Part shown: one piece after another, positions 1-64,000 of the stretch
Layout: the number at the start of each line of letters is the position of its first letter
Position numbering within the stretch: the stretch's first letter is position 1
NCBI GenBank assembly: GCA_029213195.1
Contig: JARGNI010000002.1
Coordinates: 62,001-126,000, forward strand
Length of the DNA stretch: 64,000 nucleotides
Direction of reading: 5' to 3'
From: Verrucomicrobiales bacterium
Lineage (GTDB): Bacteria > Verrucomicrobiota > Verrucomicrobiia > Verrucomicrobiales > DEV007
The notes under the pieces: generated by a model
What the model was told of the DNA's origin: nothing
The model's database searches: none
Seen by the model: only the letters and a program-made list of their open reading frames with translations
Made by a program: the position numbers and the translations under genes

Positions 1-642
1 ATCGGTCAACTGGCTCAAGCCGTCCAGCCCAACGATCTCCTTCAAACCGGCACACCCGTCGAGATAGAGCTGCTGCAGCCCCGTAGCCGAGGAAAGATCG
101 AGGGCGGTCAGCTTTCGACAACGGCTGAGATAGAGATTCTCGATCGATGGCAGCGTGGAGATATCGAGAGCCGCGACTTGCGAGCACCCACTGAGGTCGA
201 GCGTTTTCAACTCCGGAAGGCCTTCGATCGCGGAGACATCCTCGAGCGCAGTGCTCTCGGTAAAGACAAGGTCGGCAAGCTTCGGATGAAACCCCACCCC
301 TTCCGCGGAAACGAGCTTGGGGCAATCAATTGCAATCAAGGTATCGATCGTCAGGAGACTCCCCGCTCCCTGCAACGAAACGAGATTCGGCGCGCCAGTC
401 AAATCGAGCGTGGTGGGCTTCCCCACCCGGTTGAGCAGCTCCGCCAGTTCAACAAGATCCGTAAGTCTCTCGTGCGAACACCCCACGAAGAATTCGTCCT
501 CGAACTCGCTGATATCCGCGGCAAAGTCCGTTTTGAGACGCTCGAGGGCATCGGCGCGTTGTTGCTTCTTCCACGCCAGGAGAATCCCTACCACGACGAC
601 AATGGCGAAGACAAATACAAGGACGCGGGCAAAAGGCTTCAT
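1..642 (-). CDS. Leucine-rich-repeat protein, membrane-anchored (partial)
   Basis: The frame is open from an ATG at 642 to the window edge, so only the first 214 residues are visible and the C-terminus is missing. Residues 1-6 (MKPFAR) precede a hydrophobic helix of about 18 residues (VLVFVFAIVVVVGILLAW), which suggests a signal anchor. After a short helical linker come repeated LxxLxLxxC/N units such as 'LKTLDLSGCSQVAALDIS' and 'IENLYLSRCRKLTALDLS', a cysteine-type LRR pattern spaced about 20-24 residues. It probably acts as an extracytoplasmic binding scaffold; the ligand is unknown. It starts 45 nt after the moxR stop on the same strand, so co-transcription is likely. Confidence 0.75.
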   Translation of the reverse strand, partial: MKPFARVLVFVFAIVVVVGILLAWKKQQRADALERLKTDFAADISEFEDEFFVGCSHERLTDLVELAELLNRVGKPTTLDLTGAPNLVSLQGAGSLLTIDTLIAIDCPKLVSAEGVGFHPKLADLVFTESTALEDVSAIEGLPELKTLDLSGCSQVAALDISTLPSIENLYLSRCRKLTALDLSSATGLQQLYLDGCAGLKEIVGLDGLSQLTD

Positions 643-687
643 GAACTTCTCTCTCTCAATTCCCCGTCTTTCGATTTTTTCCGCGCG

Positions 688-1680
688 CTAGGGTACCGGG
701 ATGCGGTCCAGAATCGTCGCGATGATCTGTTCGCTGGTGATTTCCTCGGCCTCCGCCTCGTAGCTGAGCAACAGGCGATGTCGCAAGACGTCATAGACAA
801 GATCCTTTACATCCTGCGGCACGACATAGCCGCGCCCTTCGAGAAAGGCTTTCGCCTTGGCGGCCAGGGTCAGATTGATGGTTCCTCGCGGCGACGCTCC
901 CGCGCGAACCAGCGGGGTCAGACCGGGTTCGACTTCTCCCGGAACCCGAGTCGCGTGAATCAGGCTCACGATGTAGTCCTTCACCCCATCATCGACATAG
1001 ACGTAGTTCACCAGTTCGCGACTCGCGATGACCGTCTTCGGATCCACGACCGGTCGCGTCGTCGTCTTGGCCGAGGAGGTGGCCATCCGATCGAGGATCG
1101 CCCGCTCTTCTTCAACGGTGGGATAGTCGACGAGCACCTTGACAAGAAAGCGATCGAGCTGGGCCTCGGGCAGTTGATAAGTTCCCTCCTGATCGATGGG
1201 GTTCTGCGTGGCGAGCACGAGGAAGGGATCGGGAAGTTGATAGGTCGTGTCGCCGATCGTGACCTGGCGCTCCTGCATCGCCTCGAGGAGGGCACTCTGC
1301 ACCTTTGCCGGAGCTCGGTTGATCTCATCGGCGAGGATGAGGTTCGAAAAGATGGGACCGAGCTTGGGAGAGAACTCGTTGGTCTGGGGATTGAAGATCA
1401 GGGTCCCGAGAAGGTCTGCCGGAAGGAGGTCCGGGGTGAACTGGATTCTCTGGAAATCCGCCGAGAGGGCGCCCGCAAGAGAGTTCACGGTGAGGGTCTT
1501 GGCGAGTCCTGGCACCCCCTCGAGGAGGACATGTCCATTGGTGAGAAGACCTACGAGAAGACGGTCGACGAGCTCATTCTGCCCCACCACGACCTTTGCC
1601 ATCTCCTCGCGCACTGCATTCACCCAGCCTCCCTGTTTCTGGATCTCTTCGGCGAGTTTGTTGGTGTCTACAGTATGCAT
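688..1680 (-). CDS. MoxR family AAA+ ATPase
   Basis: This is a 330-residue cytoplasmic AAA+ ATPase of the MoxR family, proteins that act as chaperones in maturing or activating partner complexes. Visible motifs are Walker A GVPGLAKT (55-62), Walker B LILADEI (114-120), the MoxR-typical 'NRAPAKVQSALLEAMQE', sensor-1 ATQNP (157-161) and a C-terminal AAA lid. Length is normal for the family. MoxR genes usually precede DUF58 and von Willebrand factor A genes. Here the next gene on the strand is a leucine-rich-repeat protein, and no DUF58 or VWA gene is visible inside the window, though it could lie past the left edge. The family call is firm; the client is unknown. Confidence 0.93.
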   Translation of the reverse strand: MHTVDTNKLAEEIQKQGGWVNAVREEMAKVVVGQNELVDRLLVGLLTNGHVLLEGVPGLAKTLTVNSLAGALSADFQRIQFTPDLLPADLLGTLIFNPQTNEFSPKLGPIFSNLILADEINRAPAKVQSALLEAMQERQVTIGDTTYQLPDPFLVLATQNPIDQEGTYQLPEAQLDRFLVKVLVDYPTVEEERAILDRMATSSAKTTTRPVVDPKTVIASRELVNYVYVDDGVKDYIVSLIHATRVPGEVEPGLTPLVRAGASPRGTINLTLAAKAKAFLEGRGYVVPQDVKDLVYDVLRHRLLLSYEAEAEEITSEQIIATILDRIPVP

Positions 1681-1785
1681 TCGAAAGGCGATCGGATTTC
1701 ACGGATGGCGTGACGAGAGAATAGATGGATCGATTTTGGGAGGGACGCAACCCGAGAGCGCGGATCATTTCCACCGACCTTTCGA

Positions 1786-3216
1786 TCAGGCGGGCTCAGG
1801 AACTGCGGAGTCATCGCCACGATCCTCTTCTTCGGGCTCCTCGGAGTCGTCGTCCATGTTCTTTCCGAATCGTTTCCCGACAGCGGATTCGAGACGGCGC
1901 TCCCAGATATAACGTCGGAAAAGCACCTTGATGGCGGCCGTCAGCGGCACCGCGAGCAAAGCGCCGAGGAGCCCCCCCAGAAGCAGGGACCAGAAAAGCA
2001 CCGAGAAAATCACGGTCAGAGGATGCAATCCCACCGAATCTCCCACGATCTTGGGAGCGGTGACGAGACCATTGATTTGCTGAAGGATCACGAAAATGGC
2101 GAGAACGATCAGGGGGTAGGCCCACACATTCGGCAACCAATTCCAGGCATGGATGAGCACTTCTACCTGGCTGCCATCCTCGGAAACGTCGGTCACCGTC
2201 AGTTTCTTCGTGAGCTCTTTCTTCCCATCCATCACTTCGACGAGAACGACATCACCGACTTTCGGATCGACGTCATCCTCGACCACCTTGCCCCACTCCG
2301 AGGCCCCAAAATGAGCGATCGCGATGAGGAGCGCAGGAATCATCACGAGGACATTTCCGATGTAGGGAATCAGCCCGAGAATTGCGAGAAAGACCCCGAT
2401 GAGAAGCGCGTAGGGCAGCCCCATCAAGGAGAGCGCGAATGCAATGAGCGCCCCGTCGATCATGCTCACCACCATCTGCCCTCGGAAAAAAGAAATCAGG
2501 TAGCCGTTCACTTCCGTCAAGGTGCCAACCACTTCATCTTTGAAAGCCGAAGCTTTGAGAGGGATGTAGTCACTCCAGGTCTCGGAGATCTTGTGTCCTT
2601 CCCGGAGGAAGTAGAAGAGATAGATCGGAACCAAGAGCATCCCGAGCAGGTAACCAAAAAAGCCGAAAGCTCCTCGCAGCCGACTCCAGATTTCCTGACC
2701 GATCTGCGAAGCGATCTCGGGTCCTTCCTTCGAAATCCACTCGACACCCTGGGTGTAGTATTTCTCCGCGACACCGGTGCTGAAATAGCTTTTCGTAGAG
2801 GAGAACCCTTTCTGAACCAACTCGGTAACCTGCTCCTGTATTGAACCCCGGTTTTGATAGATCTCCTGGGCTTGGCCAAAAGTCGGAACAAACACGGCGT
2901 AGGCGAGCACCACGATCAGGACAAGGAAAGCGACAAACACCGTGATCATCGCTCGGTTGTGCTTCCACCCTCTTTTCTCCAACCAGGAAACGATCGGATC
3001 GAGGAGATACGCAATGATTCCCGCGACCGCGAGAGGGACGAGAACCGGTTGAAGATAACTCAGGATGAAGCCAGTGAGCCACATCAACCCGATCGAGATG
3101 GCTCCGATCGTGACGATCGATACGGCCGTAATCGCTCCCCAGAGGGATCGCCGCTGGAATCCCGAGGGCACCTCTTTTGCAGGATTGGAAGTCGAGGGTT
3201 CGGGAGCGGATTCCAT
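1786..3216 (-). CDS. AI-2E / PerM family transporter with soluble insert
   Basis: A 476-residue inner-membrane protein of the AI-2E exporter/PerM family. Hydrophobic segments lie near 27-67, 90-110, 183-204, 240-265, 268-302, 366-380 and 398-425. The family hallmark 'LLIGVFLAILGLIPYIG' is at 271-287 and 'APKIVGDSVGLHPLTV' at 387-402. Between two membrane helices, residues about 305-358 form a polar stretch rich in V, K, D and E ('KVGDVVLVEVMDGKKEL') that looks like a small beta-rich domain and is not part of the usual family core. The C-terminus is acidic (DDDSEEPEEEDRGDD). Substrate is unknown. It is divergent from obg. Confidence 0.88.
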   Translation of the reverse strand: MESAPEPSTSNPAKEVPSGFQRRSLWGAITAVSIVTIGAISIGLMWLTGFILSYLQPVLVPLAVAGIIAYLLDPIVSWLEKRGWKHNRAMITVFVAFLVLIVVLAYAVFVPTFGQAQEIYQNRGSIQEQVTELVQKGFSSTKSYFSTGVAEKYYTQGVEWISKEGPEIASQIGQEIWSRLRGAFGFFGYLLGMLLVPIYLFYFLREGHKISETWSDYIPLKASAFKDEVVGTLTEVNGYLISFFRGQMVVSMIDGALIAFALSLMGLPYALLIGVFLAILGLIPYIGNVLVMIPALLIAIAHFGASEWGKVVEDDVDPKVGDVVLVEVMDGKKELTKKLTVTDVSEDGSQVEVLIHAWNWLPNVWAYPLIVLAIFVILQQINGLVTAPKIVGDSVGLHPLTVIFSVLFWSLLLGGLLGALLAVPLTAAIKVLFRRYIWERRLESAVGKRFGKNMDDDSEEPEEEDRGDDSAVPEPA

Positions 3217-3580
3217 GTCGAAACAGCAGCGGGATCATTTCCCATCGATCGCCCCGAAGCAATTACAAAATCGCGAGGGATTCGGAAAGCGAGTTGTTCT
3301 CCGAAAAAAGCCGGAATGTGAATAACTTGAGAAAAAGCCGGAAAAATACCGGTAGTTATTCCCATCTTGTTCTCGAAATCCCGATGAAACCCTCTCGCAA
3401 TGGGAAGAATGGCAGGCAAAATCGAAGCCGTTTGGGAAGAACCTGGGAAATACTTTGTGAATAACTGGAGCTTCTTGCCGCGCATCGCCATTTCCCCCTT
3501 TGCCGGAAACATGCTATGGATGTCCTGCTCCCGACCGGGACTTCTTTTCCACCCGCAAAAAGCCACCTCACAACGCTCCC
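3217..3580. other. Divergent intergenic region, AI-2E gene / obg
   Basis: This 364-bp stretch separates the two divergent starts and should carry promoters for both. It shows two copies of 'gaaaaagccgga' near 3304 and 3329 and two copies of 'gtgaataact' near 3319 and 3459, but no clear sigma-70 pair, riboswitch or small gene. The open frame that runs from 3500 into obg lacks family similarity before 3581. Confidence 0.5.
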
Positions 3581-4822
3581 ATGTTTGTCGATCACATCAG
3601 AATTCACGCGAAAGCCGGCGACGGAGGTCACGGCTGTTCCAGTTTTCGCCGTGAGAAATTCACCCCGAAGGGAGGCCCCGATGGAGGAGATGGAGGTCAC
3701 GGAGGAGACGTCATCCTCATCGTCGATCAGCACGTCGACAATCTGAAGGAATTTTTCTATCGCCCCAATCAGAAGGCCGACCGAGGGATGCACGGACAGG
3801 GGCAGCGAAAGACCGGAAAATCGGGCAAGGATCTCTATCTCAAAGTTCCTGCCGGCACGGTAGTTTATCGGACGGACCCTCCCGCCCCCAAGCAGAGTGC
3901 CGAAGATCTCGCCGAAGAGGCCATGGTAAAAAATGCCGACTGGGCGGGTGAATTCATCGAAGATGAAGGGCAGATGGTCCTGATGTCTCGCGACGAGGAG
4001 GACGCCAATGCCGAACCGGAAGAGGAGGAGCCCACCGATGACGGTTCCAGCGACTTCATGGAGGACGATGGCTCCAGTGATTTCCTCGAAGACGAGGAGG
4101 AGGAGGAAGAGCATCCCTATGGAGAGAAGATCGCCGACCTCACCGAAGTGGGTCAGAAATTCGTTCTCTGTGAGGGAGGTGCCGGAGGAAAAGGAAACTG
4201 GAATTTCCGCACCGACACCAACCAGGCTCCGATCGAATTTACGATGGGAGAGAAAGGCGGCGAAGGATGGTACAACCTGGAGCTTCGTCGCATCGCCGAT
4301 GTCGGGCTCGTCGGCTTTCCCAATGCCGGGAAATCCACTTTGCTCGGTGCCCTGTCAAATGCCGCTCCCAAAGTCGCCGCTTACCCTTTCACAACCCTGA
4401 AACCCATGGTCGGTGTTGTCGAGTTCCCGGGATTTCTCCGCGCTACGGTAGCCGATATCCCCGGACTCATCGAAGGCGCGCATGAGAACGTTGGCCTGGG
4501 ACATGACTTTCTTCGGCACATCAGCCGCTGCTCCGTTTTCCTCTTCGTCGTCGACACTGCAGCCGTGGATCAACGTGACCCGATTTCAGATATCCAGATC
4601 CTGAGGAAGGAGCTTCGTCTTTACGACGAAGAACTCGGCGATCGGACTTGGCTGATCGTCGCCAACAAGATCGACCTCGAGGAATCGGAGATGTATCTCT
4701 CGGCTCTCCAGACACGCTTTCCCAAGCAGGAGATCTTCCCCATTTCGGCTGCCAACGGCGATGGGCTCGAAGACCTTCGCAAGCGACTCTGCGAGCTCGC
4801 GGGAACTCGCCCTGGCGATTGA
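3581..4822 (+). CDS. obg: GTPase Obg with acidic insertion in the Obg domain
   Basis: Obg/CgtA is a ribosome-associated GTPase acting in 50S maturation and stress responses. The start was set at MFVDHIRI, which matches the family N-terminus, not at 3500. The Gly-rich Obg fold (1-98) and its continuation 'ADLTEVGQKFVLCEGGAGGKGN' region (about 183-230) flank roughly 80 residues of extra sequence (about 99-181), very rich in D/E/S. The GTPase domain has G1 GFPNAGKST (245-253), PFTT (269-272), DIPGLIEG (292-299), NKID (362-365) and SAANGDG (389-395). The protein ends soon after the G domain, so the variable C-terminal OCT-type domain is absent. It is 413 residues. The usual rplU-rpmA neighbours are missing. 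Confidence 0.95.
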   Translation: MFVDHIRIHAKAGDGGHGCSSFRREKFTPKGGPDGGDGGHGGDVILIVDQHVDNLKEFFYRPNQKADRGMHGQGQRKTGKSGKDLYLKVPAGTVVYRTDPPAPKQSAEDLAEEAMVKNADWAGEFIEDEGQMVLMSRDEEDANAEPEEEEPTDDGSSDFMEDDGSSDFLEDEEEEEEHPYGEKIADLTEVGQKFVLCEGGAGGKGNWNFRTDTNQAPIEFTMGEKGGEGWYNLELRRIADVGLVGFPNAGKSTLLGALSNAAPKVAAYPFTTLKPMVGVVEFPGFLRATVADIPGLIEGAHENVGLGHDFLRHISRCSVFLFVVDTAAVDQRDPISDIQILRKELRLYDEELGDRTWLIVANKIDLEESEMYLSALQTRFPKQEIFPISAANGDGLEDLRKRLCELAGTRPGD

Positions 4823-4912
4823 AGAGACAAGCTCTCTGCATTGCTTCACGGCCGTGATTCCTGATTGCAGGTGTATTGACAATCCCTCGGGAATTCATTC
4901 TCCTTTCGCTCG

Positions 4913-6157
4913 ATGCAAACCATCCCTGCTTTTCGCCTCGCCCTCGTTCTTCTCGCCACCTTTTTCTCGCCACTTCTATCCGCAGAGGACTGGCCCTGGT
5001 GGCGCGGTCCCGACCGCAACGGAGTCGCCACAGGCGAGAAAGGCCCTCCCATCCAACTGGACGCCAAGAAGAACCTACTCTGGTCCGTCGATCTGCCGGG
5101 GCGATCGCATGGTTCCCCCATCATCGTTGCCGATTCCGTGGTCCTTGCGGTGGCAGACGAGGAGAAAAAGCTTCAGTCTCTCCACGCTTTCGACCGGGAA
5201 ACCGGTAAGCCGAAGTGGGCCGAAATCATCCACGAAAACGGCATGCAACAGAAGTCGAACAAGAAGGCTTCCTGGGCTTCTTCGACTCCAGCGAGTCACG
5301 ACGGACGAGTCTTCATCAACTTCGTAAGCGGTGATGCGGCCTGGACCACGGCTCTCGATCTCGAGACCGGCAAGCAACTTTGGCAGAAGAAGATTTGCGA
5401 CTACCAGATTCACCAAGGCTACGGCTCCTCTCCTGCCATCTTCGAGGAGCTCGTCATCGTCTCCGCAGACAACAAGAAGGGCGGCGCCGTCATTGCCTTT
5501 GACCAGGAATCAGGATCGGAAGTCTGGCGAGTCGACCGGGCCAAGATGCCGAACTATCCGTCCCCTATTCTCCTGGAGGCGGCCGGAAAGCTCCAACTCT
5601 TCCTGACAGGCACCGAACGGGTCACGAGCCTCGATCCGCGGACCGGAGAGATTCTCTGGGAAATCGAGGGAGCCACGACCGAGTGCGTGACCTCCACCGT
5701 CACCGACGGAAAGCACATCTACTCGAGCGGAGGTTACCCACGAAACCACGTCGCCGCCATTGCCGCCGATGGCTCGGGAAAGATCGCCTGGGAAACCAAG
5801 GATCGCGTCTATGTGCCCTCCATGTTGATCAAGGGCGACTATCTCTACGCGGTGATGGACAGCGGGGTTGGAATCTGCTGGAACGCGGCAACCGGAGAAG
5901 AGATGTGGAAAGCACGCATCGGCGGCACCTTCAGCGCCTCCCCCATCCTCATCGAAGATCGAATCTACGCCGCCAATGAAGCGGGAGAATTGACCGTTTT
6001 CCGAGCCAGTCCGAATGGCCTCGACGTCCTTGGGAAAAGCAAGGTCGGAGACGAGGTTTTCGCGAGCCCCACGATCTGCGATGGCCGAATTTATTTCCGA
6101 GCCGCCTTCTACCAGGGCAACCAACGAACCGAAAAGCTTCTCGTCTATGGCGAATAA
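4913..6157 (+). CDS. Secreted PQQ-like beta-propeller repeat protein
   Basis: A 414-residue exported protein with an N-terminal signal peptide (about 1-24, ending LLSA-EDW). The mature part opens with 'WPWWRGPDRNGVAT' and then has repeating propeller blades of the PQQ/quinoprotein type, each with 'D..TG...W' strand endings such as 'FDRETGKPKW', 'LDLETGKQLW', 'LDPRTGEILW' and 'WNAATGEEMW'. This architecture resembles BamB-like or quinoprotein propellers, but no dehydrogenase active-site features are evident, so a scaffold or carbohydrate-related role is only a guess. Its end overlaps the start of the downstream protease by 11 nt, which suggests translational coupling. A paralogue starts at 14179. 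Confidence 0.9.
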   Translation: MQTIPAFRLALVLLATFFSPLLSAEDWPWWRGPDRNGVATGEKGPPIQLDAKKNLLWSVDLPGRSHGSPIIVADSVVLAVADEEKKLQSLHAFDRETGKPKWAEIIHENGMQQKSNKKASWASSTPASHDGRVFINFVSGDAAWTTALDLETGKQLWQKKICDYQIHQGYGSSPAIFEELVIVSADNKKGGAVIAFDQESGSEVWRVDRAKMPNYPSPILLEAAGKLQLFLTGTERVTSLDPRTGEILWEIEGATTECVTSTVTDGKHIYSSGGYPRNHVAAIAADGSGKIAWETKDRVYVPSMLIKGDYLYAVMDSGVGICWNAATGEEMWKARIGGTFSASPILIEDRIYAANEAGELTVFRASPNGLDVLGKSKVGDEVFASPTICDGRIYFRAAFYQGNQRTEKLLVYGE

Positions 6158-7982
6158 CACCCCCACCCTCTTCCTCACCGCTCTGCTCAGCCTCCTCATT
6201 TTATCCGCAGGATCGGTATTCGCGAATCACCCGACCGACGCGACTCCGGAGGAAGTCGCGCGCGCGGCCAAGATTCTTGCCGACTGGCACGGCGACGACC
6301 GTGGGGGCGAGAAACGCGCCCTCCATCTCGTCTACTGGACTCCCAACGACAAGGAACCCGTCCCGGAGTATCGGGAACGGCTCTCGGGGATCATGCTCGA
6401 TATCGAGGAATTCTACGGGAAAGAAATGAAACGCCTCGGGCTCGGTCGTCGCAGCATCCGCCTCGAGAAGGATGAGGACCAGCTCCTCAGGATCCATCTC
6501 GTCACAGGGGAAGGTCCTACCTCCGAGTATGCAGTGCAGAGCGGGAACCAGATCAAGCAGGAGTGCATTCCGTATCTCAAGGAAAAGGGGATCGACCCGA
6601 ATCGGGAGACCATCATGATCTTCTGCAATCTTGCGACCTGGGATGAGGAGAAGAAAGTCTTTCGACACAAGAGCCCCTACTATGCGTCGGGTGGACCGCA
6701 GGGAGGCACGGCCTGGCAGCTCGATTCCCCCACCCTCGCGATCGATCGCATTCCCCTGAAGGAACCGATCATTCAGGACGGGCAGTATGGTCGAATCTCT
6801 CTCGGCAAGCACAACAGCATCTTCATTGGGGGCATTGCCCATGAGCTCGGCCATGGACTGGGGCTGCCGCACTGTCGGGAGACAAAATCTCAGAAAGAGC
6901 AATTTGGCACCGCCCTGATGGGTTCGGGAAATCGAAGCTACGGAGACGAACTTCGTGGAGAAGGAAAAGGAAGTTTCCTAACCCTTGCTCATGGATTGCG
7001 TCTCGCTTCGCATCCTCAGTTCAGCGGATCGACCAAGGGGCTCCGACTTCCCGTCTCCTCCGAGATCCGCGACCTCGACCTCTCCGTCGAAGGGAAACAG
7101 ATTCTCGCCAAGGGGACCGTGGAGTCCTCGATCCCCTGCTACGCGATCGTCGCCTACTACGACCCTGATGGCGGCAGCGATTACGATGCCTACACCGCGA
7201 CCTCTGTCCCCAATGAAAATGGAAAGTTCCAGATCTATTCTCCGGAGCTACCACCCGGAACCAAGGGAGAACTCCGGCTTTTTCCTCTTCTCGTGAACGG
7301 ATCCATCGCCAACGGTGGAATGTCGCGAACTCCCTACCGTTTCCGTTATGAGGTTCAGAAAGGCGGAACACCCGATCTCTCCAGCTATTTGACTCGCGCC
7401 AAGCTGACCCCCCTGCTCGATGCCCTGAGAAGCAACGACGGCCAAGGAGTGAAGAAGGCAGCCCAGGAGCTTGCCGAATCCGAAGAGGGTGTCGTCCAGG
7501 AGATCGGCGCTCGTTTTCTGCAGGAGAACACGGCTCCGAAAAAGAAAGCCTCTGATCCCAGCAAGAAGACCCAGGAGGCATCTCTCACCGATTTCGCTCC
7601 CGCCTCCGCAGCGGTGGGCTGGGGCCAGCCGCTCCTCGATCGAGCGCTTCGCCCTGCATTCCTGCTTACCTCTGGAGGAGAAGTTTTCTCCCGGGGAGTC
7701 TACGCCCATGCTCCCTCGACCTACCAGTGGGAGCTGGGAGGAAAATGGAAACGACTGCAAGGACACGCCGGGATGGCCGAGGGCCGATCGGGATCGGTCG
7801 TTTTCTCCATCCACGGCGATGGAAAACAGCTCTGGAAAAGCAAAACGATCAAGGGAGGAGCCCCAGTCGCTTTCGATGTCAATTTGACCGGAGTCCAAAG
7901 GCTCAAGCTCCAGGTCGACGACGCTGGAGACGGCAATGGCTCCGACTGGGGGCTGTGGCTCGGACCGACTCTATCTCGATAG
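6147..7982 (+). CDS. Secreted metzincin-like metalloprotease with NPCBM domain
   Basis: A 611-residue exported protein. The start at 6147 was chosen because a clean signal peptide follows (MANNTPTLFL... SVFA-NHP). The extended zinc-binding motif HELGHGLGLPH (232-242) fits HExxHxxGxxH, and 'GTALMGSGN' (254-262) could supply the Met-turn, so it is a likely metzincin peptidase. A middle region (about 290-420) looks like a beta-sandwich. The C-terminus (about 510-611) matches NPCBM, a carbohydrate-binding module, with 'SRGVYAHAPSTYQWEL' and 'DDAGDGNGSDWG'. Together these suggest cleavage of a glycosylated or polysaccharide-associated protein target. It is coupled to the upstream propeller gene by an 11-nt overlap and followed by a terminator-like hairpin. 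Confidence 0.85.
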   Translation: MANNTPTLFLTALLSLLILSAGSVFANHPTDATPEEVARAAKILADWHGDDRGGEKRALHLVYWTPNDKEPVPEYRERLSGIMLDIEEFYGKEMKRLGLGRRSIRLEKDEDQLLRIHLVTGEGPTSEYAVQSGNQIKQECIPYLKEKGIDPNRETIMIFCNLATWDEEKKVFRHKSPYYASGGPQGGTAWQLDSPTLAIDRIPLKEPIIQDGQYGRISLGKHNSIFIGGIAHELGHGLGLPHCRETKSQKEQFGTALMGSGNRSYGDELRGEGKGSFLTLAHGLRLASHPQFSGSTKGLRLPVSSEIRDLDLSVEGKQILAKGTVESSIPCYAIVAYYDPDGGSDYDAYTATSVPNENGKFQIYSPELPPGTKGELRLFPLLVNGSIANGGMSRTPYRFRYEVQKGGTPDLSSYLTRAKLTPLLDALRSNDGQGVKKAAQELAESEEGVVQEIGARFLQENTAPKKKASDPSKKTQEASLTDFAPASAAVGWGQPLLDRALRPAFLLTSGGEVFSRGVYAHAPSTYQWELGGKWKRLQGHAGMAEGRSGSVVFSIHGDGKQLWKSKTIKGGAPVAFDVNLTGVQRLKLQVDDAGDGNGSDWGLWLGPTLSR

Positions 7983-7992
7983 GAGCCCCACG

Positions 7993-8018
7993 ACACCCGG
8001 AACCGGGTCTTCTTTTTC
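7993..8018 (+). terminator. Intrinsic terminator after the propeller-protease pair
   Basis: An ACCCGG / CCGGGT inverted repeat with a very short loop is followed by TCTTCTTTTT. It lies 11 bases after the protease stop and fits Rho-independent termination of the plus-strand pair, though the loop is tight. Confidence 0.6.
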
Positions 8019-8067
8019 GAAAAATGCGCAAGCATCGGGGCGAAGCCGCTATCTTTGGATAGCGCTT

Positions 8068-8462
8068 ATGGCGGAAGAATCACGACATGATGAGTTCATA
8101 CAGCTGCTCCTCGAACTTCAGCCGCAGAGCTATGCTACATCCGAAGCCTCCTCTTTCAGCGGACAGATGCCCTTCTTGAGAAGTTCCCACCCATTCTTGA
8201 GGAGGAAGGGATGGAGGACGCGATTGCCGATTCGAAACTTGTTCGCCTACCACTTCGCTCGGCAGCGGCCTGGTTTGCCGCGGCCGCGATCATCACCATT
8301 CTGGCGCCTCTTGGTCTGCAAACACCGAACAAGTCAGCAAATCCTTACTCGCTCGCGGGATGGAATTCTTCTGCCAAGCCCGACGTCGCAACGTTGATTT
8401 TTGCCGAGGAATGCCATTGGCGCGGCAAGCTCCTTGGCTGGAGTGCGCCCCACGAGTTGGAT
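8068..8462 (+). pseudogene. Decayed ECF sigma factor / FecR-like remnant
   Basis: The ATG at 8068 begins 'MAEESRHDEFIQLLLELQPQ', which looks like the N-terminus of the Verrucomicrobia/Planctomycetes-type ECF sigma factors. The frame breaks near 8135; skipping to the next frame restores 'YA' plus 'YIRSLLF', as expected for that family, so about one base has been lost. The second frame continues without sigma domains 2 and 4. It reads into what looks like an FecR-type regulator: a membrane helix ('SAAAWFAAAAIITILAPLG', about 8250-8310) followed by 'VATLIFAEECHWRGK' (8389-8433), similar to the V-A-x-L-x-x-A-x-x-C-x-W-x-G start of FecR domains. Similarity ends where the opposite-strand ABC gene stops. 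A sigma and an FecR-like gene appear fused by deletion and truncated. Assignment is from memory of the families. Confidence 0.55.
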
Positions 8463-10295
8463 CTATCGACCCGCGTCAACCAACACCCCGGCGGGACCAG
8501 AAGTTGGGCGGTGTCCTCCTTCCGCTTCTTCCACCTCCCAGCGGTGATAAGCGTCGACATAAGCGGGACAGGTCTCAATGAGAGTTTCATGGGAACCTTC
8601 GCCCACCAGCTTGCCCTCATCCAAAAAGAGAATCCGAGGCGCCTGTCGCAGCAGATCGATGCGGTGGGTGACGAGCACCGTGGTTCCTCCACCTTCCTCC
8701 TTTCGACGGAGAATACTGTCATGAATCAGCGACTCGCTCTCGGGTTCGACCGAAGCAGTTGGCTCGTCGAGGAGCAGGATCCGTGGAGTTGTCAGGAATG
8801 CTCGCGCGAGGCTGAGCCGTTGCCGCTGCCCGCCAGACAGTTTCACTCCATTCTGCCCCACCTCGGTCTCGTATCCCTTGGGCAAGTCGAGAATGAAGTC
8901 ATGTGCGTTCGCGGCACGAGCCGCCTTCTCGACGTCGGCGAGGGTGGCGGCAGGGAATCCATAACGCAGGTTCTCCTCTACGGTCCCGTTGAAGAGGTAG
9001 TTCTCCTGTCCGACGTAGCCAATCCTGCTGCGGAGCGAATCCGGGACGAAAGCCCTGACATCGACCTCATCGATTTCGACAGCACCTTCGTCCACATCGT
9101 AAAATCGGGGAATCAGGTTCAGGAGTGTGCTCTTTCCCGAGCCACTGCCACCGGCGATGGCCACAAACTCTCCGGACGCAACGGAAACCTCGAGGCCTCT
9201 CAGGATGGGTTTTCCCGGGACATACGAAAAATGCACATCGCGGAACTGAATCGCTCCCTTTGGATTCTCCCACGGCTGCGCATCCGGGCCCGAGGTGATT
9301 GTCACCGGTTCATCGAGAATCTCGAGCACCCGGGTCGCTGCGGCACGAGCGCGCTGAAGGATGTCGCTGGTCTGGGCAATCGTGCGGATCGGGCTCTGCA
9401 AACGCCACCAGAAGCCTCGATAAGCGATCAGCGCTCCCAGGGTGAACCACTGGCTTCCTTCCATGATGAGCCACGCCCCCACCCCGAGCATGATGAGGTT
9501 GTTGAGAAAACCGAAAGTCGAAACGATCGGGAAATAGGTGTTTCGAAGCCGGCTCGCCTTGACGCTGGACTCGTAGAAGGTATCGACCCGTTCGGCGAAG
9601 TCCTCCTTCTCCTCTTCTTCGCGGGCAAATGACTGGGTCACCTGGATCCCGGCGAGACGATCCTGGAGAAAGGACCCGATCGTCCCCAGTTTTCTCCGAA
9701 CTCCCTCGTAGATCGATTTGACCCGGCGATTGTATTTCCGAATAAAGATAAAGGCGAAAGCGAGCGGCAGGATGGAGGCCGCTCCCACGACGGGACTGAG
9801 CCAGAGAACCATTCCTGCCACGACCACAAAGGTAACAACCTCCTCCAGCAGGCTCGTCAATCCCTGGAGAACGGATTGCTCCATCGCATCGACATCGCTG
9901 GTCATGCGGGTGACCAGTTCTCCCGTGCTGCGATCACGATGATAGGCGAGAGACTGGTCCTGGAACTTCGCGAACAGCTCATTCCGGATATCGCGGACAA
10001 AGGCCTGTCCTGTGCGCTCGAGGAGATAGGTTTGCCATGCGCCCGCCGCCAAACCGATCAGATAGGTCGCAAACATCAACACCAGCCAGAAGGCCAGAAT
10101 ACCGGGGGTCAAGGTCTTCTCGACGAGGTGATCGGCCACGAATCCCCAGACCAGGGGATGAAAATTCACGAACGGAACGGCGAGAACGAGGAGCGTCAGT
10201 GAAAAAATCAGCGGCCGACGATGGGGACGAAGACGATCCCAGATCCGGGATCGTAGTTCCTTGTCCGAAATGTCATAGACCTCTGCCATTCCCAT
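8463..10295 (-). CDS. ABC exporter, fused membrane and ATPase domains
   Basis: A 610-residue half-transporter of the MsbA/MdlB type. Residues about 28-320 hold six membrane helices of an ABC type-1 exporter fold, and 345-590 the nucleotide-binding domain. The latter shows Walker A GGSGSGKST, Q-loop 'GYVGQENYLF', signature LSGGQRQRLSLARAF, Walker B ILLLDEPTAS and H-loop 'VTHRID'. It probably works as a homodimer or with a partner elsewhere; the substrate (lipid, peptide or drug) cannot be told from sequence. A second possible ATG lies two codons in. It follows the YdeP-like gene by 8 nt on the same strand, so the two are probably co-transcribed. Confidence 0.93.
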   Translation of the reverse strand: MGMAEVYDISDKELRSRIWDRLRPHRRPLIFSLTLLVLAVPFVNFHPLVWGFVADHLVEKTLTPGILAFWLVLMFATYLIGLAAGAWQTYLLERTGQAFVRDIRNELFAKFQDQSLAYHRDRSTGELVTRMTSDVDAMEQSVLQGLTSLLEEVVTFVVVAGMVLWLSPVVGAASILPLAFAFIFIRKYNRRVKSIYEGVRRKLGTIGSFLQDRLAGIQVTQSFAREEEEKEDFAERVDTFYESSVKASRLRNTYFPIVSTFGFLNNLIMLGVGAWLIMEGSQWFTLGALIAYRGFWWRLQSPIRTIAQTSDILQRARAAATRVLEILDEPVTITSGPDAQPWENPKGAIQFRDVHFSYVPGKPILRGLEVSVASGEFVAIAGGSGSGKSTLLNLIPRFYDVDEGAVEIDEVDVRAFVPDSLRSRIGYVGQENYLFNGTVEENLRYGFPAATLADVEKAARAANAHDFILDLPKGYETEVGQNGVKLSGGQRQRLSLARAFLTTPRILLLDEPTASVEPESESLIHDSILRRKEEGGGTTVLVTHRIDLLRQAPRILFLDEGKLVGEGSHETLIETCPAYVDAYHRWEVEEAEGGHRPTSGPAGVLVDAGR

Positions 10296-10303
10296 GCAAT
10301 TTC

Positions 10304-12619
10304 TCAGTCCTCGAGTGTCACCTTTACCGGGACCGATTTCGAAGTGGGCGTGTTGGAAACCTCCGCGACCGAGTCAATCGGGATCAAGGGGTTCAACTCT
10401 GGAAAGTATCCGGCAACCGAGGAACGAGGCAACTCATAAGGAATCGCAAGAAAGCGCTTCACCTCCCGGATTCGGCCTCCGGCCTCATTGCGAATCGAAA
10501 CCTCCGCAAGCGGCTTGATCTCGCGTTCCTGCATATCGTCGGGATTCATGAAGAGGATACGACGTTCGTTACTGATGCCGCGATAGCGGTCATGGAGTCC
10601 ATAGACCGTGGTGTTGAACTGATCATGACTCCGCACCGTCATCAACATCAACTCACCGTCCCCCAGCGATGCGGTCGTCAACGGCTCGGCGGAAAACTCA
10701 GCCTTTCCTGACGACGTTTCGAAGACCCGATTTTTCACCGGGTTCTCCAGGTAGAAACCTCCCGGTTCGCGGACCCGTTCATTGAAGTTCTCGAATCCGG
10801 GAATGGTTTCTTCAATAAGGTCACGCACCTTGTCGTAATTCTTCGCGAGAGAGACAAAGTCAATTTTGGCTTTGTCTTCGAGGGTCGCCGACGCGAGCCT
10901 CGCCACGATCGCAATCTCGCTGAGCAGGCTTTCGGAAACGGGATCGAGCGTGCCTTTGCTCTGGTGCACGACGCCCATCGAGTTTTCCACCGTCGAGAAT
11001 TGCGCTTCGCCGTTCTCATCCGGGTCCAACTCGCTCCGGCCGAGACAGGGCAGGATCAATCCCGTGGTTCCCGTGACGACATGGCTCCGATTCAGCTTGG
11101 TCGAGACATGCGCCGTCAGCGAGCAGTTGCGCAGTGCCTCTGCCGTAAAGTGGGTATCCGGGGTCGCTTGGAGAAAATTTCCTCCCATCGCAAAGAAGAC
11201 CGAAGCCTTCTCCTGATGCATCGCGACGATGGAGTTCACCACGTCGTACCCGATCTCGCGAGGAGACTCGAAGTCGAAGACGCGATCGATCGAGTCATGA
11301 AATTCTGCCGGCATTTTTTCGAAGATCCCCATCGTTCGATCTCCCTGCACATTGCTGTGCCCTCGAACCGGACAAAGCCCGGCCCCAGGTTTTCCGATCG
11401 CACCGAGGAGAAGATGAAGATTCACGACATCGCGGATCGTCGACACGGCATTGCGATGCTGGGTCAGCCCCATCGCCCAGCAGGTGATCAGTTTCTTATC
11501 CCGCCGGATCAAGGTCTCGGCAGCCTCTCGGATCTCACTCTCTGGGATCCCCGACATGGCCACGATCTCGCTCCACTTCACCTCCTCGATCCGTCTCCGG
11601 AAGGATTCGTAGCCCGTCGTGAACTCTTCGACGAAGGCACGATCGACAACTTCGCCGGGACGCTCGGCTTCCAAGTCGAAGAGCGCCTTTGAGAGCCCCT
11701 GGAAGAGCGCCTGGTCTCCATTCACTTTCACTCGCAGATACTGCGAAGAGAGTGGCGTCGACGCCCCCATCATCCCGGTAATTTCTTGGGGGTGAGCAAA
11801 TCCGACGAGTCCCGCTTCCATCATCGGGTTCACGGCGATGATTTCTCCTCCGTTGCGGACTGTGGCCTGCAATGCGGAGAGCATCCTTGGGTGATTCGTT
11901 CCGGGATTCTGCCCGACCACGAGGAGACAATCGGCTTCCTCAATATCCCGCAGGGAAACGGTACCTTTTCCGATTCCAATGGCATCGCCGAGGGCCGCCC
12001 CACTCGACTCGTGACACATGTTCGAACAATCGGGAAGATTGTTTGTCCCGAACATCCTGACAAAGAGCCCATAGAGAAAGGCGCTCTCATTCACAGTTCG
12101 ACCAGAGGTGTAGAAAATGGCTTCGTTAGGATCACTTAGCGACTTCAGCTCCGAAGCGATCAACTCAAACGCCTCGTCCCACTCGATCGGCTCGTAGCGA
12201 CTCGCCCCCGGACGCAGGACCACCGGATCGGTGATCCGCCCCTGCTGTTCCATCCAATAGTCGGAACGTCTCGAGATTTCCTCGACCGAATGCTTCGCAA
12301 AGAACTTTGGATCGACCTTCCGCTTCGTCGTTTCCGATGCCATCGCCTTGGCTCCATTCTCGCAGAACTCCGTAGGAGCCCGCTCATCATCGGGATCCGG
12401 CCAGGCGCAGGACGGACAATCGAACCCATCGGTCTGGTTCAACTTCACCATCCCCTCGGCACCGCGCTTCAAGCCGGCGAGACCAAAGACGTGCTTGAAG
12501 GAGGAAGTCACCGCTTCCACGCCGGCCGCGTAGGTCTTCGGATCCTTAACCTTGATTCCGGTGTGCTCGTCAGGCGGTTCTTCACTCGTGTTGGAGGAAG
12601 GGTTGGCAGTGGCTTTCAT
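10304..12619 (-). CDS. FdhF/YdeP-type molybdopterin oxidoreductase
   Basis: A 771-residue protein of the YdeP branch of the formate dehydrogenase H-like family, a bis-molybdopterin enzyme. Near the N-terminus 'DGFDCPSCAWPDP' (about 65-77) holds only a CxxC, not the full four-cysteine Fe-S motif of FdhF, as is normal for this branch. Other family marks are 'YTSGRTVNESAFLYGLF', 'MCHESSGAALGDAIGIGKG', 'GQNPGTNHPRML', 'GLCPVRGHSNVQGDRTMGI' and the C-terminal molydopterin-binding domain with 'RSHDQFNTTVYGLHDRYRG'. The physiological substrate is unknown; the E. coli homologue is linked to acid resistance. Expression is likely joint with the downstream ABC exporter. Confidence 0.92.
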   Translation of the reverse strand: MKATANPSSNTSEEPPDEHTGIKVKDPKTYAAGVEAVTSSFKHVFGLAGLKRGAEGMVKLNQTDGFDCPSCAWPDPDDERAPTEFCENGAKAMASETTKRKVDPKFFAKHSVEEISRRSDYWMEQQGRITDPVVLRPGASRYEPIEWDEAFELIASELKSLSDPNEAIFYTSGRTVNESAFLYGLFVRMFGTNNLPDCSNMCHESSGAALGDAIGIGKGTVSLRDIEEADCLLVVGQNPGTNHPRMLSALQATVRNGGEIIAVNPMMEAGLVGFAHPQEITGMMGASTPLSSQYLRVKVNGDQALFQGLSKALFDLEAERPGEVVDRAFVEEFTTGYESFRRRIEEVKWSEIVAMSGIPESEIREAAETLIRRDKKLITCWAMGLTQHRNAVSTIRDVVNLHLLLGAIGKPGAGLCPVRGHSNVQGDRTMGIFEKMPAEFHDSIDRVFDFESPREIGYDVVNSIVAMHQEKASVFFAMGGNFLQATPDTHFTAEALRNCSLTAHVSTKLNRSHVVTGTTGLILPCLGRSELDPDENGEAQFSTVENSMGVVHQSKGTLDPVSESLLSEIAIVARLASATLEDKAKIDFVSLAKNYDKVRDLIEETIPGFENFNERVREPGGFYLENPVKNRVFETSSGKAEFSAEPLTTASLGDGELMLMTVRSHDQFNTTVYGLHDRYRGISNERRILFMNPDDMQEREIKPLAEVSIRNEAGGRIREVKRFLAIPYELPRSSVAGYFPELNPLIPIDSVAEVSNTPTSKSVPVKVTLED

Positions 12620-12752
12620 AAGGAGGAGAGGGATGAGAAGGTGGACGAGAGAGCCCGAAAGATCCCGCCGTTCTCATACCCAATTCTACGTCTCACGACC
12701 GCAAACGGACCGCAGGGCATTCTCCCTGCTTCGCGAGAGCCCCTGAAGCTCG

Positions 12753-14069
12753 CTAGGCATTCTTCCGAGAGAGGAATTTCTCGAAAACTTCGCCGGTCGC
12801 TCCCGCCATTGCCGAGCGGTCCGCGGACTGCTCGACCCATCGACGTCCCGACTCGCCCCGCACTCGAGCCGCCTCGGGATCCGACAATAGATTTCCCAGT
12901 TCCTCGGCGAGAGATTCTGCACTTTCAGGTTCGAAGAGCAAACCTCCACCCGAGGCCTCCATCAACTCCGGGAAAATTCCTTTCCTTGGTTGAACCGCCG
13001 GCAACCCACAAGCAAACGCCTCGAGCAGATAGAGCCCTTTTGGTTCAGTGAACCGGGTCGGGACACTGAACACATCGAGCTGTTCGAGAAACGCTTTCTT
13101 CGCCTCTCCATCTGGCGCCTCGACATGGATAAATCGATCGGAAAGCCCGGAAGACTCGATCTTCTGCAATTGCTCCTCGTAGAAATCCTTATCCTTGTCC
13201 GAAAGCCACCCCGCCACCCGAAGCGTCGCCTCCGGAAATCGTGGGGCAAGCCGGAGGAAAGCATCGATGATGAGATCGAATCCTTTCTCGGGAGCTAGCC
13301 TCGCAAAATAGCCAATGACCTGACCGGACTCCCGGTTCTTCCGTGACTCATAAACGGAATCGAACTCCTCCACCGTCGCCCCCAGGGGAGTGATGGAGAA
13401 TTTCTCGGCGGGAACCTCGAAAAGCTCCACCATCCGATCCCGGTAATAGTCCGAGAAGGTAATGAATCCATCGGCAGCCGAGGCCAGCGTTTTCATTTCG
13501 GAGAGCACCTGCTCTCGCCAGGGTTCCTGCAATTCATCAAGAAAGACATCGTCTCCTTGCAGCGTGACGAGAACCGGCACACCCAGTTCCCTTTGCAGAG
13601 CCGGAATACAGCCGCCCACAAGCAGATTCGTAAGGCAGATCAGGTCCGGTTTCACCAGCTCCTTGAGCCAGTGCACGAGGCGCTTCACTTCTTTCTTCTG
13701 GAAGCCATGTTCTCCCTTCACCATGGAAAGTGTCATGTCGCCCAACTCAGCGGCACTGACAGACATCGCGCCCGAGGCGACCCGACGAATCAGGGCAGGA
13801 TTGTCGAGCCAGCGATCGAGAAAAGCCGGGAGATGGCGAAAGAGAGAAATCTTCTGCTGAAGGTAGACGTTGATCCCTCCAAAAAACACCTGATCGACCG
13901 AGTGATCCTCTTCATCCACCCGAATCGGCGTGTAAAGAGGAAGCAGGAGAATGTCCCAACCAAGCTCCTCTAAACCCGTGACGAGGGTATTGTCCCGGAT
14001 ACAGCTGCCGCAATACATCCCTCCAGCACCTGCCGTGATGTAGACCACCTTGGGACGTTTCTCTTCCAT
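12753..14069 (-). CDS. Glycosyltransferase family 4 (GT-B)
   Basis: A 438-residue cytoplasmic GT-B glycosyltransferase. The N-terminal half starts 'VVYITAGAGGMYCGSCIRDN', the loop that contacts the acceptor in this subgroup, and the C-terminal half has 'GYFARLAPEKGFDLIIDAF' and the donor-site region 'FTEPKGLYLLEAFACGLP' with E-x7-E spacing typical of GT4. No sugar transfer partner can be inferred. It precedes the YdeP-like gene by 133 bp on the same strand but may have its own promoter, shared divergently with the propeller gene at 14179. Confidence 0.9.
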   Translation of the reverse strand: MEEKRPKVVYITAGAGGMYCGSCIRDNTLVTGLEELGWDILLLPLYTPIRVDEEDHSVDQVFFGGINVYLQQKISLFRHLPAFLDRWLDNPALIRRVASGAMSVSAAELGDMTLSMVKGEHGFQKKEVKRLVHWLKELVKPDLICLTNLLVGGCIPALQRELGVPVLVTLQGDDVFLDELQEPWREQVLSEMKTLASAADGFITFSDYYRDRMVELFEVPAEKFSITPLGATVEEFDSVYESRKNRESGQVIGYFARLAPEKGFDLIIDAFLRLAPRFPEATLRVAGWLSDKDKDFYEEQLQKIESSGLSDRFIHVEAPDGEAKKAFLEQLDVFSVPTRFTEPKGLYLLEAFACGLPAVQPRKGIFPELMEASGGGLLFEPESAESLAEELGNLLSDPEAARVRGESGRRWVEQSADRSAMAGATGEVFEKFLSRKNA

Positions 14070-14178
14070 TGCGATCCAACAAACTCCGGATCGTTACGCT
14101 CCGCCAGTCACGGAAAGACATCATAACGCCAGTGCGAACCGACCGGGGAAGGATACCTTACCCCTGATTTCGACCGCC

Positions 14179-15750
14179 ATGAGACCTTTGTTTCCTTCCC
14201 TTCTCCTCATTACCTCAATGATCGGTTCCCATGCTCTTGCCGACTGGCCGCAATGGCGTGGCCCAGACCGCAATGGAGTCGCCCCGGAATCAGCGAAGCT
14301 TCCCGATCTTTTCCCCGAGGACTATGCCCCGTTGGAAGTCTGGCGTTCCATCGAAATCCCAAGCGATCACTATGGCGGTCACGGGAGCGTTTCGGTCGCC
14401 GCCGGGAAGGTCTATCTCTCCATCGTCTGGCATCGGGACGAACCGACCGAAACTCGGAGAATCGATTCCTCGGTGCTTTCCACGCTCGGCTATCGCGGAA
14501 CTCAAGCTCTCGCGCCAGAGATTCGGGAGAAGATGGAAACCGATCGCATGAATCTGAGTCGTCGACTTCGGGGCGCAGCTCTGGACGAATGGTCGAAAAA
14601 ATGGGTCGAGGAGAATATCGATGAAAAGACCCAGCTTTCCCTCGGCAGTTGGATCCAGAGTCGATTCAAGAAGGGCCAAGCCGCGATTCCCCTCTCGGTC
14701 TACGACACCCTTCGCACCGTCTCAAACAAGACCTTCGCCAACCAGGCGGAAGTGGAAGCCTGGGTCACCGAGCAGAATTTTGCCCCCGAAATCCATGACC
14801 AGATCATCAAGGCGATCCCTTCGACCAAGAAAGTCGCCGACGATGTCATCCTCTGCCTCGACGCCAAGACGGGAGAAGAAGTCTGGCGTTTTTCAACGCC
14901 CGGCAGCCCCAGCGGCCGCGGTTCCTCCAGCACGCCTGCCATTGCCCATGGCAAGGTATTCGCTGCGCTGAGTGACCATCTCTACGGCGTCGATGCGGAA
15001 ACCGGGGAAGAAATCTGGCGCAGCCCCCTTGAGGGGAAAAAAGGCCCCGCCTCCTCTCCTCTCGTTGTCGGCGAGCGGATCTTTCTCCATCAGAACCGGC
15101 TCACCGCTTTCGACGTGGCGACAGGCAAAGAGCTCTGGGTCAACCAGGAAGTAAAGGGGGCCAATTCCTCCCCAGCCGCCTGGAACAACCTCATTCTCTC
15201 CAATTCCCAGAAAGGGCTCTATGCCACCGACATCGAGAGTGGGGCCACTCTCTGGAGCGTATCCGGTGGAGGGGATGGAACTCCGGTCGTGTCCGGAGAT
15301 CATGTCATCGTCAGCAGCAAGACCGAAGGAGAAAATCTCATCGCCTACCGGCTCAAGGAGAACACCGGCCCGGAAAAGCTCTGGTCCCACTCATTCCTGG
15401 CCCGACGCTATGGCTCGAGCCCGATTGTGGACGACGGCAAGGTCTTTCATCTCGGAAGCAATCGACATCTCTGTCTCTCTCTTGAGAACGGGAAGATCCT
15501 CTGGGATCGCGAAGCAAGTTCCGCCATTTCCTCTCCCATCCTCGCGGATGGAAAACTACTCGTCTACGAGAACCGAGGCGGCTTCGCCCACATGCTCAGC
15601 ACTTCGGGCGAAGAATACCAGTCCCTCGGCCGGGCCAAGATCGGGGCCCTCTACTGCGCCTCCCCTGCCATCGTCGGGAATGAGGTTTTTCTCCGCACCA
15701 AGGACTCCGTCGTCTGCTACCGGTTTGAAGAACCGAATGAGGTGGAGTAG
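14179..15750 (+). CDS. Secreted PQQ-like beta-propeller repeat protein (second copy)
   Basis: A 523-residue exported propeller. The start was placed at MRPLFPSLLLITS because a signal peptide (cleavage after 'SHALA') and the motif 'DWPQWRGPDRNGVAPES' follow at once; the frame upstream of 14179 has no such support. Blades carry 'LDAKTGEEVW', 'VDAETGEEIW', 'FDVATGKELW' and 'TDIESGATLW'. Compared with the copy at 4913 it has an extra helical, charged segment (about residues 95-220) inserted before the regular blades, giving about 110 more residues. Function is unknown; a secreted scaffold or sensor in polysaccharide use is possible. No protease gene accompanies this copy. Confidence 0.9.
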   Translation: MRPLFPSLLLITSMIGSHALADWPQWRGPDRNGVAPESAKLPDLFPEDYAPLEVWRSIEIPSDHYGGHGSVSVAAGKVYLSIVWHRDEPTETRRIDSSVLSTLGYRGTQALAPEIREKMETDRMNLSRRLRGAALDEWSKKWVEENIDEKTQLSLGSWIQSRFKKGQAAIPLSVYDTLRTVSNKTFANQAEVEAWVTEQNFAPEIHDQIIKAIPSTKKVADDVILCLDAKTGEEVWRFSTPGSPSGRGSSSTPAIAHGKVFAALSDHLYGVDAETGEEIWRSPLEGKKGPASSPLVVGERIFLHQNRLTAFDVATGKELWVNQEVKGANSSPAAWNNLILSNSQKGLYATDIESGATLWSVSGGGDGTPVVSGDHVIVSSKTEGENLIAYRLKENTGPEKLWSHSFLARRYGSSPIVDDGKVFHLGSNRHLCLSLENGKILWDREASSAISSPILADGKLLVYENRGGFAHMLSTSGEEYQSLGRAKIGALYCASPAIVGNEVFLRTKDSVVCYRFEEPNEVE

Positions 15751-16278
15751 CGGGCAATGACGTACCGTTGAATCTCCCTCCCGACAGGGTTGAATATTCG
15801 ATTCGCCCCTGTTGAATCAGCACTTTTCCGTTGTCCGGCGTTGGTTGGAAGAATCCCCTTCCTCCCGGTAGTAGAACTCGCAAGAGTTCTTACCGAAACC
15901 ACTGATTTCCGACCACTCGGCGAACGCCTAGTCCTTCTTCGGACCACCTTCTTTAGACAGCTTCGAAGGCAGCGACTTGTCCTGTAATAGCCCCAGGGAT
16001 CGTCCCGGCCATAATTCCGGATGCTCTCAACCTCGCCAGTTTACTCATGGTCACCATACATCACCCCAAATTCTCAAGGCCTTGCCTAAAACGGCATAGG
16101 ACAGCATCTCAATCGTCCAATGGCTGTATCTGAAATCATCGACACAGCGAATCGCTATACCCAGATTTCCCCGCCCGTCCAGAAATCTGGCCAGATCAAA
16201 GAACCACCGCGCCTCCGGGGAGAAACCCATTCGACCAGTGGACCTGGGGCTATCTTTCAGGTATCTTAATCATTTACT
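15751..16278. other. 528-bp intergenic region without a clear gene
   Basis: No convincing gene or RNA is seen. The only protein-like frame is on the minus strand, 16051-16230 (59 codons from an ATG), reading 'PEARWFFDLARFLDGRG' and 'YAVLGKALRIWGDVW'. It has no good ribosome-binding site and no family I recognise, so it could be a small gene or a fragment of a lost one. A second minus-strand frame ends 'LPSKLSKEGGPKKD' near 15930. The promoter of the penicillin-binding protein gene should lie at the right end. Confidence 0.4.
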
Positions 16279-18534
16279 ATGAAGGGAAAGAAATCACGAG
16301 ACGCCTCTTCGAAGCCTCCCGGACCGTTTGCCTCGCTTTTTGCCTCGACGGAAAATACCCGCAAGCCTCGCAAGGGCGGTTTCCTGCGTGGCTTTGCCAG
16401 GCTCGTCGTGGTCGGAACCTTACTCGTGGGTATCGTCGCGATCGCCGGAGCGCTGTTTTACGGGGTCAAAGCACTCACCTTCGATCTCGACAAGCTTCGG
16501 GAAGTTCCCGAGCGGACTATTGTCTATGATCGTCTCGGGAACGAATTGGGGCATGTTTCCGGTCACGGAGCCAATCGCAGGGTGGTTGCCGCTTCCGAAG
16601 TCTCTCCCCATTTCATCGAGGCACTACTCGCGCGGGAGGACAGCCGATTCTATGATCACGGAGGAGTCGACTACCGCGGTGTCGCTCGTGCTGTGGTGAG
16701 AAACCTGAAAGCGCGAGATATGGAACAAGGGGCGTCCACCCTGACGATGCAACTCGCTAGGAACACTTTCGAAATGCGCGAAAAATCGCTGCATCGCAAA
16801 CTGCTCGAAGTCGCGATCGCCCAGCGAATCGAAAGACGGTTTTCCAAGGACGAAATCCTCGGATTTTACGTGAACCGGATCTACTTTGGCTCGGGGCTTT
16901 ATGGGATCGAGAGAGCCTCGCAGGGGTTCTTCATGAAACCAGCCTCGGACCTCAGCCCGGGAGAAGGTGCGATCCTGGCAGGAATCATCCGTGGCCCAAG
17001 CCTGTTGAATCCCTTTCGCAGTCTCGAAAATGCGCAGGATACGAGAGACGAGGTGCTCGACCGAATGGTCGCGGACGGCCGGATCACCCCCGAGGAAAAG
17101 ACCGCTGCGCAAAATGAGAAGATCGAATTGCGCCCGCCTGACAAGCGACTTGCGACCGGGAGCTATACCTTGCAGACGGTCTTCGACCTATTGAATGACT
17201 ATCTCGAAGAGCCGGTCATCAAGACCGGTGGTCTGCGCATTTACACGACGATCGATCCGAGTCTACAGGAAACGGCCGAGAACGCGCTCGATGGTCATCT
17301 CACCAAGATCGAGTCACGATCAGGATTTTCTCACCCTTCCCGAAGATCCCACAGAAAGGGGAACGCCACTCGCTACCTCCAGGGCGCAGTCATCAGTCTC
17401 GACAATCGTTCGGGGGCGATCCGTGCCATGGTCGGAGGCAGAAATTTCGGGGACAGTTCCTTCAACCGGGTCTACCAGGCGCAACGACAGGTGGGTTCGA
17501 CTTTCAAACCTTTCGTCTACGCCGTCGCGATGCACCGCTCCGGTTTGCTCCCGGGTGCCTATGTCAGTGACGACCCGATTCGGCTATCTGTTGGAGATGG
17601 GCCGGTGTGGTCTCCCAAGAACAGTGATGGCACTTTCTCCGGACTCCAGCCAGCAGCCATCGGGCTGATCCGATCCCGGAATACGATGTCCGTCCGGGTC
17701 GGACAAATCGCCGGACTCGACCAGGTTCGGGATATGGCCAAAGCCTTGAAATTCGGCGACATCCCCTCCTCTCCCGTGGTTTTTCTGGGTGCCTTCGAAA
17801 CGACGCCGATGACGATCACCAGCGCCTACTCGACCTTTCCTGCCGGCGGCGTCAACTACGCTCCTTTCCTGATTGAGAAGATCGAGAATCGGAACAGTGA
17901 AATCATGTATCAAAGAGCGCCCAAGGGGCTGTCCATTTTTCCGGATTCGGTTTCCTGGGTGACCAGTGACATCCTTGGGAAGGTGATGGACGAAGGCACC
18001 GGTCGCGCCGCTCGATCCGCGGGTTACGAAGCTCCCGCCTACGGCAAAACCGGAACGACCAACGACTACAAGGACGCCTGGTTCGTGGGATTTTCCGACA
18101 AGATCACGACAGGGGTCTGGGTGGGCCTCGACCAACCCAAGACCATCATGAATCGCGGCTACGGGAGCACCCTTGCACTTCCCATCTGGACCGAGGTCAT
18201 GAAGGAAGCTGAAAAGGGAGAGTTCGCGGCCAGTGCGATCCCGGCACCGGAAGGCACTCAGCCAACGACCCTGTGCCGCGAGTGTGGCCTGCTTCGAGGA
18301 AATCGGACACGCCACCCCTACCAGATGAACCTCCCTGCGGACATGCGCCCTCGCGCAACCTGTCGGGGACACAGAATGGGTCTGTTCACCAATCGCAATG
18401 GTCTCCCGCAAGCCTTCCCAGTCCCTGGAGATCGCCTACCCCAGATCCCGCCTCCCAACACGCGGGATGGCGAGAGCGGCGTAGGAAGAGCCATACGAGG
18501 TATCGGCCGCTGGATCTTCGGGGGAAATCAATAG
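16279..18534 (+). CDS. Bifunctional penicillin-binding protein (PBP1 type)
   Basis: A class A penicillin-binding protein of 751 residues that polymerises and cross-links peptidoglycan at the inner membrane. A cytoplasmic basic tail (1-40) and one membrane helix (about 41-63) lead to the GT51 glycosyltransferase domain with EDSRFYDHGG (120-129), 'GASTLTMQLARN' and 'RKLLEVAIAQRIE'. The transpeptidase domain has 'QVGSTFKPFVY' (catalytic Ser in STFK), 'SRNTMSV' (SxN) and 'YGKTGTTNDYKDAWF' (KTG). All catalytic motifs are present. The C-terminal tail contains a Cys pair 'TTLCRECG'. It is not in the dcw cluster at 52-63 kb. Confidence 0.95.
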   Translation: MKGKKSRDASSKPPGPFASLFASTENTRKPRKGGFLRGFARLVVVGTLLVGIVAIAGALFYGVKALTFDLDKLREVPERTIVYDRLGNELGHVSGHGANRRVVAASEVSPHFIEALLAREDSRFYDHGGVDYRGVARAVVRNLKARDMEQGASTLTMQLARNTFEMREKSLHRKLLEVAIAQRIERRFSKDEILGFYVNRIYFGSGLYGIERASQGFFMKPASDLSPGEGAILAGIIRGPSLLNPFRSLENAQDTRDEVLDRMVADGRITPEEKTAAQNEKIELRPPDKRLATGSYTLQTVFDLLNDYLEEPVIKTGGLRIYTTIDPSLQETAENALDGHLTKIESRSGFSHPSRRSHRKGNATRYLQGAVISLDNRSGAIRAMVGGRNFGDSSFNRVYQAQRQVGSTFKPFVYAVAMHRSGLLPGAYVSDDPIRLSVGDGPVWSPKNSDGTFSGLQPAAIGLIRSRNTMSVRVGQIAGLDQVRDMAKALKFGDIPSSPVVFLGAFETTPMTITSAYSTFPAGGVNYAPFLIEKIENRNSEIMYQRAPKGLSIFPDSVSWVTSDILGKVMDEGTGRAARSAGYEAPAYGKTGTTNDYKDAWFVGFSDKITTGVWVGLDQPKTIMNRGYGSTLALPIWTEVMKEAEKGEFAASAIPAPEGTQPTTLCRECGLLRGNRTRHPYQMNLPADMRPRATCRGHRMGLFTNRNGLPQAFPVPGDRLPQIPPPNTRDGESGVGRAIRGIGRWIFGGNQ

Positions 18535-18589
18535 GGCTCCCTCCCATTTCGACAAAAAGGTCTTGTATCGAATTCGACAATAGGGGCGC

Positions 18590-18611
18590 AAACCTCGCAA
18601 TATTGAGGTTT
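18590..18611 (+). terminator. Weak hairpin after the PBP gene
   Basis: AAACCTC / GAGGTTT with an 8-nt AT-rich loop is followed by a few T. It could terminate the PBP transcript or act as an element upstream of the AraC-type gene. Confidence 0.3.
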
Positions 18612-18652
18612 TGAATTCACGCTGAGTGTGTCATATTTCGCAGATTGCGAAA

Positions 18653-19477
18653 ATGAGCAAAGAACGCGAAAACTTTTTCAGCCTTGTCCCGGACGGCTCT
18701 CCCCACGAAGTGGAGGGCGATCGCGAAGTCATGCTGCCCGGCATGTCCCTCGAGATCCTGGCGACCCGAAAGATCAACCTAAGGCAATGGCATCTCAAGA
18801 ACCTGATCGATCCGTACTGGCGACTCTATTGCCCGATCGAGGGACGGGCGATCGTCGAGTTCAAGGGTGTCGAAACGGAGCTCAAACCAGGCAACCTCTA
18901 CCTCATCCCTCCGAGGACGGTCTTCAGCTCGGAAAACCCGGAGCCATTCACGAAATGGTATGTGCACTTTGTATTGGGCCGATCCGATCTTCTTTCGCTG
19001 CCCGGGATCTACGGGCAACCCGTTGATGAGATTGCCAGCGGATTCCTCGATACCCTCGAGAATGCCAAGGGGGAACCCTACAACTGGGAATCAGCCAGCC
19101 TTGTCATCCACGCCCTGACCCATCTTCCGGCTTCTGCGTGGACCGATCAGAAGTTGGATTCCCGAGTGGAAAAAGCGATGGAGTTCCTCCAGTCCAACCT
19201 TGCTCGCAAGATCACCGCGGACGATGCGGCTCGCTCCGCCGGAGTCAGCGTTCGCAATCTGAATCATCTCTTTCGTTCCCAGGTTCGCATGGCACCCATG
19301 TCGGTTCTCTTGAACTACCGTCTTGACCGAGCCTGCCACCTCCTTCGCCATACGGAGCAGTCGATCGAACAGGTCGCCGAGAATTGTGGATTCCCGAATC
19401 GCTACTATTTCAGCCGGATGCTGAAACAACACCGAGGCATTTCTCCGGCCGCCTATCGCAAGGGTCAACTCTACTGA
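18653..19477 (+). CDS. AraC family transcriptional regulator
   Basis: About 274 residues. The N-terminal part (1-140) is a cupin-like AraC effector domain with 'EGRAIVEFKGVETELKPGNLYLIPPRT' style strands, and the C-terminal part (about 175-274) contains two helix-turn-helix motifs, 'ITADDAARSAGVSVRNLNHLF' region and 'SIEQVAENCGFPNRYYFSRML'. The last helix-turn-helix and 'HRGISPAAYR' are the AraC signature. The frame is open from 18626 (nine codons upstream); the start at MSKERENFF is the conservative choice. Sugar-type effectors are common for the family but the ligand is unknown. A likely target is unclear since the downstream genes encode DUF2071 and a membrane protein. Confidence 0.9.
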   Translation: MSKERENFFSLVPDGSPHEVEGDREVMLPGMSLEILATRKINLRQWHLKNLIDPYWRLYCPIEGRAIVEFKGVETELKPGNLYLIPPRTVFSSENPEPFTKWYVHFVLGRSDLLSLPGIYGQPVDEIASGFLDTLENAKGEPYNWESASLVIHALTHLPASAWTDQKLDSRVEKAMEFLQSNLARKITADDAARSAGVSVRNLNHLFRSQVRMAPMSVLLNYRLDRACHLLRHTEQSIEQVAENCGFPNRYYFSRMLKQHRGISPAAYRKGQLY

Positions 19478-19485
19478 GTGTTCTC

Positions 19486-20238
19486 ATGTCGCGAGTTCCG
19501 ACCGAGTCCGACCGCATCGCCGCCACTCGAAGACCGGAGGCTTCTCCGGTGATGTATCAGGAGTGGAGTGACCTGCTCTTCCTTCATTGGGAAATCTCAC
19601 CCGATAAAATCGCGGCCACCCTGCCGGAAGGGCTTCATGTCGACACCCACGAAGGCAACGCGTACCTTGGGCTCGTCCCTTTCTTCATGAAAGCGATCCG
19701 ACCGCGATTTCTCCCCGCTGTCGGCCCGATTTCCAATTTCCTCGAGATGAATGTCAGGACCTATGTCCACGACGACTCGGGTCGCCCCGGCGTCTGGTTC
19801 TACTCGCTCGATGCGAGTCAGCCGCTCGCCGTTTTCCTCGCTCGGAAAATGTTTCATCTCCCTTACTTCCACGCCTCGATGGAAGCAACGAAGGTCGAGG
19901 GATCGACGCACTATCAATGCCACCGAAACGGTACGCCTGACGACGAAATGTCCCAATTCGTCTATCGAGGTGGAGAGAAACTCTCGCCTCCCCTGCCCGG
20001 GTCGCTCGAGTATTTCCTCCTCGAGCGATACTATCTTTTTGCCCATCGCAAAGTCGGAAACCGCCTCTTCTGCGGGCAGGTCCATCACACCCCATATCCG
20101 GCGGAAATCGCCGGGGTTACCAGATCCGTTAGCCCCGCCCTTGAACAGGCCGGATTTCCTCTCGACACGGAGGCCCCGGATCTCCTTCACTATTCGCCAG
20201 GAGTAAAGGTGTCCGTCTACCCCATCACTCCCGTCTGA
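19486..20238 (+). CDS. DUF2071 family protein (YqjF-like)
   Basis: A 250-residue cytoplasmic protein of the DUF2071/YqjF family. Recognisable parts are 'WSDLLFLHWEISPDKIAATLPEGL', the typical opening, 'YLGLVPFFMKAIRP', 'FLEMNVRTYV' and 'PGVWFYSLDASQPLAVFLAR'. The start at 19486 lies 9 nt after the AraC stop and agrees with the family N-terminus; the frame upstream of it overlaps the AraC gene. No enzymatic activity is established for the family. The close spacing suggests co-transcription with the AraC-type regulator and with the membrane protein at 20243. Confidence 0.82.
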   Translation: MSRVPTESDRIAATRRPEASPVMYQEWSDLLFLHWEISPDKIAATLPEGLHVDTHEGNAYLGLVPFFMKAIRPRFLPAVGPISNFLEMNVRTYVHDDSGRPGVWFYSLDASQPLAVFLARKMFHLPYFHASMEATKVEGSTHYQCHRNGTPDDEMSQFVYRGGEKLSPPLPGSLEYFLLERYYLFAHRKVGNRLFCGQVHHTPYPAEIAGVTRSVSPALEQAGFPLDTEAPDLLHYSPGVKVSVYPITPV

Positions 20239-20242
20239 GATC

Positions 20243-20956
20243 ATGGAGGAGAAAGGATTCACCCTGGGCTCACCGACCCACGTGGTTACGGTGTTGGCGT
20301 GTCTCCTCGTGGCGATCCTCCTGACGCTGTGGGGGCATCGCACTCGGTCCCTTCCGGACCATCACTCGAAACTTCGCTGGGGAATCGCGCTCGGATCCCT
20401 TCTCTCGTGGATCGCCACAGTGGCCTATGGTCTGCAACCCTCCCTCTTTCAGTGGGAGAGTGCGCTCCCACTGCACTTCTGCAACCTGGCCAACCTGATC
20501 GGTGCCGTGGCAATTCTCTATCGAAGTCGGATTGCCCAGGCACTCCTCTATTTCTGGTCGCTCTCGCTCTGCATTTGGGCCTTCCTGACGCCCTTCCTGC
20601 TGGTCGGACCGAACGAGCTCTGGTTCTGGATATTCTGGATCTACCACCTCTTCATTCCCGTCTGCTTCTGCTGGATTCTTTTCATCGACGGATTTCGCCC
20701 TGGCTGGAAAGATCTCAAGATCGCACTGATCTTCACGACGGGATTCACCCTCAGCCTGGCCATCCTCAATGCTTTCACGGGATGGGACTATGGATTTGTC
20801 GGCCCCGGGAAACCGGGTCAGCCGAGTCCGATCGATCTGCTCGGGCCGTATCCGCTACGAATTCTCTGGATGTTGATGATCGGAGCCGCTCTCTTCACCC
20901 TTCTTGTCCTGCCGTGGACCTGGGGAAAGAAACGAAAAAGAACCGCAATGAATTAG
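20243..20956 (+). CDS. YwaF/TIGR02206-type integral membrane protein
   Basis: A 237-residue protein with about six or seven membrane helices (near 12-30, 45-62, 76-93, 98-118, 125-147, 157-177 and 203-227). The family motif 'ALPLHFCNLANLIGAVAI' and 'GWDYGFVGPGKPGQPSP' identify the YwaF-type integral membrane family. Function is unknown. It begins 4 nt after the DUF2071 stop, which supports a three-gene transcript with the AraC regulator. It is convergent with the E1 alpha gene, 12 bp away. Confidence 0.82.
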   Translation: MEEKGFTLGSPTHVVTVLACLLVAILLTLWGHRTRSLPDHHSKLRWGIALGSLLSWIATVAYGLQPSLFQWESALPLHFCNLANLIGAVAILYRSRIAQALLYFWSLSLCIWAFLTPFLLVGPNELWFWIFWIYHLFIPVCFCWILFIDGFRPGWKDLKIALIFTTGFTLSLAILNAFTGWDYGFVGPGKPGQPSPIDLLGPYPLRILWMLMIGAALFTLLVLPWTWGKKRKRTAMN

Positions 20957-20968
20957 GGCAGGCTTGCT

Positions 20969-21997
20969 CTACCGTTCGCCCTCCAGCAGAGAATCCGTAG
21001 AGATCGCTTTCCAATCGTCGGTAATCGGACTGGGCGGATCCTCCCCCTGAGCCTGGGAAACGGCGGCTTCTACCTCCTCCTGGACTTCGTCTGCCATCTC
21101 GGAAAGCTCTGCTTCGGTAACACCATCCGCGAGGAGCTGCTCTCGGGCGACCTCGAGACAATCCCGGCCATACTTTCCAGCCTTCACCGAATCTGGCACA
21201 TAGCTGGCATCGTCGTGCTCGCCATGCCCAGCAAGACGCAGCAACTTTCCGACCACCAGTTGCGGCCCTTCCCCGGAACGAGCTCGTGAGACCGCTTCCC
21301 AAAAAGCATCGAGGCAGGCAGAAAGATCCGTGCCATCGATCTCAACACCGCGCAATCCGTAGCCTTTGGCGCGCTCGACGAGGCTCTGGCACGCATACTG
21401 ACTGGCCGTGGGTGTCGAATAGGCAAACTGATTGTCCGCAACCGCGACGACAAGGGGAAGCTTTTCCACAGCCGCCTGATTGATCCCTTCATGAAAGGCA
21501 CCAGTTGAGGTCGCACCATCACCGGCTGTAGCCCCCCCGACAAATCCGCTTTCGCCCTTGGCGCGCTTCGCCATGAGGTAGCCATTGGTGACGGAAATCG
21601 ATGCTCCGAGATGACTGATCATCGCAGGTAACCCTTCTCGCGGACGTCCTCGGTGAATGTTCCCGTCTCGCCCCCGCATCGGACCCGATGCCGACCCCAG
21701 GTAAGTCCTCGCAGCATCGAGAATCGATTCTCCAAAAGCCATCCGACCGGCTTGGTCTCGAATCAGTCCGGCGAAAACATCCCCGCGAGCCTGGTCGAGA
21801 TGGACTCCCAGGGAAACACTAAAGGCCTCCTGCCCGCGCCCGAGATACACTCCACCCACAACTTTCCCGGCACGATAGAGCGCTCCAATCTTGTCCTCGA
21901 ACGTTCGCGCCAGAACCATCCAGCGATACGCATCCTTCTTATTCGAGGCATCCCTATCGGTCTCGGGAGAATCGACAGTCGGTGAAGAACTTTCCAT
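20969..21997 (-). CDS. Thiamine-dependent 2-oxoacid dehydrogenase E1 alpha subunit
   Basis: A 342-residue E1 alpha of the pyruvate / branched-chain 2-oxoacid / acetoin dehydrogenase family. It shows 'RMVLARTFEDKIGALYRAGK'-type opening residues, 'GMPAMISH'-like loop 'REGLPAMISHLGAS', and the thiamine diphosphate motif 'GGATAGDGATSTGAFHEGIN' with the 'VVAVADNQFAYSTP' end. An E1 beta and E2 gene are normally adjacent; neither is visible here, so its partner must be encoded elsewhere or lost. The start has a 150-bp AT-rich upstream region shared with the divergent gene at 22160. Confidence 0.9.
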   Translation of the reverse strand: MESSSPTVDSPETDRDASNKKDAYRWMVLARTFEDKIGALYRAGKVVGGVYLGRGQEAFSVSLGVHLDQARGDVFAGLIRDQAGRMAFGESILDAARTYLGSASGPMRGRDGNIHRGRPREGLPAMISHLGASISVTNGYLMAKRAKGESGFVGGATAGDGATSTGAFHEGINQAAVEKLPLVVAVADNQFAYSTPTASQYACQSLVERAKGYGLRGVEIDGTDLSACLDAFWEAVSRARSGEGPQLVVGKLLRLAGHGEHDDASYVPDSVKAGKYGRDCLEVAREQLLADGVTEAELSEMADEVQEEVEAAVSQAQGEDPPSPITDDWKAISTDSLLEGER

Positions 21998-22106
21998 GGT
22001 TGTCTAGTTTCTGATACGGGGAATCTCGCTACGCAAGAAACCCTTCTTTCAGATAATGGAAAACCGCGTTTTTACAAGGTTTCAGATGACAAGAGCGACG
22101 AGTCGT

Positions 22107-22142
22107 TTAATTATTACTTATCTCTTAATTATTAAGCTTAAT
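22107..22142. promoter_or_regulatory. AT-rich region with direct repeats
   Basis: TTAATTATTA occurs at 22107-22116 and again at 22125-22134, 18 bp apart start to start, and overlaps the palindrome ATTAAGCTTAAT (22131-22142). It lies 18 nt before the DUF2934 gene in the divergent region with the E1 alpha gene, so protein binding or promoter activity is plausible. Confidence 0.4.
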
Positions 22143-22159
22143 TAAATTCCTAGTTGCTC

Positions 22160-22525
22160 ATGCACGTAATTTCTCATCCGTCTCGAAACGAAATCGCAAA
22201 GCGAGCCTATTTTTACTTCCTCGAACGTCGCCAACTTGGTCTCCCGGATGATCCCCAGGAGGACTGGGCCAAAGCGGAAAACGACCTGCAGCAAAACGGA
22301 GCTACCTTCGCTGAAGAGCCCGAGGGGAAGCGCAAGTCAGTGCCCCTGACGTTGATCAAAGGGATTGGCCCCCGCGTCGCCGCCAGCCTGAAGGATTGTG
22401 GCGTCGAAGATGCAAACACACTCGCTGAATGGACACTCAAGAAGTTCGGCGAACGTCTCCCTCGGCTCACCGCTCGCGCTCGCAATGGAGAGTGGATCGA
22501 ACAAGCCAGGAAGCTGACGCAATAG
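22160..22525 (+). CDS. DUF2934 plus helix-hairpin-helix small protein
   Basis: A 121-residue protein. The N-terminal 40 residues ('EIAKRAYFYFLERRQLGLP', then 'DDPQEDWAKAE') match the DUF2934 motif. The C-terminal half has 'LTLIKGIGPRVAASLKDCGV' and 'DANTLAEWTLKKFGERLP', a helix-hairpin-helix pair of the kind found in DNA-binding or ruler domains. The usual DUF2934 protein is a short helical protein, so the joined HhH domain is a less common arrangement. A TTG at 22154 in frame could start it two codons earlier; the ATG is preferred. The role is unknown, but nucleic-acid contact is a fair inference from the HhH. Confidence 0.7.
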   Translation: MHVISHPSRNEIAKRAYFYFLERRQLGLPDDPQEDWAKAENDLQQNGATFAEEPEGKRKSVPLTLIKGIGPRVAASLKDCGVEDANTLAEWTLKKFGERLPRLTARARNGEWIEQARKLTQ

Positions 22526-22618
22526 CACTACCCCAAGGGCATCCTATACTGACGTGAAACGACATTGTTCCATTCTCCCCCTGACGAAGCACAAATCCTG
22601 ACGTAGGTAATTGATCGC

Positions 22619-23419
22619 ATGAGACTTGGCGTAATTGGATGTGGAAAAATGGGACGGGCCCTCGTCGGTGGGATTATTGCTTCTTCGATTTGCCGAGCGG
22701 CGGATGTCTTTGTCTATGACGCCTACGCTCCCGCGATCGACTCCATGGTCAGAGATCTCGGTGTCCAGCCTAAGGCATCGAACTCCGAGGTGGTGGATGC
22801 CAGCGACGTCGTTCTGCTCTGTGTCAAACCGCAGATTTTCCCCGAGATGCTCAGCCAACTCGGCGAAAGCAGAGACCGCCTCCTCATCTCGATCGCTGCC
22901 GGAATCCAGATTGAGACGATCGAAGAGGGATGCCAACATCGTCACCGCGTCATTCGAGTCATGCCCAACACCCCTGCCCTCGTGGGGCGTGGGGCATCGG
23001 GTTTTGCACTGGGAACCAAGGCGACTCCAGAAGATGGCCGAACCACTCTCTCGCTTCTCGAGGCGGTTGGCTACGCCTGCCAGGTCGAAGAAGAGCAACT
23101 GGACGCCGTCACCTCTGTGAGCGGCTCGGGGCCCGCCTATATCTTCCTCATGATCGAGGCTCTCATCGCCGAAGGCGTCGCCCAGGGTCTCTCCGAGGAG
23201 ATCGCCAAAGAACTTGCGACCGAAACCGTGGCGGGTGCGGCAGAGCTACTTCGGCAAAGTGAAGAATCGCCCGCAACCCTTCGTGAAAACGTAACCAGTC
23301 CCAACGGGACAACTTTCGCAGCACTCGAATCCTTCCGCGAAGCAGGATTCACAGAGATCGTTCGCAATGCCGTCGCTGCTGCCGCCGATCGCTCCCGCGA
23401 ATTGGGGAAGCCATCCTGA
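22619..23419 (+). CDS. proC: Pyrroline-5-carboxylate reductase
   Basis: ProC makes the last step of proline synthesis, reducing 1-pyrroline-5-carboxylate with NAD(P)H. The 266-residue protein begins with the dinucleotide-binding GCGKMGRALVGGI region and has 'LLCVKPQ', 'VIRVMPNTPALVGRGASG' and the C-terminal family signature 'VTSVSGSGPAYIFLMIEAL' and 'LRENVTSPNGTTFAAL'. Length is as expected. It is followed 28 nt later by the UDP-sugar pyrophosphorylase gene, so it probably heads a four-gene operon (proC, pyrophosphorylase, ridA, D-threonine-aldolase-like). Confidence 0.95.
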   Translation: MRLGVIGCGKMGRALVGGIIASSICRAADVFVYDAYAPAIDSMVRDLGVQPKASNSEVVDASDVVLLCVKPQIFPEMLSQLGESRDRLLISIAAGIQIETIEEGCQHRHRVIRVMPNTPALVGRGASGFALGTKATPEDGRTTLSLLEAVGYACQVEEEQLDAVTSVSGSGPAYIFLMIEALIAEGVAQGLSEEIAKELATETVAGAAELLRQSEESPATLRENVTSPNGTTFAALESFREAGFTEIVRNAVAAAADRSRELGKPS

Positions 23420-23447
23420 CTTCGCAGAACCACTACCTTGCACTTTT

Positions 23448-24875
23448 ATGAGTTCCATCCGTCAACACTTCGAAGAGAATGGCCAAGGCCATGTCTTTGC
23501 TCATTTCGAATCCCTTTCCGAAAGCGATCAGAAAAAGCTTGAGGAACAGGCCTCCGGAATCGATCTGACCGAACTCGCCTCTCTCGTCCGAAACCTGGTG
23601 CAATCCCCCGGAAGCGGCAACGAAGCCATCGCCGACAACCTCGAACCGGCCAACGTGATTCCCCTCCCTGAATCAAAAGGGGGAAATCCAACGGATTGGA
23701 AAGAGGCCCGGTCCAAGGGAGAATCGGCCCTTCGCAACGGACGTGTGGCAGCATTCTGCGTGGCGGGCGGGCAAGGCACTCGTCTCGGATACGATGGCCC
23801 CAAGGGAACCTTCGGGGTCACGCCGGTATTGAAGAAGTCACTTTTCCAGGTGTTTGCCGAGAAGATTCTCGCCTCGACCCGCGTTTTCGGGAAACCGATT
23901 CCATGGTATATCATGACCTCGGTCATCAATCATGACGAGACGGTTCAATTTTTCGAAAGGCACGAGTATTTCGGATTGCCCGAGGATCGCGTCCATTTCT
24001 TCAGCCAGGGTCTGATGCCAGCCGTCGATGCTGATGGGAAAATTCTCCTCTCGTCCCCTTCCGAAATTGCGCTGAGTCCGGACGGACATGGCGGCTCTCT
24101 GCGGGCTCTCGTTCGTTCTGGAGCGGTGAGACAGATGGAAGCCGATGGCATCGACACGATCAGTTACTTCCAGGTCGACAACCCTCTGGTCCGCTGCATC
24201 GACCCTGCCTTCATCGGATTCCATCTCCTCAACGGGTCCGAGCTCTCCAGCAAGATGGTTCCCAAGGCCTACGCAGAGGAAAAGGTCGGAGTCTTTTGCC
24301 AACAAGACGGCACTTCCCTCGTCGTGGAATACAGCGACCTCCCAGAAAGGCTTGCCTCCGAAACCGATGAGAACGGCAATCTTCGCTTCAACGCGGGGAG
24401 TATAGCCATTCATATCTTCAGCCGGAGTTTCGTGCGGCGTCTCGGGAGTGGAAAGGACGAAGCCGCACGACTCCCTTTTCATCTCGCTCATAAGAAAGTT
24501 CCTCACCTGGATGAGAACGGCACCCTGGTCGAACCGAATTCCCCCAATGCCTACAAGTTCGAGATGTTCGTCTTCGATGCGCTGCCTTTCGCCGCGAACC
24601 CGGTCATCATCGAAACGGCGCGAGAAGATGATTTCTCCCCTGTGAAGAACGCAGAAGGAGTCGACTCGCCGCAAACCAGTCGCGAGGATCAACTGCGACA
24701 GTATGCCCGCTGGGCCAAGTCTGCCGGGATCGAGATCGAAACGGATGACACCGGTCTACCCTCGTTCGCCTTCGAGGTCTCCCCGCTTTTCGGAGATACC
24801 CCCGGTCGATTTGCCTCCTCATGGGACGAACTCGCGCACAAGCCTGAGTTGACGGAAGGCCTCGTATTGGTTTAA
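23448..24875 (+). CDS. UDP-N-acetylhexosamine pyrophosphorylase family protein
   Basis: A 475-residue UTP-dependent nucleotidyltransferase of the eukaryote-type UAP/AGX family. The nucleotide-binding motif 'GGQGTRLGYDGPKGTFGV' (about 103-120), 'QVDNPLVRCIDPAFIGF' and 'EDGTSLVVEYSDLP'-like 'QQDGTSLVVEYSDLP' are visible, and 'PNAYKFEMFVFDALPFA' is the usual sugar-phosphate region. It probably makes UDP-GlcNAc or a related UDP-sugar for cell-wall or polysaccharide use. The start at 23448 was chosen from the N-terminus 'MSSIRQHFEENGQGHV'. The eukaryote-like form differs from the GlmU enzyme of most bacteria. Confidence 0.88.
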   Translation: MSSIRQHFEENGQGHVFAHFESLSESDQKKLEEQASGIDLTELASLVRNLVQSPGSGNEAIADNLEPANVIPLPESKGGNPTDWKEARSKGESALRNGRVAAFCVAGGQGTRLGYDGPKGTFGVTPVLKKSLFQVFAEKILASTRVFGKPIPWYIMTSVINHDETVQFFERHEYFGLPEDRVHFFSQGLMPAVDADGKILLSSPSEIALSPDGHGGSLRALVRSGAVRQMEADGIDTISYFQVDNPLVRCIDPAFIGFHLLNGSELSSKMVPKAYAEEKVGVFCQQDGTSLVVEYSDLPERLASETDENGNLRFNAGSIAIHIFSRSFVRRLGSGKDEAARLPFHLAHKKVPHLDENGTLVEPNSPNAYKFEMFVFDALPFAANPVIIETAREDDFSPVKNAEGVDSPQTSREDQLRQYARWAKSAGIEIETDDTGLPSFAFEVSPLFGDTPGRFASSWDELAHKPELTEGLVLV

Positions 24876-24885
24876 GCCTTTAGAC

Positions 24886-25350
24886 ATGAGTGCAGAATCG
24901 CGTCTTCAAGAACTGGGCATCCAACTCCCTCCCGCTCCCAAGCAGATGGGGGTCTACAAGCTGATGGTCCAGACCGGAAATCTCGGATACCTCTCCGGGC
25001 ACGGCCCGTTTCTCGATGACGGGAGTCTCATGACCGGTCGCCTCGGCGACGACGTCACCCTCGAAGAAGGACAAAAGGTGGCTCGCCAGGTTGGGCTCAA
25101 CCTCCTCGCCACGCTCCGGAATGAACTGGGAAGTCTCGATCGAGTTTCAAAGCTCGTAAAAAGTCTCGCCCTTGTGAACTGCACGGACGATTTCTTCGAC
25201 CAACCTGCGGTCGTGAACGGATTCTCCGACCTTTTCGCAGAGGTTTTTGGAGAAGAAGCCGGGATCGGTGCCCGAAGTGCGATGGGCACCAATTCTCTAC
25301 CGGGAAACATTCCTGTCGAGATCGAGATCATCGTCGAACTGAAGGCCTGA
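24886..25350 (+). CDS. RidA family protein
   Basis: A 154-residue member of the RidA/YjgF/Hmg family, longer than the 125-residue classical RidA and of the type often called endoribonuclease L-PSP. It has 'VQTGNLGYLSGHGP', 'VARQVGLNLLATLRNELG', 'VKSLALVNCTDDF' and 'GARSAMGTNSLPGNIPVEIE' with the conserved Arg. RidA proteins remove reactive enamine/imine products of PLP enzymes. The PLP-dependent D-threonine-aldolase-like enzyme follows at once, which fits this role. It starts 10 nt after the pyrophosphorylase stop. Confidence 0.9.
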   Translation: MSAESRLQELGIQLPPAPKQMGVYKLMVQTGNLGYLSGHGPFLDDGSLMTGRLGDDVTLEEGQKVARQVGLNLLATLRNELGSLDRVSKLVKSLALVNCTDDFFDQPAVVNGFSDLFAEVFGEEAGIGARSAMGTNSLPGNIPVEIEIIVELKA

Positions 25351-25376
25351 GCCCCAAATCTGTCGCCGTGTCGATC

Positions 25377-26486
25377 ATGCAGGTGCGAGGAATCGAATCC
25401 CTTGCCTCGCCATCCCTCCTTTTCGATGAGGAGGCTATCCTCTGGAATCTCGATCGGATGGTTGAGATCGTCCACGGGGACACTTCTCGACTGCGCCCTC
25501 ATGCCAAGACGCACAAGTGTGCCGAAATACTCGCTCTTCAGCTCGAACGCGGAATCACACGCTCCAAATGCGCCACGCTCTCCGAGTGTGCCCTCGCGGC
25601 CCGAACCGGGGTGCCGGATGTCCTCCTTTCCTTCCCGGCGATTGGCCCCGCGGCGAAGCAGCTGTTCGAACTGAGCCAGGCGTTTCCTGAAACCCAGTTT
25701 TCCACTCTGATCGACAGCGAAGAAGGGTATATTGGCCTTGAGGAACTCGGCGAATCAGGACTTTCCGTCTACCTCGATCTCGATGTCGGGATGTCTCGCA
25801 CCGGGATCCCTCCCGGCGAGAAGGCGATCACCCTGATCCAGAGAATCCTCGACTCTCCGCACCTCAACTGGGCCGGCATCCATGCTTACGACGGTCATAT
25901 TCACGAGGCCGATCTCGGAGAGCGCCATCGTGCATTTGAAGAGTCGATGGCAGCCCTGTTCCGATTTCTTGAGGATCTGGATGCCCGCCAGATCGTGGTC
26001 CCCAACCTCGTCTCTGGGGGCAGCCCCACGTTTGCGATGCATGCCGAACTTGCCCTGGCATCAGATCGGTCGTGGGAGTGTTCTCCGGGAACACCGCTAC
26101 TCTGGGATGCCGGATACGAAGATCACTACCCCGAATTGGGCTTTCGTCCTGCCGCGTTCCTCCTCACGCGTGTCGTGAGTCATCCCGGAGAGGACCTGGC
26201 CTGTCTCGACCTCGGGCACAAAGCCGTGTCGGGCGAAAACCCGATCCAGAACCGAGTCCGCTTTCCCGACTTGTCGGAACACGAGTTTGTCTCCCAGAGC
26301 GAGGAACACCTTGTCCTGCGCTTTCCTTTCGGCATGCGCCCCCCGATCGGCATGGAAATATACGGAATCCCCTACCATGTCTGCCCGACCGTGGCTCTTC
26401 ATGAAGAAGCCCACCTGCTCGGGGAGCATCGAGTTTCCGAAGTGACCTGGAAAATCGCAGCCCGGAATCGGAAACTAGATTACTGA
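25377..26486 (+). CDS. D-threonine aldolase / D-serine dehydratase-like PLP enzyme
   Basis: A 369-residue fold-type III PLP protein of the alanine-racemase-like family. 'RLRPHAKTHKC' holds the PLP-lysine, the barrel has 'VYLDLDVGMSRTGIPPG' and 'IHAYDGHIHEADL', and the C-terminal part has 'LDLGHKAVSGENP' and 'YGIPYHVCPTVALHEEAHL' with the His/Cys pair of metal-activated members. It probably acts on a D-threonine-type or D-3-hydroxy amino acid. The frame also allows a GTG at 25368. Cells with D-amino acid wall components often have such enzymes. It ends the operon with ridA. Confidence 0.85.
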   Translation: MQVRGIESLASPSLLFDEEAILWNLDRMVEIVHGDTSRLRPHAKTHKCAEILALQLERGITRSKCATLSECALAARTGVPDVLLSFPAIGPAAKQLFELSQAFPETQFSTLIDSEEGYIGLEELGESGLSVYLDLDVGMSRTGIPPGEKAITLIQRILDSPHLNWAGIHAYDGHIHEADLGERHRAFEESMAALFRFLEDLDARQIVVPNLVSGGSPTFAMHAELALASDRSWECSPGTPLLWDAGYEDHYPELGFRPAAFLLTRVVSHPGEDLACLDLGHKAVSGENPIQNRVRFPDLSEHEFVSQSEEHLVLRFPFGMRPPIGMEIYGIPYHVCPTVALHEEAHLLGEHRVSEVTWKIAARNRKLDY

Positions 26487-26518
26487 GCGAGGACCAAACG
26501 AGATCGTCCCCCTTGGGA

Positions 26519-27328
26519 TCAATCGATGGCTTCGCGGTCAACGATTCCAACTCGACCATCGGGAATTCGAATGCGCGCAAAGCCATCCTGCTCTTCGAGA
26601 ATCGAGACCTGGGAACCGCGCGGGAGAACGACATCGACGCCATTGACATCCACATCGACCTCATACTTGATCTTTCCCGAGCTTCCTCCTGAGGAACTCC
26701 CTCCCCGATTCACAAAGATGGATCCTCCACTCGGAGGCGGAGAGGATACGGAAGGTGCTGGTGGGGCCTGAGGCTGAGGCGCTGGGGGCCGCGGGGTCAT
26801 CTCCACACTGGCGCTCTCGTAGGGCGAAGGTGCAGGATTCTGGTAACTCGAAGCTCCCGTGGGTGCCATCGGGGCAGGCTCATCTTTCTTGCCCAGCAAT
26901 TTCGAAAAGAGACTTCCCGACTTCTGATTCGACGAAGGTAATTCAACTGATCCCTGGTTGGTGGAAGCTCGCAAAGCCTGCTCGACAGCCTCCGGATTGG
27001 GCGAAGAGGGAGGTCTCGGGGCCTGGGGAACGGGGCCATAGCTCGGAGAGACTGAAGGAGTCGCCGAAGTCGGAGGCGGCTCGGGATCAGGCTCGGGGAC
27101 CCAAGGAATCGGCGCCATAGGCTGAGCTGCAGTGGAATACTGCAGCGCTTTCATCTCCCGCGCTCGCTGGACGGCAGCCTGCATCTCCTGTTCCCGCAGC
27201 TTCTTGTTTCGTGCCGCGCTCGACTGGATCCCATAACCGGGAGGAACTGCTGCGGTCGAATCCTGTGCCTCGCTTCCGCAAGGAGAGAGAATCGCGAGAC
27301 CGAGTATTGCAAAAAGAGTCTTTTTCAT
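26519..27328 (-). CDS. Proline-rich exported protein with SH3-like C-terminus
   Basis: A 269-residue exported protein. The start at MKKTLFAILGLAILSPCGSEA was preferred because a signal peptide follows; 'ILSPCGSEA' could also be a lipobox-like site. The middle (about 60-210) is very rich in Pro, Ser, Ala and Gln and should be disordered. The end has 'VDVVLPRGSQVSILEEQDGF' and 'RIRIPDGRVGIV', a small SH3-like (bacterial SH3) fold common in envelope proteins that bind peptidoglycan or peptides. It is convergent with the D-threonine aldolase gene. No partner can be inferred. Confidence 0.8.
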   Translation of the reverse strand: MKKTLFAILGLAILSPCGSEAQDSTAAVPPGYGIQSSAARNKKLREQEMQAAVQRAREMKALQYSTAAQPMAPIPWVPEPDPEPPPTSATPSVSPSYGPVPQAPRPPSSPNPEAVEQALRASTNQGSVELPSSNQKSGSLFSKLLGKKDEPAPMAPTGASSYQNPAPSPYESASVEMTPRPPAPQPQAPPAPSVSSPPPSGGSIFVNRGGSSSGGSSGKIKYEVDVDVNGVDVVLPRGSQVSILEEQDGFARIRIPDGRVGIVDREAID

Positions 27329-27392
27329 TCCGCCGTAACCTTGTATCGAAGAGAGTGTGCCGCAAAAATAGCAAAATTTCCAGTCTTCCCCC

Positions 27393-28472
27393 ATGAATTT
27401 TATTTTCGACGTTCATCTCGATTTGAGTCTCAACGCCCTCGAGTGGAATCGGGATCTGACGCTCCCGCTCGAAGAAATCCGAGAACTGGAAGCTGGAAAA
27501 ACAGATCTAAAGGGCCGCGGAGAGAATACGGTGTGCTTCGAGGAAATGAGAAAGGGAGGGGTCGGTCTCTGTGTTGCAACCCAGATCGGAGGCTGTATGA
27601 AACCCGCCGGGCCAGTAGCTAGCTGGGAATCGCCATCTCAAGCCTGGGCGATGACGCAGGGTCAGAGAGCCTACTACGAGACGATGGAGGATCTCGGTCA
27701 GATGGCGAAAGTGACGGATCTCGACTCGCTCGAAAACCATCTCCAAAACTGGGAGTCGCCAGAGGTCGCCGCAAAAAACGAGGCCCCGATTGGCTATCTC
27801 ATGAGTCTCGAGGGAGCCGACTCCATCATAAACCTGGACTACCTGGAGCGATCCTGGGAATCGGGCCTGAGGGCGATTGGACCGGCGCACTACGGGAAAG
27901 GACGATATGCCCTCGGACACGATCAGGTAGGTGGTCTACCGGCCGGAGGAAAGGAGTTCCTGAAGAAAGTCGAAGAGCTTGGTTTGATCCTCGACGTCAC
28001 CCACCTCAGCGATCAATGCTTTTTCGAAGCGCTTGAGATCTTCTCTGGCCCCGTCTGGGCAAGTCATTCGAATTGCCGTGCCCTCGTCGACGATCCCCGG
28101 CAGTTCAGTGATGAGCAAATTCGCCTCCTCATCGAACGGGATGCAGTGATCGGCTCCGTTTTCGATGCCTGGATGATGATTCCCGGATGGAAACGCGGAG
28201 TCTCAACCCCGGAATCCGCCGGAGTCCGCCTGCACGACATCACCAAGCACATCGACCATATCTGTCAGCTTGCCGGAAATGCGAACCATGTCGGACTGGG
28301 GAGTGACCTCGATGGAGGTTTCGGTCGAGAACAAGGTCCTCTCGACGTCGACAGCATCGCCGACCTTCAAAATCTCGAAACTCTCCTGCCAGAAATCGGG
28401 TTCGGCGCGAAAGAAATGGAAGACTTCTTTCACGGGAACTTTCTCCGGCTCCTCCGAAACGCCTGGAGCTAG
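27393..28472 (+). CDS. Membrane dipeptidase (peptidase family M19)
   Basis: A 359-residue zinc dipeptidase of the renal dipeptidase family. 'FDVHLDLSLNA' (HxD metal ligands), 'MSLEGADSI' (bridging Glu), 'LDVTHLSDQCFFEALE', 'WASHSNCRALVDDPR' (second His pair) and 'VGLGSDLDGGFG' are the family motifs. It cleaves dipeptides, sometimes with D-residues, including cell-wall-derived ones. No signal peptide is seen, so it acts in the cytoplasm. It is convergent with the methyltransferase gene and overlaps its end by 4 nt. Confidence 0.92.
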   Translation: MNFIFDVHLDLSLNALEWNRDLTLPLEEIRELEAGKTDLKGRGENTVCFEEMRKGGVGLCVATQIGGCMKPAGPVASWESPSQAWAMTQGQRAYYETMEDLGQMAKVTDLDSLENHLQNWESPEVAAKNEAPIGYLMSLEGADSIINLDYLERSWESGLRAIGPAHYGKGRYALGHDQVGGLPAGGKEFLKKVEELGLILDVTHLSDQCFFEALEIFSGPVWASHSNCRALVDDPRQFSDEQIRLLIERDAVIGSVFDAWMMIPGWKRGVSTPESAGVRLHDITKHIDHICQLAGNANHVGLGSDLDGGFGREQGPLDVDSIADLQNLETLLPEIGFGAKEMEDFFHGNFLRLLRNAWS

Positions 28473-29215
28473 GAAGACACCTCTTTCCTCTGGAGCAGCT
28501 CATAGAGCACCACCCCTGCCGAAGCCCCCACATTCAGGGAATCCAGGTTCGAAGCCATGGGGATGTGAACCTTCTCATCGCAGCACGATTCGACCGATTC
28601 AGGCAATCCTGCCGCCTCGGAGCCAAAAAAGATCGCCATGCGGGAGGAGGGTTCGACCTCGCGTAGTGGAGTTGTTCCTTCGCCCAAGGAAGTCGCAAAG
28701 CGCACGAATCCCTTTTCCTGAAGTTTTTCCAGGAACACCCCTGGCTCGCAAAACGCGAAAAGTGGAATCCGAAAAAGAGCCGTCGCCGATGCACGGATGC
28801 ATTTGCGATTGAAGAGATCCGCCCCCAACCCCTCCGGGACGGCAATCGCATCGCTCCCAAAACCGACGGCAGCGCGGATGACCGTTCCGAGGTTTCCCGG
28901 ATCTGCGAGTCCGAAGGGAATGACAATCGATCGAATGCTTTCCCAGTCCTGTTCATCAGGCTCACGTATCAGGGGCCGGACAACCTCGGCAAATACACCG
29001 CGATGAAAATCGAACCCGCGGATTTCGCGGATCTCATCGCGAGCCCGTTCCTCGACGGGGATCCTCAATCCTCTCGCTTTCTCCACGAGAGCTGGGTGAC
29101 GGCCGGACTCCACAGTCAGGAGCTCGACCTCGTAGTCTGCGTGCCCGAGAACAGCATCCACCGCCCAGGCGCCCTCGACCAGAAACGGATCACCTGCTGG
29201 ATCCGCCGCTTTCAC
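28469..29215 (-). CDS. TrmH/SpoU family RNA 2'-O-methyltransferase
   Basis: A 248-residue SPOUT methyltransferase. The knot motifs are 'GLADPGNLGTVIRAAVGFG', 'FFGSEAAGLP' and 'IPMASNLDSLNVGASAGVVLYELL', as in TrmH. The N-terminal part (1-90) corresponds to the RNA-binding L30e-like substrate region. It probably methylates a ribose in 23S rRNA or tRNA. The start is a GTG at 29215; the frame stays open back to the stop of the preceding gene with no ATG, so the true start may be somewhat upstream. It overlaps the dipeptidase gene by 4 nt at its end. Confidence 0.9.
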   Translation of the reverse strand: MKAADPAGDPFLVEGAWAVDAVLGHADYEVELLTVESGRHPALVEKARGLRIPVEERARDEIREIRGFDFHRGVFAEVVRPLIREPDEQDWESIRSIVIPFGLADPGNLGTVIRAAVGFGSDAIAVPEGLGADLFNRKCIRASATALFRIPLFAFCEPGVFLEKLQEKGFVRFATSLGEGTTPLREVEPSSRMAIFFGSEAAGLPESVESCCDEKVHIPMASNLDSLNVGASAGVVLYELLQRKEVSS

Positions 29216-29268
29216 GCTGTGATTTGAAAAAAGACCACTCGACTCGTCAATGAGCCGCGAGCGGGGAA

Positions 29269-29622
29269 TCAGTGGGCGCCGCTCTCCGAATCGCTCTTCA
29301 CGTAAGAGAAAGCCAGCACACCAAGGACGATCATGAAAGCGGCTCCGATGACCCGGAGCAGTCCGCCCACGACACTGTCACCAAAGGAGGCGAAGGCATA
29401 CATGAGGATACCGAGACCAGTCAGGATGGAAAAGACTGGTCCGGCCATCTCTACGGCGCGATCCGAAATCTTGACGCAGCCCAGGATCGCAAACATCAGA
29501 ATGAAGAAAATCGTGAACAGGATCAGAGGCATCCAGTTTCCGTTGCTGGCACTGACACAGGTCTCGCAGAGGAGCCAGCTGACACCAGTTACGTAGACAA
29601 ATCCGAGAGTGAGGGAATTCAT
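29269..29622 (-). CDS. Small four-helix membrane protein
   Basis: A 117-residue protein with hydrophobic segments near 5-20, 31-48, 60-77 and 86-106 ('VVGGLLRVIGAAFMIVLGVLAF' region). Two Cys occur in the first part (LLCETC). I recognise no named family. It lies between accA and the methyltransferase gene, all on the minus strand, and ends 53 nt before the methyltransferase GTG, so transcription may be shared. The C-terminus is polar ('KSDSESGAH'). Confidence 0.65.
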   Translation of the reverse strand: MNSLTLGFVYVTGVSWLLCETCVSASNGNWMPLILFTIFFILMFAILGCVKISDRAVEMAGPVFSILTGLGILMYAFASFGDSVVGGLLRVIGAAFMIVLGVLAFSYVKSDSESGAH

Positions 29623-29694
29623 AGTTCGAAAGTGATTCAGGGAGAAAAAGATTCAAGTGGATTCTTACGGGAGAGCATACGCCGAGATCAGGGG

Positions 29695-30672
29695 TCAGGA
29701 CTTCCTGCCCTTTTCGCGAAACTCGCCAAATTTCCGGTATTTGTCGTAGCGCTGATCGAGGAGATCGCGTTCCGGGATTCCGTCGAGTTCGAGCAACTGC
29801 TCGTTGACCATCGACTTGAGATTGTTCGCCGCACCCACGTGATCGTGATGCGCTCCCCCCATTGGCTCGGGAATGACCTGGTCGATAATCCCCAGGTCGA
29901 GAAGGTCGTTGGCACTGAGCTTGAGAGCCTGGGCCGCTTCCGTCGCATACTTGCGATCCTTCCAGAGAATGGCTGCGCACCCTTCCGGACTGATCACGGA
30001 GTAATAAGCGTTTTCCATCATGAGAACGCGATCGGCAACACCAATACCGAGAGCCCCCCCGGATCCTCCCTCGCCGATGACGACGGCAACGATGGGAACC
30101 GTAAGAGTCATCATTTCCCGAAGATTGAAGGCGATCGCTTCCGCGATATTCCGCTCTTCGGCGCCGATTCCCGGGTAGGCGCCGGGAGTATCGATCAGCG
30201 TCACGATGGGAAGGCGAAATTTCTCCGCCATGCGCATGAGACGCAAAGCCTTTCGGTATCCTTCCGGGTGAGCGCTTCCAAAATTTCGACGCAGGTTCTC
30301 TTTCGTGTCACGCCCCTTCTGATGCCCGATCACCACCACTTTTCTTCCTTCGAGGTAAGCAAACCCGCAGGGCATCGCCTCGTCATCCCCGATATGTCGA
30401 TCGCCATGGATCTCGAGGAAGTCGTCAAAAGAATGCTCCACGTAATCGAGCATGAAAGGCCGCTGGGTGTGCCTTGCAATCTGCACTCTCTGCCAAGGTG
30501 AAAGGTTTCGATAGATGTCGGTCTTGGTTTTGCGAAGCTTATCCTCGATTCGCTTCATCTCGCTGGACATGTCGATATCGCTGTCCGCTGCTCGATCTCG
30601 CAATTCGTTGAGCTGGCGCTCCAGGTTGACAATCGGCTTTTCAAATTCGAGTGGCTCCGTAATCATCATCAT
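29695..30672 (-). CDS. accA: Acetyl-CoA carboxylase carboxyltransferase subunit alpha
   Basis: AccA, 325 residues, forms with AccD the carboxyltransferase of acetyl-CoA carboxylase, which makes malonyl-CoA for fatty acid synthesis. The crotonase-like fold is marked by 'LSPWQRVQIARHTQRP', 'VVVIGHQKGRDTKENLRRNF', 'IVTLIDTPGAYPGIGAEERN' and 'VVIGEGGSGGALGIGVADRV'. Three consecutive ATG codons begin the gene. The acyl carrier protein gene is about 1.6 kb away on the same strand, which fits lipid synthesis, but two unrelated genes lie between. Confidence 0.96.
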   Translation of the reverse strand: MMMITEPLEFEKPIVNLERQLNELRDRAADSDIDMSSEMKRIEDKLRKTKTDIYRNLSPWQRVQIARHTQRPFMLDYVEHSFDDFLEIHGDRHIGDDEAMPCGFAYLEGRKVVVIGHQKGRDTKENLRRNFGSAHPEGYRKALRLMRMAEKFRLPIVTLIDTPGAYPGIGAEERNIAEAIAFNLREMMTLTVPIVAVVIGEGGSGGALGIGVADRVLMMENAYYSVISPEGCAAILWKDRKYATEAAQALKLSANDLLDLGIIDQVIPEPMGGAHHDHVGAANNLKSMVNEQLLELDGIPERDLLDQRYDKYRKFGEFREKGRKS

Positions 30673-30700
30673 GTTGTGCGTGGAGTTAAAGGGAGGGGAT

Positions 30701-31546
30701 TTAGTTCACGACGTTTACCTGAGACCCATTCCTCAAAATCGTGAACAGCTCTTCGAGATCGCTCTTGGAGACCATGACCCCGAAGGACCTCGATTCCCCG
30801 TCTTCATCATCGGGCTTCTGCTCGCGAATGAAAAGACCGATCTTCCCGGTCCTGATCCATTTACTACAATTTAAATAATTTGCATCTGTAAAGTTCAAGG
30901 GACGATCCATATGCCACGCGACTTTCTCATTGATCGTTGTCGAGATCGGGGGCCCAACTTCCGGGGGTAGATTCTTGCCCAGGATCTCATACTCCTTGAA
31001 AAACGCTTCTTCGTCAAAGACCGTCAGCAAGCTGTTCTCGAGATCGATTTCGACGCGGTAATTCAAGGGGCGCACCAGTAATTCCTCGTCCGGATAGATC
31101 AGCGATGTCGACTTCCCATTCGTTCGCATGATGTAGTCGATCGTGGTCTCGTTCCGTCTTGCGATCGTGACCAGTGCTTCTCCTCGCCTCACCTTGTGAA
31201 TCGTCTTCTCAGCCTGGGGAATATTCGAAAGCAGGAGATCCAGGTTCACCTCACCAACGATCCGCTTTGCTTCGTCGAAGGTCTTGGACTCCGGAAAATA
31301 CTCCATGAGATAGAGCAATCGGTCCCTTGCCGATACCAGTTCTCCATCCTTCAGCAGCTCGACAGCCTGATCAAAGTGACGTTTCCCGAGATCGGGTTTT
31401 TCACGCGCCCCCTCCCCGCCCTCCATGTGGCGATTGAGGACCATTTCGGGCTCGACGAACTTCTTCCAGTAGTAGAAAGCACCGCCCATGCCAGCGGCAC
31501 AGATCAACAAGGCAAGGAGTGCGACTAGGAATTTGATACGAGCCAT
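30701..31546 (-). CDS. LysM protein with degenerate L,D-transpeptidase domain
   Basis: A 281-residue membrane-anchored protein. Residues 5-26 are a membrane helix, 52-105 look like a helical repeat segment, and 'IHKVRRGEALVTIARRNETT' begins a LysM domain (about 117-160). The C-terminal 110 residues align with YkuD L,D-transpeptidases: 'YRVEIDLENSLLTVFDEE' is the usual first strands and 'SFGVMVSKSDLEELFTIL' falls where the catalytic SHGCxR motif should be. There the His and the catalytic Cys are replaced (S-F-G-V), so the domain cannot catalyse cross-linking in the usual way. A peptidoglycan-binding or scaffolding role is inferred. It starts 16 nt after the unknown gene at 31563 and is followed by accA. 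Confidence 0.75.
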   Translation of the reverse strand: MARIKFLVALLALLICAAGMGGAFYYWKKFVEPEMVLNRHMEGGEGAREKPDLGKRHFDQAVELLKDGELVSARDRLLYLMEYFPESKTFDEAKRIVGEVNLDLLLSNIPQAEKTIHKVRRGEALVTIARRNETTIDYIMRTNGKSTSLIYPDEELLVRPLNYRVEIDLENSLLTVFDEEAFFKEYEILGKNLPPEVGPPISTTINEKVAWHMDRPLNFTDANYLNCSKWIRTGKIGLFIREQKPDDEDGESRSFGVMVSKSDLEELFTILRNGSQVNVVN

Positions 31547-31562
31547 CTGCCGAATCGAGTCA

Positions 31563-32090
31563 TTAGATCATCCCACGCCTCTTGAAATCAAAGGCGTTGA
31601 TTTCCATTGAGTTACCCACCATTTCCACGGTAAACTTAATCAAAGAAATCTCCCAGGTATCCTCGATCCCGAGGATCACGGCACGGGAGGCATCTCCCTT
31701 CGAGCGAATATCTTCGATGATCCGGTCTCGGACGGCTTCGATCGGTTCATGGGCAGAAGATTCGGAGAACTTTCTCTTCGCAAAATTGAACCCGTATTTC
31801 ATCAGATTCAGGTTCCCGAACTGCTGGAACCACTCCGAGAAGGCCTCGGCCTGTTCACCAAACCCTTCGAACATGAGCTCTTCGTAGCCCCCGGGACGGA
31901 TGATACGAGGTTTCTCCGCCTCCATTTGCCCTTCCCGGATTCGAACCTCCCCCACCGTGTCCATCGGTTCAGTGAGCAGGGAAAACTCGAAATTGGTTGT
32001 CCCAAACGTATCGATCCTGCGATCGGGCTCGTGGGCGACCACGGTGGCCTCCATCGCGTAGGAGATGTCGTCAAAAGAGAGCGATGACAT
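31563..32090 (-). CDS. Conserved protein of unknown function
   Basis: A 175-residue soluble protein with mixed alpha/beta composition, no signal peptide and no recognised domain. Features are 'FGTTNFEFSLLTEPMDTVGE', 'RIIRPGGYEELMFEGFGEQA', a middle helical stretch (about 75-120) and 'EISLIKFTVEMVGNSMEINAF'. It leads a probable transcript with the degenerate L,D-transpeptidase gene (16-nt gap) and possibly accA. The codon use is like that of neighbours, so it is likely real. A role in envelope metabolism is possible from context only. Confidence 0.6.
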   Translation of the reverse strand: MSSLSFDDISYAMEATVVAHEPDRRIDTFGTTNFEFSLLTEPMDTVGEVRIREGQMEAEKPRIIRPGGYEELMFEGFGEQAEAFSEWFQQFGNLNLMKYGFNFAKRKFSESSAHEPIEAVRDRIIEDIRSKGDASRAVILGIEDTWEISLIKFTVEMVGNSMEINAFDFKRRGMI

Positions 32091-32195
32091 GATGCAGTTG
32101 AGAAATAGAGAACCTAGTGTGCAAAGTCAGCAAATTCTAGCCCCATTTTCTCGCGCAGCATGCCTTTCCCGCCCTCCAAAGTTTCGAATCGGGCC

Positions 32196-32225
32196 AAAAA
32201 AAATGCGTCCCGGACTCGAGACGCA
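32196..32225 (-). terminator. Intrinsic terminator after acpP
   Basis: On the minus strand TGCGTC and GACGCA form a stem with a 10-nt loop, followed by eight T (32203 down to 32196). It lies 31 nt after the acpP stop and fits Rho-independent termination of that gene. Confidence 0.75.
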
Positions 32226-32255
32226 CTTCGTGAATTCGTTTGAGGGAAAAGAAGT

Positions 32256-32498
32256 CTACTTGGACTGCTCCTCGATGTAAGCGTTCACTTCACCCACACT
32301 CGTCAGCTTCTCGGCATCCTCGTCGGGAACCGTAATGTCGAACTCTTCCTCAAAGGCCATAACCAGCTCGACGGTGTCGAGAGAGTCCGCACCCAGGTCC
32401 TCGATGAACTTAGCCTCAGGCTTCACCTGATCTTCGCCCACACCGAGCTGTTCAACGATGATGTTCTTAACCTTTTCTTCGATAGATGCGTCAGCCAT
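32256..32498 (-). CDS. acpP: Acyl carrier protein
   Basis: An 80-residue acidic acyl carrier protein that carries growing fatty acyl chains in the cytoplasm. The phosphopantetheine site DSL sits in '[19 protein letters not shown]', with the standard helix I ('[18 protein letters not shown]') and helix III/IV. Length is normal. It is an isolated gene here, with its own terminator downstream. The fab genes usually next to it are not present in this window. Confidence 0.97.
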
Positions 32499-32656
32499 TT
32501 TGAATGAGTAATAGTATGCAGTTAACGCTGTTATTACCGGTGCTTGAAAGGTTTGGCAACGGTTTTTTTCTGATTCCTTAATCAGTTTTCTCCGAACTGC
32601 AGAAAGCCTGCAAGCTGGTATTGCCGAACAGTCGCTCAGCGCTATGTTGGCGCTCC

Positions 32657-33823
32657 ATGTCGTTCGTCCCTATTCTCGACTCGCTCGGCTCTCGAAATCT
32701 GTCCCCCACCCTGACTCGATTTCGAGATCTGCTCGAACCCATGTCTCGCCACGATCTTGAGAACCTCGCGCAAGCCTCCGTCCACGCGACACGACAGAAT
32801 TTCGGAAAGACGATGCGACTCTTCGCGCCGATCTATCTCTCCAACGAGTGTGTGAACAACTGTTCCTACTGCGGATTCTCCCGGGACAACCCGATTTTCC
32901 GCACTACGCTGACGGTTCCGCAGGTTGTCGCCGAAGCCAGGTATCTCGCTGCCCAGGGATTCCGAAACATCCTTCTCGTGGCGGGAGAACATCCGAAGTT
33001 CGTGTCCGATGGCTACCTTGAGGAATGTCTCGAAGCACTCCGAGCATCTGTCCCCACTCTCGCGATCGAGGTCGGGCCCATGGAAACCCCGGAATATCGT
33101 CGCATGGTCGATGCCGGCTGCGAAGGCCTTGTCGTCTACCAGGAGACCTATCATCGCGAAGCCTATGCAGAATACCATACGGCAGGTCCCAAGAAGAATT
33201 TCGACTGGCGTATCGACTGCCCGGAGCGGGGGTATGAGGGAGGCTTTCGCCGAATCGGTATCGGAGCGCTCGTCGGACTCGCCGACTGGAGATACGACAT
33301 CCTTCGTCTCGCCGCGCATCTCGAATACCTTTACCGCGTTTGCTGGAAGGCCACCTTCACGATCAGCCTTCCTCGCCTGAGACCGGCCGCTGGCGATTTT
33401 CGTCCGAGACATCCTATGTCCGACTCCGAGTTCGTCCAGACCCTCTGCGCGTTTCGGGTCTGCTTTCCGCAGGTCGGGATTGTGCTCAGCACGCGGGAAC
33501 CCCAGAAGCTTCGCAATGCCCTTTTTCCCCTTGGGGTGACCTCGATCAGCGCGGGGAGTCACACCGAACCCGGCGGTTACACCGGTGAAGGCAAAGAGGA
33601 CATCCACCTCACGGTCCGGGGACGCCGAGTCGAGATCGAAGAAGAAAGCTCTCCCCTCCCGCCTGCCACCAGTTGCGAAACGGCCGCGACCGGGCAGTTC
33701 GACATCGCCGATGAAAGAAGCCCCGAGGAAATCGCGCACTACCTGAGATCGATCGGTCTCGAACCCGTGTGGAAAGATTGGGATGCCTCGATTCTTTCTC
33801 CAGGATCCCTGCCCGTTACCTGA
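32657..33823 (+). CDS. thiH: 2-Iminoacetate synthase (radical SAM)
   Basis: ThiH splits tyrosine to 2-iminoacetate for the thiazole part of thiamine. The radical SAM motif [10 protein letters not shown] (CxxxCxxC) holds the 4Fe-4S ligands, followed by '[18 protein letters not shown]' and '[20 protein letters not shown]'. The start at 32657 ([11 protein letters not shown]) is preferred to that at 32621. It is 388 residues. thiS follows 19 nt later, but thiG, thiE and thiF are not nearby. No TPP riboswitch consensus (CTGAGA / ACCTGATC) is seen in the leader between acpP and thiH. Confidence 0.93.
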
Positions 33824-33842
33824 ACGAATCACGCTGCTCTCC

Positions 33843-34055
33843 ATGCCCCTGCAAGTCACCCTGAACGGGAAACCGCATACGATCGAGTCCGAAGAAAAAC
33901 TCAGTGTTGCTGAGTTCGTCTCCACACTGGAAATCGGGAAACAACCGGTCCTCGTCGAAAGGAACGGAGAAGCCGTCTTCGTGCGTGAATTTGATGAACA
34001 TTTCGTCGAGGACGGCGATGTCCTGGAAGTCATCCGGATGGTGGCTGGAGGATAG
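33843..34055 (+). CDS. thiS: Sulfur carrier protein ThiS
   Basis: A 70-residue ubiquitin-like sulfur carrier. The sequence 'MPLQVTLNGKPHTIESEEKL' and the C-terminal 'DVLEVIRMVAGG' with the essential GG tail identify ThiS. ThiF adenylates the tail and IscS-type enzymes load sulfur, which ThiG then uses to build the thiazole. It lies just after thiH, so the two are co-transcribed. The start is the ATG at 33843; the longer frame from 33783 overlaps thiH and lacks support. Confidence 0.9.
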   Translation: MPLQVTLNGKPHTIESEEKLSVAEFVSTLEIGKQPVLVERNGEAVFVREFDEHFVEDGDVLEVIRMVAGG

Positions 34056-34113
34056 ATGAGCCGCTTCTCTCCCCCTTGCATAGAATGGAGTGAGCCTCAA
34101 TGGACCCAGCCGT

Positions 34114-34716
34114 CTAGGAAAAGCGGGTCGTCACAAGGAGAGCCTGATTGAGCTGGCGAAGGTATTCATAGCGCGGAACCTCGCGACAACCGAAACGACT
34201 CAAGTGATCGGTCGTCCACTGCGTATCCAGCAATTGAAACCGCCGCTCCTTGAGTCGCTCGACCAGCTTGGCCAACGCTACCTTGGATGCGTCGGTTTCC
34301 CGACTGAACATGGACTCGCCAAAAAAGGCACCTCCGATGGCGATACCGTAGAGCCCGCCGACAAGCTCGCCGTCCTTCCAGGTTTCCACGGAGTGGGCAT
34401 AGCCCATTTCGAAGAGCTTCTCGTAGCTGGTCACGATCTCCTCACTGATCCAGGTGGTCCGGCGGTCGGCGCACCCTCGCATGACATCGGAAAAAGCGGT
34501 GTCGATCCGAATTTCGAAAGGGTCTCTGCGCAGGGTCCGCTTCAGCCCATGAGGAATATGGAACTCGTCCAGGGGGATGATCCCCCTCGGGTCCGGTGAG
34601 AACCACCCGATTTCACCACGATTGTCCATGGCCATCGGGAACATTCCTCCGCGATAAGCAGCGATCAACACGGCGGGGCGGATATACCCCTCTCTGGTAA
34701 AGATCGATTCGGACAT
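34114..34716 (-). CDS. aat: Leucyl/phenylalanyl-tRNA--protein transferase
   Basis: Aat, 200 residues, adds Leu or Phe from aminoacyl-tRNA to the N-terminal Lys or Arg of proteins, marking them for ClpS/ClpAP. Family motifs are 'AYRGGMFPMAMDNRGEIGWFSPDPRG', given here by 'YRGGMFPM' and 'WFSPDPRGIIPL', then 'TWISEEIVTSYEKL', 'GYAHSVETW' and 'GGLYGIAIGGAFFGESMFS'. The N-terminal domain is short, as in many bacterial Aat. It is single, convergent with thiS. Confidence 0.92.
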   Translation of the reverse strand: MSESIFTREGYIRPAVLIAAYRGGMFPMAMDNRGEIGWFSPDPRGIIPLDEFHIPHGLKRTLRRDPFEIRIDTAFSDVMRGCADRRTTWISEEIVTSYEKLFEMGYAHSVETWKDGELVGGLYGIAIGGAFFGESMFSRETDASKVALAKLVERLKERRFQLLDTQWTTDHLSRFGCREVPRYEYLRQLNQALLVTTRFS

Positions 34717-34884
34717 GGGTGAGGAATTACGAAACTAGGACGCTCATCGATCAATGACAATTCCAAATCTCACCTTCTTGCGGAAACTTGGAGGACCGAG
34801 AACTGCACAAGTCACAGACTTGTCGCACCGTCCTGTAATTCCCTGCTTGAAATGGCGAGGCTCTGGGCGTACCGGTCCGACACT

Positions 34885-35919
34885 ATGCCAGTAGCTACTC
34901 CGAAACAGTTCGAAGCCATGTTGGATGCCGCTCAGCAGGGAGGCTATGCCTACCCCGCGATCAACTGCTCCAATCTCGTCACCATCAATGCCGCTCTGAA
35001 AGCCTTTGCTGATCAGAAGTCCGATGGAATCATCCAGTTCTCCACGGGAGCCGGCCAGTTTGCCTCTGGTCTGAATCACAAGAACATGGTGGCAGGAGTC
35101 ATCGCCCTGGCCGAACTCACGCACCGTCTCGCCGAGCAATACGACGTTCTCGTAGCCCTGAACACCGACCACTGCCGTCCTGGTGTCGCCGCAGAATTCC
35201 TCGACCCTCTCATTGAAGAGACCGCCAAGCGCCGCGCCCGCGGAGAAAATAACCTTTTCCAGAATCACATGCTGGATGCCTCCGAGCTCTCGCTTGAGGA
35301 AAACCTGAAGATCTCCAAGGAATACCTCAAGAAGTGCGCCGAAAATGAAATCATCCTCGAAGTCGAGGCGGGTGTCGTTGGAGGAGAGGAAGACGGAGCT
35401 GCCGGAACGGAGGACACCCCGGACGAAGATCTTTACACCACTCCCGAGGACATGATGGAGGTCTACGACCAGCTTCACCCGCTCGGTCGTTTCACCTTTG
35501 CCGCAACTTTCGGAAACGTTCATGGCCACTACAAGCCAGGCGCCGTGAAACTTCGTCCTGAGATTCTCAAGCAGGGTCAGGAAGCGGTCATGGGCAAACA
35601 TGGTGCCGAGTCTGAGTTCGATCTCGTCTTCCACGGCGGATCCGGATCCTCTCTCGAGGAAATCCGCGAAACACTCGACTATGGCGTCGTCAAAATGAAC
35701 GTCGATACCGACACCCAGTATGCTTTCACTCGTCCTGTCGTGGAGCACATGTTCAAGAACTACGATGGCGTCCTCAAGATCGAAGGCGAAGTCGGCAACA
35801 AAAAGGTCTACGATCCCCGCGCCTACCTCAAGGCTGCTGAAGAAGGCATGGCCGCTCGGGTCGCCGAAGCCTGTGACGATCTCCTTTCCACAGGAAAGTC
35901 CATCGCAGGACAGGTCTGA
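34885..35919 (+). CDS. fba: Fructose-bisphosphate aldolase, class II
   Basis: A 344-residue zinc aldolase that splits or makes fructose-1,6-bisphosphate in glycolysis and gluconeogenesis. 'ALNTDHCRP' (His zinc ligand after the DH pair), 'EVEAGVVGGEEDG', 'ATFGNVHGHYKPG' and 'FHGGSGSS' are the active-site regions of the class IIA (E. coli FbaA) type. The start was set at MPVATPKQFEAML, which fits the family. A strong terminator follows. No other glycolytic gene is adjacent. Confidence 0.95.
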   Translation: MPVATPKQFEAMLDAAQQGGYAYPAINCSNLVTINAALKAFADQKSDGIIQFSTGAGQFASGLNHKNMVAGVIALAELTHRLAEQYDVLVALNTDHCRPGVAAEFLDPLIEETAKRRARGENNLFQNHMLDASELSLEENLKISKEYLKKCAENEIILEVEAGVVGGEEDGAAGTEDTPDEDLYTTPEDMMEVYDQLHPLGRFTFAATFGNVHGHYKPGAVKLRPEILKQGQEAVMGKHGAESEFDLVFHGGSGSSLEEIRETLDYGVVKMNVDTDTQYAFTRPVVEHMFKNYDGVLKIEGEVGNKKVYDPRAYLKAAEEGMAARVAEACDDLLSTGKSIAGQV

Positions 35920-35946
35920 TCACCTGCTTCTCATCTCTTTTCGAAG

Positions 35947-35978
35947 ACCCGACCTGATTCATCCAGGTCGGGTTTTTT
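35947..35978 (+). terminator. Intrinsic terminator after fba
   Basis: ACCCGACCT and AGGTCGGGT form a perfect 9-bp stem with a 9-nt loop and run into TTTTTT. It is a classical Rho-independent terminator 28 nt after the fba stop. Confidence 0.9.
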
Positions 35979-36054
35979 CGTAAAAGGGCAGACGTTTTCC
36001 TTGGTCGCGCCTCTTGTCTCTCTTACCGATTCGTGGCAGCCTGCCCGTCCTATT

Positions 36055-36900
36055 ATGATGAGACTTCTTTTTCTTCTCAGTGCGTTGTCGCTCTCTCTCC
36101 CGGCTTCTGGTCTTGCGGACGAGAAGGGCAAAGGCAAGAAACCAGCACAACCAAAAACCCCAACGGGTTATACCGACACCCCCTACCTCCCAGGTGGAAA
36201 ATGGCGAGTGCACGATGATGCCCGCCCTCGCCCTGAGGTCGTTACACCCGGTGAAACCGCCGCCTCGGCTCCGTCCGATGCCATCGTCCTCTTCGACGGC
36301 TCGAACCTGGACGAATGGGTCATGGAAAAGGACGGCTCTCCCGCCGACTGGATTGTGAAGGATGGGTTTATGGAAGTTCCTCCTCGTGGACAGGGCGCCG
36401 GAGGATACATCAAGACCAAGCGTGAGTTTGGCGATGTCCAGCTCCATGTCGAATTTGCGACCCCCGAAAAGGTGGAGGGGAATTCCCAAGGTCGCGGAAA
36501 CAGCGGGGTCTTCCTGCTCGGAGGCTACGAAATCCAGGTGCTGGATTCCTACGAAAACAAATCCTATGCCGATGGCCAGGCCTCCGCGATCTATGGCTAC
36601 AAGCCCCCCCTCGTCAACGCCTCCCGCCCTCCGGGCAAATGGCAGACCTACGATATCATTTTCGAAGCTCCGAAGTGGGATGCGGAAGGAAACCTCCTGA
36701 AGCGAGCCCACGTCACAGTGCTCCACAACGGAGTCCTCACCCATCATCACCAGGACTTCCTCGGGCCATCCGGTCACAAGCGTGTCGCAAACTACAACCA
36801 GATTCGGGAGAAGGGCCCTATCAAGTTGCAGAACCACTCCAATCCGACACGGTTTCGGAATATCTGGGTGCGCGAACTGGATCTCTCGGCAAACGAGTAG
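36055..36900 (+). CDS. DUF1080 (3-keto-disaccharide hydrolase-like) secreted protein
   Basis: A 281-residue exported protein of the DUF1080 / glycoside-hydrolase-like concanavalin fold found widely in Verrucomicrobia and Planctomycetes. The start MMRLLFLLSALSLSLPASG is a signal peptide; it is chosen over the TTG at 36001. Domain marks are 'IVLFDGSNLDEWVMEKDG', 'WIVKDGFMEV', 'FGDVQLHVEFATPEK', 'GRGNSGVFLLGGYEIQVLDS' and 'QNHSNPTRFRNIWVREL'. Members cleave 3-keto sugars or related glycosides outside the cytoplasm. Two hairpins follow, the second a terminator. Confidence 0.9.
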   Translation: MMRLLFLLSALSLSLPASGLADEKGKGKKPAQPKTPTGYTDTPYLPGGKWRVHDDARPRPEVVTPGETAASAPSDAIVLFDGSNLDEWVMEKDGSPADWIVKDGFMEVPPRGQGAGGYIKTKREFGDVQLHVEFATPEKVEGNSQGRGNSGVFLLGGYEIQVLDSYENKSYADGQASAIYGYKPPLVNASRPPGKWQTYDIIFEAPKWDAEGNLLKRAHVTVLHNGVLTHHHQDFLGPSGHKRVANYNQIREKGPIKLQNHSNPTRFRNIWVRELDLSANE

Positions 36901-36917
36901 TCCTGAATCCAATCCCG

Positions 36918-36944
36918 GTCGACAGGTCAACACGACCTGTCGAC
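36918..36944. repeat. Perfect inverted repeat
   Basis: GTCGACAGGTC and GACCTGTCGAC, an 11-bp perfect stem with a 5-nt loop, lie between the DUF1080 gene and its terminator. It lacks a U-run, so an RNA-stabilising element or protein site is as likely as termination. Confidence 0.6.
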
Positions 36945-36957
36945 GGTCAGATCCAAC

Positions 36958-36990
36958 AGGGTTAGGTCATCGACCTAGCCCTCTTTTTTT
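36958..36990 (+). terminator. Intrinsic terminator after DUF1080 gene
   Basis: An 11-bp stem, AGGGTTAGGTC with GACCTAGCCCT (one G-T pair), has a 3-nt loop and is followed by C and seven T. It is a strong candidate. Confidence 0.88.
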
Positions 36991-37011
36991 GCCGTGCACC
37001 GGGAGGAGCAC

Positions 37012-37037
37012 AAAAAAGGGTAGAGTCTCCTCTACCC
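37012..37037 (-). terminator. Intrinsic terminator after His-rich lipoprotein gene
   Basis: GGGTAGAG and CTCTACCC with a 4-nt loop run into TTTTTT on the minus strand. The minus-strand gene stops at 37063, 26 nt before. It sits back to back with the plus-strand terminator at 36958-36990. Confidence 0.88.
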
Positions 37038-37062
37038 TCCCATCGATGCAGGATGCCAGCTC

Positions 37063-37344
37063 TCAAATACCAGTGTCGCGGCCTTCTTCTTTCGCGGGCT
37101 TCTTTTCCCCTTTGTCCGCTTTCTCACCCTTGGCGTGCTCGCCTTTTCCGGCGTGGTCTTCGCCTTTCTTGTGATCCTTTTCGTGACCCTCCTTGTGGTC
37201 GCCTTCGGGATGATCTCCCTCGTGATGTTCACCACCATGCTCCAGGTGAAGAATCTTCGTCTTCTCAAAATCGTGACGCTCACATCCGACCGTGAGAAGG
37301 CCGAGGGCACCGATACAGGCCAGGAAATGACTCAGTGATTTCAT
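37063..37344 (-). CDS. Histidine-rich small lipoprotein
   Basis: A 93-residue exported protein. The start at MKSLSHFLACIGALGLLTVGC gives a signal peptide ending in a lipobox (LTVGC), so Cys21 would carry lipid. The mature part is His, Glu, Lys and Gly rich ('HGGEHHEGDHPEGDHKEGHE' and 'HKKGEDHAGKGEHAKGEK'), with about ten His in 45 residues. This suits periplasmic metal binding or buffering (Zn, Ni, Cu), though no metal can be assigned. The gene has its own terminator and stands alone between a DUF1080 gene and a sulfatase gene on the other strand. Confidence 0.75.
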   Translation of the reverse strand: MKSLSHFLACIGALGLLTVGCERHDFEKTKILHLEHGGEHHEGDHPEGDHKEGHEKDHKKGEDHAGKGEHAKGEKADKGEKKPAKEEGRDTGI

Positions 37345-37412
37345 GCGAAAGTCTGTAAACGAGCCCCTCCCCTTTTGCAACTTCCAACTTCTTCATTAGG
37401 GTAGCCGCAGCC

Positions 37413-38828
37413 ATGGCCTCTTCGAATCCTCCCAACATTCTCTGGTATTGCACCGATCAACAACGTTTTGACACCATCGGAGCTCTCGGCAATCCGCATG
37501 TGCAAACACCGGCGATTGACCGGCTCGTGGAGCGAGGAGTCGCCTTCACCCGGACCTATTGCCAGAGTCCCATCTGCACGCCGAGCCGAAGCAGTTTCAT
37601 GACTGGGCTCTACCCTTCCCGCCTCCACAATACGAGAAATGGAAACGCTACGTTTCCTGAAGACGTCCCCCTGATCAGCCGTCTCATCGCCGACCAGGGA
37701 TACGATTGCGGGATGATCGGCAAATTTCACCTCCAAAGTTCCGGGCACCGAACCGAGCCGAGAATTCCCAACGACGGGTTTCGCTACTGGAAGTTCAGCC
37801 ATGCCCCGAGAGACGATTGGCCCGAAGGCGAACATGACTACGCGGACTGGGTGCGAGAACAAGGGGCGGACCTCACCGCGATGCGAGAATCGCCCGACAA
37901 CGTTCCCGCCGAGTATCACCAGACCACCTGGGCTACCACCCGAGCGATCGAGTTCATTTCCGAGGACCGGGGGGATCAACCGTGGATGCTGAACATCAAT
38001 ATCTACGACCCTCACCCCCCGTTTATTCCACCTCGCGAGTATTCGGAGAAGTTCGACGCTTCCGAGATGCCCGGTCCTTATTTCGAACCCTCCGACGTGG
38101 AAGCCCAGGAGAAACTCGCCGAAGCGGACTTCCAGACCAAGTCGGTTCCCCCCGAAGAGAGCAACGCACGCACCGCTCAGGCTGACTACTACGCGATGAT
38201 TGCCCTGATCGACGATCAGTTTGCCCGCTTGCTCCAACATCTCGAGGAATCAGGACGGGCGGAAAATACCGTCATCATTTTCACGAGCGACCACGGGGAA
38301 ACCCTCGGAGACCACGGACTTTTCTACAAAGGATGCCGATTCTACGAGGGACTGGTCCGAGTCCCCTTGATCTTCTCGGCACCGGGGAAATGGAAAGAGG
38401 CGCTGTCTTGTCATCAACCAACGGAACTTCTCGACCTCTCTGCGACGCTCCTCGAGATCGCGGGAGCGGAGCTCCCGGAATATCACCAGGGGAAATCACT
38501 TCTCCCCATCCTGACCGGAGAGGTTGACCCGGAAATTCCGCATCGAGATTCGGTTCGCTGCGAGTACTTTGATGCGCTGGCGCCGAAATTCACGCAGGGC
38601 AACGGAACGTTTGCGACCATGTATCTGCAGGATCGCTACAAGCTGGTGGTCTACCACAGCATCCGCCAAGGCGAACTTTTCGACCTCGAAACCGACCCCT
38701 GGGAGCATCGCAACCTCTGGGATGATCCGCGGTCAGCCAACTTGAAAGCCCGGCTGCTCGAAGAATCCTTCCACGATCATGTGCTCAAGACCACGGACGT
38801 GGGTTCGGAACGAATCGCCCCAATGTAG
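37413..38828 (+). CDS. Sulfatase (formylglycine type)
   Basis: A 471-residue sulfatase of the alkaline phosphatase superfamily. C55 in CTPSR (55-59, with 'SRSSFMTGLYPSR' after it) is the cysteine converted to formylglycine by a modifying enzyme not seen here. 'NILWYCTDQQRFDTIGALGN' has the metal Asp pair, and 'IFTSDHGETLGDHGLFYKG' the second metal site. No signal peptide is obvious, so the enzyme may be cytoplasmic or use another route. Sulfatases of this group remove sulfate from marine polysaccharides or, in other members, are phosphonate or choline hydrolases. Choline sulfatase is an alternative. Confidence 0.9.
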   Translation: MASSNPPNILWYCTDQQRFDTIGALGNPHVQTPAIDRLVERGVAFTRTYCQSPICTPSRSSFMTGLYPSRLHNTRNGNATFPEDVPLISRLIADQGYDCGMIGKFHLQSSGHRTEPRIPNDGFRYWKFSHAPRDDWPEGEHDYADWVREQGADLTAMRESPDNVPAEYHQTTWATTRAIEFISEDRGDQPWMLNINIYDPHPPFIPPREYSEKFDASEMPGPYFEPSDVEAQEKLAEADFQTKSVPPEESNARTAQADYYAMIALIDDQFARLLQHLEESGRAENTVIIFTSDHGETLGDHGLFYKGCRFYEGLVRVPLIFSAPGKWKEALSCHQPTELLDLSATLLEIAGAELPEYHQGKSLLPILTGEVDPEIPHRDSVRCEYFDALAPKFTQGNGTFATMYLQDRYKLVVYHSIRQGELFDLETDPWEHRNLWDDPRSANLKARLLEESFHDHVLKTTDVGSERIAPM

Positions 38829-38863
38829 ACACGAGTGCCTGCGCCACCGGTCGCGAAGAGAGC

Positions 38864-41074
38864 TCAGGAAATCTTCCGAACCACGACTCGACTGCCTTCG
38901 TGCTTGGCGATTTTCACCCGGCTGCCTTTGGAAATGAATTCTCCATCCGAAACGATGTCGTAGAGTCGCCCTTCGAAACGCCCCCTGCCGGAAGGCATCA
39001 AATCCGTTGTCGCTTCTCCTTCGACACCTTCCAGGGTCGCCTTCTCCGCCTCGTCCGAACCGCTACCTTCCGCGAGAGCGGCACCTCCGGAGACCGCCTC
39101 AGTCAGAATGAAGCGAGATCCGAGCTTGGTTTCGGGGAGAAATCGCATTCCGAGTAGGATCGCTCCGACGGCGCCCGCCATGCCCAGGGCGAGGGCCATG
39201 AAAGAACCTCGGAAGATCGAAATCCAGGAATCCGAACCAGGAAGACCTTCCCACTTCCACTCGAGATCGACCCGATCGACCATCGCGAGTCCGAGCGCGA
39301 CCACGACCAGGGTGCCGCCTATCGCCCCCGGGAGAACGGCCCCCGGAAAAACGAAAACCTCGACCCCCAGCAGGATCAGCCCCAGCACCAACAGCACGGC
39401 CAATTCGTAGCCGGCGAGATTCCCTGCCATGTAGTTTCCAAAAAAGAAAACTCCGAAAGCGAGGACACTGGTCAATCCAGGGAGTCCGAAGCCCGGGCTG
39501 TTCAGCTCGAGATAGGCCCCTGCCAGACCCACCACGATCAGGAGAACGGATAATTTTTGCACCCAGTGGGCAAAGGCTTCCATCCCCAGCGGCTCGGCCT
39601 TGAGGATATCAGACTCGATTCCTTCCTGCTTCAAAAGATCGGCCACATTCGACGCAACCCCCTTGGCGAGGACCGGTTTGCCATCGATGACCTCGGTCGC
39701 CCGGATCGTATTCAAATTGAGGACGTTGCCTGCCTCGTGAATGACGATGCCATCGACCTTCACTTCCTTGTCCCGAGTCACAAAAGCTTCTGCGACATCC
39801 GGATTGTGCCCCTTGATCTCGGCTACATTTCGCACCGTGCCGATGATCATCTGCGTGACCTTGTCCGACATGTCCTCGGCAAGGTCCTGCCCCGTACCAC
39901 TGACGACCAGGGCCGAGCCAATCGTGGCAGCCGGTTTCATGTAAATATGATCCGTGCCCAGGGCGATGATCGCTCCCGCGGACTCGGCCCGGGAATTCAC
40001 GAAGGTGTAGGTCGGATAGGTGACATTCTGGAGGCTGTTGAGCACAAGCCCCTCGGTATACCAGGCGAATCCCCCTGGTGTATCCATCTCGAAAACCAGT
40101 GCTGCGGCCCCGTCCAGTTCCGCCTTCTTGATGGTCCTCTCCATGAATTCGAAACTCGCTTTCCCTGTCGCCAGGGTGTCCTGACCGACCTTCAACACTA
40201 CCACCTTGTCCCGATAACTTCCTTCATCCCTGCGTCCGAAGAGCGTCTCCGACTCATCGTCCGAAATCCCTTTCTCCTTTTCGCCTTCCTTCGCATCATC
40301 CCGCACCGAGGTCAGTCGCTCCCGGTTCGTCGCCTCGCCAAACCCCCTTGGCGTGACCGTCACCGGTTCGCCCGATACCTTCTCTGCCCGAAGCAGATCC
40401 TCGACCGACTCGGCCAGCCCCTTGGCAAGTAGAGGCTTTCCTTTCCACTCCTGGGTCGCCTCTTTCGCTGTCAGGGTCAAAACCTCTCCCGAACCCGCAA
40501 GCACCTTGTCCCCGACCTTGAACTCCTTGGTTCCATCGATCATCGCCTCGATCACTTCGATCGGGTGACCGTATTGAGTGGCGAGAGAACGCGCCCGGGC
40601 CTTGAGAACGGACTTCTTCTGCCGACTCGAACTCGTCTTGGAGTCTTCATCATCCGACTCGGGGTCATCCAGTCCAGCACCACCTACAATCGCCTGCGGA
40701 GAAAGATAGATGGACTCCCCTGCCAGTGCAAGAAGGGCACCCGGACCGGTCGCGATCGGATCGACCCAGACAAAAGAAGGAAGCTTCGTCCCCGACATGA
40801 TGTCCAATACTCGCTGGAGGGTATCGAGCTCAAGCTCCGCCGTGAGATTCAACTGAAAAACGACCGCATTGCTTTCCTCTTCCGAAGCGCGTTCGAGAAT
40901 CCTCGCCAATTCCCGAACCCTGCGCGCATCGGCAAGATCATCGTCCGAAAGCGCAACGACAACAGGCCGATCTTTCCAGGATTCTTTGACGTCCGATCCA
41001 CTCACTTGAGAGGGCAATCCAGAAAGAAGCAGGAAGAGAGAAACGAGAGAAAGGGGGGCAGAAAAATGCTTCAT
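38864..41074 (-). CDS. Long NfeD protein with tandem ClpP-like domains
   Basis: A 736-residue membrane protease of the NfeD/nodulation-efficiency family. The start at MKHFSAPLSLVSLFLLLSG is a signal peptide. Two ClpP-like domains follow. The second (about 300-500) has the catalytic region 'NSRAESAGAIIALGTDHIYM' with Ser in 'ESAGA'. The first (about 35-220) has 'IATGPGALLALAGESIYL' at the same place, where Ser is replaced by Gly, so it is likely inactive. Each is followed by an 'LxLTAxEA.. / LNTIRATEV' type segment ending in 'GKPLLAKGLAES' or 'GKPVLAKGVASN'. Then come four or so membrane helices (about 520-660) and the C-terminal NfeD OB-type domain. A role in membrane-protein quality control is known for the family. 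Confidence 0.88.
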   Translation of the reverse strand: MKHFSAPLSLVSLFLLLSGLPSQVSGSDVKESWKDRPVVVALSDDDLADARRVRELARILERASEEESNAVVFQLNLTAELELDTLQRVLDIMSGTKLPSFVWVDPIATGPGALLALAGESIYLSPQAIVGGAGLDDPESDDEDSKTSSSRQKKSVLKARARSLATQYGHPIEVIEAMIDGTKEFKVGDKVLAGSGEVLTLTAKEATQEWKGKPLLAKGLAESVEDLLRAEKVSGEPVTVTPRGFGEATNRERLTSVRDDAKEGEKEKGISDDESETLFGRRDEGSYRDKVVVLKVGQDTLATGKASFEFMERTIKKAELDGAAALVFEMDTPGGFAWYTEGLVLNSLQNVTYPTYTFVNSRAESAGAIIALGTDHIYMKPAATIGSALVVSGTGQDLAEDMSDKVTQMIIGTVRNVAEIKGHNPDVAEAFVTRDKEVKVDGIVIHEAGNVLNLNTIRATEVIDGKPVLAKGVASNVADLLKQEGIESDILKAEPLGMEAFAHWVQKLSVLLIVVGLAGAYLELNSPGFGLPGLTSVLAFGVFFFGNYMAGNLAGYELAVLLVLGLILLGVEVFVFPGAVLPGAIGGTLVVVALGLAMVDRVDLEWKWEGLPGSDSWISIFRGSFMALALGMAGAVGAILLGMRFLPETKLGSRFILTEAVSGGAALAEGSGSDEAEKATLEGVEGEATTDLMPSGRGRFEGRLYDIVSDGEFISKGSRVKIAKHEGSRVVVRKIS

Positions 41075-41165
41075 TACGCTAGAGGGATACGCTAAGTCGA
41101 GAAGATCCGGTCGTCCAAAGGATTCGATTTCCCTGCGAAGCAAAGCCTTCCCAGCTCAACTGCTT

Positions 41166-41741
41166 TTAGCGGGCGAATTCCGATTCAATGGCCTGATTTC
41201 GCCGGTGAAGGAGGACGAGGAAAACCGTGATCGAGACACTCAGAGCCAGTAAGATCATCCCAAGCAGGATGAACACCACCCGCAGCACTCTCCCCGTATT
41301 TTCCGGCGCGATCGATATCAGGACTGGTTTCGAAAACCCACTCCCCTTTACTTCCACCCGCTGCCCCTCTCGCAGACCGGAGAAACTCCCCAGAGAGACC
41401 GCTCGTTCATGCCCAAGGGTTTTCGACGAATTGAGCCACTTGGATACCTCCATTTCTCGCCCACTTGCCTCATCGTAGAGATAGATCCGGGCCCCAGGAG
41501 GCAATTTCTCAGTTCCTCGGTAGAACTCGGCCCCAATCTGTCCTCGCTCGTAAAGCCAGACAGTGTACTTCCCTGGGCTACCCAGTTGGGCGACAAATCC
41601 CTGCGGGACCATTCCTCGAGCCGTCTCATCCAGCAACTTGGGTATCTCTCGAAAGCCATAGACTCCAGCAAAAGCGGCTCCGATGATCAACAGCAGAAGA
41701 GGAATCGCAAAACAGACAAGCAAGGGGATTGGTCGTCGCAT
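41166..41741 (-). CDS. Two-helix membrane protein of unknown function
   Basis: A 191-residue protein with a helix near 5-28 and another near 151-177 and a periplasmic-looking loop between (about 30-148) with several beta strands ('YTVWLYERGQIGAEFYRGTE'). The C-terminus is short and charged. I recognise no named domain. It lies between the DUF1579-type gene (11-nt gap) and NfeD, all on the minus strand, and might be co-transcribed with them or with the translation cluster upstream. Confidence 0.6.
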   Translation of the reverse strand: MRRPIPLLVCFAIPLLLLIIGAAFAGVYGFREIPKLLDETARGMVPQGFVAQLGSPGKYTVWLYERGQIGAEFYRGTEKLPPGARIYLYDEASGREMEVSKWLNSSKTLGHERAVSLGSFSGLREGQRVEVKGSGFSKPVLISIAPENTGRVLRVVFILLGMILLALSVSITVFLVLLHRRNQAIESEFAR

Positions 41742-41752
41742 GCCTGGGTCTC

Positions 41753-42253
41753 CTAGTCCTTTTTCTTATGAACCATCTCGATGGTCAGCAATTCATTTCC
41801 ACTCGCACTGGTCATCGTGACCTCTCCCGAAATTTCATCCGCCTTCTTTGTGTTACGGATCAGTAACTCACTGCCAGGATCACCAAAAGGCGCCCGCAGC
41901 TCGACAGTGGTCTCAGTAAGCGAAACCTCGAAGCGAAGCTTTTCTTCCATTCCGGTATGCCAGTAGAGGCACTCGTAGAGTTCACTCGTGGGATTGAATG
42001 AATACTCCCATCGAAACTCCTGACGGTCATCGCCCCACTGACGGGTGCCCTCCATGGCAAAGGTCGCATCGTCTCCAAACGCTGCGGACCATTCTTCCTC
42101 AATCTGAGTCCGCTCCCCATCCGCGTTGGTCAGGGTGCCCTTTCCTTCCCACGAGCCGAGAAGAGATCGGAAAAATGGCTCTTTTTGAATCTCCCCTGGC
42201 AACCCACCAGTGGTCGCTAGAAGTAGAGAGACCACGAGGCAGAGAAAGCGCAT
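41753..42253 (-). CDS. Secreted DUF1579-like lipocalin-type protein
   Basis: A 166-residue exported protein with a signal peptide (1-20). The sequence 'FRSLLGSWEGKGTLTNADGE' and alternating polar strands ending in 'VTMTSASGNELLTIEMV' resemble the DUF1579 / lipocalin-like beta-barrel group, in which 'L.G.W.G.G' is the opening mark. Ligand is unknown. It lies 35 nt after nrnA on the same strand, so it may be part of the nusA-infB-rbfA-nrnA transcript. Confidence 0.65.
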   Translation of the reverse strand: MRFLCLVVSLLLATTGGLPGEIQKEPFFRSLLGSWEGKGTLTNADGERTQIEEEWSAAFGDDATFAMEGTRQWGDDRQEFRWEYSFNPTSELYECLYWHTGMEEKLRFEVSLTETTVELRAPFGDPGSELLIRNTKKADEISGEVTMTSASGNELLTIEMVHKKKD

Positions 42254-42288
42254 GACCGATTATATATTTTTGAGCGAATGGAGACAAG

Positions 42289-43272
42289 CTATTTCCTGGA
42301 GAGAACTTCTCCAACCACTTCAAGGAAGCGAGTCCTGGCCTCGCCCAAGGGACCGGAAAGTCGTGCCCCTGCGGCGAGAGTGTGGCCCCCGCCCCCAAAT
42401 CGGGCACAGATTTCGCCGACACCAAATTGCTCGCTCTTGCTTCGTGAACTGACCCGAATCTTGCCACCCTCCAGCTCCTCGAAAAATACCGCGATGATCA
42501 CCGTATCTACGGAACGCAGGATGTCGATGACCCCCTCGGTATCGCCAGGCTGCAGTTTCAATTTTCTCGTCAGATCCAGGGGAAGACTGACACTGACACA
42601 TTGGTCCGAGAAGTCGTATTGCATGTTCTCGAGCAACCGGCGCAAGACCTCGACTCTTCGACGGGGCTGGTTCTCGTAGAGATCCTGGTTGATTGTTCCG
42701 ACATCGACTCCGCAGCGAATCAATTCTCCTCCGATTCGCATCGTTTCGGCCGTGGTCGAAGGATAGCGAAAGCTTCCGGTGTCCGTCGATATCGCTGCGT
42801 AGAGATGGGATGCGACGTCTTTCTCCACGGTCCAGCCCGCATACTCGAAGAACTGATACAGGATCTGACCTGTCGCCGGTGACTGGCTATCGACGAGGCA
42901 GAGATCTCCATACCCGCCATTGCTGATGTGATGATCAATCACGATCAGCGGAACGGATTCCTCGACCTGCTGCCACACGGTCTCATGAATCCGATCTCGC
43001 TCTGCTGCATCCAACGCGATGACCAGGTCGCCGGAGAACTTCTCTGAGGGTCTTTCCATCCTCTCTACTTTTGGAAGAAACGAAAGAGACTCAGGGACCT
43101 CGTTGAAATTCATCATCCGAACCGTCTTCCCGATCGATTCCAGAATGAGACCGAAGGCCATCGTCGACCCGATGGCATCTCCGTCGGGTCGGTCGTGACT
43201 CAGGATGAGAATCTCCGAGGACTCCGAGATCCGTTCTAGAATCTCAGGAAAAAGGTCCGATCCACGTTTCAT
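42289..43272 (-). CDS. nrnA: DHH phosphoesterase, NrnA type
   Basis: About 327 residues, the DHH/DHHA1 phosphoesterase that breaks down short RNA oligonucleotides and 3'-phosphoadenosine 5'-phosphate. Motifs are 'SHDRPDGDAIGSTMAF' (metal ligands), 'VIDHHISNGGYG' (DHH) and the DHHA1 'ARFGGGGHTLAAGARL' (GGGH). The ATG at 43272 gives the conventional N-terminus; the frame is open back to a TTG at 43323, which would bring the gene within 6 nt of rbfA. The nusA-infB-rbfA-nrnA order is common in bacteria. Confidence 0.9.
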   Translation of the reverse strand: MKRGSDLFPEILERISESSEILILSHDRPDGDAIGSTMAFGLILESIGKTVRMMNFNEVPESLSFLPKVERMERPSEKFSGDLVIALDAAERDRIHETVWQQVEESVPLIVIDHHISNGGYGDLCLVDSQSPATGQILYQFFEYAGWTVEKDVASHLYAAISTDTGSFRYPSTTAETMRIGGELIRCGVDVGTINQDLYENQPRRRVEVLRRLLENMQYDFSDQCVSVSLPLDLTRKLKLQPGDTEGVIDILRSVDTVIIAVFFEELEGGKIRVSSRSKSEQFGVGEICARFGGGGHTLAAGARLSGPLGEARTRFLEVVGEVLSRK

Positions 43273-43329
43273 GTCACTTCTCGCCTCGCTCGGATCGTCG
43301 CTGACTGGCCCAGCCACTTGCAACCCACC

Positions 43330-43710
43330 TCAGATCTTCCGGTCGTCCGGGTTCTCGGTTTCCTCGGGCAGATCGATTTCGCCGATCTCCTCGAGGATAT
43401 TCAGAACACGGACACCTCGCTCGATGGAAGTATCCGCAACAAAAGTAAATTGAGGAGTGTAGCGCAGCACGACTCTCTTCATCACCGCATTCTGGATGAA
43501 TCCATGCTTGGCGTTCAGCTTCTCGACGACGGATCCATCCTTCTCGGCAGCTCCGACGACGCCGACATAGATCTTGGCTGCTTTCAAATCCGCCGCCGTG
43601 TCGACCGCGTGTATCGTCACAAGGCTTTCGGGAAACTCAAAGCTCTTGTCTACCACCGAGCTGATCTCTCGCTTCAATAGTTCGTTGATTCTGTCGATTC
43701 TCTGACTCAT
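43330..43710 (-). CDS. rbfA: Ribosome-binding factor A
   Basis: RbfA (126 residues) binds the 30S subunit during maturation of 16S rRNA and helps growth in the cold. The KH-like fold shows 'RIDRINELLKREISSVVDKS', 'VTIHAVDTAADLKAAKIYVG' and 'VVLRYTPQFTFVADTSIERG', with a C-terminal acidic tail. It follows infB by 112 nt and precedes nrnA closely, as in the canonical cluster. Confidence 0.93.
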   Translation of the reverse strand: MSQRIDRINELLKREISSVVDKSFEFPESLVTIHAVDTAADLKAAKIYVGVVGAAEKDGSVVEKLNAKHGFIQNAVMKRVVLRYTPQFTFVADTSIERGVRVLNILEEIGEIDLPEETENPDDRKI

Positions 43711-43822
43711 GCCGCTTTGAAATTGAAACCACGCTCCCGAAGAAGATTACGCTCTTGCGCTGCAACGCAGAACACCCTCCCAAGGGGAAAGGCTCATCGC
43801 TACTTTCTCGACAGAAAGCAAA

Positions 43823-45925
43823 TCAAAGTGTCTGCTCGAGTTTCTCCAGCTCGTAACACTCGATGATGTCGTCTTTCTGGTAGTCGTTAAATTTCCCGAG
43901 CTTGATACCGCACTCGAGGCCATTCTTGACTTCTTTCACATCATCCTTGAAACGGCGCAGCGTTGAAAAGCCGCCATCGTAGATCGGCACCTTGTCGCGA
44001 AGAACACGTGCCCGCGCAGTGCGCGCCACTCGACCATTGGTGACCACGCACCCGCCCACTTTTCCGGACGAGAGCTTGAAGACCTCAAGAACCTTAGCAT
44101 GCCCAATAACCTTCTCCCGCGTCTCAGGCTCGAGCAATCCGAGCATCGCTTCTTTGACCTGGTCGATCAGCTCATAAATAATGGAAAACAGTTTTACCTG
44201 AACTCCTTCCCGCTTCACCAACGGCTGGGCTTTGGACTCCACCTTGGTATTGAAACCGATCAGGATCGCATCCGATGCACTTGCGAGAAGAACGTCCGCT
44301 TCCGTGATTGGCCCGGCATTCCCACGAAGAATGTCGACCGTCACCTTGTCCGACTCGATCTCCATCAAGGATTTCTCGATCGCCTGCAGCGATCCCTGCA
44401 CATCTGCTTTGATGATGAGCTTGAGCGAAGTCTTCTTTCCCTGCTCGATGTTTGAAAACAAGGTTTCGAGCGCGGACTTCTGCTGAGGCTTCAGCTTTTC
44501 CTGGCGCTTCTGCTCGGATCGCTCTTCCCCCAGCTTCTTGGCTTTGCGCTCCGACTCCATTTCGATGAGCTCATCCCCGACCTGAGGAACACCGGAATAC
44601 CCGATCACTTCGACGGGAACCGAAGGCCCTGCCGACTTGATTCGCTCGTTCGTGTCGCTCAAAAGCGCTTTGACCTTTCCAAACTGGTCGCCACAGATGA
44701 ATGCGTCTCCGACGGAGAGCGTTCCGCTCTGAATCACAACCGTAGCAGTAGGCCCTTTCCCGGGCTCGGTCCGAGCCTCGATGACGGTGCCCCGTGCGGG
44801 TCCTTCCGGATTTGCCTTCAGCTCAAGGATCTCGGCCTGGAGATGAATCATCTCGATGAGATCATCGAGTCCCGTTCCTTCCTTGGCAGAAACTTCGACA
44901 CAAAGGGTGCTTCCCCCCCAATCCTCAGGTGCAAGATCATGCTCCTGGAGCTGCCCCTTGACCTTGTTGAGGTCAGCAGCAGGCAGGTCCACTTTGTTGA
45001 TCGCAATGATGATCGTGACCCCAGCAGCGCGACAGTGATCGATCGCCTCCAGTGTAGTCGGCATGAGACCATCGTCAGCTGCAATAACCAAAACAACGAT
45101 GTCCGTAATATCGGCTCCCCGAGCCCGCATTTCCGAAAACGCTGCGTGACCGGGAGTGTCGATAAAGGTCACCTTTTGATCGTTTCTCTCGATCTGGTAG
45201 GCCCCGATATGCTGGGTAATTCCCCCCGCCTCTCCCGAAACCACTCGAGAACCACGGTAAGCGTCGAGGAGGGAAGTCTTCCCGTGGTCGACGTGCCCCA
45301 TGAAAGTCACGACCGGAGGCCGGATCGAAAGCTGCTCTTCGGCGACTTCTTCGATATCCTGCTCCTCAGGAACCTCGATAACTTCTTCTACCTTGTGAAC
45401 TCCAGCCCCTTTTTCACGCTTTTCTTTCTCAAAAGTAAATCCGTGTTTTTCGCAAATCTGTGCTGCGACCTCAGGCTCGATGGACTGATTCAGGTTCGCG
45501 AAGACATCCATCTCCATCAGGTCCTGGATCAGCTTGAACGGCTTCAGATCCATTCGCTGCGCCAACTCCTTGACGATGATGGGCGGCTTGATGTGGATGA
45601 TGCTGGGATCGTCTTCCTCCTCTTCCAGATCCTCCACCTCGATCTCGGCTTCCACCTCTTCTTCCGGAGCCGGCTCGGGCTCGACCTTGGCTTCCTCTTC
45701 TTCCTGCTTCAGCTTGCTGATCTTCGCCGCCGGATCCTCTTTCCCGAGATGCCCATAAACAGACCCTTGCTCAGCTGCTGACGCAGAAGTCTTGGGCTTA
45801 CGAGCGCTCTTCTTCTCTTCCTGCTCGAAGAGGTTCAAAGCTTCCGCCTTTTTTTCATCGAGGCTCTTGGGAGCCGACTCGGCGGATTCGTCTGCTTCGT
45901 TATCTTTGGAATTGTTTCGAGGCAT
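43823..45925 (-). CDS. infB: Translation initiation factor IF-2
   Basis: IF-2, 700 residues, delivers initiator tRNA to the 30S subunit. It has an acidic, low-complexity N-terminal region (1-115, with D/E-rich 'EEEEEAKVEPEPAPEEEVEA' type sequence), a domain with 'PIIVKELAQRMDLKPFKLIQ' (IF-2 N region), then the G domain with GHVDHGKTS, 'DTPGHAAFSEMRARGAD' and 'NKVDLP', and domains II, III and IV with 'VESKAQPLVKREGVQVKLFS'. The N-terminal part is shorter than in E. coli. It lies between nusA and rbfA. Confidence 0.95.
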   Translation of the reverse strand: MPRNNSKDNEADESAESAPKSLDEKKAEALNLFEQEEKKSARKPKTSASAAEQGSVYGHLGKEDPAAKISKLKQEEEEAKVEPEPAPEEEVEAEIEVEDLEEEEDDPSIIHIKPPIIVKELAQRMDLKPFKLIQDLMEMDVFANLNQSIEPEVAAQICEKHGFTFEKEKREKGAGVHKVEEVIEVPEEQDIEEVAEEQLSIRPPVVTFMGHVDHGKTSLLDAYRGSRVVSGEAGGITQHIGAYQIERNDQKVTFIDTPGHAAFSEMRARGADITDIVVLVIAADDGLMPTTLEAIDHCRAAGVTIIIAINKVDLPAADLNKVKGQLQEHDLAPEDWGGSTLCVEVSAKEGTGLDDLIEMIHLQAEILELKANPEGPARGTVIEARTEPGKGPTATVVIQSGTLSVGDAFICGDQFGKVKALLSDTNERIKSAGPSVPVEVIGYSGVPQVGDELIEMESERKAKKLGEERSEQKRQEKLKPQQKSALETLFSNIEQGKKTSLKLIIKADVQGSLQAIEKSLMEIESDKVTVDILRGNAGPITEADVLLASASDAILIGFNTKVESKAQPLVKREGVQVKLFSIIYELIDQVKEAMLGLLEPETREKVIGHAKVLEVFKLSSGKVGGCVVTNGRVARTARARVLRDKVPIYDGGFSTLRRFKDDVKEVKNGLECGIKLGKFNDYQKDDIIECYELEKLEQTL

Positions 45926-45944
45926 AAGGGATTGGGGGCAGGAT

Positions 45945-45971
45945 GAGATTACCCGAGGCCGGGTTCGTCTC
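45945..45971 (-). other. Hairpin between nusA and infB
   Basis: The 119-bp gap between nusA and infB holds a hairpin, GAGA...ACCCG/CGGGT...TCTC with a 4-nt loop and one internal loop, without a U-run. It might be an RNA processing or stabilising element in the nusA-infB transcript. Confidence 0.3.
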
Positions 45972-46044
45972 AGGAATCAAGAAAGATCAAATTGGGGGGG
46001 CACAGCAACAGCTGCGTTAGAAAATGTATCAGTTTTACAAAAAA

Positions 46045-47406
46045 TCAATTTTCGGGACTTTCCTCCGTCTCGTCGGACACCTCTTCCGAAGAAGCCGGCT
46101 CCTCGGCTGGAGATTCTTCCGCAGCAGCAGTAGGCTCCTCCTCGACCTCTTCGGGATCACCTCCGAGTGCCTTCTGCGCTTTATCGAGAATTTCACGCCC
46201 TTCTTCGACGCTGATTTCGAGGATATCCGCAATATCGACCTCGTCGACACCTCCGGCGAGCATCTCGAGACTGTTGAGGCCACCACGAACGAGCGTCACG
46301 GCAGTCTCCATTTCGATTCCAGCTTGATCGGAGATCGCTGTCGCTGCCTGGGTAACCTGCGCCTCGAAGGCTTCGTGTGCAGACTCATCTTTCTGGACCT
46401 GAACATCCCAGCCCACGAGGCGGGCAGTGAGACGGGCATTTTGACCACGACGTCCGATTGCTTTGGAGAGTTCCTCTTCGTCGACTTTCACGAGAATCGA
46501 CTTCTCCTCTTCGTCCAGCGTCAACGATTTGATTTCGGCTGGCTTGAGTGCTTCGGAGACGAATGCTTTGATGTCGTCGCTCCAACGAATGATATCCACT
46601 TTCTCGTTGTTCAACTCCCGAACGATGTTCTTCACTCGTGCACCGCGCAGTCCAACACAAGCTCCGACCGGATCCACTTTTTCATCGGCACTGTAGACCG
46701 CTACTTTCGTGCGGTAACCGGCCTCTCGAGCGAGGCTGCGGATTTCGACCGTGCGATCGGCGATTTCACTGACCTCCGACTCGAAAAGTCGACGAACAAA
46801 ATTCGGATGACTGCGAGAAAGAACGATCTCTGGTCCACGCGAACCATTCTCCACCGCGACCACGTAGGCTCGAACCCGATCTCCCACGTTGTACTCCTCG
46901 GTCGAGACTCGCTCACGCTGGTGCATGACGCCCTCAAACTTGCCGAGATCAATGTAGACGTCGCCGCGCTCGAAACGCCGAACGGTTCCGCTCACAATAT
47001 CGCCAGCACGATCCTTGAACTCGTCGTAGATCATCTCCTTCTCCGCCTGGCGGAGTCGCTGCATCATCGTCTGCTTGGCGGTCTGGGCAGCGATCCGTCC
47101 GAAGTTGGCTGGGGTGATGTCCACCTCCAATTCGTCCTCTACATCGATGCCCGGCTGAAGCCGACGAGCAGTGAAGATATCGATCTCATCATACGGATTA
47201 TCGACTCGGTCTCGAACGACCAGAGTCGCGAAGGCTTTGATATCGCCCTTGTCCGGATCGATATGGATTCGCATGTCGCGAGCCGGTCCGATGCTCTTCC
47301 GCGATGCGGAAAGGAGCGCCGTCTCAAGGGCCTCGACCATCGTATCTCTTTTGATGCCTTTTTCTTTCTCGTAGTATTCGAAAAGGGCTAGCAGTTCGTT
47401 TGTCAT
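46045..47406 (-). CDS. nusA: Transcription termination/antitermination factor NusA
   Basis: NusA, 453 residues from the ATG at 47406, binds RNA polymerase and RNA in elongation, termination and antitermination. The N-terminal domain (1-130) starts 'MTNELLALFEYYEKEKG', the S1 domain has 'IVSGTVRRFERGDVYIDLG', the two KH domains have 'VDPVGACVGLRGARVKNIVR' and 'LSKAIGRRGQNARLTARLVG', and the C-terminus is an HhH-like 'VDIADILEISVEEGREIL' followed by an acidic tail. The rimP gene normally preceding nusA is not here; the upstream neighbour is a HAD hydrolase on the other strand. Confidence 0.95.
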   Translation of the reverse strand: MTNELLALFEYYEKEKGIKRDTMVEALETALLSASRKSIGPARDMRIHIDPDKGDIKAFATLVVRDRVDNPYDEIDIFTARRLQPGIDVEDELEVDITPANFGRIAAQTAKQTMMQRLRQAEKEMIYDEFKDRAGDIVSGTVRRFERGDVYIDLGKFEGVMHQRERVSTEEYNVGDRVRAYVVAVENGSRGPEIVLSRSHPNFVRRLFESEVSEIADRTVEIRSLAREAGYRTKVAVYSADEKVDPVGACVGLRGARVKNIVRELNNEKVDIIRWSDDIKAFVSEALKPAEIKSLTLDEEEKSILVKVDEEELSKAIGRRGQNARLTARLVGWDVQVQKDESAHEAFEAQVTQAATAISDQAGIEMETAVTLVRGGLNSLEMLAGGVDEVDIADILEISVEEGREILDKAQKALGGDPEEVEEEPTAAAEESPAEEPASSEEVSDETEESPEN

Positions 47407-47436
47407 AGTATCCAGCTGATCCTCCGATTTTGAGAA

Positions 47437-47462
47437 TAAAAAAGAGTGGGACAAGCCCACTC
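47437..47462 (-). terminator. Terminator-like hairpin in the nusA leader
   Basis: On the minus strand GAGTGGG and CCCACTC (7-bp stem, 5-nt loop) run into TTTTTT. It lies 30-56 nt before the nusA ATG, downstream of where the promoter must be. No minus-strand gene precedes it, so it cannot be the end of another gene. It fits premature termination (attenuation) in the nusA-infB leader. Confidence 0.65.
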
Positions 47463-47567
47463 GAATCCGGTCGGCGCATTCGGGGCCGATATCTCAAGAT
47501 TGCAGGATCGCGAACATATCCCCTTGCCCAAGGATAGGCAAGGCGGAAAATCCCTTCTCTACGTGCC

Positions 47568-48254
47568 ATGTTTTCCCCTCCTATTTCGGCCTGCAGCTTC
47601 GACGCCGCGGGCACCCTGATCCACCTTGCGGAACCAGTCGGAAACTCGTATTCCCGTGTCGCAAGCGACTTCGGGATCGAGAGCAATCCTAGGACTGTCG
47701 AGCTCAGTTTCCGGAAGGTCTTCCGAAAGACGCCGCCCCCGTTCTCTCCCGACTCTCCCTACGTCCACTCGAACGAAAAAATGTGGTGGCGAGAACTGGT
47801 CGAGGAAGTTTTCGACGACGCGGGAGCCACCTGGTCGAACTCCCAGACTCTCGACCAATGCTTCGAAGCCCTTTACGACCATTTTGAAGCCCCTGGAACC
47901 TGGTTGGCCAACGATGGCACCCACGAAATTCTCGAGAGAATCTCTGCTCGCTATCCCTGCGTCGTCCTTTCCAACTTCGACGGGCGTCTCCGTCGTATCC
48001 TCACCGACCTGGGCTTGTCGACCTTCTTCGAGGACTTCTTCCTTTCGTGTGAAATCGGGGCATCCAAGCCATCCCCGCGAATGTTCGAAACGGTGAGGAA
48101 TCACTTCAACCTTCCCGCAGAGCAGATCCTCCACATCGGCGACGATCCCGTCTGCGATGAGAAGGGCGCAAAGGACGCCGGGTTCCAGTTTTTCTCGGTC
48201 GGAAAACAGGGCGATGATCTTTCCCAATTATTCGATCAACTTTCACTTGCGTGA
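47568..48254 (+). CDS. HAD superfamily hydrolase
   Basis: A 228-residue HAD phosphatase-like protein of the HDHD3 type. Motif I is 'CSFDAAGTLIH' with nucleophile Asp followed by Ala where the usual second Asp (acid/base) sits, motif II 'VVLSNFDGRL', motif III lysine in 'GASKPSPRMF', and motif IV 'LHIGDDPVCDEKGAKDAG'. The loss of the second Asp would weaken the standard phosphatase mechanism. A four-helix cap is between 30 and 110. Substrate is unknown. It is divergent from nusA and 71 nt before tRNA-Lys. Confidence 0.85.
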   Translation: MFSPPISACSFDAAGTLIHLAEPVGNSYSRVASDFGIESNPRTVELSFRKVFRKTPPPFSPDSPYVHSNEKMWWRELVEEVFDDAGATWSNSQTLDQCFEALYDHFEAPGTWLANDGTHEILERISARYPCVVLSNFDGRLRRILTDLGLSTFFEDFFLSCEIGASKPSPRMFETVRNHFNLPAEQILHIGDDPVCDEKGAKDAGFQFFSVGKQGDDLSQLFDQLSLA

Positions 48255-48325
48255 TCGAGGTCTGTGAATAAATTGCGCGCCCGTCCCGGTCAGTGATCGG
48301 TGACATTGCTCACAACGCAAACCTC

Positions 48326-48398
48326 GGAAAGGTAGCTCAGTTGGTAGAGCAGTTGGCTTTTAACCAATTGGTCCTGGGTTCGAATCCCAGTCTTTCCA
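48326..48398 (+). tRNA. tRNA-Lys (TTT anticodon)
   Basis: A full cloverleaf can be folded by eye. The acceptor stem is GGAAAGG / TCTTTCC, the D arm GCTCAGTTGGTAGAGC, the anticodon stem GTTGG / CCAAT with loop CTTTTAA (anticodon TTT), the T arm CTGGGTTCGAATCCCAG, then discriminator A. The CCA end is not encoded. A T-run follows at 48400. It reads AAA and AAG lysine codons, and no partner tRNA is near. Confidence 0.97.
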
Positions 48399-48495
48399 CT
48401 CTTTTTCTCAGGTCGGGAATCAGGGAGGCTTATGAACCTGCAGTCGGTGAAGCAATCCGATTGATCGTTCCCTCAAGCCTGTTACAGGTCTCTTC

Positions 48496-49389
48496 TTGGA
48501 ACACGAGCAAGTCATCAACGTCGCCATCGCGGCCATCGTCTTCGTGACGATGATGGTCATCGGATTGGATCTCTCGGTCGAGGACTTCGTGCGACTCGTC
48601 CGCAAGCCTCGTCCAATTTTTGCGGGCCTGCTCGCCCCGTTTCTTCTCGCCCCCGCAGCGATGGTCGCGGTGAAACTTGTCGAACTGCCCCCGGAGCTAG
48701 GGGCGGGTGTTCTGCTCATCGCAATCTGCCCCGCAGGAAACATTGCCAACCTCTACACCTCGGTGGCCCGAGCCCATACGGCGCTTTCCATCGTTCTTTG
48801 TGTCACCTCCATCCTTCTCGCTTTTCTGACCATGCCGTTCTGGATGAAGGTCTACGAGCAACTCTTCCAGTCTTCTCTCGGGTTTCAGATTCCGACATCG
48901 GTGCTGTTCTCCCGACTTTCCCTGTTCCTGATTCTCCCAGTCTCCCTCGGCATGCTGGTTCGCTCACGATTTCCTCGCTTTGAGAGACACTGCCATACCT
49001 TTCTCAAACGCCTCACTCTTCTCGGGGTGATCTGCCTGGGGACTTACATCATCCTCAGTGATCGGAAGGGATTCAGCGAAGGATTCCTCTCCACGACCCT
49101 CGTTGCGATCGTCTTCACCTTGCTCAGCATGACCCTTGCCTTGGTGATCTCGAAACTGATGAAGCTGGATCGACGCGACTCGATCACTCTCCTGCTCACA
49201 ACCCCAGTGAGAAACATTGCCATCGCGATTGCGATCGCCGTCACGGTTCTGCATCAGGCGGAGTTCGCGGTTTTGGCGACGACCATGTTCATGATGCAGA
49301 TTCCCCTTTTGCTTTCTTTCTCCATCTTCTTCCGAAAGAAGTTTCCTCCCATCGAAGATTCCTCTCGATCCGAAAGTGGTGACACTTGA
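48496..49389 (+). CDS. Bile acid:sodium symporter (BASS/SBF) family protein
   Basis: A 297-residue inner-membrane protein of the BASS family, about nine or ten helices. Family marks are 'MVIGLDLSVEDFVRLVRKPR', 'LAPFLLAPAAMVAV', 'LIAICPAGNIANLYTSVARA' (the crossing region) and 'ITLLLTTPVRNIAIAIAIAV'. It probably couples sodium to the import or export of an organic anion; the substrate is not known. The start appears to be TTG at 48496 since no ATG or GTG lies in a better place; it follows tRNA-Lys by 97 nt. Confidence 0.87.
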   Translation: MEHEQVINVAIAAIVFVTMMVIGLDLSVEDFVRLVRKPRPIFAGLLAPFLLAPAAMVAVKLVELPPELGAGVLLIAICPAGNIANLYTSVARAHTALSIVLCVTSILLAFLTMPFWMKVYEQLFQSSLGFQIPTSVLFSRLSLFLILPVSLGMLVRSRFPRFERHCHTFLKRLTLLGVICLGTYIILSDRKGFSEGFLSTTLVAIVFTLLSMTLALVISKLMKLDRRDSITLLLTTPVRNIAIAIAIAVTVLHQAEFAVLATTMFMMQIPLLLSFSIFFRKKFPPIEDSSRSESGDT

Positions 49390-49462
49390 GTGAATCTGGA
49401 AACTCCTGGGATTTCGATTCGCGTGCGAGAAGTTCCCACAGATTCCTATCCTTCCTTGACCT

Positions 49463-50776
49463 TTGCTCATTCGGGAAAATGATGTGGCAGGTCTCTCTCA
49501 CCACCTGCCACTCCCGAGTGCCTTGAAAAACAAACTACTCGATTCCGACGATCTGAGGAAATGGACGAAAGTTCATCGAAGCCGGAATCTTCTCTGCCTG
49601 CTTCTCGACTTTCTCTCGGCGGCCGGGATCATCACGTCGACAATCTACTTCTTGAATCATCGAGCCGAGTGGGGACTCCCGTGGATTTTCAATATCCCCG
49701 TCACCGCGATTGCCATCTTCCTGGTAGGGTGCATTCAACACCGAATCGGACTGATGGGCCATGAAGCGTCCCACTACCTCCTTCACCCTAACCGGAGGAC
49801 CAATGACCTCCTTGCCCAGATCCTGTGCTTCTTTCCTGTGTTTGGGAGCCTTCCAAAATATCGGGCGAAACACCTCACCCACCACCTGCATCCGAACGAT
49901 TCGGACCGCGACATGAATCTGCACGGAGATCGCGCGAAACGTCTCTACTCGCGCTTTCCGATGGAAAAGCCGTCCTTCATCTTTCACTACTACCTGAAAT
50001 TCTTCTGGCCTCCCTTTGTTCTCTCGAACCTCCGGGACTTGATCCATGTGATCGCGATCGGCTCCCCCGAGGGGAAGCGGGAGAGTGGATCCCAGGATGC
50101 CGGGCAGAAGACACCGCTCTATCGAAAACCAGCCCTCTGGGGAATTGCCTACCTGATCGCCTATCTCGTGGTCATGGAATTCACCAAGAGAGAGAGTCTC
50201 CCTATATTCGCGGTGGCACTTTCCTCCACCTACCTGCTGGGAGTATTGGGCTGGAGTCGGATGCCCGACTTCTGGTTTCTGAGCAAACGGGGAAAACTTG
50301 CCTACCCTCACCGGATCGATGCGCTCTTGCGAATGACCTTTGTCACGGCACTTGCCACCTCATTTGGGATCACTTTCCGTCTCACCGGCGTCTGGGCTGG
50401 CGGCTATTTCCTCCTCCTCTGGGTCGTTCCGCTGATCTATGTCTTCCCCTACCTGATGCTGCTGCGAGAGATCTATCAACACGCCAATGCGGATGAAGGG
50501 GATCTCACCAACTCGAGAATGATGTTCACCGATCCGTTCACCCGTTGGGCGGTACTCGGATATGGGAACGGTGCCCATCTCGTGCACCATATCTATCCCA
50601 ACATTCCTCAGTATCATCTGTCCGAGGTGCACATTCGACTCCTTGAGAACAGCGAGGCCTATGAGACGGCTGCGGAGGAAACCTATGGAATCCTCCGCCC
50701 CTGGTCGGAAAATCAGCCTTCCCTGCTCGATGCCCTCTCAGACCAGGAAACCCAACGCGCTCAGGATTCTGCCTGA
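49463..50776 (+). CDS. Fatty acid desaturase family protein
   Basis: About 437 residues, a membrane di-iron desaturase. The three histidine boxes are H100EASH, H137LTHH and 'HLVHHIYPN' near 375-385, as in DesA-type acyl-lipid desaturases and related hydroxylases. Hydrophobic segments flank the boxes (about 48-66, 78-95, 116-130, and in the second half). The substrate could be membrane acyl chains or a carotenoid-type molecule. The start is TTG at 49463; a GTG at 49484 in frame is also possible. Confidence 0.88.
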   Translation: MLIRENDVAGLSHHLPLPSALKNKLLDSDDLRKWTKVHRSRNLLCLLLDFLSAAGIITSTIYFLNHRAEWGLPWIFNIPVTAIAIFLVGCIQHRIGLMGHEASHYLLHPNRRTNDLLAQILCFFPVFGSLPKYRAKHLTHHLHPNDSDRDMNLHGDRAKRLYSRFPMEKPSFIFHYYLKFFWPPFVLSNLRDLIHVIAIGSPEGKRESGSQDAGQKTPLYRKPALWGIAYLIAYLVVMEFTKRESLPIFAVALSSTYLLGVLGWSRMPDFWFLSKRGKLAYPHRIDALLRMTFVTALATSFGITFRLTGVWAGGYFLLLWVVPLIYVFPYLMLLREIYQHANADEGDLTNSRMMFTDPFTRWAVLGYGNGAHLVHHIYPNIPQYHLSEVHIRLLENSEAYETAAEETYGILRPWSENQPSLLDALSDQETQRAQDSA

Positions 50777-50806
50777 TTTGGAAAACAGGATACCAAACCG
50801 GGTGCC

Positions 50807-51922
50807 CTAGTCTTGCCGGGAAGCGAAGCGGACGCAAACCGGGCTGTCGACCTCTACCCGAACATCCGAGTAATCGAGTTCTCCCGTTTCCGAATCGACC
50901 GAAAACACGGCTACGGTATTTGATTTCTGGCCCGCAGCGAGAAGCCAAATCCCATCCGGCGTGATGGCAAAATTTCGCGGGATCGCCCCCTGGATTGGCT
51001 CATTCTCGATACGCTTCAGCATGCCCGTCCCCTCGTCGAGAGCAAAGGCAACAATGGTGTCATGCCCTCGGTTGGAGCCATAGACAAACTTCCCGGAAGG
51101 ATGAACCACCACCTCTGCAGTGGAGCCCTGCGCTTCCGCGCCGGGGGGCAGTGTCGATTGGCTTTCGACCCGCTCCAGAGCTCCCGTTTCCGAATCGACC
51201 CGAAAAGAGGTCACATCACGCGTCATCTCATTGATGAGGAAAGCGAGTTCCCCCTCGGGGTGAATCGCAAAATGCCTCGGACCGGAACCTCCTGGAAGCT
51301 TCGCCTCGGAGGACTTGACGAGGGCTCCGGTTTCGGAATCAACAGCGTAGACATAAACCCGATCGGTTCCGAGATCGGCAGCGTAGGCAAATCGACTGTC
51401 CTGAGAAAAATTGATCGAATGCGCGTGGGGCTTTGTTTGGCGACGAGGATCGACACTGCTTCCGACATGCTGAATCGTGGAAACCGGGCCCTGCAGCACA
51501 CCGTTCGCATCGATCGTGTAGCTGGAAACCGACCCGCCTCCGTAGTTGGCGACCGCGGCGAACTTTCCGTTCGGAGAAAGACTGATATGGCACGGGCCAC
51601 TGCCTCCGGACTCGACACCCCCTAAAAACCGGAGGGTCCCATCTTTCTCAATCGAAAAAGTGGAAACACCGATGTCTCCTCCTTCTCCGACGGCATAGAG
51701 CCGGGTGGCATCAGAATTAATTTCGAGAAACGAAGGATTGGTGGCCTGAACCGCAAGAACCGGATCCGAGAGTTTGCCCGACTTCAGGTCCAATGTAGAT
51801 CGATAGATCCCTTCCGAAGCCCCCCTTGTATAGGTCCCAAAGTAGACATCCAGTTCCGCAGCCCACAGAGAACAGCTCGAAAAGCAGGCGAATAAAAATC
51901 CGAGAAGACAGTGTTTCGACAT
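50807..51922 (-). CDS. Lactonase family beta-propeller protein, exported
   Basis: A 371-residue protein of the 6-phosphogluconolactonase (YbhE) / muconate-cycloisomerase-like seven-bladed propeller family. A signal peptide (1-21, ending SLWA-AEL) precedes the propeller, so this copy acts outside the cytoplasm, unlike cytosolic Pgl. Typical blade sequences are 'GSGPCHISLSPNGKFAAVAN' and 'GSGPRHFAIHPEGELAF' and 'NRGHDTIVAFALDE'. It may open a sugar lactone in the periplasm. It is located after ftsW, where division genes are usually found, and is separated from ftsW by 118 nt. Confidence 0.85.
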   Translation of the reverse strand: MSKHCLLGFLFACFSSCSLWAAELDVYFGTYTRGASEGIYRSTLDLKSGKLSDPVLAVQATNPSFLEINSDATRLYAVGEGGDIGVSTFSIEKDGTLRFLGGVESGGSGPCHISLSPNGKFAAVANYGGGSVSSYTIDANGVLQGPVSTIQHVGSSVDPRRQTKPHAHSINFSQDSRFAYAADLGTDRVYVYAVDSETGALVKSSEAKLPGGSGPRHFAIHPEGELAFLINEMTRDVTSFRVDSETGALERVESQSTLPPGAEAQGSTAEVVVHPSGKFVYGSNRGHDTIVAFALDEGTGMLKRIENEPIQGAIPRNFAITPDGIWLLAAGQKSNTVAVFSVDSETGELDYSDVRVEVDSPVCVRFASRQD

Positions 51923-52040
51923 GACACACGCTAGTCCGAGGCTCCCTGAAATCCAAGAGAATCCGAACTACGCGGTCTCGCCATCAGAAAGGAAACACCC
52001 GAGTCCCTGAAAAGGCCCTGGAGAAGATCGCCCCCAACGC

Positions 52041-53186
52041 TCAGGGCCTTGGCGTGACTCGACGACGAAGCACCCAGCTCTTGTCCTCATCCTCTTTTCC
52101 AATCCCCTGTCGAAAGATATTGATGAGGATCCCAACGATGAGAAACCCGACCACGAAAGAAGAACCACCGTAGCTCACAAAAGGAAGTGTCAGCCCGGTA
52201 TTCGGGAGAATTGAGATCGCGACCCCAATATTCAGAAAGGCCTGGAAACCGACGAGACTTACGAGCCCGACGGCCAACAACATCCCGAATCGATCTGGAG
52301 CGTGAAGCGCAATGATGAAGCCTGCGACGACCAGTGAGAAATAGGCGGCGACGACCAAGAGCGTCACGACGAGCCCCATCTCCTCACCGATCATGGGAAA
52401 GATGAAGTCGGTATGGGCGAATGGCATGTAGAGCATCTTCAATCGTCCCTCTCCAACCCCGCGTCCGGCGATACCGCCTGAGCCGAGAGCCATCAGCGAG
52501 ATCCACTGCTGAAACCCGGCCCCGTAGCGATGCGCTTCCAGGTCGAGAAAAGCCATGATCCGCTCCATCCGGTCGGGCGCGTAACTCATCATCCCGATAA
52601 AGGAAGCGACACCGGTCATGACGAGACTGGTAAGATATTTCCAATTCGTTCCAGCAATGAACAACACGAGGAAGGTGGTCGAAGTGATGACCGCAGTCGT
52701 CCCGATATCGACCTCGAAAAGAATCAGGAGCACGGGAACCGCAACCACACCAAGTGGCATAGCAAATCCACGGAGAAAGTGAGCTCCCCCATCCGGGTGC
52801 CTAGAGAACCAGTAGGCAAGAAAAACAACGACAGCAATCTTGCCAATTTCGGAGGGCTGAATCTGGAACAGGCTGAACCCGATCCATCGCCGCTCTCCAT
52901 TGACCTCGACCCCGATCGACGGCACGAAACAGAGAACGAGGAGAAAACAGACCGACCCGAGGAGCAACCAACAGTTCTCCTTCCAGAATCGGTAGTCTTT
53001 CGAGGCCGCCCAGATACAGACTCCAATACCGAGAAGCAACCACACGCCCTGCCGCTTCGCCTCCCGATAGCCATCGGAGGAGTCAGCATGAGCACTGAAA
53101 ATACAGGTGCTGATCAGCATGACAAAACCGACGATGACGAGAAACGAAACCGATGCGAGGAGGACAATGAGGCTCTTGCGGTGCAT
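52041..53186 (-). CDS. ftsW: Septal peptidoglycan polymerase FtsW
   Basis: FtsW, 381 residues, is the SEDS glycosyltransferase that with FtsI makes septal peptidoglycan. About ten membrane helices and the motifs 'IGVEVNGERRWIGFSLFQIQ', 'QPSEIGKIAVVVFLAYW', 'HTDFIFPMIGEEMG' and 'NIGVAISILPNTGLTLPFVS' are visible. RodA is the alternative SEDS member, but the position in the dcw cluster favours FtsW. It is the last dcw gene on the strand; murG and murC, which commonly follow, are absent. Confidence 0.93.
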   Translation of the reverse strand: MHRKSLIVLLASVSFLVIVGFVMLISTCIFSAHADSSDGYREAKRQGVWLLLGIGVCIWAASKDYRFWKENCWLLLGSVCFLLVLCFVPSIGVEVNGERRWIGFSLFQIQPSEIGKIAVVVFLAYWFSRHPDGGAHFLRGFAMPLGVVAVPVLLILFEVDIGTTAVITSTTFLVLFIAGTNWKYLTSLVMTGVASFIGMMSYAPDRMERIMAFLDLEAHRYGAGFQQWISLMALGSGGIAGRGVGEGRLKMLYMPFAHTDFIFPMIGEEMGLVVTLLVVAAYFSLVVAGFIIALHAPDRFGMLLAVGLVSLVGFQAFLNIGVAISILPNTGLTLPFVSYGGSSFVVGFLIVGILINIFRQGIGKEDEDKSWVLRRRVTPRP

Positions 53187-53232
53187 TGAGATTCTAAGGA
53201 TTTGGAAGGGGTTGACCAGGTCTTCTGGCGAG

Positions 53233-54027
53233 TCAGTTTCCTGCGGGAACCTTCAGCTTCTGACCGATTTGGAGAGTTTCGGGTCGACTGATTCCGTTGA
53301 CCTTCATGAGTTCACTGAACGAAACATTGAGCTTTCGGGAGATTCCCCAAGCGGTATCCCCTTTCGCAACAACGTAGACGCTGGAACGAACTGACTCGTT
53401 TCCAACTGGAGTTGCTGCGGCCTGGGGACGAGCCGTTGCGACAGACTCTGCCTTGACCGCCGCCAGGTCTTGTTCTGTTGGAAGGTTCAGCCAACGTCCC
53501 GGATAGAGTTCATTGTCGGAGATGATCGCATTTGCTTTCCGAAGCGCTGCTGGATCGACTTCGAGTTTCACAGCAATCTCTGCAAGAGTGTCGCCGGCCT
53601 GGACCTTGTATTGATTGTCCATTGTGCGATCCCGGCGAAGGGGACTTGGCGGCATGGGGCGTGCTCGATCTTCATTGAGCGCAGCATCGGGAGCCGATAC
53701 GGTAGCGGACGCAGTAGGAACTTCCGAGGCCAGCGCCTTGGACTCCTCGACAGCTTTCTCGAAGGTCTCACGTGCCGATGAAATGGTAATTGCCGTATTC
53801 GCCGAAGCTTTATCGACCATCTTGAAAGCGAGAATGCCTCCAAAAGCGACGACGTGCAGGAGAAGGACGACAGCAAAGATCCGAGACAATCTCACATCAG
53901 GTGTATCGAGATACCACTCGTGCTCTTCGGTCAGGTTGGCATTCAGCTTCGTCTGCGCTTTTGCTCGGCCCATGGGAGTCTGGCGCGAACTTTTGGCCGT
54001 CCTCCGGTTTCTTCTTTTGTTGCTCAT
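53233..54027 (-). CDS. Membrane-anchored protein with two LysM domains
   Basis: A 264-residue protein. The N-terminus is basic and cytoplasmic (1-45), followed by one membrane helix (about 48-69), an Ala/Pro/Ser-rich linker and two LysM peptidoglycan-binding domains, 'YKVQAGDTLAEIAVKLEVDP' (about 140-185) and 'YVVAKGDTAWGISRKLNVSF' (about 220-264). It sits between murD and ftsW in the dcw operon, a place usually taken by no LysM gene, so a role in septal wall binding is likely by context. It starts 21 nt after the murD stop and is followed by ftsW 46 nt later. Confidence 0.87.
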   Translation of the reverse strand: MSNKRRNRRTAKSSRQTPMGRAKAQTKLNANLTEEHEWYLDTPDVRLSRIFAVVLLLHVVAFGGILAFKMVDKASANTAITISSARETFEKAVEESKALASEVPTASATVSAPDAALNEDRARPMPPSPLRRDRTMDNQYKVQAGDTLAEIAVKLEVDPAALRKANAIISDNELYPGRWLNLPTEQDLAAVKAESVATARPQAAATPVGNESVRSSVYVVAKGDTAWGISRKLNVSFSELMKVNGISRPETLQIGQKLKVPAGN

Positions 54028-54048
54028 CGTTGTTGTCGTTGGTTCTGT

Positions 54049-55377
54049 TTATTCCTCGGAGCCATCGAGTGCTTCGACGGCTCTTCGAAAGTCATCTCCC
54101 CGGGCTTCATAGCCGGGGTACATATCGAAACTGGAAGTTCCTGGAGAAAAGAGGACGACGTCACCTTCATCTGCCTCTGAGAAAGCGAGTCGGACGGCCT
54201 CGTCCATCGACGCGACGACGGTCGCGGGGACGGTCCCATGCCAGGTGTCCGCAATTGATTCTCCGATCTCACCAAGGCAGACCGCGTGCCTGACCTTGTC
54301 GGAGAGGAGTGGACGGACTTCCGAGAAATCCAATCCCTTCTGTTTTCCTCCCACGATCAGGACGGTACTCGCTTCCTGTCCCGCGAGAGCACTCTGGAGA
54401 GAGTGCAGGTTCGTCGACTTTGAATCGTTGATAAAAATCACGCCCTCGAGCTCTCTCACTTTCTCACAACGATGGGCAGGAGCTCGGAATCCTTCAATGG
54501 CATTGGCCACCGCGTTCCACGAGAGACCCAGCTCATCCGCTACTGCCAGAGCGACCATCACATTCTCGGCGTTGTGCTTGCCGTGAAGCCGACAATCTCT
54601 GAACGAGAACTCCCGACCCGTCGCCAGATGCCGAATCATCCCGTCCAAATATTCAAAGGCTCCCCCTTCCGAAAAAGCGGAAAAGGTCACGGCCGCTCCG
54701 TCCCAGACGTCATCTTCTTTCTTTCGGATCACGGTCGTATTCGCATCCGCGTTTCGAAAGAGGTTCTGCTTCGCCGAGCGATACTCGTCCAAGTTTGCGT
54801 AGCGATCCATGTGATCGGGCGCAAAGTTCATCCAGATGGAAATCCGGGGGGAAAACTGGGAGATCGATTCGAGCTGAAACGAACTCACTTCGAGCACGAT
54901 CCAATCAAGTGACTCGCCGCGCTCGACAACCTCACTGTAGGCAAGCCCGATATTTCCGGCCGCAACCACGGAGAGCCCTGTCGATTGCAACATCTCCGCA
55001 ATCAAGCTGGTCGTGGTCGTTTTCCCGTTCGTTCCCGTAATCGCAATCACAGGGACCTCGGACAATCGGTTCGCAAATTCGACTTCACCGATCAGCTCAT
55101 TTGAAACCCGACTGAACTCCCTGGAAATAGGCGAGGCGAGATCAATCCCCGGGCTGATCACGGCAAGATCAAACTCACCATCGGGGGACAATGCGGCCTC
55201 TCCCGTTGTCAGGAGGCAACCCAACTCACGAAACCTTTCCACTGCCGGTGCCAATCGATTCTCATCCCCACTATCATAAACAGAAACCTCGGCGCCACGA
55301 CTCAACGCGAGCGAGGCGGCAGCGTATCCACTGCCCCCGGCTCCGAGAATGGCAACCCTCTTCTGTTCGAGATTCAT
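54049..55377 (-). CDS. murD: UDP-N-acetylmuramoylalanine--D-glutamate ligase
   Basis: MurD, 442 residues, adds D-Glu to UDP-MurNAc-L-Ala in the cytoplasm. The N-terminal Rossmann part starts 'RVAILGAGGSGYAAASLAL', the ATP site is 'AITGTNGKTTTTSLIAEML', and 'INDSKSTNLHSLQSAL' and 'LIVGGKQKGLDFS' are the C-terminal ligase motifs. It starts directly after the mraY stop with no gap and is followed by the LysM gene. Confidence 0.96.
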   Translation of the reverse strand: MNLEQKRVAILGAGGSGYAAASLALSRGAEVSVYDSGDENRLAPAVERFRELGCLLTTGEAALSPDGEFDLAVISPGIDLASPISREFSRVSNELIGEVEFANRLSEVPVIAITGTNGKTTTTSLIAEMLQSTGLSVVAAGNIGLAYSEVVERGESLDWIVLEVSSFQLESISQFSPRISIWMNFAPDHMDRYANLDEYRSAKQNLFRNADANTTVIRKKEDDVWDGAAVTFSAFSEGGAFEYLDGMIRHLATGREFSFRDCRLHGKHNAENVMVALAVADELGLSWNAVANAIEGFRAPAHRCEKVRELEGVIFINDSKSTNLHSLQSALAGQEASTVLIVGGKQKGLDFSEVRPLLSDKVRHAVCLGEIGESIADTWHGTVPATVVASMDEAVRLAFSEADEGDVVLFSPGTSSFDMYPGYEARGDDFRRAVEALDGSEE

Positions 55378-56490
55378 CTAGCGTAATTTCAGGGTCATCA
55401 GTCCGATCATGGCGGAAATGATGGAGATGATCCAAAATCGGTTGATCACCTTGCTCTCCGCCCACCCCATCAATTCGAAATGATGATGAATCGGAGACAT
55501 CTTGAAGATTCTTTTTCCGGTCAGCTTGAAGCTCGCGACCTGGAGAATCACGGAGACAGCCTCCATCACGAAGACGAACCCGACGACGATGAGAAGGAGT
55601 TCCTGCTTGCAGCAGATCGCCACCATTCCCAACATTCCACCGATTGCGAGAGAGCCCGTGTCCCCCATGAAAACCCGCGCGGGGTGACAGTTGAACCAGA
55701 GAAATCCAAGCCCGGCTCCGACAAGCCCGGCACAAAAGATGGCGACCTCTCCCGAATACTTGTTGTAGGGAACAAAGAGATACTCTTCCGCGACAATCTG
55801 ATGGCCCGCCGCATAGGTGAAGACCGCATAAGCCATTGCCGTCGTAATCGTGCATCCCGTTGCGAGTCCATCGAGTCCATCCGTCAGGTTCACGGCATTG
55901 GAACACCCCACGATCACGATGGGAAGGAGGACAAAGGTGAACAGCCCCATGTCTTCGATGATAGGGAACTTGAGGGAGGGCAAATAAAGTTGGCGAATGA
56001 AGGCGCTCGTCTCGGGATTCCAATAGAGGTAACCGACAGCCACCAGGGAAATTGCGAGCTGAACGATGAGCTTCACCTTCCCTCTCACTCCGACGGAGTT
56101 TTTCTTCGTCACCTTGAGATAGTCATCCACGAATCCCAGTATTCCGGTGGTAACGGTGACGAACAGGAGTGCCTGGATAAAGGGATTGCCCGGCCGCGCC
56201 CAAAGCAGAGTCGCAATGATCACTGTTCCGACGATGAGGATCCCGCCCATGGTGGGAGTTCCCGTCTTGCCGCCGTGCAACTCAGCGAGGCGATGCACCT
56301 CGTCCTTCGAACGAATCGGCTGCCCGACTTTGAGAGCCGTCAACTTCAGGATCACCTTCTCCCCAAGAAAAACGCAGAGAAGAAAGGCAGTCAACGCAGC
56401 ACCTGCCGCACGAAAGGTCTGATACTGAAACACGTTCAGTAGTTCGAGATACGCGGCTGAGTCCTTCAGTTCGTGGAGAAAATACAACAT
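55378..56490 (-). CDS. mraY: Phospho-N-acetylmuramoyl-pentapeptide-transferase
   Basis: MraY, 370 residues, ten membrane helices, transfers phospho-MurNAc-pentapeptide to undecaprenyl phosphate to make lipid I. 'GTPTMGGILIVGTVIIATLL', 'FVDDYLKVTKKNSVGV', 'NAVNLTDGLDGLATG' and 'IHHHFELMGWAESKVINRFW' are the family signatures. It is adjacent to murF (14-nt gap) and murD (no gap) in the operon. Confidence 0.97.
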   Translation of the reverse strand: MLYFLHELKDSAAYLELLNVFQYQTFRAAGAALTAFLLCVFLGEKVILKLTALKVGQPIRSKDEVHRLAELHGGKTGTPTMGGILIVGTVIIATLLWARPGNPFIQALLFVTVTTGILGFVDDYLKVTKKNSVGVRGKVKLIVQLAISLVAVGYLYWNPETSAFIRQLYLPSLKFPIIEDMGLFTFVLLPIVIVGCSNAVNLTDGLDGLATGCTITTAMAYAVFTYAAGHQIVAEEYLFVPYNKYSGEVAIFCAGLVGAGLGFLWFNCHPARVFMGDTGSLAIGGMLGMVAICCKQELLLIVVGFVFVMEAVSVILQVASFKLTGKRIFKMSPIHHHFELMGWAESKVINRFWIISIISAMIGLMTLKLR

Positions 56491-56504
56491 GGTCCAAAAA
56501 AAAT

Positions 56505-57878
56505 CTATGCTGACTCGATCAGCTCTAACACTTTCCCCATATCAGCAGCTCGGCTCCCCTTCACGAGAACGAGATCACCTGCTTCGAGGATTCCCTTCAA
56601 ATATTCTGCCGTCTCGGCATGACTCTCGAAATTCTTCGCACTGGAGATCCCGTCGGCACCGTCTTCGATCTGACGTGCTCGATCCCCCGTCGTAACGAGA
56701 ACATCGATCCCGGATTGAACGAGGAACGCTCCCACTTCACGATGCGCCTCTCCCTCGATCTCGCCCAGCTCGCCCATGAATCCCAAGACAGCGACCCGTT
56801 TCCCTGACACATCGGCAGACTCCAGGGTTCGGATCGCAGCCTTCATCGAATCGGGGTTCGCATTGTAGCTGTCATCGAGGAAACCGATCCCCTCGACGAC
56901 CTTTTCCTCCAGTCGTCCGGAAGTCAGCCGGGACTCCGCCAGTGCTTCCGCAATCTGCTCTGATGAAAGCCCTTCCTTGAAACCGACTGCGGCTGCAAGC
57001 AACGCATTTTGAATCATATGCTCTCCCCGAACTGACAACTGCACTTCGAGCGAACTGCTAAACTCCGAGACGAGTTGAAACGAAGACTTCCCATCGGGCA
57101 ACACCCTGGGATCTACGGCCCGCACAAGGCCATCGTCTCCTCCCACTGGAATCATCTCGCAAGCGACCGAATCCGCAACATACGAGAAGTAGTCGTCGGT
57201 AGCAGGCATCACACAGTACCCCGAACTCGGAACCGCACGCGGGAGTTGAGACTTTTCCTCTGCAATCGCATCCCGCGTCTTCATGTGTTCGATGTGCGCG
57301 GTTCCAATATGAGTGACCACGGCGGCATCGGGCGCCGCAATTTCGGCAAGAACTTCAATCTCCCCGGAGTGATTCATTCCCATCTCCCAGACGCCGTATC
57401 GAGTACCGGATTCGGTAGAAAGCGCAGTCAGGGGCACTCCGATATGATTGTTGAGATTGCCCGCGGTCTTGTTCACCTTTCCGGCGTGCGAAAGCACAGC
57501 CCCCAGGAAATCCTTGGTCGATGTTTTTCCGTTGCTCCCAGTGACCCCGACCACGGTGAGGTTTTGACAGGACTTCCGGTAGGCTCGCGCCACATCCTGA
57601 AGCGCCTTCAGTGTATCCCGAACCAGGATGACTCCGCCCGAGAAGGACTCTGTCTCTTTCGGAAGAGCGCTGATTAGAATCCCCGCAACCTCCGAGGAAA
57701 CCACCTGGTCGAGAAAGTCGTGAGCGTCAAATCGGTCTCCCTTGAGCGCCACGAAAAGATCTGAAGCCGTCGAGGAACGACTGTCGGTTGAGATTCCTCC
57801 GACCAAATCGCTCGGGCGCCCCTGGATCAATGCGCCGTCACACCAATCGGAGAGAGTCTTCAAATCCACAGGATTCAT
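56505..57878 (-). CDS. murF: UDP-MurNAc-tripeptide--D-alanyl-D-alanine ligase
   Basis: MurF, 457 residues, joins D-Ala-D-Ala to the tripeptide. 'GVTGSNGKTSTKDFLGAVL' is the ATP loop, 'EMGMNHSGEIEVLAEIAAPD' the central domain and 'FLDDSYNANPDSMKAAIRTL' the usual C-terminal mark. It overlaps the murE stop by 4 nt (ATGA type), consistent with translational coupling in the dcw operon. Confidence 0.96.
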   Translation of the reverse strand: MNPVDLKTLSDWCDGALIQGRPSDLVGGISTDSRSSTASDLFVALKGDRFDAHDFLDQVVSSEVAGILISALPKETESFSGGVILVRDTLKALQDVARAYRKSCQNLTVVGVTGSNGKTSTKDFLGAVLSHAGKVNKTAGNLNNHIGVPLTALSTESGTRYGVWEMGMNHSGEIEVLAEIAAPDAAVVTHIGTAHIEHMKTRDAIAEEKSQLPRAVPSSGYCVMPATDDYFSYVADSVACEMIPVGGDDGLVRAVDPRVLPDGKSSFQLVSEFSSSLEVQLSVRGEHMIQNALLAAAVGFKEGLSSEQIAEALAESRLTSGRLEEKVVEGIGFLDDSYNANPDSMKAAIRTLESADVSGKRVAVLGFMGELGEIEGEAHREVGAFLVQSGIDVLVTTGDRARQIEDGADGISSAKNFESHAETAEYLKGILEAGDLVLVKGSRAADMGKVLELIESA

Positions 57879-59362
57879 TCGCCCCCTCCTTCTGCTTTTT
57901 CACGAATCCACTGCGCGGCAATCCTCCGATCATCGAAATCATGTCGAACCCCATCGATTTCCTGGTAGGTCTCGTGACCTTTCCCAGCGACGAGAACAAT
58001 ATCGCGAGTCCCCGCAAGCTGGATCGCCTTTCGAATTGCCTCGCTCCGATCCTCGACGATTTCGTGAGCAACGTCGCGAAACCCTTTGCTCGCGTCCTCA
58101 AGGATCTGAGCCGGATCTTCTGTCCGTGGATTGTCGGAAGTCAGGATACAAAAATCGCTCCCGGACTCGGCTGCCAGGGCCATTGGAGCCCGCTTGGTTA
58201 CATCCCGATCTCCACCACAACCGAAAACAGTGATGATCCGCTCGGGTCCCAGTCCCTGGAGCGTCTTGAGCACATTCTCCAACGCGTCCGGTGTATGCGC
58301 ATAGTCGACGAAAACTCGATAGTCGATCTGGCGCCCCCCGACCGCCTCCAGGCGCCCCGGCACTTGAGGCGCGTTGGCCATCTCCTTGATCATTTCCCGA
58401 AGGTTCAGACCGATGGAATACCCTGAGCCAATCGCCGCCACGGCATTGTAGACATTGAAGTCCCCAATCAGAGGAATTCTCACGAGGAAGCTTCGCTCTT
58501 TAAAAGAGAGTTTAAACTGGGTTCCGTCGAAATCGGATCTCAGGTCCGAGGCGCGAAAATCTGCACCTACCGATCGACCAAATGTCAGCATTTTTAGCCG
58601 ATGAAAGGATTCTTTCGCCAGGCGACTTCCCCAGGAGTCATCGACATTGACGATCGCAACGACTTCCTTGCGGGACTCGTGATCCATCTGCTCGAAGAGA
58701 AGCCGCTTTGCCGCGAAGTACTTCTCCATCCCCCCATGGAAGTCGAGGTGGTCCTGGGACAGGTTCGTAAACACACCAACGTCGAAAGCCACTCCTGCAA
58801 CTCGATGTTGGATCAATCCGTGAGAAGAAACTTCCATGGCAGCACCACGACAATCATTGTCACGCATCTCCCGAAGGAGGCGATGGACATCAGGGGACTC
58901 CGGGGTCGTATGCGAGGCATCGACCACACCTTCCCCAGTGGAATACTGGATGGTTCCTAGGAGACCCGCACGCCTCAGGATGGACTCCATGAGATGATGC
59001 ACGAGGTAGGCCGTCGTCGTCTTCCCATTTGTCCCGGTGATACCAACGACCGGCATCTCCAAACTGGGATTCTCCTGCAACGACGCCGAGGCCTTCCCCA
59101 TTGCCTGTCGGGCGTCAGGAACCTGAATCCACGTCGCTATGAACTCCGCAGGGTTCGGTCGGGAGGAAAGGATCGCGACCGCTCCATTCTCGATAGCAGA
59201 GTCGATGAAGTCATGCCCATCGCTTCCTTGTCCCTCAAGAGCGCAGAACAAGCTCCCTTCCTCGACTCTACGCGAGTCGAAGTGGATCCCGGAAATCTCC
59301 ATCTCAATGGAACCGGAAACACTTTTGACATGAATCGAATCAAGCAGTTCTGAAAGTTTCAT
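57875..59362 (-). CDS. murE: UDP-MurNAc-L-Ala-D-Glu--meso-DAP ligase
   Basis: MurE, 495 residues, adds the third residue of the stem peptide. 'VGITGTNGKTTTAYLVHHLM' is the ATP loop, 'HTTPESPDVHRLLREMRDND' the peptide-binding region and 'TSDNPRTEDP' carries the DNPR motif that marks meso-diaminopimelate-specific enzymes. The wall is therefore of the A1gamma type, as in Gram-negative bacteria. It overlaps ftsI by 4 nt at the start and murF by 4 nt at the end. Confidence 0.96.
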   Translation of the reverse strand: MKLSELLDSIHVKSVSGSIEMEISGIHFDSRRVEEGSLFCALEGQGSDGHDFIDSAIENGAVAILSSRPNPAEFIATWIQVPDARQAMGKASASLQENPSLEMPVVGITGTNGKTTTAYLVHHLMESILRRAGLLGTIQYSTGEGVVDASHTTPESPDVHRLLREMRDNDCRGAAMEVSSHGLIQHRVAGVAFDVGVFTNLSQDHLDFHGGMEKYFAAKRLLFEQMDHESRKEVVAIVNVDDSWGSRLAKESFHRLKMLTFGRSVGADFRASDLRSDFDGTQFKLSFKERSFLVRIPLIGDFNVYNAVAAIGSGYSIGLNLREMIKEMANAPQVPGRLEAVGGRQIDYRVFVDYAHTPDALENVLKTLQGLGPERIITVFGCGGDRDVTKRAPMALAAESGSDFCILTSDNPRTEDPAQILEDASKGFRDVAHEIVEDRSEAIRKAIQLAGTRDIVLVAGKGHETYQEIDGVRHDFDDRRIAAQWIREKAEGGGE

Positions 59363-61260
59363 CGAGTTTCTGTTTGAGCCCCTCCTGCAGCGGAAATTTC
59401 GATCACGGCTGGGTCCTCCGGCGCCTGCAATTGCTCCGGTTGATCGGGTTCAATCTTCAAAACTTTGACCGCGTCTTCGGCAATCGCCCGAAAGATTGGC
59501 GCCGCCACCGACCCCCCATAGACTGCGCCCTCATGCACCTTCGGATCATCAATCACGATCAGGCCAAGCAACTGGGGATCATCGGCCGGCAAAAACCCCA
59601 TGAACGACGCGATGTAGCGGCCTTTCACATAGCCCACATTCTCGACGTGTTTCCGCGCCGTCCCCGTCTTTCCTGCCATCGAGTATCCTGCGACAGCGCC
59701 TTTGGAACCCGTTCCGTGATCCATCATCGCCTCAATCATGCAACGTCGAACCTGTGATGCTGCCTTTTCACTGATGACCCTACGACTCGCCCTCGCGTCT
59801 GCTTTCACAAACCCTTCCCCATTGACGGAGTGATCCTCGATGCCCTTCAGAATCGTCGGAGGGCGCAGCACCCCATTGTTCGCAATGATTCCGCACGCCA
59901 CGGCAACCTGAAGCGGAGTTACCGAAACCTCATAGCCCATTGTCTGACTGGAAAAAGAGGTCTTCGTCCACTTGCTCACCGGATAAACCAGCCCGCCGGT
60001 CTCCGCCGTCAACTCGATGCCAGTATCCTGACCAAACCCAAACTGGTGCATGTAGTAGTGAAACACGTTTTTCCCGAGAGGACGTGCAATCAAGTAGGCA
60101 GCGATGTTCGAAGACTTCGCGAAGGCCATCTGCGCCGGCATCCGCCCATACGGGTGATGATCCTTGAGCAGAAAGCCGTCGAGATCATACTCCCCCATGT
60201 GGCAATCAATCTCGGTACCGGGCGAGGCCATCCCTCGATCAAACGCCGCCCCATAGCCGACAATTTTGAAAGTGGAGCCAGGCTGATAGAGATCACTGAT
60301 CGCAATATTCCGCCTCACCGCCGGCATACCTCGAATTCCGTCACGAGTACTGAGATCGAAGTGAGGCCGACTCGACATGGCAAGAACCTGGCCATTTCGA
60401 GGATCCATCCAGATCGCCGTCACTTTCTCGGGGCGAAATTGATCAATAACACTATCCAACTCGCGCTCGACAATAGCCTGAAGGGCCATATCGATCGTCA
60501 GGTGAACATCCTTCCCCGGAACCGGATCGACCTGAAGCCCCCGATAGGCATGAATCTCGCGTCGGCGATTGTCCCTTTCGCTGTACCGATAACCAGGGCG
60601 ACCTGACATCTCCTCATCAAAACGCTTTTCGATGCCGGACTCCCCCTCCCCTTCCTGGTTTACGTATCCGATCACCTGGGTCAAAGACAACGGACTCGGG
60701 TAAAAACGTCGTTCTCCGCGACGCAGATAGAGACCACCCAGTCGCTTTTCATCGAGCACCTTCTCTACCTGGCTGGCAAAATCGTCCTCGATCCCTTTCG
60801 CGAGGACAATCTCCCCAACCGTCTTCGAGCGAAGCTTTCTCGCAATCTCCTGTTTTGGCACCCGGAGAACCGGTGCAATCGAGTCTGCAACATACTCCCG
60901 GTAACGACTCAAGATTTCATCAGGCAAAAAGCGCTTACGAATCGTCTGGGGACTCTCGGAGGCTTGTTTCCCAAGACCGATCGTCGCCAACCCTTGGTCC
61001 CGGAGATGGTGACAATCCACCACGAGCGTGTAGACCGTCTGATTCCGGGCGAGCAACTCACCATTTCGGTCCAGGATCCGCCCTCTCTGGGCTGGCAATT
61101 CTTCTTTGTATTCGTAGTGAGCTCGCGCCTTTCGGTCGAGTTCTTCTCCATGACAAAGCTCGATGTAGAGCAGTCGACCGCTCAGTATGCAAAAGAGCAG
61201 CGCCAGCACGGAGCAGCCGATCACAATTCGGGTCCTGATTTTTGGGTCTACGATCCGCAT
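59359..61260 (-). CDS. ftsI: Septal penicillin-binding protein FtsI (PBP3)
   Basis: FtsI, 633 residues, is the septal transpeptidase. One membrane helix (about 10-30), the dimerisation region 'PAQRGRILDRNGELLARN' and the transpeptidase motifs 'YQPGSTFKIVG' (S-x-x-K), 'AKSSNIAAYLIA' (S-x-N) and 'MAGKTGTARK' (KTG) are present, with no PASTA repeat. The C-terminal tail is acidic and Pro-rich. It starts 2 nt after ftsL, and its stop overlaps murE. Confidence 0.96.
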   Translation of the reverse strand: MRIVDPKIRTRIVIGCSVLALLFCILSGRLLYIELCHGEELDRKARAHYEYKEELPAQRGRILDRNGELLARNQTVYTLVVDCHHLRDQGLATIGLGKQASESPQTIRKRFLPDEILSRYREYVADSIAPVLRVPKQEIARKLRSKTVGEIVLAKGIEDDFASQVEKVLDEKRLGGLYLRRGERRFYPSPLSLTQVIGYVNQEGEGESGIEKRFDEEMSGRPGYRYSERDNRRREIHAYRGLQVDPVPGKDVHLTIDMALQAIVERELDSVIDQFRPEKVTAIWMDPRNGQVLAMSSRPHFDLSTRDGIRGMPAVRRNIAISDLYQPGSTFKIVGYGAAFDRGMASPGTEIDCHMGEYDLDGFLLKDHHPYGRMPAQMAFAKSSNIAAYLIARPLGKNVFHYYMHQFGFGQDTGIELTAETGGLVYPVSKWTKTSFSSQTMGYEVSVTPLQVAVACGIIANNGVLRPPTILKGIEDHSVNGEGFVKADARASRRVISEKAASQVRRCMIEAMMDHGTGSKGAVAGYSMAGKTGTARKHVENVGYVKGRYIASFMGFLPADDPQLLGLIVIDDPKVHEGAVYGGSVAAPIFRAIAEDAVKVLKIEPDQPEQLQAPEDPAVIEISAAGGAQTETR

Positions 61261-61262
61261 AG

Positions 61263-61595
61263 CTAACGATCCTTCGGATTCACCTGCGATCCGATCTCCA
61301 ATTCAATCACTCGAGCACTTTCGATTTCCTCCAAATCGCTCCTCACCCAACGGAGACGGCGTGAGAGTTCCTGGCGGTCACGTACCGCGGCGATGCGAAG
61401 CTCCCACATCTCGATTTCCTGGTTCAATTCCGTAATTCCATCTTCAAGACTTCGGATCGCGTGCCCCTCGATCACATGTTGATTGCGAATCAAGACAAAG
61501 CCAATCCCGGTCGCCAAGAGCAACCCACCCGCCAATGCGAGGCGGCAGATCATGATCGGCCGGATTCGATTCCGATATCGATTCTGCTTTTCCAT
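61263..61595 (-). CDS. ftsL: FtsL-like cell division protein
   Basis: A 110-residue bitopic protein with a basic cytoplasmic N-terminus, one membrane helix (about 16-36) and a short coiled coil (40-95, 'LEDGITELNQEIEMWELRI'). FtsL proteins are poorly conserved, so the name rests on size, topology and place between rsmH and ftsI. It would form the FtsQLB complex that activates FtsWI; no ftsQ or ftsB is visible here. Confidence 0.8.
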   Translation of the reverse strand: MEKQNRYRNRIRPIMICRLALAGGLLLATGIGFVLIRNQHVIEGHAIRSLEDGITELNQEIEMWELRIAAVRDRQELSRRLRWVRSDLEEIESARVIELEIGSQVNPKDR

Positions 61596-61598
61596 CCC

Positions 61599-62519
61599 TT
61601 AAGAAAGTCGGACCGCGCAACGCAATTTCGCACTTCGCGAACGAGCATTTCGGGCCACCTCTTCCGAGGTAGGGGCAATCGCTCTCCGACTCGGCAACTC
61701 GAGGCAATAATCAGGATTCGGCCTCGGCTCAGGCCACTCTGGCCGATCCAGGAACTCCTGACTGTGCTTTCTCATGAACTGCTTTACGATTCGATCCTCC
61801 AAAGAGTGAAAAGAGAGAACTGCGAGAACACCTCCAGGTACGAGCAGTTCAATCACCGACTCGAGCCCACGCTCAAGCACCTCGAGCTCCCGGTTTACTG
61901 CAATGCGAAGCCCCTGGAACACCCGGGTGGCGGGATTCTTGGCACTCACCTTCGGAACTACTTTCGCCACGATCGAAGCCAACTCGGTCGTCGTCTCGAT
62001 CACATTCAGCTCACGCTGCTTCACGATTTCCTGAGCGACGCGATACGCCTTCTTCTCCTCCCCGTATTCCCGAAAGATCCGAGTCAACTCTTCCAGGGAC
62101 CAGTCGTTCACGATTGCCTTGGCCGTCAAAGGCTGACGCTGATCCATTCGCATATCCAGCTCAGCTTCTTCACGAAACGAAAAACCCCTCTCACCATCAT
62201 CCAACTGACGAGAACTCACTCCGAGATCGAGAAGAACCCCATCCACGGTATCCACCCCAACCTCATGAAGGAGGGATTTCATCTCTGCAAAATTGCCTCG
62301 CACCGGCAGAAATCGATCGGAGTAGGCCTCGAGGCGCTCGGACGCGTAATCGATGGCATCCCCGTCCTGATCAAGACCTATCACGTGGGCCCCATGACGC
62401 AGGAGCATTTCCGAGTGACCTCCTCCTCCGAGGGTTCCATCGAGAAACTGCTTTCCTTCAACCGGCTCGAACGCCTGCCGAATCTCAGCTCCCATGATTG
62501 GCTCGTGATAAAATTCCAT
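61599..62519 (-). CDS. rsmH: 16S rRNA (cytosine-1402-N4) methyltransferase
   Basis: RsmH (MraW), 306 residues, methylates C1402 of 16S rRNA. 'YHEPIMGAEIRQAF', 'FLDGTLGGGGHSEMLLRHGA', 'VDGVLLDLGVSSRQLDD' and 'VLSFHSLEDRIVKQFMR' are the family signatures. The start at 62519 was chosen because the family N-terminus begins there and a GAAGGA site lies six bases upstream. The frame is open for 62 more codons up to an ATG at 62705 without a good ribosome site. It is the first gene of the dcw operon; mraZ, usually just before it, is missing. Confidence 0.93.
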   Translation of the reverse strand: MEFYHEPIMGAEIRQAFEPVEGKQFLDGTLGGGGHSEMLLRHGAHVIGLDQDGDAIDYASERLEAYSDRFLPVRGNFAEMKSLLHEVGVDTVDGVLLDLGVSSRQLDDGERGFSFREEAELDMRMDQRQPLTAKAIVNDWSLEELTRIFREYGEEKKAYRVAQEIVKQRELNVIETTTELASIVAKVVPKVSAKNPATRVFQGLRIAVNRELEVLERGLESVIELLVPGGVLAVLSFHSLEDRIVKQFMRKHSQEFLDRPEWPEPRPNPDYCLELPSRRAIAPTSEEVARNARSRSAKLRCAVRLS

Positions 62520-62705
62520 GCGATGTCCTTCCGTCGAAAATACTGTCCCCATTCCTCCTGAGTTCCGCGCGACATCCATCTCTTCCCCCACAGGGTCGGA
62601 AGAGAGAACCAGCGCGGACGACCGAAAGTCCTTGGGACGAATCCCTCCCCCGGTTAGCGGTCTGCCATCTGCAAGTTCGAGCCAGGGTTTAATGGGAATG
62701 ATCAT

Positions 62706-63039
62706 GAGAGAATAGAGAAGAAACTAAGAATTCCTGAACCTGGAAAGGGTCTCAGCTCAGTTCATAATTTTCACAAAAATAAAAACTATGTGGACTTCAC
62801 TATATTGTCTCTAATCATTTTTAGGCAAGCTGAAAAGTTAAGTTTTCCAAAATAAACGGAAGTGGCCATTCCTGGGCGAATGATCCTCTACTTTTTAGAA
62901 GATCTCGGAGTTTCCCTACCCTCCATTCTGCAGCGTGGGATCGTGCGTAGCCGATGTCGATACGCGGCTTCGCAGGAAAACATCCTGGAAAGCCTCTGGA
63001 AGGGACACCTTCGTCCCCCGGGATATCCGGGGCTCAGAT
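62706..63039. other. Intergenic region upstream of the dcw operon
   Basis: The left half is AT-rich and holds the dcw promoter candidate (62799-62828). A GC-rich hairpin CCCCGG-GATAT-CCGGGG (63016-63032) lies just below the stop of the secreted-protein gene at 63040 and may end its transcript without a U-run. No mraZ-like frame was found in either strand here. Confidence 0.5.
62799..62828 (-). promoter_or_regulatory. Candidate sigma-70 promoter of the dcw operon
   Basis: On the minus strand TTGCCT (-35, 4 of 6) and TATAGT (-10, 5 of 6) are separated by 18 bp. Transcription would start near 62792, about 270 nt before the rsmH ATG. The region around it is AT-rich. Confidence 0.5.
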
Positions 63040-63801
63040 CTATTCGGAAGGCTTTGGCTTACCTCCCTGAGGGGGGCTCTTGGGTCCACCTTTTTGGCGC
63101 TTTGCCCCCTCGATCCTCCAGGACTGGATCAACTCTTCCTTCAGACCTGCGAGACTCGGATCGATCCGAACCATCTCATCCAAGGTTGCTACGCGGATGG
63201 CACGAAATGCCTCCATCCGTTTGCGGCGAAGCATTTCATCCTCTTTCCGCAATTGTTCGAGTTGTTCCTGCGCTTTACTGACCGCATCGGACTCTCGCGC
63301 TGCCTTTTCTGCTTCGCGAAACTTTTTCCGATCTTCATCAGAAAGGTTTTCCAGAAACGAGGGAGGTCCCATCGGATAATCGCCGTTACGACGAGGCAAC
63401 ATCCTCACCGGGGGGCCTCCCCCGAGACGTTCCTGGCTGCGCCCCTCACTGGTATCCTGGAGTTTCTTCAGCACTCCCGCTACCGAGGGATCCGCTTTTC
63501 CTATCGCATTGCGAATCGCTCTTTGGTAGGCATCGGTTGCTACCTTGACTTCTTCCCGCGCATTCAGCACCGCGGGGTCTGTCCAGACCTCGCGAAGTGC
63601 TTCCCGGAGCTGTTGCTTCTGTCCATCTTCGAGAGAATCCCACGCCCCCTTCTCATTCGCCCCACCGGGCCCTTTCGGCTTCCCCTCGCGAAATGCTTTG
63701 CCCTCGACGGGATCGGCAGCCTCCTGAGCCACTCCCTCGCAAATGCCGCCCAAGAACACCAGCGAGACAGAGAGAGAGCAGAGATAGATTGGAAACTTCA
63801 T
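63040..63801 (-). CDS. Secreted charged helical protein of unknown function
   Basis: A 253-residue exported protein with a signal peptide (1-25, ending GVAQ). The mature chain is rich in Glu, Lys, Arg and Gln and mostly helical ('DGQKQQLREALREVWTDPAV', 'REAEKAARESDAVSKAQEQL'), with a Pro/Gly-rich break around 130-150. It vaguely resembles periplasmic Spy/LTXXQ-like helical proteins but the signature is absent. It is the only minus-strand gene upstream of the dcw promoter and is divergent from the gene at 63894. Function is unknown. Confidence 0.6.
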   Translation of the reverse strand: MKFPIYLCSLSVSLVFLGGICEGVAQEAADPVEGKAFREGKPKGPGGANEKGAWDSLEDGQKQQLREALREVWTDPAVLNAREEVKVATDAYQRAIRNAIGKADPSVAGVLKKLQDTSEGRSQERLGGGPPVRMLPRRNGDYPMGPPSFLENLSDEDRKKFREAEKAARESDAVSKAQEQLEQLRKEDEMLRRKRMEAFRAIRVATLDEMVRIDPSLAGLKEELIQSWRIEGAKRQKGGPKSPPQGGKPKPSE

Positions 63802-63893
63802 GCGTCGGATATCGTGATTGATGGATTGCAGTTACCAACTAAAACCCTCAGACTCAAGAAAAGTTACGCAGGAGTTTTCCCCCTTGGCACTTC

Positions 63894-64000
63894 ATGCTCA
63901 TGTTTCGCTACCTACTTATCGCTCTTTTCTGCTGTTCAAGCATTCTTCCTGCACTTTTCGCTGAGGAAGCCTCCATCGAATTCGAGGAGCTCCAAGTCGA
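63894..64000 (+). CDS. Exported protein (partial, start only)
   Basis: The ATG at 63894 (or two codons later at 63900) opens a frame that runs to the window edge and shows only 35 residues. They form a typical signal peptide, 'FRYLLIALFCCSSILPALFA', then 'EEASIEFEELQV'. No family can be assigned. It is divergent from the secreted protein at 63040. Confidence 0.6.
   Translation, partial: MLMFRYLLIALFCCSSILPALFAEEASIEFEELQV

Follow-up and report, generated by a model that had tools for sequence, protein, structure and literature searches.

The window, the whole 64,000-nucleotide stretch of Verrucomicrobiales DNA that we analyzed, carries two neighboring forward-strand genes ahead of the region of interest. 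The first encodes a BamB/PQQ-like beta-propeller protein (4913..6157; Pfam PF13360, E = 2.8e-40) and is 72% identical to the propeller that precedes a protease gene in the same-genus genome G043. The second encodes a metalloprotease-like protein with an HELGHGLGLPH motif and an NPCBM domain (6147..7982; PF08305, E = 3.2e-32), which is probably secreted, judging from its hydrophobic start. It is 58% identical to the G043 protease and matches PF12044 with an E-value of 9.7e-6, under the cut-off of that family. An ABC exporter gene on the reverse strand (8463..10295; PF00664 and PF00005) converges on these genes, and the protease stop (7982) is separated from the ABC gene end (8463) by 480 bases. 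Its product is 77% identical to the ortholog in genome G005 and 80% identical to that in G044. Elsewhere in the window, at 14050-15750, we recognized by eye a further beta-propeller-like gene.

Between the protease and ABC genes, the sequence resembles the start of an ECF sigma factor. The forward frame 8068..8136 (23 codons) translates as MAEESRHDEFIQLLLELQPQSYA and aligns to residues 5-27 of an intact sigma factor in G005, with 16 of 23 residues identical (BLASTP E = 1e-10). The next segment of that protein is matched in a different frame, where YIRSLLFQRTDA (8136..8171, forward) is identical to G005 residues 28-39 at 9 of 12 positions. Because the similarity continues from the 8068 frame into the 8136 frame, a frame break is placed at about 8133..8138 on the forward strand. 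The break near 8135 was read from assembled sequence and may be a sequencing or assembly error. Together the two segments make up about 35 codons and represent residues ~5-39 of the 182 in the G005 protein; complete sigma regions 2 and 4 are absent.

The frame from 8136 reads YIRSLLFQRTDALLEKFPPILEEEG...AAAWFAAAAIITILAPLGLQ...VATLIFAEECHW. With no break after the sigma continuation, it enters ALLEKFPPI and runs through a membrane helix to VATLIFAEECHW, all aligned to the FecR-type regulator of G005. This FecR-like piece (8166..8423, forward, about 85 codons) matches residues 56-144 of the regulator at 42 of 94 positions (E = 5e-18), with its start corresponding to about residue 61 and its end to about residue 144. 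The retained helix (8259..8318, forward) is a hydrophobic stretch identified by eye and is aligned with the G005 helix. FecR similarity stops at about 8423, and the ABC gene ends at 8463. Identity to G005 is 49% over 80 codons, lower than the 70-75% of the sigma pieces, so the exact end of the FecR similarity is uncertain. The N-terminal part of the regulator and the FecR domain are missing from the window (the Pfam FecR stretch corresponds to residues 192-245 of the G005 regulator), and the remainder of the regulator, about 413 codons, is gone up to the ABC gene.

The two pieces meet at 8166..8171 (forward), at Asp-Ala codons common to the sigma factor and the regulator. The corresponding places in G005 are a GATGC that ends at position 5863 of locus L014, in the sigma gene, and a GACGC that starts at position 6437, in the FecR gene; both encode Asp-Ala. 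In G005 coordinates, the lost piece would span about 0.58 kb, which fits a deletion between short direct repeats. A preliminary description of this DNA had proposed an ECF sigma start at 8068, a frame break near 8135 with continuation in the next frame, and a fusion by deletion to a FecR-like regulator with a membrane helix. The alignments to G005 bear out all three.

Profile searches returned nothing for these fragments. Neither relic fragment had a Pfam or NCBIfam match at E ≤ 10, and an NCBIfam search of 8068-8142 and 8136-8564 at the same threshold returned 0 families. The preliminary description had named a lack of ECF sigma and FecR profile hits in either frame as a refutation of its reading, and this is literally what the searches gave. 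We explain the misses by the small size of the two fragments, 35 and about 85 residues. Since the fragment searches were empty, we examined the orthologous places in relatives instead. The ABC gene served as the landmark: orthologs of at least 63% identity occur in at least 20 of the 33 same-genus genomes, the window's own genome included, with that of G018 in two pieces. ABC flanks were taken from 19 relatives. The G043 contig stops at the gene, leaving 18 readable flanks of ~0.6 kb (G013) to more than 8 kb.

Beside the orthologous ABC gene of G005 lies an intact pair, a sigma gene (182 amino acids as read) followed by a gene for a 557-amino-acid regulator. The pair is convergent with the ABC gene and lies 49 bases from the ABC stop. 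The sigma factor (P0001) belongs to the TIGR02989 family (E = 1.2e-43, 148.7 bits against a curated cut-off of 124.55), and the regulator (P0002) scores marginally above the cut-off for the FecR domain PF04773 (E = 8.3e-6, 26.6 bits against 24). The order in G005 is therefore ECF sigma gene, then FecR-domain regulator gene, and the pieces in the window are collinear with this operon, with the intervening part missing. The preliminary description had suggested looking for an intact pair next to the same ABC gene in relatives, and G005 has one; we consider that this ortholog overrides the missing profile matches. Because the sigma piece has no TIGR02989 match of its own, we class it as a relic of that family, not as a member.

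Chance resemblance in an intergenic region would fit the empty profile searches. It is refuted by the agreement of two collinear fragments with one intact operon, at E-values of 1e-10 and 5e-18 and with scores above those of 100 shuffles each. Against 199 fetched loci and 6 alignment rows, the sigma piece scored 38.1 bits (shuffled maximum, 25.8) and the FecR piece 82.0 bits (shuffled maximum, 37.0). In the same set, the best match of both pieces was the G005 pair and the second was the G041 pair. The probability that chance accounts for the resemblance is negligible.

At E ≤ 1e-3, G005 alone of the 18 readable ABC flanks yielded sigma or FecR sequence, in the form of the intact pair. No pair adjoins the ABC gene of G044, although its ABC protein is closer (80%) than that of G005. 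On these flanks we rejected a conserved short gene across the span. They also bear on the idea that the fused frame, or its portion starting with the ATG at 8211, is still expressed as a small membrane protein that has taken on a new function. The frame from 8136 is open beyond 8462 to 9632, antisense within the ABC gene; the membrane helix is retained, and the ATG at 8211 stands behind a GGAGG word, with GAGGAGGAAGGG ahead of it. However, the frame break parts this frame from the sigma start, and beyond 8463 it is antisense to a conserved gene. Since the flanks hold sigma or FecR sequence only as the intact G005 pair, no relative shows a conserved fused frame. We regard a surviving membrane protein as extremely improbable.

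Two marks of a pseudogene are found: an intact ortholog in relatives and disabling changes in the window. Of the differences from G005, 10 of 16 and 8 of 12 in the sigma pieces and 61 of 116 in the FecR piece fall at third codon positions, as do 366 of 547 in the intact ABC gene. The third-position excess is still visible in the relic, so the pair appears to have been lost recently compared with the divergence from G005. Compared with G041, the FecR sequence of the relic is 36% identical and that of G005 45%. The lower value agrees with relaxed selection, although over 74-82 codons it may reflect alignment noise.

We then considered how often the pair occurs. A search of the 33 same-genus genomes with the G005 sigma factor (E ≤ 1e-24) recovered G005 itself, G041 (62% identical) and a partial match in G043 (69%), and the other matches listed were at most 42% identical. 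The best other match listed for the window's own genome, G000, is 38% identical, in the paralog range. The FecR search recovered an almost full-length match in G041 (49%) and the fragment in the window (46%), and the other matches listed were shorter and at most 42% identical. The pair or its relic was thus seen in 4 of the 33 genomes, intact in G005 and G041 and broken in G000 and G043. In a sample of 386 genomes of the order, the FecR search (E ≤ 1e-50) added G185 (43%) and the sigma search (E ≤ 1e-41) added none. The G185 sigma factor is just 35% identical to that of G005; G185 may therefore be a paralog and is counted apart from the orthologs. The window's own genome has 37 TIGR02989 sigma matches at E ≤ 0.001, 12 of them above the family cut-off. 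In G014 (contig C38, 1968-2434), a TIGR02989 match is divided into two pieces that overlap (model positions 2-101 and 95-158) and is perhaps a broken sigma gene.

The broken copy in G043 sits behind the counterparts of the window's propeller (72% identical) and protease (58%) genes. A short start and sigma residues 67-168 remain, an internal stretch is lost, and in-frame stops and frame breaks lie between; FecR was not found in the 9.9 kb read. G043 has sigma sequence that is missing from the window and lacks most of the stretch that is present there, which indicates two separate losses. The intact pair at the orthologous place in G005 and the differently broken copy in G043 agree with the preliminary view of a decayed pair being lost.

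Mis-assembly would offer another account, in which the true genome holds an intact pair and the contig is collapsed or mis-joined at the relic. The genome is indeed a 115-contig assembly. However, each flank of the relic is backed by another genome, with propeller and protease before the sigma sequence in G043 and FecR before the ABC gene in G005. Moreover, for G000 the strongest other listed match to the G005 sigma factor is 38% identical, within the paralog range, and the sigma gene of the pair is broken in a second assembly, that of G043. An artifact of this kind is very unlikely.

From these sequence comparisons, we conclude with a probability of roughly 0.93 that 8068-8423 is a non-functional relic of a TIGR02989 ECF sigma factor and of the FecR-type membrane regulator encoded behind it. 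The ancestral FecR-type protein would have had a cytoplasmic N-terminus, one membrane helix and an outer domain. It presumably restrained or directed the sigma factor until a signal arrived, and the sigma factor presumably drove its own operon from CGCAARC-N14-GCTATY. Sigma residue ~38 would have been joined to FecR residue ~61 by a deletion of about 0.58 kb between two short GAYGC words. A second loss, of about 1.2 kb, would have removed what remained of FecR as far as the ABC gene, and the frame break near 8135 would have cut the remaining sigma start; these events may have come in any order. With the sigma body, the regulator N-terminus and the FecR domain lost, activation or inhibition in the old style does not look possible.

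The relic can be compared with known systems. It shares with the TIGR02989 ECF sigma factors (the Rhodopirellula/Verrucomicrobium family) the first ~35 residues, and its G005 ortholog is a member, but it has just the beginning of region 2, no region 4, a change of frame and no match to the model. The order of sigma then FecR, the single helix (by eye) and the PF04773 domain of the intact ortholog are as in FecR-type membrane regulators of sigma factors, but the relic lacks the N-terminal part and the FecR domain and keeps the helix and its surroundings. A fusion of this general kind occurs in Pseudomonas putida, the host of IutY. IutY is a natural sigma/anti-sigma fusion (PMC9249621) in which, likewise, sigma factor and membrane regulator form one polypeptide with a single membrane helix between its parts. 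A working sigma factor results from IutY, whereas in the relic the sigma body is gone and the frame is broken. In FecR systems, an N-proximal sequence of ~50 residues binds the sigma factor (PMC9249621), and the 59 N-terminal residues of Escherichia coli FecR are reported to be essential for ECF activity (PMC7406223). By analogy, the N-terminus of the lost regulator would have contacted the sigma factor and its outer part would have sensed.

The simplest reading of the gene orders is an ancestral arrangement propeller-protease-sigma-FecR facing the ABC gene, with different losses in each lineage; transfer would also be possible. A propeller ortholog (61-66%) stands before the ABC gene end in G007, G009, G021 and G045, with no protease or pair between. 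A phylogeny of 17 ABC orthologs places G000 together with G005, G044, G010, G013, G020 and G039, and G043 in a group with ten others including G007, G009, G021 and G045; the root is by midpoint only, and G000 and G043 are on long branches. The place at the 3' end of the ABC gene is variable, with restriction-modification-like genes in G044 (L053, 5938-9431) and a PIN-toxin-like gene after the ABC gene in G045 (L054, 7343-7759), all named by eye.

Upstream of the relic lies CGCAAGC-N14-GCTATC (8027..8053, forward), a candidate promoter of the lost sigma gene. The pattern CGCAARC-N14-GCTATY occurs upstream of all four orthologs, with equal spacer length and about 14-16 bases before the ATG. We picked the motif after viewing these four sequences, and its significance is therefore post hoc. 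In 12 genomes it has 8 exact matches, 4 of which are at the pair itself in the 4 pair-bearing genomes; of the 8 genomes without the pair, 1 carries an exact site anywhere. The reversed pattern has 3 sites in the same 12 genomes. The four sites away from the pair, one each in G000, G005, G041 and G021, fall upstream of or within genes with no relation apparent by eye. Given these sites and the 3 reversed matches, we rejected a regulon read from the motif and claim none. The window contains 5 matches with at most 2 mismatches, against a chance expectation of 4.15, and this site is the only exact one. For the sigma matches of the window's own genome, 30 of the 37 upstream regions were examined and their best motif matches have 2 to 5 mismatches. 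No sigma-70-type promoter was found in 7900-8700. The motif is probably the pair's own promoter, still standing in the window, and it could be tested as a promoter recognized by this sigma group. The window's own genome has just one further exact copy (G000:C79:198503-198529), which lies ~90 bases before a gene for what appears by eye to be an exported sugar-isomerase-like protein.

The relic is an ordinary, though unusually clear, instance of gene decay, and its novelty is confined to the documented recurrence of the loss and to the promoter-like element that survives. A single pair can be followed from a complete operon to its remains, and it was broken in different ways in two lineages. With 37 TIGR02989 sites in this genome, how large regulator sets grow and shrink is a fair question. 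Among the full-text literature matches listed, we found by title and abstract no publication on this sigma-FecR group.

The preliminary description also suggested that the pair may once have controlled the propeller and protease genes; in its strongest form, the pair was a dedicated regulator of that operon, which its loss freed from control. The order propeller-protease-sigma, common to G000 and G043, fits this idea. A scan of contigs with a protease alignment gave 80 loci, of which those reaching 41% identity or more (57 loci, L114-L170) were examined and the 23 weakest omitted. Most of the 57 are titled Verrucomicrobiota, Planctomycetota or unassigned metagenome-assembled genomes, and a few name other taxa such as Kuenenia. 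A related sigma factor (E ≤ 1e-4) was found in the flanks of just 2 of the 57, many of which are shortened by contig ends. These are L114, which appears to be the G043 contig, and L134 (Roseibacillus sp. ANT-131). At L134, a distant propeller (25% identical) precedes the protease and a truncated sigma gene follows it (TIGR02989 positions 2-57 of 158, E = 8.6e-9), the frame of which then runs antisense into a convergent gene.

Against control of these genes, the intact orthologs have other neighbors. G005 has no protease match in its genome (86% complete), and in G041 the protease is on another contig. Behind the G041 pair, and behind the looser G185 pair, are genes that we take to be cytochrome-like, named by eye from their motifs, and these argue against a role dedicated to the propeller and protease. 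Nor was the motif found upstream of the propeller and protease genes in G000 and G043, where the best match has 4-5 mismatches, like most random 250-base chunks. We therefore consider a dedicated regulator unlikely, and the suggested former control stays a conjecture, which the G043 neighborhood fits.

A different pattern would be that the pair is repeatedly destroyed behind propeller and protease genes and survives elsewhere. The firm cases are the relics behind the protease in G000 and G043 and the intact orthologs away from it in G005 and G041. The looser cases are the truncated sigma gene behind the protease at L134 and the intact G185 pair, on an 8.3-kb contig with no protease match. Taken together, 3 of 3 are broken behind the protease and 0 of 3 away from it, with the orthology of L134 and G185 putative. 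With so few cases, the one-sided chance of such a pattern, by hand arithmetic, is 1 in 6 for the firm cases and 1 in 20 for all six, and we hold the pattern to be doubtful, with odds well against it. If true, it would point to conflict or redundancy between a secreted protease and a membrane regulator, and to a sigma factor's own promoter outliving its gene. Two further observations concern protease loci of relatives. In G042 (L064, 3603-5410), the protease gene is split over two frames and is perhaps decaying itself. In G041 (L059, 6069-6434), the protease gene is followed, near the contig end, by ~5.6 copies of a 66-base repeat unit in a CRISPR-like layout.
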